A stretch of 64,000 bases of DNA from Fibrobacteria bacterium (GCA_025360005.1 JANYDA010000049.1:186001-250000); one strand, 5' to 3'. Counted from the stretch's first letter, positions 1-64,000 are shown. Notes: generated by a model from the letters alone, not told the origin. A program made the numbers and translations.

Positions 1-273
1 CTTCTGCGGTTCGGAGGTGAGGTAGAATCCGCTTAAGAGCGGCAAGGCCCCCAGCACGGCGGCAAGGAATGGATCGGAGCTTTGCTTGCGGGTTTTCGCC
101 GTCGCGCCCATCACCAGGATTGGATCCTTTTCCGCGAGTGAAACGGAAGCCGGCGTTTCCGGTACCGTTACCGTCTCCCGCATGCCAGGCACGCCTTGCG
201 CCCCCGCCGAAAACGGCAAGCCCAGCACCAGGCAAAAGAAGGGAAAGAGGGCTTTGAGCCGCCAGGGAAACAT
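1..273 (-). CDS. Exported or membrane protein, 3' part outside the window
   Basis: Only the first 91 codons are in the window; the frame runs off the left edge without a stop. The ATG is preceded by a GAGG ribosome-binding sequence. Residues 1-23 form a signal peptide (MFPWRLKALFPFF, then a hydrophobic stretch ending SAGAQ). A second hydrophobic stretch lies near residues 69-82 (FLAAVLGALPLLSGFYL). I do not recognise the family. Small proteins with a signal peptide followed by an 'AAxLGALLPGxGxxY' type segment are common in the envelope of Gram-negative bacteria, but the visible part is too short for a functional call. Confidence 0.55.
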   Translation of the reverse strand, partial: MFPWRLKALFPFFCLVLGLPFSAGAQGVPGMRETVTVPETPASVSLAEKDPILVMGATAKTRKQSSDPFLAAVLGALPLLSGFYLTSEPQK

Positions 274-441
274 CTTCGTTACCTCGGGATTCGCGTTTCC
301 GGTACCGGCCGCCCCCAGGGCTTCGCCGTCCGTTCTGTGTATCTGACGCGCAGGGATGGCGCGATTGTTACCCGGCCGGGAGACTGGACTTCCCCCCACC
401 CCGCCTGTCCGCTCATGGAGACTTTTTCCTAAATTTCGGTT

Positions 442-2091
442 ATGCCTGAATACCGTTATCATCCTCCCTTCCCCGCCGGTCAAGATGAGACCCGGTACCG
501 CCTGCTCAGCAAGGAGTTCACGGCCGTGGAGCGCTTCGGCGGCAAGGAGATCCTGCGCGTCGATCCGGAAGGCCTGAAACTCATGGCGCAAGCCGCCTTT
601 ACGGACGTCAACTTCCTGTTGCGCTCCGCGCACCTGGGGAAACTCAAAGCCATCCTCGAGGATCCGGAAGCCTCCGACAACGATCGTTTCGTGGCGGATA
701 CCCTCCTCAAGAACGCCGTTATCGCCGCCAAGGGCCAACTCCCCTCCTGCCAGGATACCGGCACCGCCATCGTGATAGGCGAAAAGGGCGAGGCGGTATG
801 GACCGGCGGCAATGATGAAGCGGCGATCGAGGAAGGCATCTTCCGCACCTACCAAAAGGAAAACCTGCGCTACTCGCAGATGGCCCCGGTTTCCATGTTC
901 GAGGAAAAGAACACCGGCAGCAACCTCCCCGCCCAAATCGATATCCATGCCGGCCACGGCGGCCAGAGCGGCCACGGCGGCGAATACCATTTCCTCTGCC
1001 TGGCCAAAGGCGGCGGCTCCGCCAACAAGACCTTCCTGTTCCAGGAAACCAAATCCCTGCTCAACGACAAGTCGCTGGAGAAATTCCTGCGCGAAAAACT
1101 CTTCTCGCTGGGAACGGCGGCCTGCCCGCCTTACCATCTCGCCGTCGTCATCGGCGGCACTTCGGCGGAAGCCACCCTCAGGGCAGTCAAGCTGGCATCG
1201 GCCGGATACTATGATAACCTGCCTGTTACGGGGTCCGGCGATGGCCAGGCCTTCCGCGATCCCGCCTGGGAAGAACGCATCGTCAGGCTGGCCCAGGAAA
1301 GCCGCATCGGGGCCCAGTTCGGCGGAAAATATTTCGTGCACGACGTGCGCGTATTGCGTCTGCCCCGGCATGCGGCCTCCTGCCCGGTCGGCATCGGGGT
1401 CAGTTGCAGCGCGGACCGCAACATTAAGGCCAAGATCACCCGGGACGGGATTTTCCTGGAGCAATTGGAAACCGATCCCGCGCGCTTTCTGCCGGCCTCG
1501 GGCACGGGAGCGGGGGCCGGCGCGGACACCAAGCCCATCGCCATCGACCTCAACCGCCCCATGGCGGACATCCGCGCGGAACTGGCGCGCCATCCCATCA
1601 AAACGCGCCTCAGCCTATCGGGCCCATTGATAGTGGCCCGCGACGTAGCCCACGCGCGCATCAAGCAGATCCTGGATTCGGGCGGCCCCATGCCCCAATG
1701 GCTCAAGGATCATCCCGTCTATTATGCCGGACCGGCCAAGACCCCGGAAGGAATGGCTTCGGGAAGCTTCGGACCCACCACCGCCGGCCGCATGGACGGC
1801 TATGTCGATGAGTTCATGGCCAAAGGCGGCAGCCTGGTCATGCTCGCCAAGGGCAATCGTTCCCCCGTGGTCCGCGACGCCTGCGCCAAACACGGCGGCT
1901 TCTATCTGGGATCCATCGGAGGCCCGGCCGCCATCCTCGCGCAGGAGAACATCCTCAAGGTCGAGGTCGTCGACTTCGCCGATCTGGGAATGGAGGCGGT
2001 GCGCCGCATCTGGGTCAAGGATTTCCCCGCCTTCGTGGTGGTGGACGACAAGGGTAACGATTTCTTCAAAGGCATGGGCGCCAAGGATTAG
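442..2091 (+). CDS. fumA: Class I (iron-sulfur) fumarate hydratase
   Basis: Interconverts fumarate and L-malate in the citric acid cycle using a [4Fe-4S] cluster. The 549-residue length fits the single-chain FumA/FumB form. The cluster cysteines expected in this family are visible: PSCQDTGTA near residue 103, a Cys in GVSCSADRN in the middle, and a Cys in [10 protein letters not shown] in the C-terminal domain. The C-terminal beta domain is intact ([15 protein letters not shown], then [13 protein letters not shown]). The ATG has no clear Shine-Dalgarno sequence. The start is chosen because the N-terminus [11 protein letters not shown] resembles FumA starts. The gene stands alone, 23 bases ahead of the response-regulator gene. 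Confidence 0.95.
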
Positions 2092-2114
2092 GGCTTCCCT
2101 ATGCTGAAAACCCA

Positions 2115-3065
2115 ATGCTGAAAATCTGTTTCGTCCTCTCTTCCATCGGCGGACCGCGCATGCTTTCGCCCCTGTTCTCCGGGCCGCTCAGGGATGATGT
2201 GGCCTACGTGGTGATCCAGCGGATGGCCGGCGCGGGACTTCTGGATGTTCTGGTGGAGTGCCTGCGGGAAGAAGTGAACCGGAAAACCCTGGTGGCCGGG
2301 CATACCTTGCAATTGCAAGGGGGCGCCATCCATTTCCTTCCCAATGAACGGAATTACGTATTCGACGGGGACAAACTCATCGCCGCCGATGTTCCCGGCA
2401 AGGCCAGGCTGAGCTTGGATCTATTGTTCAACGCCGCCGCCGCGCGGCCCAACCCATGCGCGGTGGTGGTGCTTTCCGGCATGCTTACGGACGAAGACGG
2501 GCTGCTCGGCCTCGCCAAGCTTTCCGCCAAAGGCGCTTGCATCCTGGGAACGCTGGAAAGCAATACGCCCGTATTCGACATGATCGATCAGATCCGCGCG
2601 AAAGGATTGATGGGCGAATTGTACCCGCCCAAATACCTGTTGGAACATATGAGCTTCAGCGGGAACGGCAAAACCGAAAGCCGATCGGGCTCCGAAAGCG
2701 TCCGCTACCTAATCGCGGACGACGAAGAGAAGATCCGCACCATGCTCTTCGACATGCTGAAACTGCATGGCATCTTCGCCGACTGCGCCGTGGACGGCTT
2801 GGACGCGCTCCGGAAAATCCAGAAATACAAATACGACGGCCTCATCCTCGATCTGAACATGCCGGAGATGGACGGTATCCGCACCTTAGAGGCCCTCAAG
2901 ACCATCGATCCCACCCTCCCGATAGTGGTGATGACGGGAATGGATGACTCCCCGCGCATCCAGACGGCGAAAGAGTTCAATGTCCTGGGCGTGTTGCAAA
3001 AACCCTTTCCCTGGGAAAAGTTGAAAAAGCTGTTGCCCCGGTTCAAGGAACTTGGCGCAGGCTGA
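2115..3065 (+). CDS. CheB-methylesterase-like domain followed by a receiver domain (inverted CheB order)
   Basis: Two domains. Residues 1-190 look like a CheB methylesterase domain: SSIGG at 9-13 matches the CheB nucleophile motif (S10), VVIQRM at 32-37 matches the usual IQHM, and SGMLTDEDG at 121-129 matches GMGxDG. Residues 200-316 are a receiver domain with acidic pair D-D-E, phosphoacceptor D246 (LILDLNMPEMDG) and K296 (LQKPF). Classical CheB has the receiver first, so the order is reversed. The catalytic His position reads Arg (R36), suggesting that this is not an active methylesterase and may act as a binding or adaptor module. A chemotaxis or signalling role is inferred; no other chemotaxis genes are nearby. 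Confidence 0.75.
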   Translation: MLKICFVLSSIGGPRMLSPLFSGPLRDDVAYVVIQRMAGAGLLDVLVECLREEVNRKTLVAGHTLQLQGGAIHFLPNERNYVFDGDKLIAADVPGKARLSLDLLFNAAAARPNPCAVVVLSGMLTDEDGLLGLAKLSAKGACILGTLESNTPVFDMIDQIRAKGLMGELYPPKYLLEHMSFSGNGKTESRSGSESVRYLIADDEEKIRTMLFDMLKLHGIFADCAVDGLDALRKIQKYKYDGLILDLNMPEMDGIRTLEALKTIDPTLPIVVMTGMDDSPRIQTAKEFNVLGVLQKPFPWEKLKKLLPRFKELGAG

Positions 3066-3125
3066 CGCCCCGGCGGGCATCATCATCCGCCCGCTTCACC
3101 CTTTCCAGCATCCTCCAAAACGAAA

Positions 3126-3148
3126 AAAGCCCGCGGGTGCGGGACTTT
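3126..3148. terminator. Bidirectional intrinsic terminator between convergent genes
   Basis: AAAGCCCGC, loop GGGT, then GCGGGACTTT forms a 9-bp stem with one bulged A. A run of A on the left gives a T-run for minus-strand transcripts, and TTTCT follows on the right. It sits between the plus-strand receiver gene and the minus-strand Cys-rich gene, so it can serve both. Confidence 0.75.
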
Positions 3149-3197
3149 CTCGGATGTAAAGCGATGGACGTCGGGCCCGGCGCGATATAAATGTCCT

Positions 3198-3578
3198 TCA
3201 GCGCGCCGAGGCGAAAGTGCGCGTCTTCCGCTTCTGCATACGGATGAAGTTGGCCCGGCGGAAATCGTTGCGATGCTCCAGGCAATAGCGCGGATACACG
3301 AACTGCTTGGGAAAGACCTTCACGATGTACTTGCTTTCGCAGCCGAACAGGCAGCAGCAAAATTCCAGATCCAGGACTTCCGTGTAGTTGTGTTTGAACA
3401 CCATGTTCTTCACATCTACGCTTTCAAATTCCTTCTTATGCTTGGCGCGCTGTTTGATGTCGCGGTGGAGCTCGCAATACTTGGCGATTGGGTGTCCCCA
3501 GAACTCCCTGGCGCAGCCGGGCTCTTGGCAAATCTTAAGTTTGATGCGCTTCTTTTTCTTGTACTTAGGTAGTTGCAT
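3198..3578 (-). CDS. Small basic protein with two Cys/His zinc-finger-like motifs
   Basis: About 126 residues from the ATG chosen here (MQLPKYKKKKRIK); the frame stays open upstream, but that extension looks like promoter sequence. It is Lys/Arg-rich with two similar units: ICQEPGC...KYCELH near residues 17-38 and CLFGC...RYCLEH near residues 75-101. Each has CxxxxC and then CxxH after 11-17 residues, which looks like a duplicated zinc-binding fold. I do not recognise a named family. The charge and metal motif suggest nucleic-acid binding, but this is inference. The gene stands alone, with an AT-rich promoter region upstream. Confidence 0.7.
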   Translation of the reverse strand: MQLPKYKKKKRIKLKICQEPGCAREFWGHPIAKYCELHRDIKQRAKHKKEFESVDVKNMVFKHNYTEVLDLEFCCCLFGCESKYIVKVFPKQFVYPRYCLEHRNDFRRANFIRMQKRKTRTFASAR

Positions 3579-3866
3579 GTTGCCGGGTCCTGTCGCTGAT
3601 AAAGGGCATACGGTCCCCCTTATGAGGGTAAAAGATAATAAATTTGGAATAATTTTCAACCCACAAAGTCAGTTATTACATTTCTTTGGTTTTTTAGAGG
3701 CGAAATTAGCCTGAATTCCCCGAAAATATTTTTGCCACCTTGCTTTAGTTTTTTGAGTTTTAAGCCATTAGTGATTGAATCCACCCCCGTCTCAAACGCT
3801 TTTGGAATTTCCCTCTGACTGTAAGATTCCGGGCGAAGATCGGATCCAGGACTATAATTAGGATCC
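3579..3866. promoter_or_regulatory. AT-rich divergent promoter region
   Basis: This 288-base stretch is visibly richer in A and T than its surroundings and separates two divergent genes. Reading leftwards, TTGAAA and TATCTT are 16 bases apart and could serve the Cys-rich gene. Reading rightwards, TATAAT at 3853-3858 lies only 8 bases before the ATG of the S41 protease, which would give a leaderless or nearly leaderless message if used. No good -35 partner was found for it. Confidence 0.4.
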
Positions 3867-5426
3867 ATGCCGATACTGCCGATCCCAATCCGGAAATTCC
3901 TCGCCTGCTCCGGTTTCGCGCTCTGGTTGGCCGGATGCCTCTTCGATTCCAAATATCCGGACCCGGTGAACATAGGGCAAGCCGCTTCCACGGTGGCGCT
4001 GGACACCCTCTATCCGGCAAGCGCCGCCGCGGACAGCACCGTCATCCTATACCAGCCCGTGTTGGACCCGTCACTAGGGGCGGGCGGGAAAGCGGCGGCG
4101 GAAGTCCTGAAGCCCGTGAACGTGAAGGATCATGCCGCCGGCGGCAAGCTGGTCCGCTATCAGGTGACGCGCCAACGATTCGGCTCGTGGGACAATGATC
4201 TCGAGTTCAAATGGAATTACTTCCTGTTGAAGTCGACCTTCCTCTTCGCCGACCGGCTTCCGGATACGGCGGGCATGGAAGAGAACTCAACCACTTTGTT
4301 CCAGCGCGTGCATGCCCAGGATTCCTTCACCAATTATTTCGACAGCCTGGCCGCCCCGCGCATCTGGGCCAAGATCAATACCTCCACCAAACCCGGCGCC
4401 GTGGGCGTGGCCGTAAAGCTCAACGGGAGCAAGGACTCCGTGCTGATCCAACAGGTAATCGCCGACTCGCCGGCGGGCCGGGCCGGCATCCTGGTGGGCA
4501 TGGCCATTCTGGCAGTGAACGATTCCGGCATAGTCGGAGATTCGGCCATCCAGCGTTTCCTGCGCTTCAGCGCGGGCGATGCCGGTTCCACCGTCAAGCT
4601 CGATGTCTCCGGGCCCGGATCCAAAAGCGCCAGAACCTTCATCCTGGTGCGCGAGCCGGTGGCCTTCCCGACCGTGATGATCGATTCCATCCAGGGCATC
4701 GGCTATCTTTCCATCAGCGGTTTCACGCCCAACACCATCGGTTCCAAATCCACCTATACGGAATTGGTGGACGGGTTGGTGGCCACCCGGAAATTCCCGG
4801 TGACCATCCTCGATCTCAGGGACAATGGCGGCGGCTCTTTGGACATCGCCTTCAAGATGTGCGACGAAATCCTCCCGGCCGATTCCATCATCATCCGCCA
4901 ATTGCAACGCCACTACGATGAAGGCGCGCATGCGCCCATCGAATCGGAAATCCTCGCGCTGGCCACCGCTGGGGGCGTGGGAGAGAAAGCCGCGGACGGA
5001 AGCCGCAGGAAATACCTGCTGCTTGGGAACGGGAACAGCGCGAGCGCTTCGGAGATTTTCCTGGTATCCTTGCGGGAGGGGGCCGGCGCCCCCCTGATGG
5101 GCGTCAAGACCTTCGGCAAGGGAGTGGGCCAGACGGTGCGCAATACGCCGGGCAAGGGCCTCTCGCTGATCACCTTCCTGAAATTCACCAGCAGCCGGAA
5201 CCTGGATTACCATCGCCACGGACTGATCCCGGATATCGCGGATTCATCGGAAGCGGATACGCTGATCGCGCATGCGGCGCAACAGGCGCTGGTCATGGCC
5301 GGGAAACCCGCGGCCAAGATTTCCGCGCATGGAAACGCCGGGGTTCGCGACATCGAGCGCGCCGCTGCGGCCTTGGAGTGGAACCGCCGCCAGGCAATCA
5401 GACCGGGCTTTGAAGACCTTCCCTGA
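3867..5426 (+). CDS. S41-family (C-terminal processing) peptidase, lipoprotein
   Basis: An exported protease of the CtpA/tail-specific group. The N-terminus has a lipoprotein signal with lipobox LAGC at about residues 21-24. A PDZ domain covers roughly residues 170-265 (VLIQQVIADSPAGRAGILVGMAILAVN). The S41 domain follows, with the DLRDNGGGS motif. Catalytic S393 sits in NSASASE and K418 in KTFGKG; their 25-residue spacing matches the known Ser-Lys dyad of plant D1 processing protease. It acts at the periplasmic face, but the substrate cannot be told from sequence. It converges on the M20 gene with a 2-base gap. Confidence 0.9.
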   Translation: MPILPIPIRKFLACSGFALWLAGCLFDSKYPDPVNIGQAASTVALDTLYPASAAADSTVILYQPVLDPSLGAGGKAAAEVLKPVNVKDHAAGGKLVRYQVTRQRFGSWDNDLEFKWNYFLLKSTFLFADRLPDTAGMEENSTTLFQRVHAQDSFTNYFDSLAAPRIWAKINTSTKPGAVGVAVKLNGSKDSVLIQQVIADSPAGRAGILVGMAILAVNDSGIVGDSAIQRFLRFSAGDAGSTVKLDVSGPGSKSARTFILVREPVAFPTVMIDSIQGIGYLSISGFTPNTIGSKSTYTELVDGLVATRKFPVTILDLRDNGGGSLDIAFKMCDEILPADSIIIRQLQRHYDEGAHAPIESEILALATAGGVGEKAADGSRRKYLLLGNGNSASASEIFLVSLREGAGAPLMGVKTFGKGVGQTVRNTPGKGLSLITFLKFTSSRNLDYHRHGLIPDIADSSEADTLIAHAAQQALVMAGKPAAKISAHGNAGVRDIERAAAALEWNRRQAIRPGFEDLP

Positions 5427-5428
5427 CT

Positions 5429-6610
5429 CTAGGCCGTCGGGATTTCATTCTCCCCGCTTGTCTTCTCCTCGATAATCGCCAGGAACAACCGGATCCCGGT
5501 TTCCAAGGCGGCATCGTTGAAATCGAAGCGGGGATTGTGGAGGGAACCGCGCGCGTTACCCAGGCCCAGCCAGAGGTAAGCTCCGGGAACCCGCTCCGTG
5601 AAGAAAGGGAAATCCTCGCCGGCCATGCTGGGGCGGGGCTCCACGCAATTGGACTCCCCGAAGGCCCTGACGGCGGCGCGGCGGGCCAGCGCGGCCATGG
5701 CCGCATCGTTTATAGTGGGCGGGCAACCTTCCACCCATACCAACCGGGCTTCCAACCCCAGGCCCAGGCACAGATGGCGCGCCAAGACCTCCAATCCCGA
5801 TTTGAGCCGGTCGCGCACCAACGGGTTGTGCGACCGAACGGTGCCGCGCAATAGGCATTCCTCGGGAATGACGTTGAAGGTGCGGCCAGCCTGGATTTGG
5901 GCGAACGTGAGCACGGCCGAGTCGAGCGGATCGGTGGAACGGCTGACCAGGGACTGCGCCGCGCTCACCAATTGGGCCGCGGCGAAAACCGGATCCACCG
6001 CCGCATGGGGTTGCGCGCCGTGGCCGCCCTTGCCGACCAAAGTGAGTTCGAAATTGTCCACCGAGGCCATCACCGCGCCGCCGTGGATGCCGATGGCTCC
6101 CAAGGGGAGATCGGGCCAGCCGTGCAGGCCGAACACCGCTTCCACCCGGGGAGATTCCAGCGCCCCGTCCAACACCATCCGCTTGGCGCCGTTGCCGGCT
6201 TCTTCGGCGGGTTGGAACAGGAGCTTAATGTCCACCGGATAGCTTTTGCCCGCGCGCGCCAGGTGTTTGGCCAGGCCCAGCAGGATGCCGGTATGGCCGT
6301 CATGGCCGCAGGCGTGCATGGCGTGTCCGGATTGGGACGCCCAGGGTAACCCGGAGGTTTCCTCCAGCGGGAGCGCGTCCATATCCGCGCGGAAAGCGAT
6401 GGCGCGCGCGCGATCGCGGCCGGGCCACAGTCCAACCACGGCGGTGCTGCCCGGAAAGGTTTTCGTTTCCAGGCCGGCGGCCCGCAATTCGGACAAGATC
6501 AACTCATGGGTCCTGCGTTCCTCTCCGGAAAGTTCCGGTTCCCGATGGATGCGGCGGCGCAAGGCGGTGCACTCCCGGACGATGTCCCCGGCGATAGTGT
6601 TATCGGACAT
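5429..6610 (-). CDS. M20-family metal-dependent amidohydrolase
   Basis: Hydrolyses N-acyl or related amide bonds of amino acids using two metal ions. The 393-residue length fits the HipO/IAL amidohydrolase group. Visible motifs are HACGHDGHTG (metal ligands), PAEEAGNGA (catalytic Glu pair) and GLHGWPDLPLG, with a dimerisation domain in the middle and a late SMAGEDFPFF metal-ligand motif. The start codon overlaps the end of the M23 peptidase gene by 11 bases, so the two are probably translated from one message. A role in recycling acylated amino acids or wall-derived compounds is possible but not shown. Confidence 0.9.
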   Translation of the reverse strand: MSDNTIAGDIVRECTALRRRIHREPELSGEERRTHELILSELRAAGLETKTFPGSTAVVGLWPGRDRARAIAFRADMDALPLEETSGLPWASQSGHAMHACGHDGHTGILLGLAKHLARAGKSYPVDIKLLFQPAEEAGNGAKRMVLDGALESPRVEAVFGLHGWPDLPLGAIGIHGGAVMASVDNFELTLVGKGGHGAQPHAAVDPVFAAAQLVSAAQSLVSRSTDPLDSAVLTFAQIQAGRTFNVIPEECLLRGTVRSHNPLVRDRLKSGLEVLARHLCLGLGLEARLVWVEGCPPTINDAAMAALARRAAVRAFGESNCVEPRPSMAGEDFPFFTERVPGAYLWLGLGNARGSLHNPRFDFNDAALETGIRLFLAIIEEKTSGENEIPTA

Positions 6611-7511
6611 GGGCTACCGCAGCCAGGTGCAATTCCGGCAGGAAATAATTCATCGGATCCACCTTGGCGTTGCGCACGGTCAGCTCGTAATGCAAATGCA
6701 CGCCCGTGGCCACGCCGGTCATGCCCATGGTGCCGATGGTCTGGCCGCGAACCACCTTCTGTCCCTGTTTCACGTTGAGATCCTGGAGATGGGCGTAAAA
6801 GGTTTCCACGCCGCGGCCGTGGTTGATGCGGATGCAATTGCCCCAAAGCAAATCCTTTTGCACTTCCGAAACCGTGCCGCCGCCCGCGGCGAATATGGGC
6901 GCGCCCGCCTGTTGCGAGAAGTCGACTCCGGCGTGCAGGGCCTTTCGGCCCGTGAATGGATCCGGGCTATATCCGAATTCGCGCGTAGGGATGGCTTCCG
7001 GGGAAACCGGCGGCGAGGTAGGAAGCCCCTCCACCAGGGCCGTCTGCCGCTGCAAAAGATCCAAGGTGGAATCCAGATAACCGGAAATGGCCCGCGCGCG
7101 GTTCAGAGAAGCGCCGACATCCGTCTTCATGGACGCCAGGCCATGGAAGAAGGAGAAAAGGCTGGAGGACTTCTGCTGCTTCTCCCCTTCCATGTACTCG
7201 ACGCCGGAAATCATCAATGCGTTGACCTTCTGTTCTTCCAAGCGGGACAGATCCCCGCGCAACCCGCGCAGATCTTCATCCAGCTTCCCGACGCGATCTC
7301 CCAGGGCGCCGTTTTCCTGCCCCAGCTTCTTGCGCACGGCGCTGGTTTCCGCGGGCTCATGGAGGGTGCCGGACAGGATGAGCCAAGCGCCCATCAAGGC
7401 GAGCGGAATGAGGATGCAAGCGATGAGCACCCCTAGCCGTCTGGATAAGGAGACGACCTTGACCTGGGAAGAATCCTTGGGGTAGAAGCTGATCCGGAAC
7501 TTGTTGTCCAT
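6600..7511 (-). CDS. M23-family (LytM-type) membrane-anchored endopeptidase
   Basis: Residues 1-27 are cytoplasmic, followed by one transmembrane helix (VLIACILIPLALMGAWLIL) and a predicted coiled coil at about 60-105. The C-terminal half is an M23 domain: HAGVDFS and then HLHYEL supply the zinc ligands. This arrangement is typical of NlpD/EnvC/MepM-type peptidoglycan endopeptidases or amidase activators. Because the metal-binding H..D and HxH residues are kept, an active enzyme is likely. A GGAAG-type ribosome-binding site precedes the ATG. It is the upstream partner of the overlapping M20 gene. Confidence 0.9.
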   Translation of the reverse strand: MDNKFRISFYPKDSSQVKVVSLSRRLGVLIACILIPLALMGAWLILSGTLHEPAETSAVRKKLGQENGALGDRVGKLDEDLRGLRGDLSRLEEQKVNALMISGVEYMEGEKQQKSSSLFSFFHGLASMKTDVGASLNRARAISGYLDSTLDLLQRQTALVEGLPTSPPVSPEAIPTREFGYSPDPFTGRKALHAGVDFSQQAGAPIFAAGGGTVSEVQKDLLWGNCIRINHGRGVETFYAHLQDLNVKQGQKVVRGQTIGTMGMTGVATGVHLHYELTVRNAKVDPMNYFLPELHLAAVAHVR

Positions 7512-7543
7512 GGGCTCCGGCTTCCTGTTCCGGGTTTATCCGG

Positions 7544-7852
7544 CTAGCGGGGACGTTTCTGGATCGCTGCCAGCCTCGCCTCTAGGTCAGCGATGTTCTT
7601 CTTGTATTTTTCGATATTGCGCTGCATGTCCGCAACCCCGGGACGCATGGCGAAACGGTCCTCGGTTCCGTCCAACAAGGCGTTGTGGGCTTCCTTGCCC
7701 AGCTCGGTGAATTCCCGGGACAGCTTTCGGCGTTCCGCGCCCAGGTCCAGGTGAAGCTTTCCGGTCCTGGCGGCCTCCTCTATCTTGGTGGCGGAGGTGT
7801 GCGCACCGGCCAAGACCGATTTCTTCAATTTTTCCAGAAAGCTGTCGGACAT
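7544..7852 (-). CDS. Small charged coiled-coil protein, function unknown
   Basis: 102 residues, highly charged and almost entirely predicted helix, with heptad-like spacing near the C-terminus (MQRNIEKYKKNIADLEARLAAI). There is no signal peptide. A strong GGAAGGAAA ribosome-binding sequence precedes the ATG. It lies 32 bases upstream of the M23 peptidase gene and probably shares its transcript. I do not recognise a named family; helical bundles of this size often bind partners at the membrane or polymers, but nothing specific can be assigned. Confidence 0.65.
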   Translation of the reverse strand: MSDSFLEKLKKSVLAGAHTSATKIEEAARTGKLHLDLGAERRKLSREFTELGKEAHNALLDGTEDRFAMRPGVADMQRNIEKYKKNIADLEARLAAIQKRPR

Positions 7853-8023
7853 TTGGTTTCCTTCCGGCTGGACTGCTCCGTCCGCCTTGCGGCGGGGCCC
7901 GGAAATGGCGATTCCGGGTCCAAAGGGGCAGGGATAAGGGCTAATATAGTATTCGCCCGGCCGATAAGGGGACAGGGCCGGGGTGCATGGGGTGCGGACC
8001 GGAAGGGATTGGCTTTTACCGGA

Positions 8024-8257
8024 TCAGGGGTCCTCGGGGAGGCCGGAATCGTCCGCGGTGGGCGTTTCGCCCTCGCCCGCCATTTCCGTTTCCCGTTCCC
8101 GTTCCGCGCGCAAGGTCTCGGTGATGATGTGCTGGAAATTGATCTCGACAAAGTCGAAGATATCGTCCTGGGCGGCTTGCGGATCGTCCATCAACAGCTC
8201 CTGCACGCATAAGGCCGTGGAAATCATGATTTCCTTGACCAGCTCTTCATCATACAT
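8024..8257 (-). CDS. Short acidic protein, function unknown
   Basis: About 77 residues from the ATG chosen (MYDEELVKEIMIS). A GTG at 8273-8275 would add six residues and has a better AAGGCGG ribosome-binding sequence, so the start is uncertain. It is acidic and largely helical (DDIFDFVEINFQHIITETLRAE), ending in a Pro/Asp-rich tail. There is no export signal. A well-formed promoter lies just upstream. No family recognised. Confidence 0.6.
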   Translation of the reverse strand: MYDEELVKEIMISTALCVQELLMDDPQAAQDDIFDFVEINFQHIITETLRAERERETEMAGEGETPTADDSGLPEDP

Positions 8258-8318
8258 TTTCAAATGCTCTTGCACGGGGCCGCCTTTTCGGGAGTGACAC
8301 GGGCGCCACTTAAGGTTG

Positions 8319-8348
8319 ATTATACGAATCAGCGCTCCGGCCGCGCAA
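8319..8348 (-). promoter_or_regulatory. Sigma-70-type promoter
   Basis: On the minus strand TTGCGC (8343-8348) and a perfect TATAAT (8319-8324) are 18 bases apart, pointing at the short acidic protein gene about 45-60 bases downstream. Confidence 0.6.
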
Positions 8349-8492
8349 GACAAGTCGGCCCCTGGTTTTTATCTTAGTCCACCGATCGACAGGAAGATTT
8401 TTCCCTGGGCCGTAGCGCTGCTTAAGCATCGATTGGACTTTTTTCGGATTTTGGGATCGGCCGCATTCCTGCGGGCGCACAAGAAGGTGAAG

Positions 8493-9809
8493 ATGGCCGA
8501 GAAGAATACTGGGGATGGCAGAAACCTCAAAGGTGCCGGTAGGACCTTCGCCAAGGAAATCCTGATCCCGATCCTCCTGGCCCTGGTGGTCATCCAATTT
8601 GTGATCCAAGCCTTCAAGATCCCGTCCGCTTCCATGGAAGACTCCCTGCTCATCGGGGATTTTCTCCTGGGCCTGAAATTCGTGTACGGTTCCCCTATCC
8701 CTTTTTCCCATCACAAACTTCCCGGCCTTACCGATCCCAAGCCCGGGGAAGTGCTGATCTTCAAATACCCGGGCGATCCGGAATACCCGGAGGGCAACAA
8801 GGGAAGGTATCGCTTCCTTGTGAACCTGTTCCTCTTCGGCAACCTATATTGGGATACCCAGCCGCAACCGGGCGAGCGGCATCTGGTCTGGTACATGCCC
8901 AAGGATTTCATCAAGCGTTGCATCGCGCAGAGCGGGCAGACCATCACCGTTTCCGGAACCAAGGTGCTTATCGACGGCCGGGAATTCATCTTGCCGCGCA
9001 AAGGCAAATACGCGGCCAACCGCGGCTATGATCCTTTGCGGGACAGTTTGATATTCCGGTTGCCCGCGCCGGGCGAAACCGTAGACCTGGATACCCTTCC
9101 CCTCAAGCAAGCGGTATGGATCCGCTCGCTGGCCTATCAGGAGAATCCGGACGCGGACGTGCAGTTGCAATTGGATTTGGTCAGGGACTCCGTGATCGAC
9201 AACGGCTACGTCCTGCCGTACTTCAACGGGGATCCGGAGAACCAGACCCACGGGGCGGTTTACGCTTTGTTGAACCTGCCCTTTGAACGTAAACTCCAGG
9301 GCGGAACCGAGTACCTGCATTCGGAGAACGTCCCCTTCAAGACCTTCCAGGATGCGGCGCGCTACGGATTCATCCGCACCAATGATTTGCCGGCCTTCCT
9401 CCCCAACGATCCGGCCGCGGCCAAGGCGCTGCGCGAGGGCCGCCGGGTGGAGAACAACGAATACTTCCTGGGCAACTACCTCGAGTTCATCAACCAGAAC
9501 ATCATCGGGCAAGGCAATGAAGCCGGACATCGTTACCGTATCAAGGCCTCCTTGTCGATCGACGGCCTAAAGGGGACCAAGTATACGGTCCGGAAGAAGT
9601 GCTATTTCATGATGGGGGACAATCGCGACCGTTCTTCCGACAGCCGCTATTGGGGCCTATTGTCCAAGGATTTCGTGAAGGCCAAAGCTTTCATCATCTA
9701 CTTCTCCTTCGAGAACGAGGACGACGGCTTCAGTTTCGCCAACCCCTTTACCTGGACGTCGATCCCCAAGAAAATCCGCTGGACCCGGATTGGAAAGCTC
9801 ATTGACTAG
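8493..9809 (+). CDS. lepB: Signal peptidase I with a large insertion
   Basis: Cleaves signal peptides from exported proteins. It has one N-terminal transmembrane helix (IPILLALVVIQFVIQAF). Catalytic S47 is in PSASMED and general-base K141 in DFIKRCI; box E is at about residue 375 (GDNRDRSSDSRYWG). From this ATG, which has AAGGTG upstream, it is 438 residues, against roughly 200-325 for common forms. About 230 residues separate the Lys motif from box E, much more than usual. A similar enlargement is known in Bacteroidetes-type LepB. The end overlaps the next lipoprotein gene by 20 bases. Confidence 0.92.
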   Translation: MAEKNTGDGRNLKGAGRTFAKEILIPILLALVVIQFVIQAFKIPSASMEDSLLIGDFLLGLKFVYGSPIPFSHHKLPGLTDPKPGEVLIFKYPGDPEYPEGNKGRYRFLVNLFLFGNLYWDTQPQPGERHLVWYMPKDFIKRCIAQSGQTITVSGTKVLIDGREFILPRKGKYAANRGYDPLRDSLIFRLPAPGETVDLDTLPLKQAVWIRSLAYQENPDADVQLQLDLVRDSVIDNGYVLPYFNGDPENQTHGAVYALLNLPFERKLQGGTEYLHSENVPFKTFQDAARYGFIRTNDLPAFLPNDPAAAKALREGRRVENNEYFLGNYLEFINQNIIGQGNEAGHRYRIKASLSIDGLKGTKYTVRKKCYFMMGDNRDRSSDSRYWGLLSKDFVKAKAFIIYFSFENEDDGFSFANPFTWTSIPKKIRWTRIGKLID

Positions 9810-11739
9810 GCTCCGCCTCGCGGGTGGGGGCCTGTCTCTGGCGGGGGCGCTGCTTACGGCGGGCTGCGCCCACATGGAAGCGCCTCCCGGCGGCCCGGCG
9901 GACAGCAAGCGGCCCTACGTAACCGCCGTGTTTCCCGCCCCGGATACCGTCAACGCGCCCCTGGATCTGAACGCGCAAATCGCCTTCTCGGAATGGGTGT
10001 CGCCGGACGCGGAGCGCGGCAAGGTATATATCAATCCGCCTCTGCCCCATAAGCTCAAGGTCAAACTCTCCGGCAATCTCCTTAAGGCGGGAAGTTCCTC
10101 CCGGCTGGATTCGAACACCACTTACACCCTGGGCGTTCTGGCCACCATCAAGGATCTGAACGGGCTGCCGTTGGAAAGCCCCGTGCAGGTTTCCTTCGCG
10201 ACCGGAGCCAAACTCGATTCCGGGCGGTTGCGGGGACGGGAAGGGGTGTTCCAGGGCAAGCCTGCGGCCGGGGCCTTCGCCGCGCTCTACCCGCGGGGGA
10301 CGGAATTGCGGGCGCGCTTCCGCCATCTCACCCTCCGCAACGACAGCGCCGTAACGCCCTCGGCGCAACCGGATCCGCTCAAGGAACGCCCCGCTTACAT
10401 AGCGCCCGCCGATTCGCAAGGCCGCTTTGAATTCAAGGCCGTGCGGCCCGGACGTTACGGGCTGATGGGGTTCCAGGACATCAATGGGGACCTTACCCCC
10501 AACGTGGGATCGGAGGCTGTGGCCATCGGCCCATCCGTCGACATCTCCGCCTTGGCCGGGGATCCGCAAAGCCTTACCCTGGCGCCTTATGACACCGTTC
10601 CCGTGCGTCTGGCGGAGGCGCGCTGGGTAGGCGAAAGCATGCGCAACAAGCTGGCCTACGGCACCGTCCGCCTCAAGTTCAACCGCCCGCCCCATCCCAC
10701 CTTGTGCCTGCGGCGAGAGGCCTATGCGGTGAAGCGCTTGGGTCCCAAGGGCGCTCCGCAAAGCGGCGCCCCCGTGCTGGTGCAGGACGTTTGCGTCAAT
10801 CCCAACAGCGGGGAAGTGGAGCTCATGACCGTGCCTTTGGATCCCGACAGCCAATACGTGGTTTCCTGCCCGGGCCTGCGCGATCTCTACGGTAACCTGG
10901 CCGATACCTTGCGCAACCGGGCGACGTTCCGGGTGGGAAGCGACCTGGATACCGCCAAGCCGGATCTGGCCTTCCTGGGGCCGCGCAGGGTTTCCGGGGA
11001 GGTGGCGCGCCTGACGGCGGACAACCTGATGCCATCGCAAGGCATCTCCGTCTATTATCCCCGTCTGCTTTCCGATTCCACCTTGAATTGGTTGCGCGCG
11101 AACCTGATCGTGAGGCTGGATACCGCGCCCGCCGCCTGGTCCCTGGCGCGCCTCAGCCACCATGAATTCTCCCTGCAAGTGGCCATGGCCGCTGCCCTGA
11201 AAGGCCAAAAGCTGAGCCTGGCCTGGAAGGGATTGGACAATGCGCCCGCCAAGCCCGCGGCCGGAAAGGATTCCTCCGCTCCGGCCGGGAAGATTGCCGC
11301 GCCGCCCCAGCCGCCGCCAACGCAACCCATCATCACCTTTACCCTGGCCGATGCCGCCAAACTGGGGTCCGTCAAATTCCGGCAGGCTGCTTCCGCTTTC
11401 GGTTCCCGCCTGGTCCTCCGCAGCACCGCTTCCGCCTGGGAATACAGCCGCGTGACGCCGGCTAAGGAAGAGGTGACGATCGACAGCGTCCCCGAAGGCA
11501 ATTACACGGTGGATTATTTCCGGGACTCCAATGGCGACGGGCTTTGGCACCCCGGCAGCCTGGCGCCTTGGGCCGTGCAGGAACCTTATTTCCAATTCGC
11601 CGATTCCGTGGACGTCAAAGCGGGCGGCGTGAACCGCGGCGACGGCAATAAAAAGCGCCCGACGAACCCGGCGCTTCCCGGAGCCGTGGACTCGGTTTCC
11701 ACCGTTGAACGCAGGCTTTCCTGGCCCCCCGGGGGCTGA
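9790..11739 (+). CDS. Lipoprotein with bacterial Ig-like (Big_5/SbsA-type) domain
   Basis: Starts with TTG inside the end of lepB (a second TTG at 9802 is also possible). The first 25 residues are a lipoprotein signal with lipobox LTAGC. Residues 35-135 look like a Big_5/SbsA Ig-like domain: VFPAPDTVNAPLDLNAQIAFSEWV, ending VQVSFATG. The middle has a beta-rich carboxypeptidase-regulatory-like part with GRYGLMGFQDINGDLTPNVGS, and a related YTVDYFRDSNGDGLWHPG segment occurs near residue 575. These D-x-N-G-D segments could bind calcium. It is probably an envelope structural or assembly lipoprotein. Translational coupling to lepB is suggested by the overlap. Confidence 0.75.
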   Translation: MESSLTRLRLAGGGLSLAGALLTAGCAHMEAPPGGPADSKRPYVTAVFPAPDTVNAPLDLNAQIAFSEWVSPDAERGKVYINPPLPHKLKVKLSGNLLKAGSSSRLDSNTTYTLGVLATIKDLNGLPLESPVQVSFATGAKLDSGRLRGREGVFQGKPAAGAFAALYPRGTELRARFRHLTLRNDSAVTPSAQPDPLKERPAYIAPADSQGRFEFKAVRPGRYGLMGFQDINGDLTPNVGSEAVAIGPSVDISALAGDPQSLTLAPYDTVPVRLAEARWVGESMRNKLAYGTVRLKFNRPPHPTLCLRREAYAVKRLGPKGAPQSGAPVLVQDVCVNPNSGEVELMTVPLDPDSQYVVSCPGLRDLYGNLADTLRNRATFRVGSDLDTAKPDLAFLGPRRVSGEVARLTADNLMPSQGISVYYPRLLSDSTLNWLRANLIVRLDTAPAAWSLARLSHHEFSLQVAMAAALKGQKLSLAWKGLDNAPAKPAAGKDSSAPAGKIAAPPQPPPTQPIITFTLADAAKLGSVKFRQAASAFGSRLVLRSTASAWEYSRVTPAKEEVTIDSVPEGNYTVDYFRDSNGDGLWHPGSLAPWAVQEPYFQFADSVDVKAGGVNRGDGNKKRPTNPALPGAVDSVSTVERRLSWPPGG

Positions 11740-11852
11740 ACCGGCCGCAGCCATGGGAGCGCCCGCCGTGCGGATTGGCATCGGTTAATCCGGTCACCGT
11801 TGTCCGCCGCTTGGGCGAAAACCCCCGAAAAATCTACCTTTGCCTCGGTATC

Positions 11853-12356
11853 ATGGATGACTTTGTGCCCATCGCCTCCAGTGCGGAACGGACTTCGCTC
11901 GAGCCGCTTGAAAAGTATTTGAGCCATCATGGCATCCTTTGCCGGGTAGGCCAGGACGATCGCAATGGCGGGAAGTTCCTTTTGCTGGTATCCCCGTCGG
12001 CCCTCAACCAGGCCCAACGCGTGCTGGACGATATCGCTTATACCAGCATCGATCCGCATAACGCCGAGGAGGCCCTGGAGATCAACTTCGACGGCACCGA
12101 ACGCATCGAGGTGGCCACTTGGTTGCAAGTTCTGTTGGACGAGCAAGACCACGAAGGATCGCCGGTGTTTTTCTTCCGCGCCGAATACGAAGCCATCCTG
12201 GACGAATTGCACGCCTCCGGCAAAGTGGAGATCCCCTTGTATATCCTGAAGGGCTTGAACGCCTTCATCCCCGCAGGGCCCAAGCGGATGATGATGGGGA
12301 GCGGCCTGCAGGAGTTCTTCGCCCTCATCGAGGCCGTGGCCAGGGGAGAGGTTTAG
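11853..12356 (+). CDS. Hypothetical cytoplasmic protein
   Basis: About 167 residues from the chosen ATG (MDDFVPIASS); the open frame continues upstream without a convincing start. The first 65 residues (AERTSLEPLEKYLSHHGI... KFLLLVSPSALNQAQRVLDDI) resemble the small DUF2007-type 'putative signal transducing protein' fold, in which a short sequence acts as an alternating alpha/beta unit. That match is by eye only. The stop is 4 bases before the start of the Ser/Thr kinase gene, so the two are likely co-transcribed, and a role tied to the kinase is possible. Confidence 0.6.
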   Translation: MDDFVPIASSAERTSLEPLEKYLSHHGILCRVGQDDRNGGKFLLLVSPSALNQAQRVLDDIAYTSIDPHNAEEALEINFDGTERIEVATWLQVLLDEQDHEGSPVFFFRAEYEAILDELHASGKVEIPLYILKGLNAFIPAGPKRMMMGSGLQEFFALIEAVARGEV

Positions 12357-12360
12357 CGGC

Positions 12361-13992
12361 ATGCTGCTTTCCGAGGCCACCGATACCCGCTACGATATCG
12401 TAAAAATCCTGGGGCAAGGAGCCTCCGCCACCGTGTACCTGGCGCGGCACATCGCCCTGGGGGAATTGCGGGTGCTCAAGATCCTGCATCACGACATGAT
12501 GTTGGACGCCAAGCGCCGCAGCAAATTCAAGATGGAAGCCCAGGTGTCCGCGCATCTCAAGCATCCCGCCATCGTACAGGTCTTCGACGTGACCCAGACC
12601 GCCTCCAAGCTCCAGATCGAAATGGAATACATAGACGGCATGAGCCTGCGCCAGTACCTGGAGAAGCGCAAGAGCTTTCCGCTCTCGGTGACAATCGCCA
12701 TCATCCAGGCCGTGCTGGAAGGGATGGAGCACGCCCACCGGGCCCGCCTCACCTTCGGGGAAACGGCGCTGGACGGCGTCATCCATCGCGATCTCAAACC
12801 CGAGAACATCATGGTGCGCAAGAACGGCCAACCCGTGATCTGCGACTTCGGCGTGGCCAAGGTGGGCGCGGACCTGATGACGCAGACGCAGCATATCAGC
12901 GGCAGCGTGGCCTATATGGCGCCGGAGCGCCTGCGCGGGGAGCTGAGTACGCGCAGCATCGATGTGTTCTCGCTGGGAGTGATGTTCTTCGAGTTGCACA
13001 AGGGCTACCGGCCTTTTACCGGCAACAACAAGACCCAGGTGCTGGAAAACATCCTGCGCTGGAACATCGTTGATCTGGACCATGAATGGCGCGGCAGCGA
13101 TGGGGCGGTGCTGCAGATAGTACGCAAGGCGCTGGCCCGCGAGCCGGGCTCCCGTTACCAGGATGCCTCGCAGATGCTGAGCGCGCTGCGCCCCATTTAC
13201 AAGCTATACCACGGGGACGCGCCTCCCGCCGCCGTGCTCCAGGATTATCTGACCCGGGGCCAATTCACCACCGCGGAATTCCGGGCTTTGATGCCGGAGG
13301 AAACCCCCTGGCGGAGCCGCATCGCCAAGGCCGTGGGCGCGCTCGCCCTGGCGGGCGCAGCCTGGTTCGCCTACCAGGCCTTGCACGCCGGCAAATCGGC
13401 CCCCGCCAAACCCGGCTCGGCCAACTCCGTTCCCGGACCGCAGGGTAACACCAGCGTCACTCCCCCCGGGGCAGCGGCCTTGCAGCCGCCGTTGGCGGTT
13501 CCCCTTGCGGCTAAAGCCGGCTTGGAAGCGGAAAGGGCCGCCCGCGCCAGCAGCACTTCGGAAGCGGAGCGCAAGGTCAAAGCGCTGCCCGCCAGGGATC
13601 AACAGCGCGGCTATTATTCCCTGGCCAAGGCCAGCCTGCGCGAAAAGAAGGATCCCGGCAACGCGTTGCTGCTGGTCAACAAGGCCCTGGATTATTCCTT
13701 CCATCCCACCATCGCCCTGCTCAAGGTCGAGATCCTCCAGGACCAGGAAATGTTCAATCTCTCGGAGACGGAACTGGCCCGCATCCAACCCTGGCTGAAG
13801 AAGATGACGCGGGAAAACCAGGCGCAATACCACTGGCTGGCTGCGCAGCAGCAAATCCGCCGCGGCGGCCAGGCCAGCGCGGCCGGGCGCATGCACATCA
13901 AGATCGCTCTCAAGCAGTACCTGGCTCTCAAACCCAAGGGAGCGGACGAAAACCTGAAACAGGCGCAACAACTCCTCCGTTCCCTGAAATGA
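12361..13992 (+). CDS. Membrane-anchored Hanks-type Ser/Thr protein kinase
   Basis: N-terminal kinase domain, residues 11-280: glycine loop LGQGASATV, ATP-binding K40, catalytic loop HRDLKPEN with D144, and DFG at 162-164. A transmembrane helix lies at about 320-340 (VGALALAGAAWFAYQAL). The following part is Pro/Ala-rich, then helical with TPR-like repeats (about 390-543: YYSLAKASLREKKDPGNALLLVNKAL), facing outside. All catalytic residues are present, so it should be active. The extracellular repeat domain replaces the PASTA domains of PknB-type kinases. It lies 4 bases after the preceding gene. Confidence 0.9.
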   Translation: MLLSEATDTRYDIVKILGQGASATVYLARHIALGELRVLKILHHDMMLDAKRRSKFKMEAQVSAHLKHPAIVQVFDVTQTASKLQIEMEYIDGMSLRQYLEKRKSFPLSVTIAIIQAVLEGMEHAHRARLTFGETALDGVIHRDLKPENIMVRKNGQPVICDFGVAKVGADLMTQTQHISGSVAYMAPERLRGELSTRSIDVFSLGVMFFELHKGYRPFTGNNKTQVLENILRWNIVDLDHEWRGSDGAVLQIVRKALAREPGSRYQDASQMLSALRPIYKLYHGDAPPAAVLQDYLTRGQFTTAEFRALMPEETPWRSRIAKAVGALALAGAAWFAYQALHAGKSAPAKPGSANSVPGPQGNTSVTPPGAAALQPPLAVPLAAKAGLEAERAARASSTSEAERKVKALPARDQQRGYYSLAKASLREKKDPGNALLLVNKALDYSFHPTIALLKVEILQDQEMFNLSETELARIQPWLKKMTRENQAQYHWLAAQQQIRRGGQASAAGRMHIKIALKQYLALKPKGADENLKQAQQLLRSLK

Positions 13993-14035
13993 TTCCGGCT
14001 CCGGACGCTCCGGATTTCCCCATGGAGAATTCCGC

Positions 14036-16966
14036 ATGTTGAACCCCCTACGGGATTTCGTCGCCTTCGATCTGGAAACCACCGGCTTGGAAAGGGACGT
14101 CGACGAGATCATCGAGATCGGCGCCGTGCTGGTGCGCGGCGGCTCCATCGAGGCCCGCATGTCCTGCCTGGTAAAAGCGGAAAAAGCCCTGACGCCCCTG
14201 GTGGAATCCCTGACCGGCATCACCAAGAGCATCCTCGAGGGCGCGCGGGAAGCCAAGGACTGCCTGGAGGAATTCCTGCGCTTCTCGGAAGGCCTGCCGC
14301 TGGTGGCGCACAATTCCGATTTCGATTCCGCTTTCCTGGAGCATGCGCTTGCCAAAGCGGCTTTACCCGCGCTTGCCAATCCCGTATACGACTCCCTGCT
14401 GCTGGCCCGCGTAGCCTGGCCGTCCCTGGCCAGCCATCGCCTGGAAAGCCTGGTGGAAAAGCTGGGCATCCCCCCGCAGAAGGTGCATCGCGCCCTGCCG
14501 GACGCGGAACAGGCCGCCTTGCTGTGGCTGAAGGCCGAAGAGAAACTCGCGGGTTACTCCCCCCGCACGCTGGCGACGCTCGGCGGGATCCTGGCCTCCG
14601 GCCCTTCCCATTGGAAGCGGATCTTCCCGGGCGCGGACGATTCCGGGCTTGCTTCCGTCCTCTCCATCGCCGCGGTTTCAGCGAGTGCGGACGCAAGCCC
14701 GCCCGCGGTCTCGGCCAATCCCATCCCGGGGAAACCGTTCACCGTCTCGGCGGAGTCCCTGTTCGCATCCGGCAAGATGGCGGAAGCCTTCGCGGCCCTG
14801 GGCCGGCCGTACCAGGCCAGGAACAAGCAGGCCCGCATGGCCTCTTTGGCGGAAAGGGCTTTCAAGGAATCCCGTTTCCTAGTGGCGGAAGCCGAACCCG
14901 GAACCGGCCGCATGCTGGCCTGCCTGGTTTCCGCGCTGCTGCAAGCCAAATCCCGCAAGCGCCCGGTTTTCATAGCCGTAGCCGGGCGCGGGCGCATCGA
15001 ACGCATCGTAACCTCCGAGGTACCCTTGCTGAAAGCCCTGCTGGACGGGGATGCGCGCGTGGAGCCGCTCAAGGAACCCGGGAATTACCTGAGCCCGTGC
15101 AAACTGGCCGGTATCCTGGCCCACCCGGATACCCGCCTGAGCCGGGAAGAACGCCTGGCCCTGCTGCCCATCATCACTTGGCTGGAGGATGCCGGGGACG
15201 GGGACATCGCCGCCAACATGGGCTTCAACCATGAGCGCAACAAACTGCTCTGGTCCAAGCTGGCTTCGGATTCCTATGCCGTGGAACCGGGCAGCCACGC
15301 CTATGCCGCGCGCGCGCGCGCGCAAAAGGCGCACTTGGTGTTGATCACCCAGGACTTGTTCCTGGACGATCTGGCGCTGGATTTCGCGCTTCTGCCGAGC
15401 TATGAAATGATCCTCCTCGACGAGGCCCATCACCTTCCGGAAGCGGGCCAGGCGCGCTTGGGCCGCGAAGTCAGTTTTTTCCGGCTCAAGCATATCCTGC
15501 AGACCATCGCCCAATCCAAACAGGATGCCGGCGGTTTGCTGGCGGAAATGGAACGGCAGGCAGGCGGTCCCGGCCAGGCCGAGCGGGCAAGCGTACCCGA
15601 CGCGGACAGCGCGGACGGCAGCACGGGTGGGACAGAAGGAGAGACGAAGGCGTCCGAGCCAAAAACGGATCTGGAGCGCCTGCGCCGGATGGTTTTTGAA
15701 CCCGAGCGCCAATTGCAGAAATTCTTCAACAAGATTGCCAAGCACGCCGCCAAGCGCCGCAAGGACGGCGAAAGCCGCATCCGCTATGCGGATAAGCTGG
15801 TGGTGGAATTCAACGCGGGCCCGGAAAATGTCATCGCCTCCATCTCAGAACTGGAAGGGTTGCTGGCCAGCCTGGCCGGGCCTCACGAGGATCTGGCCCC
15901 GGACCTGCGCAGGGCTGCCGATCAATTGCGGAAGTTCCGCAGCGATCTGGAACATCTGGCCCATCCCTCCGGTATCGGAGAGGTGTTCTGGATCGAGGAT
16001 TTCCCCAACCCCCATCGCGCCCTCATCCGTAGCGCGCCCCTGGAAATAGGGACCTTCCTGGGGGAGAAATTCTATCCGCAAATGGACGCGGTCGTATTCG
16101 CGTCCTCCGCCATCGCCGTGGGCGAGGAATTCAAATTCTTCTGCGGGCAGATTGGCCTGGAAACCGCTTTTCCGGAACGTCTGAAGACGGCCTTGGTGCG
16201 GAGCAAAGATCCGCAGGATCGGCCCCAGCCCTTGCTGCTGGCCAGGTTCAGCCCGGTGCTGTCCAACAATGGCGCGCTGCAGTCGATGGGTCACATCCTC
16301 ACCCAAGGGTTGCTGCGTTTCAAGAAGCCATCCTTCCTGTTGTTCACCCATATCGGCATGCTCAAGCAGGCCCGTGCCCTTCTCCAGGACGGCATTTGCC
16401 GCGACGGCCGCATGGTCCTGGCCCAGCACGTGGACGGCAGCCGCGACAATCTCCTGCATCTGTTCCGCCATCGTCCGGACGCATGCCTGCTGGGCACGGA
16501 GGCTTTCGTCGAAGGTTTGGGCGAAGGGGATATGCTCCCGGAAATCGTGGCCGTGACCAAGCTCCCGTTCCCGGTTCCCACCGAACCCCTTATCGCGCCG
16601 CATCTGGAAAAGCTGCAGGAGGCCGGCCTCAATCCCTTGTATGACTACCTGCTCCCTTGCTCCATCCTGCGCTTGAAACAGGAGCTCAACCGCTTGCCGC
16701 GCCGCCCCGGTTTCCGGTTCGCGCTGTGGATCCTGGATCCGCGCCTGGCCACGGAGAAATACGCGCGCTACTATCAACGCGGATTGGGACGCGATGCCAT
16801 CTTCTGCGAAACCGAAGAGGACTTGTTCTCCCGGACGGCGTCCATGCTGGCGGGGGAAATGCCGGTCTCCGAAGAGGCCGGCGTTGCGCCCGGGTCCGAG
16901 GCCGTGAAGACAGGGAATGCCGAAACGGTGGAGAGAACCGGAATTGCCGGAGAACCGGCAACCTGA
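14036..16966 (+). CDS. DnaQ-type exonuclease fused to a degenerate DinG-like helicase
   Basis: Residues 1-170 are a DEDDh 3'-5' exonuclease with intact motifs (FDLETTG, HNSDFDSAF, HRALPDAEQA). Residues 240-950 align by eye with DinG/XPD helicases, and DEAH is present at 462-465. Several helicase features have decayed. The Walker A motif reads PGTGR with R292 in place of the ATP-binding Lys. The region that normally holds the iron-sulfur cysteines (413-428) has none, with one Cys at 355. Motif VI is QELNRLPRR rather than QxxGRxxR. Staphylococcal DinG also lacks the cluster and acts as a nuclease. An exonuclease in DNA repair is the likely role. Confidence 0.85.
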   Translation: MLNPLRDFVAFDLETTGLERDVDEIIEIGAVLVRGGSIEARMSCLVKAEKALTPLVESLTGITKSILEGAREAKDCLEEFLRFSEGLPLVAHNSDFDSAFLEHALAKAALPALANPVYDSLLLARVAWPSLASHRLESLVEKLGIPPQKVHRALPDAEQAALLWLKAEEKLAGYSPRTLATLGGILASGPSHWKRIFPGADDSGLASVLSIAAVSASADASPPAVSANPIPGKPFTVSAESLFASGKMAEAFAALGRPYQARNKQARMASLAERAFKESRFLVAEAEPGTGRMLACLVSALLQAKSRKRPVFIAVAGRGRIERIVTSEVPLLKALLDGDARVEPLKEPGNYLSPCKLAGILAHPDTRLSREERLALLPIITWLEDAGDGDIAANMGFNHERNKLLWSKLASDSYAVEPGSHAYAARARAQKAHLVLITQDLFLDDLALDFALLPSYEMILLDEAHHLPEAGQARLGREVSFFRLKHILQTIAQSKQDAGGLLAEMERQAGGPGQAERASVPDADSADGSTGGTEGETKASEPKTDLERLRRMVFEPERQLQKFFNKIAKHAAKRRKDGESRIRYADKLVVEFNAGPENVIASISELEGLLASLAGPHEDLAPDLRRAADQLRKFRSDLEHLAHPSGIGEVFWIEDFPNPHRALIRSAPLEIGTFLGEKFYPQMDAVVFASSAIAVGEEFKFFCGQIGLETAFPERLKTALVRSKDPQDRPQPLLLARFSPVLSNNGALQSMGHILTQGLLRFKKPSFLLFTHIGMLKQARALLQDGICRDGRMVLAQHVDGSRDNLLHLFRHRPDACLLGTEAFVEGLGEGDMLPEIVAVTKLPFPVPTEPLIAPHLEKLQEAGLNPLYDYLLPCSILRLKQELNRLPRRPGFRFALWILDPRLATEKYARYYQRGLGRDAIFCETEEDLFSRTASMLAGEMPVSEEAGVAPGSEAVKTGNAETVERTGIAGEPAT

Positions 16967-17003
16967 GCCGCCAAGCAGCGCGCGTTTTTTTATTTTCCTT
17001 TCC

Positions 17004-17492
17004 ATGCGCCGGCTTTCCCCCTTCCACCTTCTAACCGCCGCCGCGCTTGCGCTGGCCGGCTGCTACAGTTTTTCCGGCACCACCTTGCCCAAGCATTTGC
17101 GCACCGTGCGCATCGATCCGGTCGGCAACAAGACCCTGGAGTCGGCCCTGGCCGATCAGATCACGCAAGGCCTGGAAGAAGGCTTCCGCAGCCGCAGCAA
17201 CTTGCGCAAGGTCAATGACGGCGGGGATGCGGAACTGGTCTGCATCCTCACGGATTATTCCCACCGCCCCCAGACCACCAGCGGCGCCACCGTCACCAGC
17301 TACCGCGTGGACATGCTGGTGAGCGTGCTGTTCATCGACAGGGTCAAGGGCGATACCCTTTACAAGGACGATCACGTGCCCGGCTACGGAACCTATGCGG
17401 TGGACAAGGGCGAAACGGAAGAGACCGGCAAGAAGCTGGCCGTGGAGAGCATGGTGAAGGTGATTCTGGACAATTCGGTATCGGGGTGGTGA
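17004..17492 (+). CDS. lptE: LPS-assembly lipoprotein LptE
   Basis: Plugs the LptD barrel that inserts lipopolysaccharide into the outer membrane. The 162-residue protein starts MRRLSPFHLL and has lipobox LAGC at residues 17-20, followed by YSFSGTTLPKHLRTVRI, a typical LptE opening. The conserved 'NKT...LADQITQGLEEGFRSRSNLRKV' layout and the VSYRVD-type strand with a later Gly-Tyr segment fit the family. There is no strong ribosome-binding site. The TGA stop shares its A with the dapF start codon, so the two are translationally coupled. LptD itself is not in the window. Confidence 0.8.
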   Translation: MRRLSPFHLLTAAALALAGCYSFSGTTLPKHLRTVRIDPVGNKTLESALADQITQGLEEGFRSRSNLRKVNDGGDAELVCILTDYSHRPQTTSGATVTSYRVDMLVSVLFIDRVKGDTLYKDDHVPGYGTYAVDKGETEETGKKLAVESMVKVILDNSVSGW

Positions 17493-18331
17493 TGAAGTTC
17501 GTAAAGATGCACGGCACGGGTAACGACTACGTTTACATCGACCTGTTCACGGAAAAGGTGGCGGATCCCGTCAAGGCCGCCATGGCCTTGTCCCACCGGC
17601 ATTTTGGAATAGGCGGGGACGGCCTTATCCTCATCAAGCCACGCGCGGACGCGGACGCGGAGATGGAGATGTACAACGCGGACGGTTCCATGTCCGAGAT
17701 GTGCGGCAACGGGCTGCGCTGCGTGGCCAAGTACGTGCACGATCAATATGCACGCGGCAAGGACGAGCTGAAACTCATGACCGGCGCGGGCTGGCGCTGG
17801 GCCCGCATAGTCGGGCGGGACGCCGCCGGGGCGGCCGCGGAGGTTCGCCTGGACATGGGCGAACCCATCTGGTCCGGTCCCAAGATCCCCACCACCTTCG
17901 ATTCCGCCGAAGTGCTGGAGCGGAAAATCGAGGTCGCCGGACGCGCCTTAGCCTTCAGCTCCGTCTCCATGGGCAACCCCCACTGCGTCATTTACGTGGA
18001 CGATGTGGTTAAGTTCCCGGTGGAACAGATAGGTCCCCTCATCGAAACCCACGCGTACTTCCCGCGCAAGGTGAACGTCGAGTTCGTGCAAGTGATCAAT
18101 AAGGGGGAAGCCATCCAACGCACCTGGGAGCGCGGCTCCGGAGAGACCTGGGCCTGCGGCACCGGGGCCTCGGCGGTGGCGGCCGTGGGCTTCAAGCTGG
18201 GCAAGACCGGTTCACGCTTGCGCCTGCATCTCACCGGCGGGGAATTGCTGTTGGAATACGAAGGCCATGGCAGCGTCTTCATGACCGGCAATGCGGTCGA
18301 AGTATTCCGGGGAGAAGTCGCCGGGCTTTGA
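17492..18331 (+). CDS. dapF: Diaminopimelate epimerase
   Basis: Converts LL- to meso-diaminopimelate, for peptidoglycan and lysine. The 279-residue protein has both catalytic cysteines: C71 in MCGNGLRC and C222 in WACGTGAS. Other signatures are KMHGTGNDYVYID at the start, GIGGDGLIL and MGNPHCVIYVDD. The ATG overlaps the lptE stop by one base. Together with lysC at 44027 it covers two steps of the aspartate-to-DAP route, although the two genes are far apart. Confidence 0.97.
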   Translation: MKFVKMHGTGNDYVYIDLFTEKVADPVKAAMALSHRHFGIGGDGLILIKPRADADAEMEMYNADGSMSEMCGNGLRCVAKYVHDQYARGKDELKLMTGAGWRWARIVGRDAAGAAAEVRLDMGEPIWSGPKIPTTFDSAEVLERKIEVAGRALAFSSVSMGNPHCVIYVDDVVKFPVEQIGPLIETHAYFPRKVNVEFVQVINKGEAIQRTWERGSGETWACGTGASAVAAVGFKLGKTGSRLRLHLTGGELLLEYEGHGSVFMTGNAVEVFRGEVAGL

Positions 18332-18546
18332 TCGATCCGGCGCTGCGGCCGGACCTGGCGAAAACCGGTCGCGCTCAAAGCGGCCTCCACCGCACCCCGG
18401 CAAACTCATCCGTGGTTTAGAGAACACCCGAACGGGAAATGGCGACTAAAGGGAAAGCGAAGGGCAGCCCTCCGCATCGACGGACGGGAAGCGCATCGGA
18501 TCCAAGGATGCGCGTTCCATACGGATAGGCTGCACGAAAGGAATCG

Positions 18547-20667
18547 ATGTCCAGGGATAATATCGGGGGCGTGAAGCCTGAGTTTGCTTTCGCCATGGCC
18601 GCGCTCGCGATCCTGATCGGGGGTTCGGCCCGCGCGCGCGCGCAGGATCAAGTCATCCTCACGGGCGTGGTCCGCGATTTCCAGGAATTACAGCCTAAGG
18701 GAACGGAAGGCCACCCGGACTTCAACCCCAACTGGGACGCGCGCAACAACAGCGAAGGCTGGGGCTGCTTCGACCGCCCGGATGCGGCCAAGGGCGCCGT
18801 CCAGGACGGGATCGGTACCCTTCCGGCCAATCCCGATAACCTTCCCGGCCTCATCCCCTTCGACCGCGACGAGTTCACTCCCGTGCTCAAGCCCGGATTC
18901 GACGCTCCGCCCAACTGTTTCCGCAGCCGCTTCGGCGAGTGGTATACCACCCGCAGTCCGGACATCAACCGCGCCTTTTACGTGGACCTGCCCTTTCTCA
19001 AGAACGGCAATACCTACACCTTCGACAGCCCGCAATTCTTCCCGTTGGACGACTCCAAGCTGGGCGCGCTGCGGCCCCAGGTCCCGTCCGTCACCACCAC
19101 CTTCGGCCATCGCCAAAGCGGCATCAAGGACGGCATTGATCTGGCATCGCATAATTACGGATTCACTTTCGAGTTCCACTCTCATTTCACCTATAAGAAG
19201 AACACCGGCCAGCAATTCGCCTTCCGCGGGGACGACGATGTCTGGGTATTCATCAACGGCAAGCGGGTCATCGATCTGGGCGGCATCCATTCCGCGGAAT
19301 ACGCCGACGTGAATATCGACAACCTGGGCCTTAGCGACGGGAGCGCGTATTACCTGGACTTCTACTTCGCAGAGCGCCGCATCGTCAGTTCCCAGCTCAC
19401 CATCACCACCTCCTTGGTGCTCAAGAATTCGGACGTTCCCATGGATCCGGTGCCCGTAAAGGCCGTGGAAGGCTGGCTCTACGATAGGAACGGGGACGGC
19501 ATCGCAGACAAAGCCGAAATCGCGCTGGACAAGCATCCGTCCAAGGACCCCAGCCAATTCGAATTGAACCTGGAAGGGGAGACGGAGCGGGGTAACTGGA
19601 AGATTACCTCGGACGGAGCCGTGCTCGACACCGTGCTCTCCAACGCGCAATTCTTCGCCAAGGCGGTGACTGGATGGGACGAAACCGCCGCGACCAACCA
19701 GGGCCGCGCCCTGGCGGAACCGGCCACGGGCCTGCTGGCCGGCACCTTCCCTTTGCATGATCGCATCGGCCCCGTGATCGCTTCCGCCGTCAAGACCGTG
19801 GTGGACACCTCCCTGAATGATGTCCCCGAAGCGGTGCTGATGGTCCGCTTTTCCGAGCCGGTCCAGGTGGATGGCGCGGGCGTCTTCAAGTTCCAGGACC
19901 CGGCCGGCAACCCGGTGCAGGTGGATTTGACCGCCGCGCGCGCGGACTCCTCCCGGAACGGCTATTCCGCGTCCTGGACCTTCACCATCTCGCCCAACTC
20001 TCCCGCCGTCCCCGGGGACGGCTATAAGGTCGCCATCGCCGGCGTATCCCAGGTGAAGGATGCCGCGGGTAATCCGGCCCACCCCGCCAATCCTTTCCGT
20101 CCCATCCAAGCCAAACTGCCCGCCATCACCATCGGGGATCTGCATGCGGAAAAGGGCGTCACCACCCAAGGCGGCACGCCCGACCGGTTGGTAATTAAAA
20201 ACCCCTTCGTGCTGCTTACCAGCAAGGAAGCCGGGCCGGATGCGAAAACCTATCTCCCCTTGCATCCGGAAACGGCGGAAGACTGGATCCGCCGCAGCAC
20301 GGCGGAGAAAGGCGTGGACGGCCTGGTGGTATTCGCTTTCAAACTCTCGCACCCGGCCACGCTCGCCTTGACCGTCTTCGACAACTTGGGCCAGTTCGTG
20401 AACAAGACTGAGATTGTCATCAGCAAGGACGATTTGCGCTCGGGAAAGCTGGCGCGCGACCCGGCGACCCGGGCCTACCTGTTGCGGTTCGCCTGGTACC
20501 CCATCGCCCGCGACGGAAATCTCATTTCCACCGGCGTCTATATCCTGCGGTCGAAATTCCGCTACGGCATGGATCCGCGCGACAACGTGGCCCCGGGTTC
20601 GCAGATCAAGGTGGCTCGCTTCGGATTTTTGCGGGGGGGAGACATCCAGGGCTTGGGGAATCGCTGA
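18547..20667 (+). CDS. Secreted fibro-slime domain protein
   Basis: A 706-residue secreted protein with a signal peptide (about 1-31, ending RARAQ). Residues 35-300 form a fibro-slime domain: VILTGVVRDFQ, then HSHFTYKKNTGQQFAFRGDDDVWVFINGKRVIDLGGIHS, then YYLDFYFAERR. This domain is known from Fibrobacter and slime moulds and includes a PA14-like sugar- or calcium-binding core (GDDDVWVFI). A DRNGDGIADKAEIA calcium loop near 318 is dockerin- or thrombospondin-type-3-like. An Ig-like section follows, and the C-terminus (VFDNLGQFVNK... STGVYILRSKFRY) resembles FlgD- or sorting-type tails. It is probably an adhesin on the cell surface. It is preceded by 215 bases with no other feature that I can identify. 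Confidence 0.9.
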   Translation: MSRDNIGGVKPEFAFAMAALAILIGGSARARAQDQVILTGVVRDFQELQPKGTEGHPDFNPNWDARNNSEGWGCFDRPDAAKGAVQDGIGTLPANPDNLPGLIPFDRDEFTPVLKPGFDAPPNCFRSRFGEWYTTRSPDINRAFYVDLPFLKNGNTYTFDSPQFFPLDDSKLGALRPQVPSVTTTFGHRQSGIKDGIDLASHNYGFTFEFHSHFTYKKNTGQQFAFRGDDDVWVFINGKRVIDLGGIHSAEYADVNIDNLGLSDGSAYYLDFYFAERRIVSSQLTITTSLVLKNSDVPMDPVPVKAVEGWLYDRNGDGIADKAEIALDKHPSKDPSQFELNLEGETERGNWKITSDGAVLDTVLSNAQFFAKAVTGWDETAATNQGRALAEPATGLLAGTFPLHDRIGPVIASAVKTVVDTSLNDVPEAVLMVRFSEPVQVDGAGVFKFQDPAGNPVQVDLTAARADSSRNGYSASWTFTISPNSPAVPGDGYKVAIAGVSQVKDAAGNPAHPANPFRPIQAKLPAITIGDLHAEKGVTTQGGTPDRLVIKNPFVLLTSKEAGPDAKTYLPLHPETAEDWIRRSTAEKGVDGLVVFAFKLSHPATLALTVFDNLGQFVNKTEIVISKDDLRSGKLARDPATRAYLLRFAWYPIARDGNLISTGVYILRSKFRYGMDPRDNVAPGSQIKVARFGFLRGGDIQGLGNR

Positions 20668-20680
20668 TTCCCCCAAGCCC
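20649..20680. terminator. Strong hairpin terminator between convergent genes
   Basis: GGGCTTGGGGAATC, loop GCT, then GATTCCCCCAAGCCC forms a 14-bp stem with one extra C, followed by TGTTGTTT. The stem includes the stop codon of the fibro-slime gene and ends 9 bases before the stop of the SPOR lipoprotein gene. Confidence 0.75.
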
Positions 20681-20689
20681 TGTTGTTTC

Positions 20690-21241
20690 CTATTGCTTGA
20701 CTACGAAACCCTGGATCTTGAAATCGGACAGCTCCAGCAGCTTGTCTTCCGCGTCCTGCTTGGAATCGAAATAACCCCAACGCAGTTTGTAGAACGGCGC
20801 GTCGAAAGTCACATCCACGGGGCCGCCCAGCATTTTCTCGTACTCGGCCTTCTTGAGTTGGGCCGCGTCCAGATCCGACTCCGCGCCCACCTGGATGCGG
20901 AAGTTGCCCTTGCCTTTGGCCACCGGCTCCGGCGCTTTCGCGGCGGTGGCCGCGGATCCCGCCTGGGAAGCCGGTTTGACGGGTGCCAAAGCGATGGGCT
21001 TGGCATCGAGTAGCTTGTCCAGGTCGCCCGTCTCCTCGAATTTTTTGGAAGAACCGGAAGCATCCGGGGTGACTACCGCGGTACCCCTCGCGGTTTCCGG
21101 ATCGGACGGAACGGAATCGCCGCTTCGCTTGACCATGCCGGCGCAGCCCGACAAGCCCCCCGCCAGTAAAGCCGCCGCCAGGCTCAAACGGCACAAGCGG
21201 GCGAATGGTTTTTGATCCGGTTCCATCACGCTACCACGCAT
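20690..21241 (-). CDS. SPOR-domain lipoprotein
   Basis: About 183 residues from the ATG with a strong GGGAGG sequence eight bases upstream. A lipoprotein signal ends in lipobox LSGC. The C-terminal 75 residues are a SPOR domain (NFRIQVGAESDLDAAQLKKAEYE...FYKLRWGYFDSKQDAEDKLLEL), which in other bacteria binds denuded glycan strands at the septum. The middle is a low-complexity Ala/Pro linker. It is probably a cell-division or wall-associated lipoprotein. It is convergent with the fibro-slime gene. Confidence 0.85.
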   Translation of the reverse strand: MRGSVMEPDQKPFARLCRLSLAAALLAGGLSGCAGMVKRSGDSVPSDPETARGTAVVTPDASGSSKKFEETGDLDKLLDAKPIALAPVKPASQAGSAATAAKAPEPVAKGKGNFRIQVGAESDLDAAQLKKAEYEKMLGGPVDVTFDAPFYKLRWGYFDSKQDAEDKLLELSDFKIQGFVVKQ

Positions 21242-21425
21242 TCCATCCGCCTCCCGCGCCCTATTCCCGCGCTCAGAAAGTAGCAAAGTGGGACCCGCGC
21301 ACAAACTGTCCGAATTACCCAAATCCTTTTACCCATCCTTGATTGTGGAAAGGAATCGCCGCCGGGTAGGATCAAGGCGGCGTCGGATGTGCGGGCCGGC
21401 GAAACCCAAGGATCTTTACAAACCT

Positions 21426-21794
21426 ATGGAAATCGGAATCAGCAAAAAAGGAGATTTGCAAATCCTTTCGGTGAAGGGGAAAATCCGCCTCCAGAACTGG
21501 CGGGTGCTGGACAAGCACCTGGAAACCATGTTGGCCAACGGAGGCCGCTGGGTAGCCATGGATCTGAGCGAAGTGAGCCTCATCTGCAGCACCGGCATCG
21601 GCGCCATCATGCACAACATCCGCAAGTTCCGGGAAAGCGAATCCAGCCTGCTGCTGGTTGCGTGCACGCCCTACATGCAGGATCTCTTCCAGATGTTCGG
21701 TTTGGAAGCCTACCTGGGCGACAGCATTTTCCTCGATTGGCGTTCCCTGGAAAAACGCCTGCGGTCGCAGGGTCTGGCGCTCACGGGCCCATGA
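21426..21794 (+). CDS. STAS-domain anti-sigma-factor antagonist-like protein
   Basis: 122 residues forming a single STAS domain of the SpoIIAA/RsbV type: LQILSVKGKIRLQNWRVLDKHL, then VAMDLSEVSLICSTGIGAIMHNIRKF. The Ser in ICSTGIG is at the position phosphorylated in SpoIIAA. No partner kinase (HATPase_c) or anti-sigma gene is nearby. The start was set at the ATG that begins the domain; the upstream extension is basic and lacks a ribosome-binding site. Confidence 0.85.
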   Translation: MEIGISKKGDLQILSVKGKIRLQNWRVLDKHLETMLANGGRWVAMDLSEVSLICSTGIGAIMHNIRKFRESESSLLLVACTPYMQDLFQMFGLEAYLGDSIFLDWRSLEKRLRSQGLALTGP

Positions 21795-21830
21795 TGCTAG
21801 ATTGGGGCCTCACCGATAGGAGACCCGGTC

Positions 21831-22430
21831 ATGGATTACGAAGCCACCCTCAACCAAGCCCTGGATCTCCTTGCCGACGGCGAGGACGCCAAAGCCGAGC
21901 GCATCCTGCAAGGCATCATCGATCACGTCAAGGCCCGCTTGACACGGACTGGTTCGGACTTGGGTTTCCATTATTATTGGGGCCGCGCCTTGACCGCCAT
22001 GGACGAACCGGAGCAGGCCTTGCTTCGCTTCGAGAAAGCCTTGGAGATCGATCCCGGCCACGAACCCACCCTATGGGAAACCGCTTCCATTTTCCTGCAT
22101 GACCTGGATCGCCCCGAAAGCGCCGCGGCCCTGCTGAAGGAAAACCTGCTGCCGTCCAACCCGGACAATCCGCTTTACGTGGAAGCGTTGCGCTTGGCGG
22201 AATTCACTTTGCGTTTGCGAAAGGAACCCCCGCCCGGATCGGTCGGTTCCGCTTCCGGAGCCTCCGTTTCCCAGCGCCCGCATCCTCCCGCACCCGGACC
22301 CAATGGCCCGGGCGGCGGTGCGAAATCCGATTCCGCCTTACGCGATCGCGAGGCCGCCCTCCAGGCCCAAGCGGACGCGCTCCTGGCGGGATCCGGCGAT
22401 TGGATCCCCGAGGCCGATGCGAAACCCTGA
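21831..22430 (+). CDS. TPR-repeat protein
   Basis: 199 residues without a signal peptide. Residues 1-130 hold tetratricopeptide-like helices (GRALTAMDEPEQALLRFEKALEIDPGHEPTLWETA, then DRPESAAALLKENLLPSNPDNPLYVEA). A Pro/Gly-rich linker and a short helical tail (LRDREAALQAQADALLAG) complete it. Probably a protein-interaction module. It follows the STAS gene by 36 bases with a GGAGACC-type ribosome-binding site, so co-transcription is likely. Confidence 0.75.
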   Translation: MDYEATLNQALDLLADGEDAKAERILQGIIDHVKARLTRTGSDLGFHYYWGRALTAMDEPEQALLRFEKALEIDPGHEPTLWETASIFLHDLDRPESAAALLKENLLPSNPDNPLYVEALRLAEFTLRLRKEPPPGSVGSASGASVSQRPHPPAPGPNGPGGGAKSDSALRDREAALQAQADALLAGSGDWIPEADAKP

Positions 22431-22473
22431 AGGCGCGCGGCCAGGTTGCGCTTGTTGCGTCCGGGACGCCCGC

Positions 22474-23022
22474 TTAGCGCCCGCCGACGGCATCCTTCGC
22501 GTCCCGGATCATTTTAGCTTCGCTTTGCAGCCAGGCCGCCAGCGGTTCCGGCATGGCCGGCGGAGCCTCCCGAACGCCCAGCAACGCCAATAGATCGGGA
22601 AACGGCACGCTACCCTTGGGCCCCACGAATACGCCTTTCAGAAAAGCCTGCAAGGCGAGATCGCCCCGGCGCGAAATCTTCTGTTCCAGGTAAACCCATT
22701 TGGCGTCCCAGGTGACGATGCGGGTGCGGATCTCGAATTTCTGGAACAGGTTCAAAGGCCGTCGGAAACGTATTTGCGTGCCCGCCAATACAGGGTACCA
22801 TTTGTTTTTAAGCACTATCGGCACGGCTCCGTTATGCAGCAGAAGATCCAGGCGGCCCAGATCCATCAAGGTGAGATAACGGCCATTGTTCATATGCAGA
22901 TTGGTGTCGAGATCGTTGGGCCATACGCGGTACCGCACCACGGACTCCGCCAAGATGCCGCGGCGCGTGGGGCGGAGAAGGTACAGTAATATTGTCTTCA
23001 AAAGTCGGAATAAGAGGTTCAT
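22474..23022 (-). CDS. Hotdog-fold thioesterase
   Basis: 182 residues of the acyl-CoA thioesterase (4HBT/THEM6-like) family. The signature YRVWPNDLDTNLHMNNGRYLTLMDLGR is at about 31-57, with the Asp of NDLD and the MNNGRY helix expected in hotdog thioesterases. The rest has the strands expected of this fold (IRFRRPLNLFQKFEIRTRIVTWDAKWVYLEQ). The first 20 residues are hydrophobic and basic, suggesting membrane association. It cleaves acyl thioesters, perhaps in lipid turnover. Confidence 0.88.
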   Translation of the reverse strand: MNLLFRLLKTILLYLLRPTRRGILAESVVRYRVWPNDLDTNLHMNNGRYLTLMDLGRLDLLLHNGAVPIVLKNKWYPVLAGTQIRFRRPLNLFQKFEIRTRIVTWDAKWVYLEQKISRRGDLALQAFLKGVFVGPKGSVPFPDLLALLGVREAPPAMPEPLAAWLQSEAKMIRDAKDAVGGR

Positions 23023-23346
23023 GGCGCCCGGTCATAAAGGTTGAAACGATTCCGCCCGGGATTACATGGGGCCAATCGCCCCAATGAAATGCAAGAAACC
23101 CCAATCATGCGGCTCAAAGTAATAAACCGTACTGTATCCGAGAATCCAGCAGCACGGACCCAAAACCTTTTAACCCAAAGCGTATAAAAGCGACGATCAG
23201 TCATGGTTTTTTTCCGTTGTCGTCGGATGGATTTTTTGCCGGGAAAAGTGTTGATTTTGCAGGGCGTTAAGTGGTTTCCGCCTTATATTAGGGAAGATTC
23301 TCGGGGGAGAACTTGGTAGGGTTCTAATAAAATAGGAAGTGTTCAA
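23023..23346. promoter_or_regulatory. Divergent intergenic region upstream of the DUF1080 gene
   Basis: 324 bases between the thioesterase gene and the DUF1080 gene. It is more A/T-rich than its surroundings towards the right. A TATATT hexamer lies near 23284, but I find no well-spaced -35. A short TTCTC/GAGAA inverted repeat is near 23299. A good AGGAAG ribosome-binding sequence precedes the ATG at 23347. No gene is visible in it. Confidence 0.35.
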
Positions 23347-24582
23347 ATGAAATTAACCACGCTTTTCTTCACGGGACTTTCACTGGCGGGAATTGCCCTC
23401 GCGGATCAACAGCCTGCGATTTCGATTCCGGTGGTGAACAATCCTTGTAATGATGGCCCCAAAATGGTGGCCGGTAAGCCGGACACCGTTGCCTCTCAGG
23501 TGGATGACTCCGGCTTCGTCTCTATCTTCAACGGCAAGGATATGACCGGTTGGTGGGAAGATTGCCAAACCGGCCATACCACGCACAAAGACGTCGGGGC
23601 CGTTTGGCTCGTGGACCCGTCCCAGAAGTCCATCTACTCCCAGGAAACCGCGGGCGGAGATGGCGGCATCCTGGTCACCAACAAAGTATACGGAAACTAT
23701 GAAATCGTGTTGGACCTGTGGCCCACCTTCGGTGACGATGGCGGCATATTCAATCGCATGACCTACCAGGGCACCGCCTGGCAATCGGTTATCGACTATA
23801 TCCAAGGCAGCGGCGTAGGCGGCTCGTACAATGAGCGCGGCTGGAGACAAGGGAACCTGAATGATGATCCCTTCCGCTTCAACGCCAACCCCGCGAGTCC
23901 TTTCTTAGTCGCTTGGGACGAGACCGAAACGCCCAAGGTAAACGTGACCTGGACTTCTTTCACCAAGGATATGAACCCAGGCCCGACGAGTTTTGGTTGT
24001 TCGGCAGGGGGCTGCGTTGAAACTGATTTCGCCAAAATATGGGATCTCGCCGGATGGAACCAAATGCGGGTTAAATTCTATGATGGCCTGGTCGCCGGGC
24101 GTAGCGTGACCATGGAAACCTTTCTGCGCAAAGCGGGCGCATCGGCTTGGACGCCCATTTACAAATCCACAAAAGCAGTGGTGACCCCTGCCGGGCCTAT
24201 CGGCTTGCAAATCCACGGCGGCGGGCGCTGGAAAACCGGGGCTTGGAACATGTACCGCAATATCAAGATCCGAAATTTGAATATTGATGGCACCGTAGCT
24301 CCGTTCACTTCCACCACTGCGGTAAAAGCCGCGAACCCCGATCTCAAGGCGGCTGCAAATACAACGCCTCCTAATTTGGAGATTAGCCAAAACGCGCTGG
24401 TCGGTACCCTGGATCTCGCCTCTGACATTACGATCCGCGATGTGGCCGGCCATGTGGTGGACAAATTCCATGCAGACAGCGGAAATTTTCAACACGCCTT
24501 AGCAACGAAAGCGCAAGGCATCCTCTTCGTTGAATTCAAAAATAATCGTGGCGTTTCTCAAATCCGTTTGAACCGCATTTAA
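23347..24582 (+). CDS. Secreted DUF1080 (3-keto-disaccharide hydrolase-type) protein with sorting-like tail
   Basis: A signal peptide covers residues 1-19 (LSLAGIALA). Residues 55-315 are a DUF1080 domain, a concanavalin-like jelly roll seen in 3-keto-glycoside hydrolases and other glycan-active proteins: VSIFNGKDMTGWW, YGNYEIVLDLWPTFGDDGGIFNR, and later GLQIHGGGRWKTGAWNMYRNIKIRNL. The last 65 residues (ITIRDVAGHVVDKF...GILFVEFKNNRGVSQIRLNRI) have the layout of a type IX secretion type-A sorting domain. It may therefore be displayed through the PorV system. Its terminator separates it from the barrels downstream. Confidence 0.85.
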   Translation: MKLTTLFFTGLSLAGIALADQQPAISIPVVNNPCNDGPKMVAGKPDTVASQVDDSGFVSIFNGKDMTGWWEDCQTGHTTHKDVGAVWLVDPSQKSIYSQETAGGDGGILVTNKVYGNYEIVLDLWPTFGDDGGIFNRMTYQGTAWQSVIDYIQGSGVGGSYNERGWRQGNLNDDPFRFNANPASPFLVAWDETETPKVNVTWTSFTKDMNPGPTSFGCSAGGCVETDFAKIWDLAGWNQMRVKFYDGLVAGRSVTMETFLRKAGASAWTPIYKSTKAVVTPAGPIGLQIHGGGRWKTGAWNMYRNIKIRNLNIDGTVAPFTSTTAVKAANPDLKAAANTTPPNLEISQNALVGTLDLASDITIRDVAGHVVDKFHADSGNFQHALATKAQGILFVEFKNNRGVSQIRLNRI

Positions 24583-24613
24583 ATAAATCCAAATCAGAAT
24601 TAACATTAACGTT

Positions 24614-24645
24614 CCGGGAGGAAAATCCTCCTCCCGGGGTTTTCC
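24614..24645 (+). terminator. Intrinsic terminator after the DUF1080 gene
   Basis: CCGGGAGGA, loop AAATCC, then TCCTCCCGG is a perfect 9-bp stem followed by GGTTTTCC. It lies 31 bases after the stop, so downstream barrels may need their own promoter or readthrough. Confidence 0.8.
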
Positions 24646-24681
24646 TTACCCTTAGAGGAAAAACCTACGGGAGCTGTCCGT

Positions 24682-26172
24682 ATGAACAAGCCGTTTTCTC
24701 TACTCGTTGCCGCTGGGCTGTTCGCCTTGCCGACCGGTAGCTTTGCGGTTCCCATCCAATTGCATGCCAAGACCTGGACCGAAGTCGGCAGGGTTATGAA
24801 ATCAACCGATACCTTATTGACCAATTACAACGGGAATTGGCAGCAATCGATGGGCATGCAGATCAATGGCACCGCCCAACTTGGGGAAAACCTCGAAGGC
24901 GGTTTCGGTTTCGGGCTTTCCCAGGTTTATTACTCCTTGGGCGGCCTCTCAAGCGAGCAATTGAACATTTGGAAATTCATCAACTATGTGTCGGATGCAC
25001 GGGTCACCTATACGCTCGGCGAAAAAGCCAAGCCGCTATTCAGCGCCACGTTCGGCGATTTCTCTTTCAACTATGACCATAATGTCAAGAATCTCGGGCT
25101 CTATCTTTTCCGCGGCCCCGTATATCCCGGCATCCTCGTATCCGGATTCAAGGAATTGCATACCGATACGTCGCGCGCGAGCTTCCTGGGAGTGCATCTG
25201 CGCAACTCCTTCGGCAATTTCGATCATGATCTGATTCTTTCTTCGGAAAGGGATTTGCCGCCCAGTTTCGATTGGAGCTTGGGGTATATCGCCCAGTACA
25301 CCGCATTCGGCGCCTTGCAAATCGGCGCGGGCGTGAACTTTTACCATCTCCTCCCCGAGAACACGAAAATCACATCCCCGAATACGGCTACGGTACCATC
25401 CATCTTCAGCAAGGATTCCTCCTTGATTTCCAGCGGCGTCCCCTATAACCCGTATGAGCTTCAATACATGCAAGTCTTAGGTCCGGGCGATACCGTCTTC
25501 TATAGCCATAAGGGCATCAAGGTGATGGGTGACTTCAGTCTCGATATCAAGCGATTGCTCGGGATTACCGAACCCTTCGGCGAGAAGGACATGATCCTCT
25601 ACGGTGAAGGCGCGATTATCGGCACCAAGAATTACGGCACCATTTATTCCAAGATGAGCGAACGGATGCCCTTGATGATAGGGTTCAACTTCCCCACTTT
25701 CGGCTTCCTCGATTTCCTCTCGCTTGAGGTGGAACGGTACACGGCGAAATACCGTCAGGATTACCGGAAGCTCGGCTACGAGCAATCCTTGAACTACAAG
25801 AACTTCGCGCATACGCCCATATTCGCGGATAAATCGCCGTCGGCCATCCCGATTTCCTTGAAGGATATCGCCGGAAGAAGGTACCAGATACTCCCGAGCG
25901 GGGATTTCCTCGAAGTGCAAACGGGAGACACCATACAAATCAAGGGCACCGCACTCGATCCCGAGAATGCTACCGCGGATGATTGGAAATGGTCCGTCAA
26001 TGCCGAAAAAACCATTGCCCACCATATTCAGTTCAGCGGCCAAATCGCCAATGATCATTATGTTCCCCGGCCGATAAGGACGGGCGTGATCGCCGAAGAT
26101 GGCGGGCTCTCGCAAATTCTGACTTCAATGAAGGATTGGTATTTCATGTTTCGGGTGGGATATTTTTTCTAA
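24682..26172 (+). CDS. Outer-membrane beta-barrel protein, tandem paralog 1
   Basis: Signal peptide to about residue 23 (GLFALPTGSFAVP). The rest is a sequence of alternating amphipathic strands ending MFRVGYFF, an aromatic C-terminus typical of BAM-inserted barrels. It shares landmarks with the next two genes: VKNLGLYLFRGPVYPGILVSGF near 140-160, QIGAGVNFYHLLPEN near 215, MIGFNFPTFGFLDFLSLEVERY near 330, and a WKWSVNAEKTIAHH segment before the end. Length 496. No family named. Probably a porin or surface barrel for nutrients released by secreted enzymes. Confidence 0.8.
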   Translation: MNKPFSLLVAAGLFALPTGSFAVPIQLHAKTWTEVGRVMKSTDTLLTNYNGNWQQSMGMQINGTAQLGENLEGGFGFGLSQVYYSLGGLSSEQLNIWKFINYVSDARVTYTLGEKAKPLFSATFGDFSFNYDHNVKNLGLYLFRGPVYPGILVSGFKELHTDTSRASFLGVHLRNSFGNFDHDLILSSERDLPPSFDWSLGYIAQYTAFGALQIGAGVNFYHLLPENTKITSPNTATVPSIFSKDSSLISSGVPYNPYELQYMQVLGPGDTVFYSHKGIKVMGDFSLDIKRLLGITEPFGEKDMILYGEGAIIGTKNYGTIYSKMSERMPLMIGFNFPTFGFLDFLSLEVERYTAKYRQDYRKLGYEQSLNYKNFAHTPIFADKSPSAIPISLKDIAGRRYQILPSGDFLEVQTGDTIQIKGTALDPENATADDWKWSVNAEKTIAHHIQFSGQIANDHYVPRPIRTGVIAEDGGLSQILTSMKDWYFMFRVGYFF

Positions 26173-26187
26173 AGGCAGGATGGAAAA

Positions 26188-27549
26188 GTGCTGATGAGAC
26201 CAAAGCCCTGTATACTCATTGCCGCAATCCTTTCCTTGGCCGGATGGGGACGAGCGCAGGATTCCGTGGAAGTGAAATACAAGGGTGCGGCTTGGCTGCA
26301 ATTCGGCCGGGTTGAACACAGCACCGATTCCCTCTCAAACGGTGGCCCCCCCAACAACATGAATAAGAACTGGATCCAGGCTGCCGGCGTACAGGTTTCC
26401 GCCACGGCCAAGATCAGCCCGGAATGGGATGGCGGCATGGGCATGTTCGCCTTGCAAACCCATAATGCCCGCGGAGACGTGAGCGTTGCCAATAACTATT
26501 ATCCTTATTGGGTCACCGGCCTCAGCGAAGCGCGGATCACCTATAGCCTCACTGTCGCGCCCAATCAGAAATTCCAAGCGAACCTAGGTTACTTCAATTA
26601 CAACTACAACCCCGAAGTAAAGGACTTGGGCCTCTATTTGCTGCGAGGATATGTTTATCCCGGCGCACCGGTTTCCAGTTTCGAGGCCAAGCATACCACA
26701 CCGGCCGCGAATATTTTCGGGGCCATGACCAGCTATTCCATCGGCGGCCTCAAGGACGATTTGCTTTTGATCTCGGAAACCGAAGACCGCCCCTATTTTG
26801 ATTTTTCCGTCGCCGATGTCTTGAGTTGGCAAGCGACCCCGGCATTGCAACTCGGTGTGGGCGTGAATTTTTATAGAGCGCTCCCCCGTAACGGCAAATA
26901 CACCTCGCCCACCAAAAGCTGCGCCAATAACACCGGCGCTTACCAGCAAATCGACAACTCAAACACCCAGATTTGCTACGAGCTGGACACCCTTTCCATC
27001 GACACTGTCGCGCATACTGCCGTGGTGGATACGGTATTGGGCTCCCTCGCCGGAACAAAGCTGATGGGCCGCTTCCGGTACGATCCCAAAGCCGCGCTTG
27101 GATTGGAGTCTTTGGGCAAACAGGACTTGGTTCTTTACGGCGAAGTGGGCGTATTGGGCCTAAAGAATTATCCGAAATACTATAAGAGTATCAAGGAGCG
27201 GACACCCATCATGCTCGGCTTAAACCTGCCCGCATGGGGGTACTTGGATAAATTCTCCCTGGAAGTGGAGTACTACGGGTCCAAGAATTCGCCCGATGTC
27301 GGCAACAGCGAACTTTCCTATTCCTGGGTGCCGCGGCAGGTCCCCGGCGTCAACTTTACCAGGGATAACTTCAAATGGGCCTTCTACTTCTCCAAGGTGG
27401 TCGCCGGGCATCTCCGTCTTTCCGGCCAAGTCGCCGATGATCATTTAAGGATGTTCGGCCCGCCGGACATCGGCTATACATCCTGGGCGGAATCCTTGAC
27501 AACGCCCAAGGATTGGTATTGGATGCTCAAATCGACCTACTTTTTCTAG
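26188..27549 (+). CDS. Outer-membrane beta-barrel protein, tandem paralog 2
   Basis: Paralog of the preceding gene, 453 residues, starting 15 bases after it. GTG at 26188 has the better-placed AGGA sequence; ATG at 26194 is the alternative. The signal peptide ends near GRAQD. Shared landmarks are YNPEVKDLGLYLLRGYVYPGAPVSSF, LGVGVNFYRALPRNGKYTSP, MLGLNLPAWGYLDKFSLEVEYYG and a final LKSTYFF. The tight spacing points to one operon with the two neighbours. Function inferred only as an outer-membrane barrel. Confidence 0.8.
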   Translation: MLMRPKPCILIAAILSLAGWGRAQDSVEVKYKGAAWLQFGRVEHSTDSLSNGGPPNNMNKNWIQAAGVQVSATAKISPEWDGGMGMFALQTHNARGDVSVANNYYPYWVTGLSEARITYSLTVAPNQKFQANLGYFNYNYNPEVKDLGLYLLRGYVYPGAPVSSFEAKHTTPAANIFGAMTSYSIGGLKDDLLLISETEDRPYFDFSVADVLSWQATPALQLGVGVNFYRALPRNGKYTSPTKSCANNTGAYQQIDNSNTQICYELDTLSIDTVAHTAVVDTVLGSLAGTKLMGRFRYDPKAALGLESLGKQDLVLYGEVGVLGLKNYPKYYKSIKERTPIMLGLNLPAWGYLDKFSLEVEYYGSKNSPDVGNSELSYSWVPRQVPGVNFTRDNFKWAFYFSKVVAGHLRLSGQVADDHLRMFGPPDIGYTSWAESLTTPKDWYWMLKSTYFF

Positions 27550-27566
27550 GGAACAATGGAATAACC

Positions 27567-28916
27567 ATGAGACCTCTCGAATTCCCGAACCTGATCTTTA
27601 CCAGCATCGCGGCTATGAGCCTGCTTTCCGGTCATGCGGAATCCCAGAAAGAAGTCTCCTTTTCCGGAGGCGCTGCGGTTAGCCTAGGACGAATCGAAAA
27701 CTCAAGCGATATCAGTTCCGTTAATTACAACGGCAGCCGTTTGCAAACCGTCAGCGCGCAACTATTGGTGAAGGCCTTATACAACGACAATCTGACCGTA
27801 GCCGCCGGTTTCGGGATCCTGGAAAAGCATTTTCCCGTCGGAAGAAGCGCCGACAATGGCGGCAGGACTCCTTTCGTATGGTTGCCCTATCCCGTGGAAG
27901 CGGATTTAAACTATAGCTGGTGGAATGCCCCTGGCGCTAAGCTGGCCGTGACCGCGGGCTATTTCCCTTACTCCTACAATCCGGACGTTAAGAATTTAGG
28001 GCTTTACCTGTTGCGCGGTCCCGTTTATCCCGGCATCCTCATTTCCGGTTTTGAGATCAAGCATACCCGGCCAGTGGCGAATAATTTGGGGTTGCGCGTG
28101 CAGCATATCAGCGGCAATTTCGAGCAAAACCTGATCATCAACAGCGAAACGGAAACCTACCCCCTTTTCGATTTCTCCCCCGCCTATATCGCCAACTTTA
28201 GTTTCGGTAAAGCGTTGAAAATCGGCGCGGGCGTCAATTTCGAGCATTTGATTCCCGTCGATAACAGGCTCACGAACCCGGATACCGTAGCTTATGACGG
28301 AAGCGATTCCCCACCTAACTTCAGCGGTGATCCGAATGAGCGCACCCAAATTTACGTGAACCCGGTTACCCAGGATACCACCTACCTTTCCTTCGCAGGG
28401 ACCAAGCTCATGGCCGATGCCAGCTTTGACCCCAAGGCTTTCCTTTCCTCCGATGCCTTTGGGCCCGAGGATTTGAAGATATACGGGGAAGTCGCCCTGA
28501 TAGGGCTCGATATGAAGGGTCCTTATAAGCAAATCTACGGTGATTATATGCACCGGATGCCGGTGATGATGGGATTCAACTTCCCCACCTTTAAGCTTCT
28601 CGACCATCTTTCCCTGGAGGCGGAATGGTACGGGGCCAAATTCAAGGATGATCTGGCGCGATACCAATCGACGACCTCGAACTTGTACTCGCCGCTACCC
28701 GTCGTGAATTCGGCGAATGTGAACCTTACGCGGGATAACTGGAAATGGTCGCTCCATGCCGCGAAAACCATCGGCCATTTGCGCTTCAGCGCCCAGGTCG
28801 CGAACGATCATTCCCGCCCCGGAGGTACCTATCTCGCATCTGGAAGCGAATGGGAAGTGTTTACCGTTACGCCCAAGGACTGGTATTGGATGGCTAAGGC
28901 TGGATTCTTCTTCTAG
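27567..28916 (+). CDS. Outer-membrane beta-barrel protein, tandem paralog 3
   Basis: Third paralog, 449 residues, 17 bases after the second. The signal peptide ends near SGHAES. Landmarks are YNPDVKNLGLYLLRGPVYPGILISGFEIKHT, KIGAGVNFEHLIPVDNR, MMGFNFPTFKLLDHLSLEAEWYG and a final AKAGFFF. The three genes are recognisably homologous but have diverged in the loops, as expected if loops face different ligands or phages. Sequence composition here is less GC-rich than in flanking genes. Confidence 0.8.
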   Translation: MRPLEFPNLIFTSIAAMSLLSGHAESQKEVSFSGGAAVSLGRIENSSDISSVNYNGSRLQTVSAQLLVKALYNDNLTVAAGFGILEKHFPVGRSADNGGRTPFVWLPYPVEADLNYSWWNAPGAKLAVTAGYFPYSYNPDVKNLGLYLLRGPVYPGILISGFEIKHTRPVANNLGLRVQHISGNFEQNLIINSETETYPLFDFSPAYIANFSFGKALKIGAGVNFEHLIPVDNRLTNPDTVAYDGSDSPPNFSGDPNERTQIYVNPVTQDTTYLSFAGTKLMADASFDPKAFLSSDAFGPEDLKIYGEVALIGLDMKGPYKQIYGDYMHRMPVMMGFNFPTFKLLDHLSLEAEWYGAKFKDDLARYQSTTSNLYSPLPVVNSANVNLTRDNWKWSLHAAKTIGHLRFSAQVANDHSRPGGTYLASGSEWEVFTVTPKDWYWMAKAGFFF

Positions 28917-29002
28917 CTGACCCTCTCCACTTATAAATGTGGAATCGGATGGGACGGACTTTGGCATTCGATTTCTAAAAAAGCGCTCTGAAACATATCC
29001 GC

Positions 29003-29410
29003 ATGGCTATTCCAAAAGACAAACTGACGGAAAAGCAGAAACAGGAATTGGAACGCCTGCGCCATTTCGTCGCCCGCAACCGCCTCTCATCGCGAATGAA
29101 CGGGACCAAGTGGCGGGCGGCGATCGATGCCGTGCTCGGCCTGGAAGGCTATCGGCCCTCCTTCCGATACAAGGCCCTCATGGCCGCGGCGGATCCTCCC
29201 GAAGCGCAATGGGACGAGGGCTTTCCCGCTAATATCCCCCTGTATAACTCCATGGAATGGCTGGAGCTGAATGCATTGTCCGCGGGAATCCCGCGCAAGG
29301 ATAAGCGCGGGGATTTCCGGCAGGCATTGCTGCGCGCCTTGGAGGCAGCGCGGGTTCCCGTTTTGGAATCGGCGGCGGGAGTTCGTATCATTGGTTATTC
29401 CGGAACGTAA
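29003..29410 (+). CDS. Hypothetical cytoplasmic protein
   Basis: 135 residues, no export signal. The layout (WRAAIDAVLGLEGYRPSFRYKALM ... NSMEWLELNAL ... FRQALLRALEAARVPVL, then a Gly-Tyr tail) is reminiscent of the small immunity-like DUF6678 group, but this is by eye and weak. The ATG has no strong ribosome-binding sequence. The stop is 8 bases from the convergent outer-membrane protein gene. Confidence 0.55.
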   Translation: MAIPKDKLTEKQKQELERLRHFVARNRLSSRMNGTKWRAAIDAVLGLEGYRPSFRYKALMAAADPPEAQWDEGFPANIPLYNSMEWLELNALSAGIPRKDKRGDFRQALLRALEAARVPVLESAAGVRIIGYSGT

Positions 29411-29418
29411 CGCGGCGC

Positions 29419-30189
29419 TTATCTCCTTTGCCTTTTGGGCAGTTGGATGGCATAGCCCAAGGCCACGCCGCCTTGGAACATGGTGCTGCCGGACGCCCCG
29501 GGTTGGTAGCCCATCGACAGCGAAGGGGAAATACTGAATTCGTCCCTGCCGCCCAGGTAGAGGGCCCCACCCAGGATGACGGAGTAGTAGGAAAAATGGC
29601 TCCGCTGCACGAATATCCTGTCGCCCGCGTCGCCGCTCAAAGCCACCGTATCCACGGTGTGTCCTCCCCAGGAGACTCCCAGCCCCGGCTCAAGGGCGAA
29701 TCGGCCGAACGGGCCCAGGATGGCTTGCGCGCTGGCGTTGACTCCGTAGGTCTTGCCGGCGGAACCCGATGAGGAATATTCATATCCGTCGCCATAGTAA
29801 TCAGATGTACCAGGCGCGTAAGGCACGTGGAAATACTGCGTGATCTGCGTCTCGGCCGTGAAGAATTGCGCCCCGGCCTTGATGCCTAGTTTATTCTTGA
29901 AATGGGTGCGATAACCGAGCGAGAACGCCAGCGAAACCAGGTCTTCTTTCGCAGTGGGTTCCGTATTCCAACCTTGATTGAAAGTGCAGAAGAACGGGGC
30001 CACGCTTATGACCAGATTGTCTTCCCGGCGCGCCGAATCCCGGACGGCCAGGCGTTCCTTTTTGACGGCGATCCGATACGCGCGGATATCCTCCAGGTCC
30101 GCGTCTTCCGGCGGGCGGGGCGGCGGCGCCGCGTGCGCCCGCGAAGCCAAGAGGATAAATGCGAGGGCGAGGAGGCTCTTGCGGCCCAT
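29419..30189 (-). CDS. Outer-membrane beta-barrel protein
   Basis: 256 residues from the ATG that begins a clean signal peptide (MGRKSLLALAFILLASRAHA). A short charged segment (EDADLEDIRAYRIAVKKERLAVRD) precedes a small eight-to-ten-strand barrel: LVSLAFSLGYRTHFKNKLGIKAGAQFF ... FALEPGLGVSWGG ... SVILGGALYLGG ... GGVALGYAIQL. It resembles OmpA/OmpW-type small barrels but I cannot name the family. It converges on the hypothetical gene and has 182 bases upstream, before flgL. Confidence 0.7.
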   Translation of the reverse strand: MGRKSLLALAFILLASRAHAAPPPRPPEDADLEDIRAYRIAVKKERLAVRDSARREDNLVISVAPFFCTFNQGWNTEPTAKEDLVSLAFSLGYRTHFKNKLGIKAGAQFFTAETQITQYFHVPYAPGTSDYYGDGYEYSSSGSAGKTYGVNASAQAILGPFGRFALEPGLGVSWGGHTVDTVALSGDAGDRIFVQRSHFSYYSVILGGALYLGGRDEFSISPSLSMGYQPGASGSTMFQGGVALGYAIQLPKRQRR

Positions 30190-30371
30190 GGTAGATATCC
30201 TGTTGGGCAAGGGGTTGATTCCCATTACCGGAAATTGGACGGAGTTGGAGGGGGGAATTGTTCCCGGGCAGAAATTGAACGGCCTGATCGGCCCGGAATG
30301 GCCGTTTATGGTTTGCCGAGTTTTAGCGGCGGAAATCCGGATGCTTGACCAACCGCGCAGGCGTAAACGGG

Positions 30372-31553
30372 CTACAGGAAATTCACCAAGGTGCTCTGCA
30401 AGGCCTGGGCTCCCATCTTGAGGGAGGCGTCGTACACGGATTGTTGCAGGTTGAAGTCGGAGATGGCCTGCGCGAAATCCACATCTTCCACGTCGGATTG
30501 CAGCTTGGTGGTGTAGACGGTGCGTTCCTCGTTGCGGCTCTGGGTGGCTTCGAAGCGGAGTACCCGGGAACCGTTGCCGGCCTGAGCCGTCAATTGCCGC
30601 TTCAGGGAAGCGTCGAGCTGATCAATGCTGGTGCGGATCTTGTCCGGCTTGTTATTGACCGTGCCTTCCAGCAGGTTGATCATGGATTCGAAAGCGCCGT
30701 TCGCTTCCGTCTTGCTGCCGAACACATCCGAGGCGGTGGTGTTGATGCGGGCGCTGACGCCTTCCTCGATCTCCCGGTTCATCACGCCGTCCAAATCCTT
30801 TTCGTTGCGGCGCAGCCAATCGTAGCTGATGTCCGCGTTGCCGGCGGCGACCAGGGCCGTGGCCGCGGGGCTGGTGAATGTGATCTTGCCCTTGATATAG
30901 TCGACCGTATAATCGGTTCCCTCCGCAAGGCCGTTGACCTTGACGGTGCCGGGAACCAGCAGCGCGGGATTGGCGTCGTTGGTGATTGTGTCCTTGGAAT
31001 CGTCGACGTTCTTATCGATCAGATTCATGGGAACGCCGGCGCCCGGGTAATTCACGTCGCCGGTGAGGGGTCCCGCTCCGTTCACGATCTTGCTGACGCC
31101 ATTGCGCATTTCAAACGGAGGCACTTGGCTGTTGGTCCCGGAGAAGACGTACTCGCCCTTGAAGGCGGTGTTGGAAAGGGCCACCATCTGGTCGAACATG
31201 CCGCGCACTTCCCGGCCGATATAGTAGCGGCTTTCGGCGGAGTTGGTATCATTCGAGGCCTGGATGGCGCGCTCGCGCATGCTCTGGTACACGTTGTTGG
31301 CGGAGTTGAGGGTTGTGTCCACGGTGCCCAAGTAAGCCATACCGTCGTCGATGTTCCTCTGATAGGTCTTGAAGCCGTCCAACTCCGTGCGCAGACCCAT
31401 GCTCTGGCTGACGCCCACGGGATTGTCGGAAGGGCTGTTCAGCTTCTTGCCGGTGGCCAATTGCTGTTGCGTGCCTTCCAGCTTGTTATAGTTGGCGAAG
31501 AGGCGGTCGAGGATGTGGGCGCTGATCTGGCCGAAGCTGATTCTGGAAGGCAT
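30372..31553 (-). CDS. flgL: Flagellar hook-associated protein 3
   Basis: Links the flagellar hook to the filament. At 393 residues it has the flagellin-like N-terminal helix (QISAHILDRLFANYNKLEGTQQQLATGKKLNSPSDNPVG) and a matching C-terminal helix (SDVEDVDFAQAISDFNLQQSVYDASLKMGAQAL) with an FL terminus. The middle carries a beta domain. A strong AAGGAGAA ribosome-binding sequence precedes the ATG. It is last in the flgJ-like/flgN/flgK/flgL operon, 10 bases after flgK. Confidence 0.93.
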   Translation of the reverse strand: MPSRISFGQISAHILDRLFANYNKLEGTQQQLATGKKLNSPSDNPVGVSQSMGLRTELDGFKTYQRNIDDGMAYLGTVDTTLNSANNVYQSMRERAIQASNDTNSAESRYYIGREVRGMFDQMVALSNTAFKGEYVFSGTNSQVPPFEMRNGVSKIVNGAGPLTGDVNYPGAGVPMNLIDKNVDDSKDTITNDANPALLVPGTVKVNGLAEGTDYTVDYIKGKITFTSPAATALVAAGNADISYDWLRRNEKDLDGVMNREIEEGVSARINTTASDVFGSKTEANGAFESMINLLEGTVNNKPDKIRTSIDQLDASLKRQLTAQAGNGSRVLRFEATQSRNEERTVYTTKLQSDVEDVDFAQAISDFNLQQSVYDASLKMGAQALQSTLVNFL

Positions 31554-31563
31554 GGTTTTCTCC

Positions 31564-33249
31564 TTACTGGCCCAAGGCCAGCAATACGTCCATCATTTGC
31601 GAAATGGTCGAGATGAAGCGGGCGGAAGCCTTGTAGCTGTTCTCGTACTTGATCATGTTGGTCATCTCCTCATCGAGGGACACGCCGGAAATGGTGGCCT
31701 GTTCCGAGTCCATCTGGCCGATGAGGAAATCCTTGGTATCCTTGATGGCGGAATTCTGGTTCTTCTCGATGCCCATCTTGCCGATGGTAGCGCTGTAGAA
31801 ACCGCTCACGCTCTGGGTGAAATTGCCGTCCTTGTCCGGGATCATGGTCGACTTGAGGCGGACGGCGGCCATGTTGAGGGCGTTCTGGCCGTTGCCGTCG
31901 CCGGAATAGCCGGTGGTATTGTAGGAAACCTTCACCGTGACCGCATCGCCCGGATTGTAGCGCGCGTAGTTGACGAAATTGATGGTGCCGTTCTCGTAGT
32001 CCACCACATAGTCCTTGCCGGCGCCTTCCGCCAGCACGGTTCCGTCGGCCAAGGTAACCTTCACGGAATCCTGGGTCAGATTCCGGTAATTGGCGTTGGT
32101 GGCCTTAAGGTCCAGCAAGGTGCCCGAGGCGGGGATGCCGCCGGCCGGCAGGAAGTTGGAAACGTCGGTGATCTTTCCGCCGGCCGCCGCGGCGATATTG
32201 GTGGCGCTGTCCTTGACGGCGGCGGACAATTCCAAATCGCCGGCCCTGGTTTTGTTGGGATCGAAAAAGTACAGGCCGGACGCCTTGTTCAGGGTATAAC
32301 CGGTCACGTGGACGGCGTTGACCTCGTTGACGATGGTACCGGCCAATGCGTTCAGGTCCGTCATGTAGCCGGTGAGCACCTTGCTGCGGGCGTCCATGAT
32401 GCCCTTGAGCTCTCCGCTGCGGGGTTCAAAGGTGTTGTTGGATCCCTGGATGCGCAGGCGCAAATCCGAAGTCTTGGTGCCGTCGGCCAAGGTGGTGGCC
32501 TGGCCGAAGGTTTCCAGCTTGAGCGCGGCCGCGGGGCTCACCAGCAGGTTGCCTCCGGAAGTGATGATGGCGCGGCCGTTGCCGTCTTCCACTGTCTGCA
32601 CGTCCACCAATTGCGCGAGCTTGCGGATCAGCAGATCGCGTTGGTCGCGGGAATCGTTGGCCTTTTCCCCGGGACGCGTTTCCACGCCCGCGATCTTCTC
32701 GTTTAGCGTATAGATCTGGCCGGTGAGGTCGTTGACGGTTTTGGCTTCCTGATCAAGCGGGCTGTTCATGGACAAGCCGAAGTCTTCGATCTGCTTGAAG
32801 ACCTGGTGGAAGGTGTCGATCATGGTGGTGGCGCTGGACTTTACGGCTTCGCGTGCGGAAAGGTCGCCGGGATTGTTGGCCAGATCCTGCCAAGAGGCCC
32901 AAAAAGTGTTCATCTGGGAGGAGAGGCCGGTATCGGACGGTTCCTTCAGGATGCTCTCCAAGCGCGTATAGGCGGTGTCCAGTTGCGCGGTATAGCCCTT
33001 CTCGCCCAACTGTTCCCAGGTCTGCCGGTCCAGGAAGCTGTCGCGGATGCGCTGGATATCGGTGATCTCCACGCCCATGCCCTTTTGGCCCAGCACGTCG
33101 TTGCCGATCACCTCGGCGACCTGGTTCACGCGCTTGCGGGAATAGCCCTCCGTGTTGGCGTTGGAGATGTTCTGGCCGGTGACGTCGATGGACGTCTGGG
33201 AGGCTTGCAGGCCGCGCATGCCGATGCTGAGTGCGTCGAACAATCCCAT
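31564..33249 (-). CDS. flgK: Flagellar hook-associated protein 1
   Basis: First junction protein at the hook tip. Length 561. It begins with the typical axial-protein motif (LFDALSIGMRGLQASQTSIDVTGQNISNANTEGYSRKRV) and ends with the paired helix (VSLDEEMTNMIKYENSYKASARFISTISQMMDVLLAL). The central region forms the variable exposed domain. Its start codon is one base from the stop of flgN, implying coupling with its own chaperone. Confidence 0.95.
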   Translation of the reverse strand: MGLFDALSIGMRGLQASQTSIDVTGQNISNANTEGYSRKRVNQVAEVIGNDVLGQKGMGVEITDIQRIRDSFLDRQTWEQLGEKGYTAQLDTAYTRLESILKEPSDTGLSSQMNTFWASWQDLANNPGDLSAREAVKSSATTMIDTFHQVFKQIEDFGLSMNSPLDQEAKTVNDLTGQIYTLNEKIAGVETRPGEKANDSRDQRDLLIRKLAQLVDVQTVEDGNGRAIITSGGNLLVSPAAALKLETFGQATTLADGTKTSDLRLRIQGSNNTFEPRSGELKGIMDARSKVLTGYMTDLNALAGTIVNEVNAVHVTGYTLNKASGLYFFDPNKTRAGDLELSAAVKDSATNIAAAAGGKITDVSNFLPAGGIPASGTLLDLKATNANYRNLTQDSVKVTLADGTVLAEGAGKDYVVDYENGTINFVNYARYNPGDAVTVKVSYNTTGYSGDGNGQNALNMAAVRLKSTMIPDKDGNFTQSVSGFYSATIGKMGIEKNQNSAIKDTKDFLIGQMDSEQATISGVSLDEEMTNMIKYENSYKASARFISTISQMMDVLLALGQ

Positions 33250-33250
33250 T

Positions 33251-33865
33251 TCAAACGCTCCGGTTCACGAGGTTGCGGATTTGCATTTTGCCTATGTGCA
33301 CGTTGCCCTTGGCGGTGTACGTGTTCAGCTTTTCCGATTTGCTGCGGCCGGCCACGCTGGTCATGATTCCGATGGTGGCATGCACTATCTTGCTGCCGTT
33401 CTCCACCAGCGCCATATTGACGGCCAGAGCCCGCTTCAACTCGCCCACGGCGGCCAGCAGCCCGTCCCGGCAAGCCTTGAGCCGTTCGGCGCGATCCGGG
33501 CTGACGAGCGGGTAGATGGCCTCGCACTTGATGGGGGTGGATGCGTCCCCCAACCTGCGAGGCCCCACCAGCTTGACGGTCACCGCCACGCGCTCCTCTT
33601 CAAGGGCGGCCAGGCTGTTGACGAGTTTGTCGGATTCGTGGTTCACGTCATGGTTCTCAACCAGGCGACGGTTGACGAGCGCCAAGCGTTGCCGGCCGGC
33701 TTGATCCAGATAGGCGGAATACAGGGCCAGTTGCGATCCCATGTTGGCGATCAGGATTTCGCACAAGGCGTTGGTATCCACGGGAGCGGGGAGAGGAGCG
33801 GCCGGTTCTTCCAGCAGGTCGGCGAATTCCTCGCCGAGCAGCAATTCACGGTATGCGATGCCCAT
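33251..33865 (-). CDS. flgN: FlgN-type flagellar export chaperone
   Basis: 204 residues, mostly helical, with the FlgN layout: a long helical N-terminal half (LILANMGSQLALYSAYLDQAGRQRLALVNR, LVNSLAALEEERVAVTVKLV) and a C-terminal region that would bind substrates (KIVHATIGIMTSVAGRSKSEKLNTYTAKGNV). FlgN escorts FlgK and FlgL to the flagellar export gate, and here the gene lies directly before flgK. It has a near-perfect AAGGAGG ribosome-binding sequence. Sequence identity in this family is low, so the call leans on context. Confidence 0.75.
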   Translation of the reverse strand: MGIAYRELLLGEEFADLLEEPAAPLPAPVDTNALCEILIANMGSQLALYSAYLDQAGRQRLALVNRRLVENHDVNHESDKLVNSLAALEEERVAVTVKLVGPRRLGDASTPIKCEAIYPLVSPDRAERLKACRDGLLAAVGELKRALAVNMALVENGSKIVHATIGIMTSVAGRSKSEKLNTYTAKGNVHIGKMQIRNLVNRSV

Positions 33866-33874
33866 GCGTCCTCC

Positions 33875-34870
33875 TTATTTCCCTGCGTCCGAGTTTGCCG
33901 AAGCGGCAGCGGCCGAGGCGGCCGCGTCGAGGCCCTTCTTGGCGTTCAGGATCTTTTCCACGTAAGCCTTGGTTTCCTGGAACGGAGGCACGCCGTTGAA
34001 GCGTTCCACCGCGGCCGGGCCCGCGTTGTAGGCCGCCAGCGCCTTGGTTTCGTCGCCGTTGAAGCGATCCAGCATCTGCTTCAGGTAGCGGGTGCCGCCC
34101 AGGATATTGTCGTTGGCGTTGAACACGTTGCGCACGCCCATATCGCGGGCGGTGGAATCCATCAATTGCATCAGGCCCTTGGCGCCGGCCCCGGAAACCG
34201 CGAGCGGCTGGTTATTGGATTCGGCCTTGATGACGCTTTGGATGAGGTTGGCGGAAACGCCGTAGGTGCGGGAAGCCAGCTCCACGATAGGCTTGAGCTT
34301 GGTGTCCGAAAGCGATGAGACGGCGGTGGATTCGCCGGAGCGGGACTTGAGGTTGATGAGCTTGGCCAGGAAAGGCGAAGCGGAGAACATCCCTTCGTCG
34401 CCGGAAGCGTCCGCGTCCAAACGGGGCACGGCCACCTTGGCCAGGGAGGAAGGCGCGGTGACGGCCGTCTGGCCTTCCTGCCGGCTCAGGGAACGGTAGA
34501 TTTGCGCGGCCAGGCTGTTGGTGATTCCTGTGGCCGCGTTCTTCATGCCTTGTTCGCCGTTAATGAGCGGGTTCTTGGCGCTCATGGTAGCGTAAGTATT
34601 GTCGAGCATCTCCGTGAAGATTTCGCGGCCGGGGGAAGCCTTGGTGAGTTCATCGTCGTCGCCGATGGTGGTCTGCCGCATGCCCTTATACATCTGGCTC
34701 AGGAACATGCCCTCGAAATCCAAGGCGGCTTTCCAGCGCTTCTTGTCCGCGTCTTTGCCATGCGCCTTGTCCGCGGCCAAAGCCCTGGCCGTCTTCTCCA
34801 AAGGGGCCACGCCGCCAAGACCCAGGCGGTTCTTGATCAGGTCGAGGTTGTTGGAGGATTCCGGGGTCAT
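33875..34870 (-). CDS. flgJ: FlgJ-like rod-binding domain fused to an SLT lytic transglycosylase
   Basis: 331 residues. The N-terminal part (about 40-125) matches the FlgJ rod-binding domain: RWKAALDFEGMFLSQMYKGMRQT, FTEMLDNTYATMSA. The C-terminal part (about 195-305) is an SLT/goose-lysozyme-type transglycosylase: IKAESNNQPLAVSGAGAKGLMQLM, ILGGTRYLKQMLDRF, ALAAYNAGP, with catalytic Glu in the ESN motif. E. coli FlgJ instead carries a different (GH73) muramidase. The protein would clear peptidoglycan for rod assembly. First gene of the operon; AGAGAAAG precedes the ATG. Confidence 0.85.
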   Translation of the reverse strand: MTPESSNNLDLIKNRLGLGGVAPLEKTARALAADKAHGKDADKKRWKAALDFEGMFLSQMYKGMRQTTIGDDDELTKASPGREIFTEMLDNTYATMSAKNPLINGEQGMKNAATGITNSLAAQIYRSLSRQEGQTAVTAPSSLAKVAVPRLDADASGDEGMFSASPFLAKLINLKSRSGESTAVSSLSDTKLKPIVELASRTYGVSANLIQSVIKAESNNQPLAVSGAGAKGLMQLMDSTARDMGVRNVFNANDNILGGTRYLKQMLDRFNGDETKALAAYNAGPAAVERFNGVPPFQETKAYVEKILNAKKGLDAAASAAAASANSDAGK

Positions 34871-35270
34871 GGTCGCTTTCTCTTGTCCGCGCCGGCTGGG
34901 CTTGCCAGCTTGCTTTAAGTTTCTCTTCAATTGTCTGTTAGCGCAAAGCGCGTGCCAGCGGCCAGTGGGGATCGGAAGCCCGCTGGGAGCGCATGCGGGC
35001 CGATCCCGGCAAGGAACTCAAAAAATGAGAGGGGCAAAACTTGCCTCGGCGGAAATGCGGAAGGGTGGATTTTTCCGATCCCGGGGCGGGTGGCAAGAGG
35101 CGTGAAATATCCGTGAATAGTTACCTCCCGCGTCGATTCCATTGTCTAAAAATTTTTCGCGCACAAAAATCGGAAGTCTTCCTTTGCGGTAAGGGCACGG
35201 AAGCCGATCCGATCGGTACATCATTCTGGATTAATCGTCACGATGAACACATACCGAAAAAGGAGAAGGC
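34871..35270. promoter_or_regulatory. Divergent control region between the flagellar operon and the oxidase cluster
   Basis: 400 bases with no convincing gene. It contains a nested hairpin (GGGATCGG at 34968-34975 pairing with CCGATCCC at 35000-35007, with an inner CCCGC/GCGGG), a further CCGATCCC at 35075-35082 and an interrupted palindrome CCGATCCGATCGG at 35204-35216. A weak promoter candidate is TTGTCT (35142-35147) with AAAAAT 17 bases on. A strong AAAGGAGAAGG ribosome-binding sequence precedes the tyrosinase ATG. It is the likely control region for both operons. Confidence 0.5.
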
Positions 35271-36104
35271 ATGCAAAAAGCTAAAAAGGGCGCCAGGGAA
35301 AAAATGGCGGCTCCGATCCATGGGAATATGGATCGGATGATCTTGGAGAATCTTCCCATTCTCCCCCGCTCCATGACATTTTCCAAGATGCTCGAGATGG
35401 ACAAAGCTTCCGCATCCTTGCGGAACAAGTGGCCTTGGTTCTTCCCCCCGCTCTGCGCCAGAAAAAACCAGGCGACGCTGTCGGACGTCGAGAAGGCGCG
35501 CTACATCTGCGCTTTCAATATGATTAACAACGACGGCACGCTCGGCCATCTCGTCGACCTGCATGCGGGCGCTTACGGACAGCACGGCAACCTCCTGCTG
35601 CTTCCCTGGCACCGCATGTTTCTGCTGCTGTTTGAAGCGGCCTTGCACAATTACCATCCCGACGTATGCATCCCCTATTGGGATTGGAACGAGGAGCAGT
35701 ATTTTCCCGACTGGCTCGCGGGCATCCTGCCGACCGTGCACACGCCCACTCGGACCATAAACGTCATCCGCAGTCCCGGCATGGGAAGCTGGCTGGCCGG
35801 GACCGTCTCGGGAACGCCTTCCGCGCTGGCGCAAACCAACTACAACAGCTTTTCCGGACCCATCAACGGCATCCACGGCGGGGTCCATATGTGGGTAGGC
35901 GGAACCATGAGCGACGCGGGCGTATCGCCCGCCGATCCGGTGTTCTGGCTCCATCACGCCAATCTGGACAGGTTATGGTGGCAATGGTACAACAGCCCCG
36001 CAGGCGGCCATCAGAATCCCATTATCGCGGGCCAGATCCTGCCATGGACTTATACCGAGCCAGATACCAGAAACATTATCTCCTTAGGCTATAAATACGT
36101 CTGA
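35271..36104 (+). CDS. Tyrosinase (type 3 copper phenol oxidase)
   Basis: Oxidises phenols to o-quinones with a dicopper centre. 277 residues. CuA ligands: H93 or H98, H105 (GQHGNLLLL) and H114 (PWHRMF). CuB ligands: H202 and H206 (GIHGGVHMWVGG) and H228/H229 (FWLHHANLDRLW). All six His positions are filled, so it should bind copper. It begins with a basic segment without a signal peptide, so cytoplasmic or unusually released. No caddie (MelC1-like) metallochaperone is adjacent. First gene of the cluster, followed 83 bases later by the multicopper oxidase. Confidence 0.9.
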   Translation: MQKAKKGAREKMAAPIHGNMDRMILENLPILPRSMTFSKMLEMDKASASLRNKWPWFFPPLCARKNQATLSDVEKARYICAFNMINNDGTLGHLVDLHAGAYGQHGNLLLLPWHRMFLLLFEAALHNYHPDVCIPYWDWNEEQYFPDWLAGILPTVHTPTRTINVIRSPGMGSWLAGTVSGTPSALAQTNYNSFSGPINGIHGGVHMWVGGTMSDAGVSPADPVFWLHHANLDRLWWQWYNSPAGGHQNPIIAGQILPWTYTEPDTRNIISLGYKYV

Positions 36105-36128
36105 GGGATGGAGGGATGGACGGATGGA
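36105..36128. repeat. Three tandem 8-base copies, GGGATGGA/CGGATGGA
   Basis: Starts directly after the tyrosinase stop. The unit GGGATGGA occurs twice and CGGATGGA once. The tract is short and its length could vary between strains. The effect on the gap to the multicopper oxidase start is unknown. Confidence 0.7.
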
Positions 36129-36187
36129 TTCCCGTGGTCGAGTAGTCGAAAACATCAAACACATTTTCCAAAGTAAAGGGTAAAGCA

Positions 36188-38179
36188 ATGGCAGAGATTT
36201 GGGTCCAACTGGAAAACCGTCCCTGGGACACCATGCCCAACAATATCGATCGCATGACCAACAGGAAGGCCGTGGACATAACCACCAAGGCATCGGAAAT
36301 CGTCACCGTCACCTCCCCCGACGCCGCGGGAACCGGCATCAGGGTAAGCCATACCCGGCGGATGTACGCGCCCTTGCGGGATAGCGCCGGAAAGGTGATG
36401 GACGCGCTTATTTACCGCCGCTACAAAGCCCCAGATCCCGCCGCGGGAATCGCGGAGTGGCAAGTGCCAGACGACCGGAAAATAAACCCTTGGGACATCA
36501 ACGAAAAAGATCCCACCGACTCGGGCACCATGGGCACCATTCCCGGCCCCGTGATCGAATGCAATGTGGGAGAGGAAATCAAGGTGCATTTCCGCAACCT
36601 CGACATGCGCCTCACCAAACCGGCCAAGGCCAGGGCCCACAGCTTGCATGTGCACGGCTTCGTATTCAAGCAGGAGCATGACGGCGCGTATCCGCTTTCC
36701 AACGCCGACTCCACGCAGCGCGTGGACGGAACCACGCCCGTCGCCGGGCAAATCGCCGCGCCGGACGAAACCGCGCTCTGGAACGCCGTTGCCCCCGGCA
36801 CCGGCGCCACTTTCGGCACTCTCAAAAAAGGCGATCGCGTCCCTCCGGGAGGCACCTTCGTATACAATTGGACGACCCAGGGCTGGCCCAGCACCGCCGG
36901 CGTGTGGCTCTATCATGATCATTCTTTCTGCGACGATAAGAACATGGGCCTGGGCGCCATCGGCATGGTGGTGATCCATAATCCCTCCGACACGGACAAT
37001 GATTTCACCGTTTCCAACGCGGACTTTCCGGCCGGCAGCCCCACGGGAAACCCCTTGGATATCAATTGTCATCCATTCCCGTTCGAGATGCTGGTCGATC
37101 CGGGCATCCTTCAAAAGGTGGGCGTGGTGGATCCGCATCTGCTGGATCTCATCAACCCCGGCGGACCGCATGAAATGGATATGCACGCGGCGGCGCACGC
37201 GACCAAAGCGACCGCCAAGCACGCTGCGGCCGAGGCTGCCAAGAATACCGAGAAAATTTTCAAGCCCGATCTACAAAGGGTCATCCAGGAAAATAATGTT
37301 CTCTTCCATCTGAATCCGGATTTCACCGCCATCAGGGGATTGTGCACCACCACCTACAAAGCGCCGCCGGCGCACGCCATGTATCTCCAGCTGTTCCACA
37401 AGCTGACCAGTTCCCCCGGCATGAACATCAACGGCAGGACCTACCTTGGCAATACGCCCTCCGTGGTGGCGGGCACGGCAACAAAAATGCGCTTCGGCGT
37501 GGTAGGCATGGGCCAAAGCGGCGATGTGCATACCTTCCATATCCATGGCCATCGTTGGACCGTGCCGGGGCCCGACGGCAATACGCCTACGGCGATCCAG
37601 GGCAGCGCCCAGGTCAAGTCCGTCTCCCAATTCGAAGACACCCGGATTTTTGGACCGGCCAATTCATTCGGCTTCACCATCAATGGGGCGGTGGGAAGCT
37701 TCATGCGGGCCGGGGGCAAATCGCCGGGAGACTCCAAAGGCGAATGGCATATGCATTGCCATTTCCTGGACCATATGATGAGCGGCATGATGGGCTCTCT
37801 CCTAATCGTGGACGGAGGCCAGCAAGCCATCTTCCCGGCGGGAGAGGTATGCCCTGAGGAGGATGTGATCCCGGCCGCCACCATCATCGTAAAGAACTTC
37901 GAATTTTCTCCGAAGGACATTTCCGTCCCCAGCGGGACGGTGGTGACTTTCAATTTCATCGATACTTTTCATTCCGCCACCACGGTGACCAAAACGGGGA
38001 GCATCAACAGGGTGGAGGTGAACGGGGGTCCGGGCGGCAACCTGGCCGCCAATTCCGGGACACCCGTTCCGGTGGGCGTACGGACACTAACGGTGACGGG
38101 TAACATGGGTGACCGGGTCGATTTCCAATGCGGGATACATGGAGCGTCGATGCCCGGCTCCATCACCATCTCCATGTAG
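36188..38179 (+). CDS. Multicopper oxidase with an added C-terminal cupredoxin domain
   Basis: 663 residues. The laccase-type copper sites are present: HSLHVHG (151-156), WLYHDHS (243-245), HTFHIHGH (448-455) and WHMHCHFLDHM (521-530; type 1 Cys 524). After the standard end, about residue 550, there is an extra domain: IIVKNFEFSPKDISVPSGTVVTFNF, FHSATTV and FQCGIHGASMPGSI, a plastocyanin-like type 1 copper site with His, Cys, His and Met. This could feed electrons from or to the laccase core. There is no signal peptide. It should oxidise phenols or metals with reduction of oxygen to water. Confidence 0.92.
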   Translation: MAEIWVQLENRPWDTMPNNIDRMTNRKAVDITTKASEIVTVTSPDAAGTGIRVSHTRRMYAPLRDSAGKVMDALIYRRYKAPDPAAGIAEWQVPDDRKINPWDINEKDPTDSGTMGTIPGPVIECNVGEEIKVHFRNLDMRLTKPAKARAHSLHVHGFVFKQEHDGAYPLSNADSTQRVDGTTPVAGQIAAPDETALWNAVAPGTGATFGTLKKGDRVPPGGTFVYNWTTQGWPSTAGVWLYHDHSFCDDKNMGLGAIGMVVIHNPSDTDNDFTVSNADFPAGSPTGNPLDINCHPFPFEMLVDPGILQKVGVVDPHLLDLINPGGPHEMDMHAAAHATKATAKHAAAEAAKNTEKIFKPDLQRVIQENNVLFHLNPDFTAIRGLCTTTYKAPPAHAMYLQLFHKLTSSPGMNINGRTYLGNTPSVVAGTATKMRFGVVGMGQSGDVHTFHIHGHRWTVPGPDGNTPTAIQGSAQVKSVSQFEDTRIFGPANSFGFTINGAVGSFMRAGGKSPGDSKGEWHMHCHFLDHMMSGMMGSLLIVDGGQQAIFPAGEVCPEEDVIPAATIIVKNFEFSPKDISVPSGTVVTFNFIDTFHSATTVTKTGSINRVEVNGGPGGNLAANSGTPVPVGVRTLTVTGNMGDRVDFQCGIHGASMPGSITISM

Positions 38180-38200
38180 CTACCCATCCCTGTTGAACTT

Positions 38201-38230
38201 GGGGCCGTCCCGCCTTTTCGGGACGGCCCC
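38201..38230 (+). terminator. Perfect 12-bp hairpin between the multicopper oxidase and copper-radical oxidase genes
   Basis: GGGGCCGTCCCG, loop CCTTTT, then CGGGACGGCCCC. There is no T-run after it, so it may slow transcription or protect the upstream message rather than stop transcription fully. The next gene starts 36 bases downstream with its own GAGGG ribosome-binding sequence. Confidence 0.6.
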
Positions 38231-38265
38231 TCATCCGCTTCCACTTAATCGCGAGGGATAAAGAA

Positions 38266-40002
38266 ATGAAAGAATCGGTAGGCAAGATCAAGGACATCGG
38301 TCCCGCTCACCACAGGCGCATCCTTAAATTCATCAACGATGCCGGCAGCCCGTTCGATCTGATGCGCATGCCGGCGCGTCCGGTCTCCGCGGAGCAGATG
38401 GCCATGGGCGGCAAGGATGCCGGAATGGATAAGCCCGTTCAGCTGATGGATGCCAAGTCCGCGAAGGCTTTATTTGCGCTCCGGGAGCTACGATTCCCCA
38501 TGGGGTTCACCAACATCGAGCAATTCAACCGGGCCGTGAACATCAACATCCGGAAATTGCTCGATCTTTTGAGCGACGCCATGTTCGGCAGTTGGCAAAC
38601 CTTGCCTTACACCATTCCCCGGCAAGGCGGAGGAAGCGTCAGCATCGTCCATGCGGCCTTGCTTCACACGGGAAAGGTGCTGTTCCTAGATGACGGCCCC
38701 ACTCCCATCTGGGATCCGAACGACGAGGTGAATCCGCAGTTCGAATTTCCGGCCACAAACCCCGCCTATTCCCTGACCTGCAGCGGGCATAGCTTCTTGT
38801 CCAACGGAAGCCTGCTTGTCGTGGGCGGCGGCGGCTTCGGCCCGGTGGCGGGCGCCAACAAGGGTTTTAAGTTCGATCCCGTCGCCAAAACATGGGCCAA
38901 GACCGCCGGCGATATGAACAAGGTGAGATGGTACCCGACGGCCGTAACGACCGGGGACGGGCGCATGCTCGCCGTAGGCGGTTGGAACCAGAGCGGAGTC
39001 CTGCAGGATGATATCGAAGTGTACGATGAGGCTTCCGACTCCTTCACCACCATCACCGGCGCGACTTTGGGTTTCCCCAATCTCTATCCCGGCCTCCACC
39101 TGCTTCCCAACAACGTGCTCTTCTACACCCGGACCGGCTGGGGCCATGCGGGTGGCTCGCCTCCCAGCTCCAACGACGGGTCCGCCTACCTCCATTTCAC
39201 CAGCCCCACCTCCGGAAGCTGGAATGCCATAGCCCCTTCGGCCATCAACCGCAGCAAGGGGATGTCGGTACCCATCTACCGGAATACCTGCCCGCATACC
39301 AGGATCCTGGTGGTGGGCGGATGCGACGCATCAGGATCCGGGATAAATTCCGCCGCGGAAATCATCGACGCTTCGTTCCTGTCTCCGGCAAGCGCATGGT
39401 CGTTCACGGCGCCCTTGTCGGACCCCAGTTTGCGCAGACAATGCAATGCCGTCCTGCTTCCCGACAATACGGTCTTCGTGGCCGGAGGAGTCACCTCGCC
39501 CGGATCCCCATGCATGCTTTTCGATCCCGTGTCGAATACCTGGTCTCCGATGGCCGACCTGCCTTCGGCCAGGATGTACCACTCCGTGATGATCCTGCTT
39601 CCCAACGGAAAAGTCATGATGTCCGGATGGGCCAACGACGCTCCCAGCGGAACCATCGAGCTGTATAGCCCGCCCTACCTGTTCAAAGGGCCCCGACCGG
39701 TCATTTCCGGCGCGCCGGCTTCGGTAGGATTCGGAAGCCAGTTCACCATCGCCACCCCCGACGCCACCACGATTACTCGGGTAACCCTGGTCAAGCCGAT
39801 GGCCGTCACGCATCAAACCGAAACCAACCAGCGGGTGATCGAATTGACGTTCCTTCACGATCATGTGCACCCGAATAATCTGATCGCCACCGCTCCCGAT
39901 GGAGGAAGCCCCCATGCCTTCGCGCCCAGCGGGTACTACATGCTCTTTATCCTCAACGGAAACGGCGTTCCATCGGTAGCGAAATGGATTTGGCTGAATT
40001 AG
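38266..40002 (+). CDS. Copper-radical oxidase (glyoxal/galactose oxidase-like, AA5-type)
   Basis: 578 residues. A kelch-type propeller with VVGGGG, AVGGW and VVGGC blades is followed by a DUF1929-type C-terminal domain (about 470-578). The copper-radical residues known in galactose/glyoxal oxidases are all at the expected motifs: C172 (CSGHSF) for the thioether, Y223 (RWYPTAV) as the radical Tyr, Y438 and H439 (RMYHSVM), and H516 (AVTHQTETNQR). RWYP is closer to glyoxal oxidase than to galactose oxidase. Expected product: an aldehyde or acid plus hydrogen peroxide. No signal peptide; a leading helical segment precedes the propeller. Confidence 0.9.
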   Translation: MKESVGKIKDIGPAHHRRILKFINDAGSPFDLMRMPARPVSAEQMAMGGKDAGMDKPVQLMDAKSAKALFALRELRFPMGFTNIEQFNRAVNINIRKLLDLLSDAMFGSWQTLPYTIPRQGGGSVSIVHAALLHTGKVLFLDDGPTPIWDPNDEVNPQFEFPATNPAYSLTCSGHSFLSNGSLLVVGGGGFGPVAGANKGFKFDPVAKTWAKTAGDMNKVRWYPTAVTTGDGRMLAVGGWNQSGVLQDDIEVYDEASDSFTTITGATLGFPNLYPGLHLLPNNVLFYTRTGWGHAGGSPPSSNDGSAYLHFTSPTSGSWNAIAPSAINRSKGMSVPIYRNTCPHTRILVVGGCDASGSGINSAAEIIDASFLSPASAWSFTAPLSDPSLRRQCNAVLLPDNTVFVAGGVTSPGSPCMLFDPVSNTWSPMADLPSARMYHSVMILLPNGKVMMSGWANDAPSGTIELYSPPYLFKGPRPVISGAPASVGFGSQFTIATPDATTITRVTLVKPMAVTHQTETNQRVIELTFLHDHVHPNNLIATAPDGGSPHAFAPSGYYMLFILNGNGVPSVAKWIWLN

Positions 40003-40043
40003 ACGGACCAACCCTGCAACCCAACAACACCTAGGAAAAATCC

Positions 40044-41564
40044 ATGACCGCAATTGCTTCCTTTAAAATCCATCCTGCCATCGGCATCGCGCGTCTGGGC
40101 AACAGCCCGGACGGGTATTTTATCGGTCCGGAAATACCCGGCGCGAATGCACCTCCTTCCGGCGGATACAAGGATTCGCAAATGAAGGTGAAGCGGCAGG
40201 CCGCGCGATTCAGGATCTTCGCTTATGATGCGGACGGAAAGGTCGTAAAGGAGATCACCGCCGCGGATGCGGAAATCGAGTGGACCGTGCAGCTGGCCAA
40301 CAAGAAAGCCGGTTGGAAAAAATTCGCCGGGTTGAAAACGGATGCGGGATTGAGGAATGCTTCCGAGAAAAACCGGAGCCAATTGATCATAGACCCGGGC
40401 GAGCGGACCCTGGGCGGGATAAATTCCTCGGCACACTTCGATACCGGCAGCTTTTATGCGGAGACGGTTCCCTTGGGGGAAATGAGAACGGATAAAGACG
40501 GCCGCATGATTGTGCTGGGCGGATTCGGCCATTCCGCCTCGCCGCATAACAAGAAGCTCACCGAGTTCGCCAACAATGACGGCTGGCATGACGATGTGTC
40601 GGATGGACCGGTCAAAGCCTCCGTGAAACTGAAAGGCGCAGCCAAAAGCCTGAATGCATCGCCCGCTTGGGTAATTTGCGCCCCGCCCGATTTCGCGCCC
40701 TCTTTGACCAACGTGATCAACCTGCATGACGCCTTGTTGCAGGCCGCTATCGACAGGCTGGGCGAAAAGATCCCCGACATCCCATCTTTTACCCGGGACA
40801 TATACCCCATCCTCAGCAGGGCGAACAATATGAAATGGGTTAGCATGATGATGTGGAAAATGCATCATGCGCAGGGAGGGAAACCCAAGTCTCTGGAAAG
40901 CAAGCACAAGGACATGGAAGAAAGCATGCCTCTCGTATCGAATGACGCATTGAGGAAAAAAGTATTCGCGAAGCTTACCGATCCAAATGACCCCTTGGGC
41001 GGGGAAGACAACGATATGCCCATGCTCTGGAGCGATCATTACCAGGATCAAAAAAAGAAAAACGGAGAGCCGAGGAACGAAACGCTTTGCAAATGGCAAT
41101 ATGACTATCTGCAAAAGTGGGCGGCGGGAAATTTCATAAAGGATTGGTCGGGGTTGCCGGCGCCGTCCGGAATCATCCATCCGCAAGGGCTCGATAAGGC
41201 GGCTTTGGAAAACTGCATCGGGGGCCCTTTTTTTCCGGGTATCGAAGCCAGCTGGCTCCTCAGGGATCATTTCGGATTCATGGAACCGTTCCGCCTGTCC
41301 CATGCCATCCTTGCGGCGGGAGACGTCACCAAGCAGATGGCCCTGCCTTGGCAGGCCGACTTCTACGACTGCCAACAAGAGGACGCGCTCGCCTGGTGGC
41401 CGGCCCAGCGACCCGACGATATCTTTACCGACGACTCTCCCGAGATGCACAAGTGGACGCGCTGGCACGTTACCGATTTCCAATCCATGGTCGAGAAATG
41501 GCATCACTTGGGGTTCGTGATCAAAAAGGGGGAAAGGTATTTGGAATCGGAGAGAAACCCTTAA
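40044..41564 (+). CDS. lodA: LodA-type cysteine-tryptophylquinone (CTQ) amino acid oxidase
   Basis: 506 residues of the LodA/GoxA family, which oxidise an amino group (lysine epsilon or glycine) to aldehyde or keto product with release of ammonia and hydrogen peroxide. The opening SFKIHPAIGIARLGNSPDGYFIGPE is characteristic. The quinone is built from a Cys and a Trp: C391 in ENCIGGPFFPGIE and W436 in LPWQADFYDC. Both are present. Substrate specificity cannot be read from sequence; both lysine and glycine oxidases exist in the family. No signal peptide. It lies 4 bases before the lodB-like gene. Confidence 0.88.
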   Translation: MTAIASFKIHPAIGIARLGNSPDGYFIGPEIPGANAPPSGGYKDSQMKVKRQAARFRIFAYDADGKVVKEITAADAEIEWTVQLANKKAGWKKFAGLKTDAGLRNASEKNRSQLIIDPGERTLGGINSSAHFDTGSFYAETVPLGEMRTDKDGRMIVLGGFGHSASPHNKKLTEFANNDGWHDDVSDGPVKASVKLKGAAKSLNASPAWVICAPPDFAPSLTNVINLHDALLQAAIDRLGEKIPDIPSFTRDIYPILSRANNMKWVSMMMWKMHHAQGGKPKSLESKHKDMEESMPLVSNDALRKKVFAKLTDPNDPLGGEDNDMPMLWSDHYQDQKKKNGEPRNETLCKWQYDYLQKWAAGNFIKDWSGLPAPSGIIHPQGLDKAALENCIGGPFFPGIEASWLLRDHFGFMEPFRLSHAILAAGDVTKQMALPWQADFYDCQQEDALAWWPAQRPDDIFTDDSPEMHKWTRWHVTDFQSMVEKWHHLGFVIKKGERYLESERNP

Positions 41565-41568
41565 CGCG

Positions 41569-42684
41569 GTGTTGAAGGTCCACGATGGGAAAACCGTGAA
41601 GCGGGTTGATATAGCCATAGCGGGCGGTGGCCCGGCGGGCGCCTCGGCCGCGATTTCCCTATCACAAAAAGGCTACTCCGTGGCCGTGATGGAAAAAAGC
41701 CGCTTCGAGAACATCCGTTATGGCGAAACGCTGGCGCCCAAAATCCGCCATTTGCTGATGGACCTGGGCATTTGGAAACGGTTTCTGGATGACAACCACC
41801 TTAAATCGAACGGCATCCAATCGGCATGGGGGCGGGAGGAATTATTCGAGAACGACTTCCTCCTTAATCCTTACGGGAACGGTTGGAATTTGGATCGTGT
41901 CCGGTTCGATGCCATGTTGCTGGATGAAGCCCAAAAGAAGGGCGCGCTGGTGTTTCGCGGGGCCGCCTGGGAGGAATGCTCCCAGAGCGGCGCGGGAGAG
42001 TGGAACATCGCCATCCAATGCGATGGCGCGCAGCACCGATTCCAATCCCGTTTTCTCATTGATGCGACCGGACGATCTTCTTCCATCGCCAAGAGCATGG
42101 GCGCGAGGCGGATTCATTGCGACCAGTTGATCGGCGTGGCGGCGTTCTTTCCCACTCCCGGCGGAACGACTTCGCATACAGGATATACGCTCATCGAATC
42201 CGAGGAAAACGGTTGGTGGTATTCGGCGGAATTGCCTCAAAGCGAAACCGTTGCCGTATTCATGACGGACGGGGATTTATACGCCGGTTCAAAAAAGCGT
42301 TCGCCCGGATTCTGGAGGGAGAGGCTCGCTTCCTCCGTCTTTACGAAAAACCGCTTCGAGCTTCCAAAAATGACCGCAAATCCGCGCGCCGTTGCGGCGA
42401 ACACTTCCATAATCCACCCGGTGGCGGGCGCGGATTGGTTAGCGGTGGGTGATGCCGCGCTTTCCCTCGATCCGCTTTCCTCCCAGGGAATTTATAAGTC
42501 GATGGAATCCGGAATCAATGCCGCAAAATCCGTCGATGGAAAATTCCGCGGTACTGGCGGAGCGCTGCGCGGGTACTCGGATTCCATCGCCGCAGCGTTC
42601 AAAAGTTATCTGAATGTGCGGCGGTCCCATTATAAAAAAGTCAACCGATGGCCGGAATCGGCTTTCTGGAGAAGAAGATCCTGA
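41569..42684 (+). CDS. lodB: LodB-type flavoprotein for CTQ maturation
   Basis: 371 residues, GTG start (TTG three bases on is the alternative). It has an FAD-binding Rossmann motif at residues 14-29 (IAIAGGGPAGASAA), a GETLAPKIRHLLMDLG segment and the second FAD motif near 290 (VGDAALSLDPLSSQGI), as in tryptophan-halogenase-like monooxygenases. In characterised systems the LodB/GoxB partner is needed to make the quinone in LodA/GoxA. Direct adjacency to lodA supports that role. Codon usage is less GC-rich than in many neighbours. Confidence 0.88.
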   Translation: MLKVHDGKTVKRVDIAIAGGGPAGASAAISLSQKGYSVAVMEKSRFENIRYGETLAPKIRHLLMDLGIWKRFLDDNHLKSNGIQSAWGREELFENDFLLNPYGNGWNLDRVRFDAMLLDEAQKKGALVFRGAAWEECSQSGAGEWNIAIQCDGAQHRFQSRFLIDATGRSSSIAKSMGARRIHCDQLIGVAAFFPTPGGTTSHTGYTLIESEENGWWYSAELPQSETVAVFMTDGDLYAGSKKRSPGFWRERLASSVFTKNRFELPKMTANPRAVAANTSIIHPVAGADWLAVGDAALSLDPLSSQGIYKSMESGINAAKSVDGKFRGTGGALRGYSDSIAAAFKSYLNVRRSHYKKVNRWPESAFWRRRS

Positions 42685-42734
42685 AAAGGATTGGAAGGGC
42701 GCGAAACCTTAACGGGGCGTTGAAAAAGCCCTGT

Positions 42735-43793
42735 TTAAACCGGCGGTACGAAAAGATCCGGCATCTTTTCCAGCACGGAGGATTCGTCCATGCGGCGCAG
42801 GGCTTCCAGCAGGATTGCCATGGTGTCCCCGTCCAGGTTGGCTTCCGGGGGGACCTGATCGGGGTTGAAGCGGAAGGAACCGGCGCCCCAACGCAGCGCT
42901 TCGTCCACCGCCAGGGTACCACCCACGTTACCCAGGCTGGCGTGGATGAGCCCGCCTTCGCGGAAGCCGAAGCGCGCGCGCCGCGGCCCCTGCTCCACCA
43001 GCAACGTGCCGGTCATGCGCGCCGTCATCACCGTTTGCACCAGGTCCGTGAAGGCGAAGAAGCGCAGGTCCCCGGAAAGGCCCGGCGAAAGCAACTGCGC
43101 CAGCTTCTGGTTGGTGGCCTTGATACGCTTGGAGAGCATGCGGTAGAGGATGATGCTGAGCACGGGAAATTCCGCCACCAGCTTGTGGAAGTTGTCCCGG
43201 GAGATGGCCAAGGTCAGGCACTCCTCCATCGCGTCGACTTGGTTGCTGGTGGCCGCGCCGGTAAGGATGGACATCTCGCCGAAGCAATCGCCTTTGCGCA
43301 ATACGGAAAGCTCCAGGACGCGCCCGTCCGCTCCGCGGGAGGCGATACGCACCATTCCCTTGAGCAGAACGTGGAAATGGGAGCTGGTGGTATTGGCTTG
43401 GAGGATGATATCGCCTGCGCGGTAGTTCATCGCACTGGCGCGTTCGCGGAAGGCGCGCGCCACCGTCACCGGCATTTGATCCAGGAACGGCATGGCCATC
43501 TGGTTTTCGGCGGTGAGGACTTCTTCGAATTGCATGGCGGGTTTGGAAAGCTTGCTCATGCGGCAGAAGCTCCAGCGGCAGGAGCAATTCTTGTATCCGG
43601 ATTCGATCTGCCCTTCCGCCTTGCGGCCGTCCATGGCCACGGGGATAAAGGTAGCCACGGGCATGGAGCATACCTGCAATTGGTTGCCGAACACGCCCGG
43701 CATCTGCACCTGCAGGGAGTCCCCCTTGGTATAGAAGGGGCAATTGTGCAACTCCACGGCCTTGAGGGCCCAGGATTTTTCCGCTTCATCCAT
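42735..43793 (-). CDS. Cyclic-nucleotide-binding and DUF4388 regulatory protein
   Basis: Three parts in 352 residues. An N-terminal Cys-rich segment (about 15-80: HNCPFYTKGD, VCSMPVA, KNCSCRWSFCR) could bind metal. The middle (about 100-220) is a cNMP-binding domain (AGDIILQANTTSSHFHVLLKGMVRIAS, VLRKGDCFGEMSILTG). The C-terminal 120 residues resemble DUF4388/PATAN (MTGTLLVEQGPRRARFGFREGGLIHASLGNVGG). No HTH was seen, so it probably acts through protein contacts. It converges on lodB with 50 bases between. Confidence 0.8.
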   Translation of the reverse strand: MDEAEKSWALKAVELHNCPFYTKGDSLQVQMPGVFGNQLQVCSMPVATFIPVAMDGRKAEGQIESGYKNCSCRWSFCRMSKLSKPAMQFEEVLTAENQMAMPFLDQMPVTVARAFRERASAMNYRAGDIILQANTTSSHFHVLLKGMVRIASRGADGRVLELSVLRKGDCFGEMSILTGAATSNQVDAMEECLTLAISRDNFHKLVAEFPVLSIILYRMLSKRIKATNQKLAQLLSPGLSGDLRFFAFTDLVQTVMTARMTGTLLVEQGPRRARFGFREGGLIHASLGNVGGTLAVDEALRWGAGSFRFNPDQVPPEANLDGDTMAILLEALRRMDESSVLEKMPDLFVPPV

Positions 43794-44026
43794 GGTTAAA
43801 ACTTAACCTTTTATCGTTTCGGACGTAAGGCGCGCCACGCCCGGGCGCAGTTCGCTAGAGGTCCCCCAGCCCTTATTCCACCGAGGTTTGGAGGTTTTTG
43901 GGCCGGAACCGGTAACCATCAAGAGGATATACCTGCCAGGCCGCCGATCTCAAGGGGAAAGTGCGGAAAGAGAAAGGGGCTAGGCGATAAGCGGAGCCGC
44001 GGCGCAACCGGGCCCGGAAGGAGCGC

Positions 44027-45361
44027 CTATCCCTTGAAGGAGGGGTTCGGCGTCATCATGGCCGCGTACAGGGCGCGGATGGCCTTCTCATAATCCGCGT
44101 TGTCCACGCCGATGATGATGTTGAACTCGGAGGATCCTTGATCGATGATGCGCACGTTCACCTGGGCGTCCCGCAGGGCGATGAACACCTTGGCCGCTTG
44201 TCCCACTTGGTGCGAGAGGCCTTCGCCCACCACCGCGATGAGGGCGAGATCCTGTTCCACCTCCAAGGTATCCGGTTCCAGGATGCGGCGGATGTCTTCG
44301 AGGATGGCTTCGGTCTTGTCGTTGATCTCCTCGTTGGAAACCACCACGCTCATGCTGTCGATGCTGGAAGGCACATGCTCGATGCTGACTCCCTTGGTCT
44401 CGAAGATGCCGAGCATCTTGCGCGCGAAGCCGATCTCCTTGTTCATCATGTTCTTCTCGAGGCTGAACATGCTGAAATTCTTCTTGCCCGCCACGCCCGC
44501 GATATCGTACTTGGTGATCCGGGGCAGCTTGGAAACGATGCGCGTACCCGGATCCTCGGGGCGGTTGGTATTGCGGATGTTGATGGGGATGCCCACGTCC
44601 CGCACGGGAGCGATGGCCTCGTCGTGGAACACGTTGGCGCCCATGTACGAGAGCTCGCGGATTTCCCGATAGCTGACTTCATCCAGGGGATGCGGGTTGT
44701 CGACGATGCGGGGATCGGCCATCAGGAGACCGGAAACGTCGGTCCAATTCTCATACAACTCCGCCATGACGGCGCGGGCCGCGATGGCGCCGGAGATATC
44801 CGAACCGCCGCGCGAAAAGGTCTTGATGTTGCCTTTCACGTCCGCGCCGTAGAATCCCGGCAACACGTAGAGGCGATTCTCATCGGACATGCGCTTGGCC
44901 AGCGCCGGATACGTCTTGGGATCGATGCGGCCGGTCTTGTCGAAGAACACCGTGTCCTTGGGATCGACCAACTCGGCGCCCAGGAAGGCGGCCACCAATA
45001 TGCCGCACAGGTATTCGCCGCGGGAGGCTACGAAATCCCGGCTGGCACCGGTTTCGATCTCCCCGCGGAAACTTTCCAGCACTTGGGCCATGTCGGCCTT
45101 GAGGCCCAGGCCGGTCTCAATCCCCAGGTAGCGATCGCGGATCAAAGCGAAGGGTCCGTCCAGGGACAATTTCTTCTGCGCCATGTCATGGCAGAGATAG
45201 AGCAGATCGGTGAGCTTGGCTTCGCCGGAATGGCGTTTGCCCGGGGCCGAAGGGACTATCACGGTCCGTTTGGGATTGGCCTGGACAATCTTTCGGATTT
45301 TGAGGAACTGATTGTGATCGGCGACGCTGGAGCCGCCGAATTTACAAACGATGCGTGACAT
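44027..45361 (-). CDS. lysC: Aspartate kinase
   Basis: Phosphorylates aspartate, first step to lysine, threonine, methionine and diaminopimelate. 444 residues from the ATG with GGAGAAA upstream. KFGGSSVAD is at the N-terminus, SRGEYLCG and TFSRGGSDISG follow in the kinase domain, and two ACT regulatory domains form the end (MLGIFETKGVSIEHVPSSIDSMSVVV; VFIALRDAQVNVRIIDQGSSEFNIIIGV). Length and two ACT domains fit the monofunctional, feedback-controlled class. dapF at 17492 acts further down the same pathway. Confidence 0.95.
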   Translation of the reverse strand: MSRIVCKFGGSSVADHNQFLKIRKIVQANPKRTVIVPSAPGKRHSGEAKLTDLLYLCHDMAQKKLSLDGPFALIRDRYLGIETGLGLKADMAQVLESFRGEIETGASRDFVASRGEYLCGILVAAFLGAELVDPKDTVFFDKTGRIDPKTYPALAKRMSDENRLYVLPGFYGADVKGNIKTFSRGGSDISGAIAARAVMAELYENWTDVSGLLMADPRIVDNPHPLDEVSYREIRELSYMGANVFHDEAIAPVRDVGIPINIRNTNRPEDPGTRIVSKLPRITKYDIAGVAGKKNFSMFSLEKNMMNKEIGFARKMLGIFETKGVSIEHVPSSIDSMSVVVSNEEINDKTEAILEDIRRILEPDTLEVEQDLALIAVVGEGLSHQVGQAAKVFIALRDAQVNVRIIDQGSSEFNIIIGVDNADYEKAIRALYAAMMTPNPSFKG

Positions 45362-45462
45362 GGTTTCTCCAGATACCCCAAAAAAGCTCGCTTCCCGCTC
45401 AAATACCGGCTTGGGGCTGGTCAAAAGTAAAAAAAGAAAATGGGGCCGATTCGCCTATCTGC

Positions 45463-45468
45463 TATACT
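45463..45468 (+). promoter_or_regulatory. Possible -10 element (TATACT) for the downstream small gene
   Basis: TATACT in AT-richer sequence about 115 bases before the 45583 ATG and 100 bases from the divergent lysC start. The matching -35 is poor, so the assignment is weak. Confidence 0.35.
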
Positions 45469-45582
45469 CTAAGGACGGATGCGCTCCAGCCGCCATAATG
45501 GGCGGAGGAACCCCAGGGTTCAAAAAGGTCTCAAGCGCCTCCGCGGCGCTACCGATATCCCCAATAGGAGTATGGGCGGAAC

Positions 45583-45984
45583 ATGAAAGTCGAAGGCACA
45601 CCGAAACCCCAGTCATCCGAAGCGCGCCGCTTCTCGGCCGCGAAAGCCTCGCCTAAAGCGGGAGGCAAGTCTTTCGGGGATGCCTTGAAAAAGGCCGCAG
45701 CCGTGCCAGCGGCTTTGCCGGAGGCTTCCGTCGCGGCCATTCCCGTCGTGGACAATCCGAACTTCGCTCCGGACCTTCCCGGATCAACGGAACCGGGTCT
45801 CCCGGAATCCGGGAAGCCCGCCGCCGCGCAGTCGGCGGATGCTTCCCAAGCCGCCGATCCGGCTTCCTTCGAGAACCATATGGAAATGGTGAAGCTCCGC
45901 CTCAAGGCCGGCTATTACAGCGGGAGCAATATCGACGAAGCCTTGTCGGAAAAGCTCACCGGTTATTTCGACGAACTCGCCTAA
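45583..45984 (+). CDS. Small disordered protein, possibly FlgM-like
   Basis: 133 residues. The first 95 are Ala/Pro/Ser-rich and probably unfolded. The end (HMEMVKLRLKAGYYSGSNIDEALSEKLTGYFDEL) has the pattern of FlgM-type anti-sigma factors, where 'K..I..G.Y....ID..A.A..L' helices bind the flagellar sigma factor. This is a weak visual match. The GGGCGGAAC-ATG context is reasonable, and the short length and flexible N-terminus also fit. It lies 11 kb from the flagellar operon. Confidence 0.5.
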   Translation: MKVEGTPKPQSSEARRFSAAKASPKAGGKSFGDALKKAAAVPAALPEASVAAIPVVDNPNFAPDLPGSTEPGLPESGKPAAAQSADASQAADPASFENHMEMVKLRLKAGYYSGSNIDEALSEKLTGYFDELA

Positions 45985-46062
45985 GGGACCGCCGCCCTAT
46001 GAGCCCGCCCCAGGCGCGCCCAATACCCCACGCGCTTCCCCCGCATCCTGTCCGCTCCGCAC

Positions 46063-47061
46063 TCAACCCCCGAAAAACGCGCTGAACCTTTCCGTGAATC
46101 TTTCCAATTGATCGCCCGGCAACACGTCGATGCCCGCCGCCAGTTTCCGTCCGCCCCCGGTGGGGAATTCAATGGCGAGATCGAAGGCGGATCGGGCCGC
46201 GGCCCCGTTCTTTCCGCTCCACTTCCTCGGCGCGCGGATGGAGACCATATAGGTGCCGTCTGCGCGCGCGTGGATCACCGCTAAAGCCCGGTTCGGCTGC
46301 TGGAGCGCTTGTTCATTGGCCCAGGTGGCGCCATAGCGCCTGGCGAAGGGCTGATCGGGAACCAAGTACGCGCCGGCCTCCGGGGTAGCCACCAGCGGTT
46401 CCAAGCCTTGGAAGCGCTCCCGATCGTTTTCGAATTGGGCCGCAAGCGGCCCCAGGATGGATTCCTCCCAGCACAGATCGTAGGCCTCCCGGAACGGCGC
46501 CAGGCGCGCTGCCAGGTCCTCCGGGCTGAAAAGCGTATCGCCCGGCTGCTCGCCGTAGGCATTGTAGTTGAGGAGCACGCCCACCCGCCGCAAGAGCGCC
46601 GCTTCATGGGCGGAGGCCCCGCCGGAAGAGGCCAGGGCAGAAGCCGTGGCGGGCAGGTTGTCCCCGAAAGCCGCCATGGCCGCCCATAAGGGATGCTTGC
46701 GACCGTGGACCGCGTTGACGATTACGGCGGTGCAGGTTTCCGGCGCCTGGTTGATATGCAGTTCCAGATTGGGGTGCGCGGGCGGATCGCCGGCATCGTG
46801 GTGATCATACCAGGTAACTTGTATGTTACCCTGGGCCAGCAGGGCCGGCAACGCGTCCAGGTTCCGGCGCAGGCTGATATCCAGGACATGGATATGCGCG
46901 GCCCCCATGGGCGGCAGCTTGCGGAGCAATTCGATGTCGCGCTTCCCCCCTGTCACGCGCAGGGAGGGGGCGCCCAGCTCCATGCCCAGGATATGCTGCC
47001 CGATCAACCCGTCCGCATCTCCGTTGAATACGAATACGCGGCCGGGATCACCGGATGCCAT
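46063..47061 (-). CDS. DHH-family phosphoesterase
   Basis: 332 residues. FVFNGDADGLIGQH near residue 10 and TWYDHHDAG near 83 are DHH metal motifs, and GGGRKLAAGI near the end matches the DHHA1 domain. Relatives (NrnA, GdpP-like, RecJ) cleave short RNA, cyclic dinucleotides or other phosphodiesters, so the substrate is not clear here. The start overlaps the end of the DinB gene by 14 bases, so the two are likely translated together. Confidence 0.8.
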   Translation of the reverse strand: MASGDPGRVFVFNGDADGLIGQHILGMELGAPSLRVTGGKRDIELLRKLPPMGAAHIHVLDISLRRNLDALPALLAQGNIQVTWYDHHDAGDPPAHPNLELHINQAPETCTAVIVNAVHGRKHPLWAAMAAFGDNLPATASALASSGGASAHEAALLRRVGVLLNYNAYGEQPGDTLFSPEDLAARLAPFREAYDLCWEESILGPLAAQFENDRERFQGLEPLVATPEAGAYLVPDQPFARRYGATWANEQALQQPNRALAVIHARADGTYMVSIRAPRKWSGKNGAAARSAFDLAIEFPTGGGRKLAAGIDVLPGDQLERFTERFSAFFGG

Positions 47062-47557
47062 ATCTCTCTTTCAGCATGCGGATATGGTGGCGCTCGTGGC
47101 CGATGAGCACCCAGACCAAGTCCCGGGATGCGATGCGCGTTCCGGCCGCGCAGCCGACGCGGCCCCAAGCGGCCGGATCCATGCCGGAGATGAGGGCGGC
47201 GGAAGCTTGGGCCACCCCCCGATAGCCTTCCAGGACGGCGCGCCAGGACAGCGAGTCGAAGCTGGCTCTTTCCATATAGGCGTTCTCGTCGAAACCCGGA
47301 AGGGGCTGGGTCTCGCCGCGCGCGATGGCCACCAGACGGTAAAGGAAGATGAGGTTGGCATCGGTGATATGCCCAACCACCTGTTTCACGCTCCACTTTT
47401 CCGGCGCGTAGCGGGAACCGGATTGGCTTTCCGGTATGCTGGCGAAATAGGTCAGGCAGATTTCCGCATGATCGGCGTGGGCGGCGGCGGGGTTATCCGG
47501 CACCGCGGCGTCTTCGCCGAAATACTTCCAGAAAAAGGAATCTTTTAGCTCAAGCAT
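47048..47557 (-). CDS. DinB-like four-helix metalloprotein
   Basis: About 169 residues from the ATG with AAGGCGAG upstream; an upstream in-frame extension lacks a ribosome-binding site. Conserved His ligands of the DinB/YfiT fold are visible: [12 protein letters not shown] in the middle and [16 protein letters not shown] at the end. These proteins bind a divalent metal, often in thiol or small-molecule chemistry. A role in stress or detoxification is inferred only. It overlaps the DHH gene by 14 bases. Confidence 0.8.
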
Positions 47558-47658
47558 CTCGCCTTCTTTCGGGGGGACATCCCGCGCTTCCGGAAAATCT
47601 AGTTCCGACCGGGAAATCCGCCACGCCTTCCCGGCGACCCGGATCACAGGCGCGTCGG

Positions 47659-48720
47659 GTGGCAGAGGCTATCTTGACCGCAATGGAAACCGACGCGGCC
47701 ATCGCCGCCCTTTCCCCGGCCGCCCCCCAGGTAACATCCATGGGACCTCTTTGGCCGGGTCTCCTCTTTTCCCCGGGCTCCCCCCTGGAAGCGAGTCTGC
47801 GCTTGGCGGATGCGGCCGCCCGCTGGGACTGCCCCGTGTTCCTGCGCGGGGAAAGCGGATCGGGAAAGGAGGTGATGGCCCGTTATCTGCATGCCCGCAG
47901 CGCCCGCGCGGCGCGGGCTTTCGTGGCCGTCAATTGCGCGGCCCTGCCCCATGGCCTCATCGAAAGCGAATTGTTCGGGCATCGCAAGGGAGCGTTCACG
48001 GGAGCGGCTTCCGACACTCCGGGCCGGTTCCGGCAGGCGGAGGGCGGCACCTTATTCCTGGACGAGATCGGGGACATGCCGCTGGAAGTGCAGACGCGGC
48101 TACTGCGGGCCTTACAGGAAAAGAAGGTGAGCCCGGTGGGCGAAGGACGGGAGTATGCGGTGGACTTCCGCCTCATCTGCGCCACCCATCGGGACCTGCG
48201 GCGCGAAGTCCGGGAAGGCCGCTTCCGTGAGGACCTGTTCTACCGCATCCTGGTGGTGGAAATCCGCTTGCCGGCCCTGCGGGAACGCCCCGCCGATATC
48301 GGTCCGTTGACGCGCCATTTCCTGGCCGGCATGCTTCCGGAGAAAGAGGCGGAAAAAGCCTGGTCGGATTTCCCGCCCGCCTTCCTTTCGCTCCCCTTTC
48401 CCGGTAATGTCCGCGAACTGCGCAATCTGGTGGAGCGGTATTGCGTGCAAAGGGATCTGGGAGGGGGTTGGCCGGATGCGGCCTTGGCCGCGATGGACAG
48501 GGACACGGAGGCGGAAAGGGCGGATTCGCTTCCCGATCCGCCCGTACCGAAAAAGTTACCCCGCGGACGCGTTCGGAACTCCCGCCTCTCCGACGGCGAA
48601 ATATTGCACGCGCTCGACGTCTGCGGGCATCACCGGGCCCGGGCTTCCATCCTGCTGGGGATCACCCGGCGCGCATTGCAATACCGCTTGGCGAAAATAG
48701 GGGGTACTATTCCGGTGTAA
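47659..48720 (+). CDS. Sigma-54-dependent transcription activator without a receiver domain
   Basis: 353 residues. AAA+ domain with Walker A GESGSGKE (64-71), the sigma-54-contacting GAFTGA loop (111-116), Walker [10 protein letters not shown] and [19 protein letters not shown]. The C-terminus ends in a Fis-like helix-turn-helix ([30 protein letters not shown]). Only about 40 residues precede the AAA+ core, so there is no receiver or GAF input domain. GTG at 47659 and ATG at 47683 are both possible starts. Its targets need sigma-54 promoters, none of which I identified here. Confidence 0.9.
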
Positions 48721-48763
48721 CCCTTCCCTTGGCCCCTTTTTGGCTCTATATTAAGGCAGCCAT

Positions 48764-51367
48764 ATGGGGAACAAAAATGGGGGAACGCCGACCGCGGGCG
48801 TATCGGCGTCCGCAAGGAATCCTGCGTCTCCGATCCGTTACATCCCGGCTACCCTGGCATCCCTCCTCCTCATCGCCACCTTCCTCGCCAGCGATCTGCC
48901 CCGTAGCTTGGAACCTTGGTTCTTCGGCCTGCTCCTGAAGGCCAAAGGCGATCCGCCCATCTCCACCTCCACCGTAATCGTCTCCGCGGATCCGGGCGGC
49001 GGCGGCATGGACGCGCGGGCGTTGGCGCATCTTGCAGCCGCCATCCTGGAGCGCGACCCTTCCGTTTTGGCCCTGGGACCCGCCTCCGGTCCCGATCCGG
49101 ATTCCTCCGGATTGGAGTCCCTGGAAGGCGCGGAAGCGTTGCCGAAAGGCCATCTCATCCTTTCGCATTCCTTTTCCGGGTTCCGGCGCTGGGCGCCTTC
49201 CGACAATGCCGGGCGCTCCTATCCGCCCATCCTGGCGCGCTCGCTGTACCCCCTTCTGGACGGGCCCGAGCCGGGTTTGGAGCTGCCGCAGGGCATAGAT
49301 TTGGATCTATCCGATACAGTAATCACGAAAGGCATTCGGTCGGCCGGGAGCCCGGAACCCAGCACCGGTTTCACCGTCCCGCGCAGAGGCGGGGGGGTCT
49401 TCTCGGTTCCCGCCTTCGTGCGCCTGGAGCGCGGGGTGGTGGGCGCGCTGGGCATCGAGGCCGCGCGGCGATCCTTGGGCGTGCCCGCGGCCAAGATCGG
49501 ATACGTGGAAGGCGTAGGCGTGCTTTTCAACGCGACCCATGTGCTCCCCATCGACACGCGCGGGGAAATCCCGATCCGTTTCCACGGGCCCGGCGGCATT
49601 CCCCGCATTCCGGCCGCCCGCTTCCTGGAAGGCCGCGTCTCCGCGACCGAGGTGCAGGGCAAGGTGGTATTCGTGGATCCGGACTTGCCGGGTCCGGCGG
49701 GCGTCCGCACCGTGGCCGGTCTCCGCACCGCCACGGAAATACAAGCCTCCATGGCGGCCGGTTTCCTGGAAGGCACCGCCATGAGCGCGCCTTCCTGGAG
49801 CGGGACCTTGCCGGTGTTGCTCGGCCTCGTTTTCACCGGCCTCATTTTGCTGGCTTTGTTCCTGGACTTCAGCGCGCCCGCCGCCTTCGCCCTGGCCGCC
49901 TTGCTCGCCGTCATCTACCCGCTCATCGCCGGCATCGCATTCCTGAAATCCTCCTTGTGGCTGCCCCCGGAATTGCCGGGCCTGATGGTGGCCGCCGCCT
50001 ATCTGCCCTTCGCCATCACGCGTTTCCTGGCGCCCGCGCCGCGCGCCGGCGGCCGCGCGCAATCCATCCAGCCCGCCTCCGGATACGATCCCGCCTTGGT
50101 CTCCATGCCATCGCTGGGCAGGCAGGTACCCGGCGCCGCGAGCATGCAACCCATCACTCCCCAGCGCGGCACGCCCCAGGTGGGACAGCCGCAATCTCAA
50201 GTGAACCGTTCCCAGACCCCGCCCGCGCATCCGGCGCCATTCCATCAATCCCCCATCCCACCGCAACCGCAAACCGGAAAGCTGCGCACCGCCCCCAAGG
50301 AAAGGCAGGGCGGCGGCGCCATGTCTTCCTTCGATGCGCGTCCGGCCGCGCCCTCCGGATTTTCCGACCCACGCGATCCGCCCATCGTCCCCGCGGCCTC
50401 GGATGCGACCGTGGATATGCGGCCTGCTCCCGGCCTGCCCAAGCCCATGGCCCAGGCCGTTCCGCCCGTTCCCGCTCCTTCGGCTGCGCCTCCCGCCGCG
50501 CATACGGGAAGCATCGGCGATGACATCGAACGGGACGGCAAAGGCGGCCTGGTGCGGGTCGGAAAATACCGTATCATTCGCAAGATGGGCTTCGGTTCGG
50601 GAGGCGACGTCTTCGAAGGGTTCGATACCCATATGGGCCGCAAGGTGGCCATCAAGACCATTACCAAGAACGCGGCCGCCAATTTCGATCGCGCCTCCGA
50701 ACGCTTCGTGCTGGAAGCCAAGGCGGCGGGCTCGCTCAACCATCCTTGCATCAACACCATCTACGATTTCGGCACCATCCGGGAGGTATCCTACATGGTA
50801 CTGGAGTACCTGGACGGGATCACTCTTTCGCAATGGATGCGCAACCATCCCGTGCCGCCGCGCCCTCTGATGGTGGCCCATTGGCTGCAGCAGATCAGTT
50901 CCGCCCTCGACTATGCGCACGGCCACAAGATCATCCATCGGGACCTGAAGCCCTCCAACCTCATGGTGGTCAACAGCGGCGCCACCATCAAGCTTCTTGA
51001 TTTCGGCATCGCCAAGATGGAGGACGTGGGCCTTACGCAAACGGGAATGACGGTGGGTACGCCCTCGTATATGTCCCCGGAACAGTTGAGCGGCGTCAAG
51101 GTGGGGCCCGCATCGGATCAATACGGCCTGGCCGTAGTCATCTACCAGCTCTTCACCTACAAGCTGCCGTATATCGGCAGCAAGATCCCCGAGCTCTGCA
51201 ACCGCATCCTCAAGAACGACATCATCCCCATCACGGACGCCAATCCCTCCTTGGGCGCGCCGTTCTGGGAAGCCCTGCGCAAGGCCATGGCCAAGACGCC
51301 GGAAGAACGGTATCCCAATTGCCTGGCGCTTTCGGCCGCGTTGGAAGCGGCGTTTCCGAATCCCTGA
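48764..51367 (+). CDS. CHASE2-domain transmembrane Ser/Thr protein kinase
   Basis: 867 residues. An N-terminal helix (about 25-45) leads to a CHASE2-type sensor region (about 60-330), then three transmembrane helices at about 343-420 (LPVLLGLVFTGLILLALF, AAFALAALLAVIYPLIAG, LPGLMVAAAYLPFAI). A Pro-rich linker follows, then a cytoplasmic kinase domain from Y602: GFGSGGDVF loop, HRDLKPSN with D727, DFG at 746. All catalytic residues are kept. CHASE2 senses unknown extracellular ligands. An AAGG sequence precedes the ATG. Confidence 0.9.
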   Translation: MGNKNGGTPTAGVSASARNPASPIRYIPATLASLLLIATFLASDLPRSLEPWFFGLLLKAKGDPPISTSTVIVSADPGGGGMDARALAHLAAAILERDPSVLALGPASGPDPDSSGLESLEGAEALPKGHLILSHSFSGFRRWAPSDNAGRSYPPILARSLYPLLDGPEPGLELPQGIDLDLSDTVITKGIRSAGSPEPSTGFTVPRRGGGVFSVPAFVRLERGVVGALGIEAARRSLGVPAAKIGYVEGVGVLFNATHVLPIDTRGEIPIRFHGPGGIPRIPAARFLEGRVSATEVQGKVVFVDPDLPGPAGVRTVAGLRTATEIQASMAAGFLEGTAMSAPSWSGTLPVLLGLVFTGLILLALFLDFSAPAAFALAALLAVIYPLIAGIAFLKSSLWLPPELPGLMVAAAYLPFAITRFLAPAPRAGGRAQSIQPASGYDPALVSMPSLGRQVPGAASMQPITPQRGTPQVGQPQSQVNRSQTPPAHPAPFHQSPIPPQPQTGKLRTAPKERQGGGAMSSFDARPAAPSGFSDPRDPPIVPAASDATVDMRPAPGLPKPMAQAVPPVPAPSAAPPAAHTGSIGDDIERDGKGGLVRVGKYRIIRKMGFGSGGDVFEGFDTHMGRKVAIKTITKNAAANFDRASERFVLEAKAAGSLNHPCINTIYDFGTIREVSYMVLEYLDGITLSQWMRNHPVPPRPLMVAHWLQQISSALDYAHGHKIIHRDLKPSNLMVVNSGATIKLLDFGIAKMEDVGLTQTGMTVGTPSYMSPEQLSGVKVGPASDQYGLAVVIYQLFTYKLPYIGSKIPELCNRILKNDIIPITDANPSLGAPFWEALRKAMAKTPEERYPNCLALSAALEAAFPNP

Positions 51368-51450
51368 GAGCGTGTAATTTCCCCCTTGCGAAGCTATTTT
51401 ACCCTGACGCGGCGGCGCATCCTCCCGCCCGGGACGAAAGGTTTCCCCAC

Positions 51451-53349
51451 GTGAAGGGCACATCCATCGTGAGGGCCATGTCCCTCTGCCTCGCATGTTC
51501 CGTCCTTGCGGAAACGCTTGCGAAATCAGTTTCCGCTCCCTCTGTCGCCAATGCGTCCAACCCATCCCCGCCCGCCGCCGGCGTCGCGCCCATGGACAAA
51601 GCCGGCGCGGCCGCGTTGAAGAAAGCCAAGGCCGCCTACCAGGCCGGCCAATTGAAGGATGCGGAGGCCCAGCTCAATCGCTTGCTCAAGCAGAGCGGCA
51701 AGTCGGCCGCCGCGGAAGAGGCGATGGTGATCCTCACCGACATATCCTTACGCAACGGCAAGCCCGATCAGACCCTGGCCGACGTCATCCGCTTCCGCCG
51801 CTATTACGGGAACTCGCCGCAGTCGGCGCGCATGTCCTATTACCAGGGCCAGGCCGCTTTGCGCCTGGGCCGCAATCCGGAAGCCGCCAAGGCCTTCGCC
51901 GCCGCCGCCGTGGGCGCGCCCAACGCCGTGCTGTACGCCAATGCCGGCAAGGGTTTGTGGGCCCTGGTGGACGGCGCCGGCCTTTCCGCCGAGGACATGG
52001 AAGCCACCCTGGAGCTCTTGGACAAGGATCCCGGCCTGCGCGCCGGCTGGATGGAACGCGTCGGCGATCAATACCTGCGCGAGGGCCGCTACCAGGCCGC
52101 GCATGCCACCTTCCAGGACTGGATGGATCGATACGGCAAGACCGATGCCGCCCCGCGCGTCAAGGACAAGCTCAAGCAATCCGTGGACGCGCCGCAGCAG
52201 AACCGCACCATCCTGTTCATGGCGCCCATGTCCGGCGAGTTCGCCGAGATCGGCCGCGCCCTCAAGGAAGGCGCCCAGTTGGCCGTGGACGAGAACAATG
52301 CGCGCGGCGCGGGCCGCATCGAAACCCGCATCCTGGACGATCAGGGTAATCTCATCGTGGGCATCCACCGATTGCGCAAGGCCATGCGGGAGGAAAAGAT
52401 CGACGCCATCGTGGGACCCGCCATGAGCGACGTGAGCGCGGCCGCGGCCGTGGACCTGAGCGCGCGCAAGAGCAAGGTGCCGATGGTGACGCCCACCGCC
52501 ACCACGCACGGCATCGCCGCCTTGGGCGAAGGCATCTTCCAGTTGAACGTGACCACGGGGACCTTGGGCCAGCGCATCGCATCGTACGCTACCGGCTGCC
52601 TCAAGCTCAAGGACTTCGCCATCGTGGCGCCGGAAAGCGAATACGGCTACCAGTTGGCCGAGGCCTTCCAGAAAACCGTGGAGCGGAAAGGCGGCAACGT
52701 GGTCTCCGTGCAATATTTCCAGCCGGAAGCCAACGATCTGGCTCCCCAGTTCGAGGAGATCCGCAAGCAGGCCATCAAGCTGTATTTCGAGAAGCAGAAG
52801 CTGGAAGGCGTGCCGCCCGATCCGGATCCCAAGGCCTATGCCAAGACGCTGGCGGATTCCGTGCTGCCGCTGGACGGAATCTTCCTGGCCGCCACCAACG
52901 GCGAAGAGGCCTACAAGCTGGCCTCGCAGGCGGCCTTCAACAAGTTGCGGGCCCAGTTTCTGGGTTCGTCCGGATGGAACGATAAAACCATGCTGCATCG
53001 CAGCAGCACCACCGCCATCCAAGGCGCCTACTTCAGCGTGGACTTCCAGGAGAACCCCAAGACGGATATCTACCTGGCCTTCCAGAAATCCTTCTCGGCC
53101 AAGTGGAAGCATCCGCCGGACAAGGTGGCCGCGCTGGCCTACGACGCCGCCCGTTTCCTGGCGCAGGGCATGGCCGCCGCTCCCGGCGAGGATCAACTCA
53201 TCCCCGGCCTCAGGTCCATCCGCAGCTTCAACGGCGTGCTGGGCCGGATCGCCTTCGACGAAAAATACGGGGCCAACGCCAACGCGGCCCTGTTCCATGT
53301 CGAGAAAAAAGGCTTCAAAGAAGTGGAGACGTGCCCGGAAGCGGATTGA
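51451..53349 (+). CDS. Periplasmic TPR plus type-1 solute-binding-like protein
   Basis: From the GTG with AAAGG upstream, 632 residues with signal peptide (VKGTSIVRAMSLCLACSVLAETLA). An N-terminal TPR-like part (about 50-230: AKAAYQAGQLKDAEAQLNRLL, ARMSYYQGQAALRLGRNPEAAKAF) is followed by a periplasmic-binding fold like the Leu/Ile/Val receptors and LpoA (TILFMAPMSGEFAEIGRALKEGAQLAVDENN, DAIVGPAMSDVSAAAAVDLSARKSKVPMVTP, FAIVAPESEYG). TPR plus this fold is the LpoA plan, so a role in peptidoglycan synthase activation is possible, but solute binding cannot be excluded. Confidence 0.75.
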   Translation: MKGTSIVRAMSLCLACSVLAETLAKSVSAPSVANASNPSPPAAGVAPMDKAGAAALKKAKAAYQAGQLKDAEAQLNRLLKQSGKSAAAEEAMVILTDISLRNGKPDQTLADVIRFRRYYGNSPQSARMSYYQGQAALRLGRNPEAAKAFAAAAVGAPNAVLYANAGKGLWALVDGAGLSAEDMEATLELLDKDPGLRAGWMERVGDQYLREGRYQAAHATFQDWMDRYGKTDAAPRVKDKLKQSVDAPQQNRTILFMAPMSGEFAEIGRALKEGAQLAVDENNARGAGRIETRILDDQGNLIVGIHRLRKAMREEKIDAIVGPAMSDVSAAAAVDLSARKSKVPMVTPTATTHGIAALGEGIFQLNVTTGTLGQRIASYATGCLKLKDFAIVAPESEYGYQLAEAFQKTVERKGGNVVSVQYFQPEANDLAPQFEEIRKQAIKLYFEKQKLEGVPPDPDPKAYAKTLADSVLPLDGIFLAATNGEEAYKLASQAAFNKLRAQFLGSSGWNDKTMLHRSSTTAIQGAYFSVDFQENPKTDIYLAFQKSFSAKWKHPPDKVAALAYDAARFLAQGMAAAPGEDQLIPGLRSIRSFNGVLGRIAFDEKYGANANAALFHVEKKGFKEVETCPEAD

Positions 53350-53420
53350 GCGTCCGGCGGGACCCGATCCCGGTCCCGGGACGGTTCCCTGAACCACCCT
53401 CCGGAGGTTAGAATCGATCC

Positions 53421-53630
53421 ATGGCCGCTTTATGCTGGGATGCCCTGTGCGGGCCGGACTGCGCTTATTGCGTGTACAAGCAGACGCGCTACCGCAAGGG
53501 ATTCAGCACGCCGTGTTACGCCTGGTTCTCCGCCCAGCGCGTAGAAAAGAAATGCCGCGACTGCCGCTTCTACCGTGAGCAAAGGGCCGCGGATGCGAGC
53601 CTGCCGGAAGATCCGGCCTGGCACCCATGA
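53421..53630 (+). CDS. Small Cys-rich protein
   Basis: 69 residues with seven cysteines (ALCWDALCGPDCAYCVYK near the start, later a single C and CRDCRFY). The CxxC pairs suggest a metal-binding or iron-sulfur site. A GGAGG sequence is present but 13 bases before the ATG, further than usual. I do not know the family. It lies between the solute-binding gene and the convergent DUF2167 gene. Confidence 0.55.
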   Translation: MAALCWDALCGPDCAYCVYKQTRYRKGFSTPCYAWFSAQRVEKKCRDCRFYREQRAADASLPEDPAWHP

Positions 53631-53698
53631 CCGCTTTCCCGCCGTGACCGACGCATTACGGTGACTACCACGCTACCGTGACCGCGGCGCTACTGTGG

Positions 53699-54754
53699 CT
53701 ACGGCTTGGACCGTTCCTTACCCTCGTCGGGCATTTCCCGCACCTGTTCCTTGATCTCCTTCTGCGCGGCGGGCCCCGAAAAGAACTTGCGCACGAACGC
53801 GACCACGGCCAGGACGCCCAGCACCAGGAACTTCTTCAGCGCCAGCAGGCCCACCAGCAGCAGCTTGAAAAAGCCCACCTTGGCCAAAATGCCGCCCGCC
53901 ACCAGGCCGCCCACGCCGTAGGTGGCCAGCTTGTCCAGCTTGGGGTTGAATTCCGAATACCGATGGCCTTCCTGGAAATCCACCGCCGCCAGGATGGGCT
54001 GCAGGCCTTCCTTCACGGCCGGGAAAGCGGACATGCCGGATACGGCGTTGAGCACCAGCACGCCCTTGCGGCCCAGGATGCGGATGTTGTAGTTGAGGGT
54101 ATTCTCCCGCGACTCCCCAAAGCGCAGCTCCTTGGCCCAATGCAGCTTGTGCGCGGCCTTATCGTAATGCGGCTTCTCCGCCCAGCCCACCAGATGGATG
54201 GGCGCATATCCCTGCTTGGCGCGCTCCTTATTGCTTTCCTGGGAAGCCTTCTGCATGTCCTTGAGCAAATCGTCGTAGTTGATTTTTTCCGCGTCGTCGT
54301 CCTTCACGTGCCCATCCTCATCGTATTGGATGATCACGGCCCAGGAGTTCTCCATCAGCGGCGTCAGGCCCGGGGCCAGGATCATCCCCAGCGTCTTGTT
54401 GCCTTTGGGGTTGCCCCATAAATCCGAAAGCACCTTGTCCGATTGGACCGGATCCAGGTAACGATACCCGTCCGGCAGCCGGATCACGGCCAAACCGTCC
54501 TCCAGCTTGATCTCGCCGGTCTGGTACCGCAGGCCTTTCTCTTCCGCGTAGAGCGTGGCCATGGCGCTGTCCCGGGAGGCGGAGCGGGTCAGGGAATCCG
54601 ATCCGGCCGGGCCTGCGCCCGCGGCGGCCGTGGGACTCCAGGCCGCCAGGAAAACGAGCATGGGAACGGCCATCCGGAGCAAGGAAGCGAAAGGCATGAT
54701 GCCGGCCGGAAGGATGGAGACAGCGGACGGGCTACGCTTGGGCAAAACGGTCAT
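53699..54754 (-). CDS. DUF2167 membrane-anchored exported protein
   Basis: 351 residues from the ATG with GGAGGACCCC upstream. A signal peptide or anchor covers about 18-46. The DUF2167 core follows: GEIKLEDGLAVIRLPDGYRYLDP, LAPGLTPLMENSWAVIIQYDEDGHVKDDDAEKINYDDLLKDM, YAPIHLVGWAEKPHYDKAAHKLHWAKEL. The C-terminus has two transmembrane stretches (about 275-330). Family function is unknown in general; distant members are membrane proteins linked with stress. It converges with the small Cys-rich gene. Confidence 0.8.
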   Translation of the reverse strand: MTVLPKRSPSAVSILPAGIMPFASLLRMAVPMLVFLAAWSPTAAAGAGPAGSDSLTRSASRDSAMATLYAEEKGLRYQTGEIKLEDGLAVIRLPDGYRYLDPVQSDKVLSDLWGNPKGNKTLGMILAPGLTPLMENSWAVIIQYDEDGHVKDDDAEKINYDDLLKDMQKASQESNKERAKQGYAPIHLVGWAEKPHYDKAAHKLHWAKELRFGESRENTLNYNIRILGRKGVLVLNAVSGMSAFPAVKEGLQPILAAVDFQEGHRYSEFNPKLDKLATYGVGGLVAGGILAKVGFFKLLLVGLLALKKFLVLGVLAVVAFVRKFFSGPAAQKEIKEQVREMPDEGKERSKP

Positions 54755-54848
54755 GGGGTCCTCCAAGGATTTCGGATGCCAGGAAGTTAACTAATCGGGC
54801 CCGGATTTTTAGGGTTTGCGGCGCGGATTGAATACCTTGTAGGCCATC

Positions 54849-56156
54849 ATGCAAACGGATTCCCGCAACCCCGAACCCCGAACCTTGGAATTGGAAATCG
54901 AAAAGCTGGTGCCGGGAGGGGACGGCCTGGCCCGCCACGAAGGCAAGGTGTACTTCGTGGCCATGACCTTGCCCGGCGAAAGGGTGCGCGTGCGCGTGAC
55001 GGAATCGAAAAAGGACTTCGCGCGCGCCGAACAGGTGGAGATCCTGATCGCCTCGCCCCATCGCGTTCAACCTGCCTGCGCCGTCTTCGGCCGCTGCGGC
55101 GGCTGCGATTGGCAGCATATCGGCTATCCCGCCCAACTGCTCCAGAAGGTGGCCATGGTGGAGGACGCGCTGCGCCGCACGGGCGGCATTTCCTTTCCCG
55201 GCCTCGCCATCGAAGCGGGGAAACCTTGGCGTTACCGCAACCGCATCCAGATCCATCGCGGCCCCGCCGGGGAAGGCGGATTCCTGGCGCGCACCAGCCA
55301 TGCTGTGGTTCCCATCGCCACTTGTCCCGTGGCCGCATCCGCCTTCGACGCCTTGCTGGCCAAGCCGGGGGCCCAGGGCCGTCCCGGGGAAGGCCGCCGG
55401 TATTCCGCCTGGACGCATGCGTTGCCGGACGGGGCAGGCGACTTCCTCATCAGCGACGAACCCGGCGCCACCGGTCCCGGGCTATTGCTCTCCCCCCTCT
55501 TTTCCAATAGGGAAGGAATACCCGCGCAGGGAGCGGCGCCGGCCCAGCGCGTCGCCAAGCCCGTACCGGAATACCTGGGCCCGCGCCTGGAAGGCGCCTC
55601 CGGAGAAATCGACGTAACGCTGTTGGGCAAAACCATCCGCTTCGATTTGCGCTGCTTTTTCCAGAGCAACCTGGAGATGGTGGAAAAGCTCGTGCCCTAC
55701 GCCCTGGAAGGCCTGCAGGGCGAAGAGGCCCTTGACCTCTACTGCGGGGTGGGCCTGTTCGGCGCCTTCCTCAAGGATACGTTCACACGCGTTTTGGCCG
55801 TGGAGGAGAACCCCGTCTCCCTGGAATACGCCCTACGTAACATCGGCGCTACCCAGGATTTCCTGCGCGGCCGGCTGGAGGATCTGCTCTTGGAAGAGCG
55901 GGGGCCGATTTCCGGTTGCCGCCCGGACGCGGTGGTCGTCGATCCGCCGCGCGACGGACTGGACAAGGCGGTCAAGGATTTCCTCATCGCCAAAAAGCCG
56001 CCCAGGCTCATTTATGTTTCCTGCAATCCGGTGACGCTGGCGCGCGATCTCAAGACCTTGCTGGCGGGGGGATTCCGGCTGGACGATCTGCGCTTGTTCG
56101 ACTTCTATCCGCAAACCGCGCATGTGGAGGCGGTGGCCAAGCTTTCCCCGGGATAA
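54849..56156 (+). CDS. rlmD: RlmD-type 23S rRNA (uracil-C5)-methyltransferase
   Basis: Methylates a uridine in large-subunit rRNA using S-adenosylmethionine. 435 residues. An N-terminal TRAM domain (LEIEKLVPGGDGLARHEGKVYFV) precedes the iron-sulfur cysteines C77, C83, C86 and C159. The SAM fold has LDLYCGVGLFGAFL, VDPPRDGLDKAV and the catalytic C392 in YVSCNPVTLARDL. The RumA/RlmD, RlmCD and TrmA subgroups share these motifs. The four-cysteine cluster favours RlmD or RlmCD over TrmA. Confidence 0.9.
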   Translation: MQTDSRNPEPRTLELEIEKLVPGGDGLARHEGKVYFVAMTLPGERVRVRVTESKKDFARAEQVEILIASPHRVQPACAVFGRCGGCDWQHIGYPAQLLQKVAMVEDALRRTGGISFPGLAIEAGKPWRYRNRIQIHRGPAGEGGFLARTSHAVVPIATCPVAASAFDALLAKPGAQGRPGEGRRYSAWTHALPDGAGDFLISDEPGATGPGLLLSPLFSNREGIPAQGAAPAQRVAKPVPEYLGPRLEGASGEIDVTLLGKTIRFDLRCFFQSNLEMVEKLVPYALEGLQGEEALDLYCGVGLFGAFLKDTFTRVLAVEENPVSLEYALRNIGATQDFLRGRLEDLLLEERGPISGCRPDAVVVDPPRDGLDKAVKDFLIAKKPPRLIYVSCNPVTLARDLKTLLAGGFRLDDLRLFDFYPQTAHVEAVAKLSPG

Positions 56157-56181
56157 CTCCCGGAGGATCGCGCCCTTGCGT

Positions 56182-57783
56182 TCAATAGTACAGGCTGAGC
56201 AGCTTGGGCCGGATTTTAACATCCGTAAGCCGCAAACCGGAAGGTTGCGTGCCCCCGTCCACGGGCAGGGAGAGCAGCCCGAGATCCGCATACTCCTGCA
56301 AGACATTTCTTTCCAGGGTGAGGCAGATACCATTCGGCCCGCTCATGCCCCAGCCGGATTGCGCGGTAACATGGTGGATGGCGCCGTGCATATGGTTCCC
56401 GCCGCCCCATTTATAGGTCACGCTGCCGCTTCCGGTAACATGCACGTATCCATAGAAGTACCCATCGGCGCCGAAGTCGGTCACGGATCCGCCGGAGGGA
56501 ACATAGAACATCCAATTGCCCGGTAATTTCACGTCCGGGAGATTTCCATTCCCGGCGATGGCGTTGTGAACCAGGAAAATCGCGTGCACGGTGGAACTAT
56601 TCTCGGAAGGGATGCCGGACCGCACGAAGGAAACCGGGGCATCCACGTCGATGACCATGAACGGGCCGAACAACTGCGCGGAGGTGAGCGTATTGTACGC
56701 ATTGGTGATGTCCACGCCCCTCAGCGCGGCGGGCAGTCCCAATTGGGAGAGGGTGAAAATCTTGCCCGGCGGGATCACGGAAATATCCACCGTCACGGGA
56801 GCCTCCGGTCCGGCCGGAACTCCGGTCTTGGCCGCCAGATCGATATCGGTACCCAGGTTTGTAATCCCGGAAGCGCCCGTGACTTTGGCTACGTTCAGGC
56901 TTCCCGAATGGGTTACCGGATAGCCATTGACGTTGATTTGGGAGCTTCCGGAGACGTTCGCATTTATGTACATGGCCATGGGGCCTTTATCGATGTAAAT
57001 CGGCGCATCCACCTTGAGGTCTTCCTGGAAAGCGGTATTGTGATCGAAACGGATCTGGTAGCTTCCGTGGGTGTAGACGCGCGTTTCGATCAGCGCCACA
57101 TTATCGAAATCGGTGGAAAATTTCGAACCCTTGTAGTTCGCGGTGGCATCGAAATCGCTTGAAGCTCCAGAAGCCGACGGAGCGATATGGACGGTTCCGT
57201 TGAAATTGGTGCCGGCGGAACCGGGAAGGAAACGTACCGCCCCCCCGAAATAAGCAGGGCCACTGACGGCTATCAGCGCATTGATGTCCCGCTTGTCGCC
57301 CGCCAAGTACAGGGCGTGCAGCATGCCGGAAGGCGCCGGGTCGTCGCCCACGCCTTCCAGGCGGTATATCCCTGTAACATGCGTGGTACTCCCGTTCAGC
57401 CCGTTCCCTTCCGCCTGGATCTTGATGATCCCGGTGCCGGAATCGAATGCGACGATGCGGGCGCTATAGGTCTGGCCCGCCCCCGGCAGGGACATCTCGT
57501 TGGGGGTGGCCGTGGCCCCCTTGCTGTTTAGCATCCATTGGTGCTTGTCGTCCTTCAGATAGCTGCGCAGCATGCCCATGGCCAGGGTCGTATCGGTTTC
57601 CAATTGGGCCAGCCCGTCCGCCATTCCCGCTTCCGCCGAAGAAGCCGCGGAACGCATCTGGAGAAAGTTACCGGACGTGTTTGCCTCTTTGGAAGCGGAA
57701 CGGAGCAGATATGCCCCCGCGATGCTGGCGATAACCATAATGCCCAATACGTGGGCGCTTACGAATCCGCGGTTGTTTTTCAT
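56182..57783 (-). CDS. Large PilX-like pilus protein
   Basis: 533 residues from the ATG with AAGGGGGGAACCC upstream. The N-terminus MKNNRGFVSAHVLGIMVIASIAGAYLL is prepilin-like (cleavage after Gly 6, then a hydrophobic helix), but has His instead of Glu at mature position 5. PilX-type minor pilins are usually under 250 residues; this one continues into a long beta-rich exposed part. It is last of four pilin-type genes on this strand, 70 bases after the PilW-like gene. It could tune pilus aggregation or adhesion. Confidence 0.7.
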   Translation of the reverse strand: MKNNRGFVSAHVLGIMVIASIAGAYLLRSASKEANTSGNFLQMRSAASSAEAGMADGLAQLETDTTLAMGMLRSYLKDDKHQWMLNSKGATATPNEMSLPGAGQTYSARIVAFDSGTGIIKIQAEGNGLNGSTTHVTGIYRLEGVGDDPAPSGMLHALYLAGDKRDINALIAVSGPAYFGGAVRFLPGSAGTNFNGTVHIAPSASGASSDFDATANYKGSKFSTDFDNVALIETRVYTHGSYQIRFDHNTAFQEDLKVDAPIYIDKGPMAMYINANVSGSSQINVNGYPVTHSGSLNVAKVTGASGITNLGTDIDLAAKTGVPAGPEAPVTVDISVIPPGKIFTLSQLGLPAALRGVDITNAYNTLTSAQLFGPFMVIDVDAPVSFVRSGIPSENSSTVHAIFLVHNAIAGNGNLPDVKLPGNWMFYVPSGGSVTDFGADGYFYGYVHVTGSGSVTYKWGGGNHMHGAIHHVTAQSGWGMSGPNGICLTLERNVLQEYADLGLLSLPVDGGTQPSGLRLTDVKIRPKLLSLYY

Positions 57784-57853
57784 GGGTTCCCCCCTTTGGC
57801 TAAAGGATAGGGCCGGGAGGATTTCCCGCCCATACCTATCGGAGCCGGAGGCT

Positions 57854-58993
57854 TTAGAAATTCCCGTTGTTGGGAACAGGCACAATTTCCTCGTAGTAAC
57901 GGCGCATATAGCGGTCCGAAACCGGAATGACCGCGTTCGCCAGGGTATAATCCCTTCCCGTCTGGCCCGAAAGGGGATTGGTGGTTTTAGCCATGAGCAG
58001 AATGCGGACGGCGCGGACGCATTTTTTTTCCAGCAGGGAGGGGGCGTTTTTCCAGGAGAAAGCGCCCAGGTTCAACTCTCCGAACCGGACGGAAGTAATG
58101 CGCAATTGCGCGGATCCGCCCGCATTCATGCGGAAACCCAGCCGGCAACCCTTGGCATCGGGTACGGAAAACTCCAGCCGCCTGCGCAGGGGGGAATGGC
58201 CGGGAAGGAATGGGTTCGTCACCAGGATTTTGCCCTTGTTGTCGAAGATGACCAGGTCCAGCGAATTGATGTTGGCGAAGAACTCCTCACTGCCGGCCGA
58301 GACGATTTCGCAGTAATAAGTTTTGGGACTGGCCAGGTCAATGGCCACGGCGTTCTGGATCACGCCGCCGGAACCGGCGGAGGAAAGGCTGACTATCAGG
58401 GCGGATCCGTCGAAGGAGCTGACAGCGCTCCCCGTTGTTCCCCAATTTCCCGGCGCTATCGGCCGCTCGTTGATGGCGGCGTTGTTGACTGCGTATACGC
58501 CGTATTGGAATTGCAGCCCATCCACGTTGGGGCAGAAATCCTCGAACCTGCCGTTGTTCAACTTGCGCCGCAGCATGGATCGCGTCGAGTCCACGCTGTA
58601 TTGAACGGTATCCACCCCCAGCGGTTTCCCATTGGGGTCAAGGACGGTCTGACGGAAGCTCAGGCCATCGTATCGGCCTCCGTCGGAGAAAGAGAACGAC
58701 GAAGAATCACCGGCGCCCAGGTAAGCCGCGGTAAGGATGGTATCGAGGAAATTCCCCGGCGAAGTTTCATAGAAGGTTTGCTTGAGTCCGGCGTTCCTTA
58801 TTTCCCGCGACATCAGATTCACGGCCTCGCGGGCGTCCTTCTGCATGCGGACCGTCTGCACCCCTTGCATAAAGCCCCGGTTCACGTTCCTCATTATCGA
58901 GGCCAGCATACCTACGACAAGGAGCGACCCTACGATGTAGATCATGGTCTCGATTGCGGAAACGCCCGCCTGGGCGCGAAGCCGGCCGTTCAT
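57854..58993 (-). CDS. PilW-like minor pilin
   Basis: 379 residues. The type IV prepilin leader reads NGRLRAQAGVSAIETMIYIVGSLLVVG, with cleavage after Gly 10 and Glu at mature position 5. Later signatures of the PilW family are RMQKDAREAVNLMSREIRNAG and a long exposed domain. The start overlaps the PilV-like stop by 4 bases (ATGA), giving translational coupling. It is part of the complex that primes type IV pilus assembly. Confidence 0.82.
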   Translation of the reverse strand: MNGRLRAQAGVSAIETMIYIVGSLLVVGMLASIMRNVNRGFMQGVQTVRMQKDAREAVNLMSREIRNAGLKQTFYETSPGNFLDTILTAAYLGAGDSSSFSFSDGGRYDGLSFRQTVLDPNGKPLGVDTVQYSVDSTRSMLRRKLNNGRFEDFCPNVDGLQFQYGVYAVNNAAINERPIAPGNWGTTGSAVSSFDGSALIVSLSSAGSGGVIQNAVAIDLASPKTYYCEIVSAGSEEFFANINSLDLVIFDNKGKILVTNPFLPGHSPLRRRLEFSVPDAKGCRLGFRMNAGGSAQLRITSVRFGELNLGAFSWKNAPSLLEKKCVRAVRILLMAKTTNPLSGQTGRDYTLANAVIPVSDRYMRRYYEEIVPVPNNGNF

Positions 58994-59391
58994 CTTACCA
59001 ACGTGGTCATGGTAACGGTATCCGCCCGCCCCGCCACGCTCCAGGAAACGTCCACTTCCACTTGCTTGGCCACTCCTTTGTCGACGATACTCCAACTTCG
59101 GGAGAACGCGATACGGTTCGGGGTTAGAATGGTGTCCCTCCCGGGCTGCACCGTGCGCAAGGAGGCCGCCTGGAGCATAGCCATTTTCGCCTGCGCGTAA
59201 GACGCCGCCTGTTCCATGTAGTAACTGGATTGTTGCACATGATTGGTGGTGCGCGTGGCCCTGGTCGCGGCCAGGACGATCATCACCATCAGGAAAAGCG
59301 CCACCAGCACTTCCACAACCGTAAACCCGGCTTGGCGGTGGAGCGCTCTGCCGTGCGGAAACACGGACGGGATCGGTTGCGGAAATTCCAT
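58990..59391 (-). CDS. PilV-like minor pilin
   Basis: 133 residues. After a leader of about 21 residues the prepilin motif RQAGFTVVEVLVALFLMVMIVLAAT is complete, with Glu at mature position 5. The short body (RTTNHVQQSSYYMEQAASYAQAKMAML) matches PilV/GspI-type pilins. It has no good ribosome-binding site. It lies downstream of the FimT/GspH-like gene and overlaps the PilW-like gene by 4 bases. Confidence 0.82.
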   Translation of the reverse strand: MEFPQPIPSVFPHGRALHRQAGFTVVEVLVALFLMVMIVLAATRATRTTNHVQQSSYYMEQAASYAQAKMAMLQAASLRTVQPGRDTILTPNRIAFSRSWSIVDKGVAKQVEVDVSWSVAGRADTVTMTTLVR

Positions 59392-59504
59392 GGCTCGATT
59401 GTAGTGGCCGGATCGGGTTTCGCTCACCGAAAATCCCGCGATTAAATCCGCGCTACCCCATCCGGTTTGGGTATTATGGGTTTTTTGGGCGGGTAGGGAC
59501 GCCG

Positions 59505-60119
59505 TCACAGCATCGATGCCCATTGGGAGGCGTCCCAGCGCCAGAGTTCCAGTTTGTTGCCGTTGACGGGCATGCGGATGCAGAGGGTCTTTTTGGAACC
59601 GGACGCGAAAAGATAGAGCGAGCCCGCGTTTATCGTGGCGATGCGATCGTTCGCCAGGACGAGGGAGTTGATCCAGCCGCCTTCGATCTTGTTCGCGGGC
59701 TTGCCTTGCGAAGCCGGACCCACGGAAGGTCCGCCGGAAGGCGCGCCGAACGCAACCTGCCGGTCCAACGATTTGCGGGATACCAGCTCGCCGGATTCCG
59801 CGGATCCGTTTCGGTTTGAATCGCAATAGATCGAGTACGCATTCGCCTTGAGATCGAAAAGGATCAGGTAAGGCGCGTCCCGCTTCATCGCCTGGCTGCG
59901 CGCATTGGCTATCTCGCTGAAAAGGGCATGGGCCTCGCCTTCCAATTTCGTGCTCTTCTGGAAGGCCGCCCATTTGGACACCGCGATGGAGGCCATGATC
60001 CCGACCACGGTGATGACGCCGATGATTTCCAACAGGGAGTTTCCCCGTTCCCGGCTAGCGGCAGAGGGTTGGTTGGAGCGGCCTTCGCCATGGAAAGCCG
60101 CGAGGGATGTATTTCTCAT
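59505..60119 (-). CDS. FimT/GspH-like minor pilin
   Basis: 204 residues from the ATG chosen here. The prepilin leader is long (about 26 residues), then RGNSLLEIIGVITVVGIMASIAV with Glu at mature position 5. The body is FimT/GspH-like: KLEGEAHALFSEIANARSQAMKRDAPYLILFD, with a Cys pair (YCDSN; LCIRM). First gene of the minor pilin set on this strand (FimT, PilV, PilW, PilX-like). The AAGGGA sequence is only 2 bases from the ATG, so the start is less certain. Confidence 0.8.
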   Translation of the reverse strand: MRNTSLAAFHGEGRSNQPSAASRERGNSLLEIIGVITVVGIMASIAVSKWAAFQKSTKLEGEAHALFSEIANARSQAMKRDAPYLILFDLKANAYSIYCDSNRNGSAESGELVSRKSLDRQVAFGAPSGGPSVGPASQGKPANKIEGGWINSLVLANDRIATINAGSLYLFASGSKKTLCIRMPVNGNKLELWRWDASQWASML

Positions 60120-60194
60120 ATCCCTTATTTTAGAGCTCGGCAACGCGAAACGGATGTATTTTTAGGTTTTTAAGCCGATTCAGGGGGAAATAAA

Positions 60195-60779
60195 ATGATT
60201 CTATCGGCCTTGTTCTGGATTCTGCTTGCCCTGATCATCCTGGTTGCCGGGGCCATGATCTCCATGTTCCTCAAGCGGGGCGGATCGGATCGGCAATCCC
60301 AGGACGATTCCTCCCCCATTTACGCCAGCGGCGTCTATTCTCTGATCCGCAGGTCGCCCCGAAAAGAACTACAGGAGCGGGAACCGCCCTCGGAAGAGGT
60401 GCAATCCGTTCTTTCTTCCGCGCAGGCCGCGGCTGCCAACGGCTCGGCGGAGCAATATCTGGATGAGTGGCGGAGGCAGGCGAATATTAGTATAAATAAC
60501 ATCGAAAAAGGGGATAGAGAAGGAATCCAGACCTACCGGTATCAGGTCCCGGCTAAATGCCTAAGGACGTGCGCGATGTTCGGTGGGGATGCCTACGTTA
60601 CCCGTGAGCAGCTCCACAATCACGTATCCTTGATCCCGCCCTTCCATCTTGGGTGCGGCGTGCAGTTGGTCACCAAGGAAGCTTGGAGCGCCGGCAACGA
60701 GAATGCCGCCTGGACTCCCATTCTGCCCGTGAACGGTAAGTATCTCACGCCGGATTGGAGAATCGTTGTCAAGCTTTAA
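60195..60779 (+). CDS. Single-pass membrane protein with a Cys/His-rich end, function unknown
   Basis: 194 residues with a strong AGGGGGAAATAAA ribosome-binding site. One N-terminal transmembrane helix (ILSALFWILLALIILVAGAMISMFL) is followed by a charged linker and helical segment. The last 85 residues end KCLRTCAMFGGDAYVTREQLHNHVSLIPPFHLGCGVQL. This Cys/Cys/His/Cys layout resembles the C-terminus of phage MuF-type head proteins, where a loop binds metal, but no other phage gene is here, so this may be a coincidence. The stop overlaps the PorV-like start by 14 bases. Confidence 0.65.
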   Translation: MILSALFWILLALIILVAGAMISMFLKRGGSDRQSQDDSSPIYASGVYSLIRRSPRKELQEREPPSEEVQSVLSSAQAAAANGSAEQYLDEWRRQANISINNIEKGDREGIQTYRYQVPAKCLRTCAMFGGDAYVTREQLHNHVSLIPPFHLGCGVQLVTKEAWSAGNENAAWTPILPVNGKYLTPDWRIVVKL

Positions 60780-63435
60780 CCTTCCCTGCGGCCTTTGCAT
60801 CCGGCGCACGCTCGTTTATCGAGCGCTCGCCCCCCGCGCCCGACTCACCTCCTCCATCCTCGCTTTGGCCGTCTTGATTCCCGCGCTCGGTGCCCGGGCT
60901 CAAGGCGGCTCCGCCGTCATCACCCTGGTCATGCCCGTGGGCGCGCGCCAATTAGGCATGGGCGAAACCGCCGTCGCCATGGCTGACGACGTGTTCGGCA
61001 CCTTTTGGAACCCGGCCGGCCTGGCCTTCGGGCCGCTTTCAAACGAATGGGAATTGGTTCTGCCCAAGAGCTACCGCAAGAACGGCGTGGAGATGACCCG
61101 CGAATTCACCGCCTTGGCCACCAAGCCCCGTTCCGGCTTCCTCCTGAAGTCCACGGTATGGGCGGGCGCCAAGGACGGGCTGCTTCTGTATACCGGGAAA
61201 TTCTGGCGCGAGTACCACGAGTACGTGCTGGAACAAGGCGATCAAATCGACAAGATAGTCAGGCGCTATGCCGGCAGCGGCGACAACCTGGACACCTTGG
61301 TCAAGCGCGTCAAGGCCTACAACAATATCAAGAGCCAGAAGGATGAAGAGGATCTCATCAGCCTCAAGCTGCCCTACAATCTCCTCTTCCCGGACGAGGC
61401 GGTAACCTCCCTGGTACTGGACAACACGGACCGCCTCTGGGTGGGCACCACGGGAGGCCTATACCGCTTCGACGGTTCCGGCTGGAAGTCCTTCGACAAA
61501 GAGCCCGGCTTCACCTACCTGGGCGCGGACACGTCCGTAGTCAAGGGCGCGGACGCCAAATCCCCGGGAGTGATGGCCAAGTTCGCCGCCCTGGACACCG
61601 CCTCCTTCCGCAAGCTGGCGGATTCGTTGGCGACCGGGCGCACCAAGCCTTCCGCATCCCTCGATACCTCCAAGGCCGCGCATGCGGATACCGCCAGGGC
61701 CAAGCCCGCCGTAGCGCTCACCGTATCGGACTCCTTGAACCGCCGCGCCCTGGCCCGCACCCTGTTCGATTCCATCGCCACGGCGGCCAAGGACGGGATC
61801 CTGGAGGAAGCCGCCAATACCGCGGACTCGCTGGCCTCCAAGGCCAAGGCCGAAGCCGCCGCCGCCGGAAACGGGAACTCCCCGTTCCGCAAGCTCGGCA
61901 TCACCGCGCTCACCGTCAAGGGCAGCAGCATCTGGATCGGCAGCGAGGACGGCCTCTACGAGTACAAGAAGACAACCATCCTGCGCCGCGGCCAGAACCT
62001 GCTCCCTACCCAGGCCATCACCTCTATCGCCGCCAACGAGAACCTGGACGAAATCTACGTGGCCCTCAAGAACACCGGCATCGCGCGCTATACGCCGCCC
62101 AAGTCCTCTGGCAGCGCGGCCAAGTGGAAGATCTTCACCACCGCCGACGGCCTGGTCGACTCGGCCGTCACAAAGGTATTGCTGGACAAGGATGGACACG
62201 TCTGGGCCGCGCATGCGGCGGGCATGTCCCATTACACCGCCCTGCGCGTGTGGGAGAAGATCCATTTCAAGAAACAGCAGCTCCGCAGCCTGGCCCTCGA
62301 CGATGACGGCCATATCTGGATCGGTACCGATGAAGGCGCGTGGAAATACACGCCCAAGTACACCAACGCCAAAGGCCGCCTGGATGCCAAGAAGGCGAAA
62401 GGCGATGATGCCGGCAAATCCGACGATCATTCGGACTGGGTGCATTTCCATACCGGCAACGGCCTCACCGACAAGAACGTGCACGAGATCAAGGCGCAAG
62501 GGCCGGACATCTGGTTCGTCACCGATGCCGGCATCGAACGCTATAACAGCGCCAAGGCGCAAGTGGGCTTCTTCTACGAAAGCCTGCTCCCGGTCCTGAA
62601 TCTGCCGGATCTCTATCATGCTTTCATGGGCGCCACTTTCCCCGTGGAAGAATGGGGCACGGTGGGCGGATTCGTCAACTACGTCTCCTTTGGGCAGAAC
62701 AACCAGACCAATTCGGAGGGCGTGGAAATAGCCAAGTTCGACTCCTATGAATTGGTGGGCGCGCTCAGCTACGGAACGCGCCTGAGCAAGGATTTGGGAT
62801 TGGGCGTCAACGCCAAGTTCATCTACTCGGCGCTGGCCCAGGGCATCACCTCCAGCGGCGAAAAGACGGACGGCATCGCCATCAGCTACGCCGTGGACGC
62901 CGGCTTGCTCTGGAAGATGCCTTATATCAAGGGGCTCAACCTGGCGTTCGTCATGCAAAACATGGGTCCGGCCGTGTTCTACGTGGATCAGGCGCAAGCG
63001 GATCCCATACCGTTCACCTGGAAGGTGGGCCTGGCCTATGACCTGGTGCATACGCCCAACCATCGTCTCACCGTGGCCGCGGACGCGAACCGGGAAGCCG
63101 TCTATCGGGAGAACAACAATGCCAGCCCGGTCTATATAGGCGCCTGGAAAGCCCTGGCCTATCCCTTCGAGAACAAGGATCATACCGCATGGGAGACCTG
63201 GCAGGAAAACGTCAACCAGAGCGTGTTCAACACCGGCATGGAATACGTGTACGCCAACGTGGCCGCTTTCCGGACGGGTTACCTTTACGATCAAAGCGGC
63301 AAGCGCTATGAATTGGATCTGGGGCTCGGCTTCATGATCTCGGACATCTTGCAGGTGGACGGCACCTTCATCAAGTCTTTCGACAACGGCATCCGCAACA
63401 ACCAGAAACGATTCAGCATGTTGCTGCGGTTCTAG
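60766..63435 (+). CDS. PorV-like outer-membrane protein with an inserted beta-propeller
   Basis: 889 residues if the TTG inside the previous gene is the start; no better start was found. Signal peptide to about 45 (LIPALGARAQG). PorV/PorQ signature GARQLGMGETAVAMADDVFGTFWNPAGLA lies at 58-86. From about 208 to 600 a two-component-regulator-type propeller is inserted (LWVGTTGGLYRF, IWIGSEDGLYEY, HIWIGTDEGAWKY, IWFVTDAGIERY). After that the barrel resumes (HAFMGATFPVEEWGTVGGFVNY to FSMLLRF). PorV is about 390 residues in Bacteroidetes, where it shuttles type IX cargo. An Ala-rich stretch at 270-375 splits the propeller blades. Confidence 0.78.
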   Translation: MSSFNLPCGLCIRRTLVYRALAPRARLTSSILALAVLIPALGARAQGGSAVITLVMPVGARQLGMGETAVAMADDVFGTFWNPAGLAFGPLSNEWELVLPKSYRKNGVEMTREFTALATKPRSGFLLKSTVWAGAKDGLLLYTGKFWREYHEYVLEQGDQIDKIVRRYAGSGDNLDTLVKRVKAYNNIKSQKDEEDLISLKLPYNLLFPDEAVTSLVLDNTDRLWVGTTGGLYRFDGSGWKSFDKEPGFTYLGADTSVVKGADAKSPGVMAKFAALDTASFRKLADSLATGRTKPSASLDTSKAAHADTARAKPAVALTVSDSLNRRALARTLFDSIATAAKDGILEEAANTADSLASKAKAEAAAAGNGNSPFRKLGITALTVKGSSIWIGSEDGLYEYKKTTILRRGQNLLPTQAITSIAANENLDEIYVALKNTGIARYTPPKSSGSAAKWKIFTTADGLVDSAVTKVLLDKDGHVWAAHAAGMSHYTALRVWEKIHFKKQQLRSLALDDDGHIWIGTDEGAWKYTPKYTNAKGRLDAKKAKGDDAGKSDDHSDWVHFHTGNGLTDKNVHEIKAQGPDIWFVTDAGIERYNSAKAQVGFFYESLLPVLNLPDLYHAFMGATFPVEEWGTVGGFVNYVSFGQNNQTNSEGVEIAKFDSYELVGALSYGTRLSKDLGLGVNAKFIYSALAQGITSSGEKTDGIAISYAVDAGLLWKMPYIKGLNLAFVMQNMGPAVFYVDQAQADPIPFTWKVGLAYDLVHTPNHRLTVAADANREAVYRENNNASPVYIGAWKALAYPFENKDHTAWETWQENVNQSVFNTGMEYVYANVAAFRTGYLYDQSGKRYELDLGLGFMISDILQVDGTFIKSFDNGIRNNQKRFSMLLRF

Positions 63436-63463
63436 CGAACCCTTCCCGCAAAACGGTTCCGGA

Positions 63464-64000
63464 TCAGAGGGAAGCCATGCCCCCGCCGGCGCGCCTTTTG
63501 CCGCCAGGCCCTCGCGGCTTTTTTGCCTCCCCTTTCGCCGGTCCGGGCTCCGCGAGCATGAAGGTGCGGGCCAGGTCTTTCTTCTCGATGCAGACGCCGG
63601 AATAGAAATTGTCCGGCCCGCCCTTGTTGACCGTGGCGATCATGAACAGGGAGTCCCCGGAGAATTTCTGGAAGGTGAAGATGGAAACCCCGTAGCCATT
63701 GCTGGTGAAGCCGTCATAATGGAATTCATCCCCGCGTTTTTCGCCTTTTACCCGGGTCCGGATCAAGATCCTGTATTCGCTTGCCGTATCGCAATTGCGT
63801 ATGGTGTCCGTGAGGACGGAAAGGTAAACCTGCTTATAGGGGACCAGCCCGTCCGCCGGCACCGGCCGGAGGCGCTCCGCGCCCAATCGATCGGTATGGT
63901 TCTGCCCGTCCGAGCAGGCCAGGAGCAAGGCTAAGGAGAGAAAGCCGAGTGAGGTATGGGAGGCGGAGGGGAAACCCAGGCGGAAGCGGCCGGGCCGGTG
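63464..64000 (-). CDS. Lipoprotein, 5' end outside the window
   Basis: The frame is open through the right edge at 64000 without a good start codon, so the true start lies beyond. A hydrophobic signal (SLGFLSLALLLAC) with a lipobox leads to a mature part with YRILIRTRVKG, FHYDGFTSNGYGVSIFTFQKFSGDSLFMIATV, and a basic Gly/Arg-rich tail. I recognise no family. Probably a surface or periplasmic lipoprotein. It converges on the PorV-like gene with a 28-base gap. Confidence 0.65.
   Translation of the reverse strand, partial: HRPGRFRLGFPSASHTSLGFLSLALLLACSDGQNHTDRLGAERLRPVPADGLVPYKQVYLSVLTDTIRNCDTASEYRILIRTRVKGEKRGDEFHYDGFTSNGYGVSIFTFQKFSGDSLFMIATVNKGGPDNFYSGVCIEKKDLARTFMLAEPGPAKGEAKKPRGPGGKRRAGGGMASL

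Follow-up and report, generated by a model that had tools for sequence, protein, structure and literature searches.

The stretch of DNA analysed here, referred to as the window, spans 64,000 nucleotides of a Fibrobacteria bacterium genome (GCA_025360005.1, JANYDA010000049.1:186001-250000). At positions 35271-42684 it carries genes for a tyrosinase, a multicopper oxidase (MCO), a copper-radical oxidase (GLX), a LodA-family oxidase and a LodB-type protein, all on the plus strand and separated by intergenic gaps of 83, 86, 41 and 4 bp. The initial annotation of this DNA had described five neighbouring genes on one strand with short gaps and retained cofactor residues, and both points are borne out, as alignments and motif reading place metal or cofactor residues in all four oxidases. 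Its description as a cluster of oxidases holds for those four proteins and not for LodB, a flavin maturase and therefore a helper. The locus thus comprises four chemically different oxidases, all of them O2-using, plus one helper enzyme. Since all five proteins score below the NCBIfam equivalog cut-offs, their substrates cannot be read from the family names.

The tyrosinase gene (35271-36104, plus strand) has an AGGAG 5' of its ATG start and encodes a type-3 dicopper protein of 277 amino acids that scores 114 bits with PF00264. The copper-binding histidines are all kept, with H93, H105 and H114 at CuA and H202, H206 and H229 at CuB, which places the protein in the family, and its relatives of solved structure are tyrosinases and hemocyanins. 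Residue 103 is a glycine, leaving the protein without the fungal thioether motif Cys-x-His. Consequently, where three products had been listed as of kinds known in other organisms to use a protein-derived cofactor or crosslink, two are expected to carry one here and the tyrosinase is not. The MCO gene (36188-38179, plus strand) encodes 663 amino acids with Cu-oxidase_2/3 domains (PF07731/PF07732) and a C-terminal cupredoxin. Its copper motifs are kept, four out of four (HxH at 154/156, HxH at 243/245, HxxHxH at 448-453 and HCHxxxHxxxxM from 523, the T1 cysteine included). The additional cupredoxin has its own CGIHGASM motif (648-655), in common with a relative from Thermoanaerobaculia, and the Variovorax and Sorangium proteins have a similar CxIHGxSM motif at a different place. 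Identity to the Thermoanaerobaculia MCO is about 50-55% (55% over 659 residues), the relatives of solved structure are two-domain laccases and ceruloplasmin, and a search for the MCO in 348 Hyphomicrobiales genomes returned weak fragments only.

The third gene (38266-40002, plus strand) encodes GLX, a 578 amino acid, AA5-like copper-radical oxidase of the GlxA/galactose oxidase type (NF052501, 1.9e-62; PDB 4unm, E 6e-49), whose relatives of solved structure are Streptomyces GlxA and galactose oxidase. The cofactor pair C172-Y223, the second tyrosine Y438 and the histidine ligands H439 and H516 are those of the AA5 family, and the GO-like_E_set domain scores 76 bits. With the GlxA model the protein reaches 211 bits against an equivalog cut-off of 800, and it is presented here as a relative of GlxA, not as GlxA itself. 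A scan of the genome collection with the GLX protein alone gave no match. Distant GLX-like proteins (about 35%) are encoded elsewhere in the genomes of three congeners, which means that the genus is not entirely without this family.

LodA (40044-41564, plus strand) is a compact, 506 amino acid form of the LodA/GoxA-family oxidases, which use a cysteine tryptophylquinone (CTQ) cofactor. Its scores for LodA_N (PF17990, 252 bits) and LodA_C (PF18417, 95 bits) both exceed the Pfam cut-offs, and its relatives of solved structure are Marinomonas LodA and GoxA (PDB 2ymw, E 3e-38). The catalytic aspartate D439 and the CTQ residues C443 and W452 are invariant in the alignment and match 2ymw, and the spacing of nine residues between C443 and W452 is the same in the nearest relatives. 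Scores of 213 and 313 bits against the lysine and glycine oxidase equivalogs, with cut-offs of 600 and 750, mean that neither specificity would be assigned from these models. An AlphaFold model of LodA, built from 10 sequences, was discarded with a pLDDT of 49. An antisense ORF of 539 amino acids over LodA (39999-41618, minus strand), also open in relatives, is a shadow of the LodA codons and was not accepted as a gene. LodB (41569-42684, plus strand, GTG start) is a 371 amino acid flavoprotein maturase of the LodB/GoxB type (NF038171, 6.6e-86, 289 bits; NF038174, 7.3e-74, 249 bits), and its position 4 bp downstream gives lodA the adjoining maturase gene expected of the LodA/GoxA family.

A perfect 12-bp GC inverted repeat lies just past the MCO stop in the gap between MCO and GLX (38201-38230, plus strand), and RNA folding of this 86-nt gap gave -37.5 kcal/mol with a z of -4.6. 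No T-run follows the hairpin, which may mark a site of processing or attenuation; because so strong a structure separates MCO from GLX, a single uninterrupted transcript across the block is not a given. The promoter scan found no sigma-70 site in front of the block, with fewer matches than in shuffles. Neither an evident signal peptide nor the hydrophobic N-terminus of the Tat-bearing GoxA proteins is present on any of the five proteins, and the block holds no candidate substrate protein.

The surroundings of the block are those of a flagellar locus. Five of five congeners share the order of an unassigned gene, a small ORF, aspartokinase, a cNMP/DUF4388 gene, flgJ, flgN and flgK, and in each of them the interval between the cNMP/DUF4388 gene and flgJ is an empty site of 235-505 bp, exactly where the window has its five genes. 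DNA similarity to the closest congener (L189) ends at about 35076 and restarts at about 42757, defining an acquired segment of about 7.7 kb with approximate limits of 35077 and 42756. At third codon positions the five genes have a GC of 0.65-0.75, compared with 0.80-0.85 in flgJ, flgN, flgK and the cNMP gene, and LodA was not found in the 167 other genomes of the phylum that were searched. Judged by these comparisons, the block is a single horizontal gain at an otherwise conserved locus.

Relatives were sought by scanning 85,000 species genomes with the LodA alignment. The closest LodA proteins (50-55%) came from Variovorax sp. YR216 and from Verrucomicrobia, Thermoanaerobaculia, Sorangium and Acidobacteriaceae MAGs. 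The Variovorax YR216 locus has MCO, GLX and LodA as domains of one open frame of 1497 amino acids, followed by LodB. A second Variovorax genome (G1333) has a fusion of the same three enzymes, 1507 amino acids long and 92% identical to that of YR216, again with LodB behind it, and here a tyrosinase lies directly upstream, so that the five activities occur in the order seen in the window. The Sorangium MAG has an MCO-GLX frame that runs off one contig and a GLX-LodA-LodB arrangement that begins another. The Thermoanaerobaculia locus contains MCO, tyrosinase-vWA, LodA and LodB, the Acidobacteriaceae locus contains MCO, LodA and LodB, and the Verrucomicrobia locus has no partner oxidase nearby on a contig that stops just past LodB. 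No sixth protein common to the related loci was found, from which it follows that the five genes are the whole set.

A LodA tree of 105 rows placed the window inside a clade of nine (SH-aLRT 97). By our own profiles, an MCO and/or GLX lies within 8 kb at six of the nine clade loci and at none of the 96 others, for which the Fisher p of 5e-8 is only a guide, as the neighbour profiles were seeded from the window's clade, which favours finding it, and the rows are related. Pfam recovered one MCO outside the clade that the profiles had missed, at a Nitrosomonas locus (L069), making the count 1/96. Another member of the clade, from an Acidobacteria MAG (L027, 239-6337), lies in a run of genes for a DyP peroxidase, a ferritin-like protein, LodA and LodB. 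Twenty Xanthobacteraceae loci were mostly Tat-bearing GoxA-like proteins without copper oxidases; in two of them (L229, 6730-12057; L230, 6964-12193) LodA and LodB are immediately preceded by a tyrosinase. These are other LodA proteins, not among the rows of the tree, so tyrosinase is paired with LodA beyond the window's clade too.

Fusions of LodA to other domains are frequent elsewhere as well. In a Planctomycetota MAG (L018, 6638-11563) a single 1641 amino acid protein joins a ferritin-like domain and a glucose/sorbosone dehydrogenase domain to LodA, with LodB following, a Variovorax locus (L175, 7954-11550) has a LodA-vWA fusion, and LodA of an Acidobacteriota locus (L152, 8584-13068) is fused to a haem-oxygenase-like iron enzyme. 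A plasmid of Variovorax WDL1 (L003, 5004-11767) carries side by side a tyrosinase that has FG-GAP repeats, a TPQ-family copper amine oxidase and a GLX, without LodA, and there is also a copy on another replicon of the strain (H39). The GLX is 48% identical to that of the window. With a different quinone amine oxidase in the position of LodA, the amine-oxidase step seems to be replaceable. The Sinorhizobium meliloti plasmid pRRI128_2 (L004, about 10186-12600), where LodA is broken into several frames and an intact GLX lies about 8 kb off, had been considered as a related set on account of LodA and GLX within 10 kb, and was set aside when its supposed tyrosinase and MCO turned out to be a protease-like protein and an unknown one.

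The initial annotation had taken scattering of the genes among relatives as the pattern that would speak against its proposal. What was found is gain in one block, a Variovorax locus that repeats the set in its order, and fusion of three of the enzymes, and the five genes very probably form one functional module; chance adjacency was rejected on the grounds of the fusion and the conserved order. As MCO, GLX and LodA are one polypeptide in two Variovorax genomes, three active sites act there in one place and in a fixed ratio. The coupling of the oxidases is well supported, and the identity of their product is what we infer from family chemistry. LodA and GoxA oxidise amino-acid amines and galactose-oxidase types oxidise primary alcohols, both releasing H2O2; tyrosinases and laccase-type MCOs oxidise phenols, and LodB is needed for CTQ formation. 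By analogy, LodB would install CTQ in LodA, which would act on a primary amine or an amino acid, yielding an imine or an aldehyde and releasing H2O2. GLX would convert a primary alcohol to an aldehyde, likewise with H2O2, and tyrosinase and MCO would produce quinones or radicals from phenols. The aldehydes, quinones and radicals, along with the peroxide, might then meet and react to give cross-linked material. Because aldehydes, quinones and amines that form side by side react with one another, the most likely output would be a cross-linked (tanned, melanin-like) protein or polymer, comparable to quinone tanning combined with lysyl-oxidase chemistry.

The best explanation, with a probability of roughly 0.45, is thus a self-contained, horizontally moved oxidase module whose products are aldehydes, quinones and H2O2 and whose role is most likely in cross-linking or tanning; that cross-linking is its purpose is a more tentative assignment. 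Counting against this explanation are the lack of a candidate substrate protein in the block, the strong hairpin between MCO and GLX and the position of all five proteins below the characterised equivalogs. An extracellular matrix or wall as the site of action fits poorly with the missing signal peptides, a counterpoint being Marinomonas, where LodA is reported to be secreted and LodB to stay inside (PMC2855505). The same feature weakens a lignin-related or other extracellular role. A bolder and doubtful form of the cross-linking explanation casts the set as a mobile assembly line whose oxidases would work in a single, physically coupled complex, as a fusion in Variovorax and as separate proteins here. 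Its four chemistries (dicopper, multicopper, copper-radical and tryptophylquinone) would together introduce aldehyde and quinone cross-links into one common substrate, either intracellularly or following non-classical export.

The fusion would also be explained by a single small molecule bearing phenol, primary alcohol and amine groups that passes through one oxidation sequence, either in natural-product tailoring or in the breakdown of a plant- or lignin-derived compound. The Variovorax WDL1 variant adjoins a polyketide synthase and a Bradyrhizobium LodA adjoins a radical SAM protein and a halogenase, which favours such a pathway; however, no synthase, transporter, transferase or catabolic gene occurs in the block or is common to the related loci, and we consider this explanation unlikely. 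Somewhat less probable still is that LodA and GLX serve as a peroxide source for antagonism or biofilm differentiation, with tyrosinase and MCO only handling phenols or protecting the producer. LodA/AlpP-type proteins owe an antimicrobial action to H2O2 and influence how biofilms differentiate, in Caulobacter and Chromobacterium too (PMC4417212, PMC4699246), but the MCO would reduce O2 to water and the tyrosinase would give no net H2O2, leaving their retention and fusion unexplained, and the want of an evident signal peptide also speaks against a peroxide source. Passive accretion, in which unrelated oxidases that share no function collected where the genome tolerates insertions, is very improbable: tyrosinase lies near LodA with other partners in several distant lineages, so that local shuffling is common, but the same order in another phylum, a fusion conserved in two genomes, a clean single gain and a clade-restricted linkage to MCO or GLX all argue against it.

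The proposed module also bears on LodA-like proteins more widely, as peroxide and biofilm effects are the only physiological hints for many of them. No cluster of this kind had been described according to the initial annotation, which needs correction for its core: operons with tyrosinase, MCO, lodA and lodB were published in 2015 (PMC4417212). The claim stands for the copper-radical oxidase and the fusion, as no paper joining a galactose oxidase with LodA, or reporting the fusion, was found among open-licence full texts. Together, the fusion and the transferable five-gene set are a concrete, expressible unit with which to probe the partnership noted in 2015, and the fusion would offer biocatalysis and biomaterials a one-polypeptide catalyst with three oxidase chemistries.

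Among known systems, Streptomyces GlxA is the closest characterised relative of GLX. In the published account (PMC3543389) its gene is linked to cslA, which encodes a glycan synthase, and to a gene for an endoglucanase; no link of GlxA/CslA to LodA, MCO or tyrosinase was found, unlike for the GLX of this block. Marinomonas mediterranea has the same kinds of oxidase as the window minus GLX, with LodAB, laccase and tyrosinase reported to be co-regulated from separate loci (PMC4417212). Its genes lie far apart in the genome, its LodA has 726 amino acids compared with 506 here, and no copper-radical oxidase is reported there. The lodA group ID operons of Bradyrhizobium japonicum USDA6 and others contain tyrosinase, MCO, LodA-like and LodB-like genes, for which Campillo-Brocal et al. 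(2015) suggested a joint function (PMC4417212). The likeness, drawn from the published description, lies in tyrosinase and MCO genes that accompany lodA in an operon, as the window genes, adjacent on one strand, would do if they are co-transcribed. Group ID differs in having a gene of 138-142 amino acids between lodA and lodB, except in Saccharophagus (PMC4417212), where the window has only 4 bp, and no copper-radical oxidase or fusion is reported for it, whereas the window adds GLX. The Variovorax fusion loci (L014 and L174) keep the order MCO, GLX, LodA and LodB seen here, with the tyrosinase too in L174. Their LodA is 53-54% identical to that of the window, whereas identity drops to 22-34% in the MCO and GLX domains, and the three enzymes that share one polypeptide in Variovorax are separate proteins in the window.
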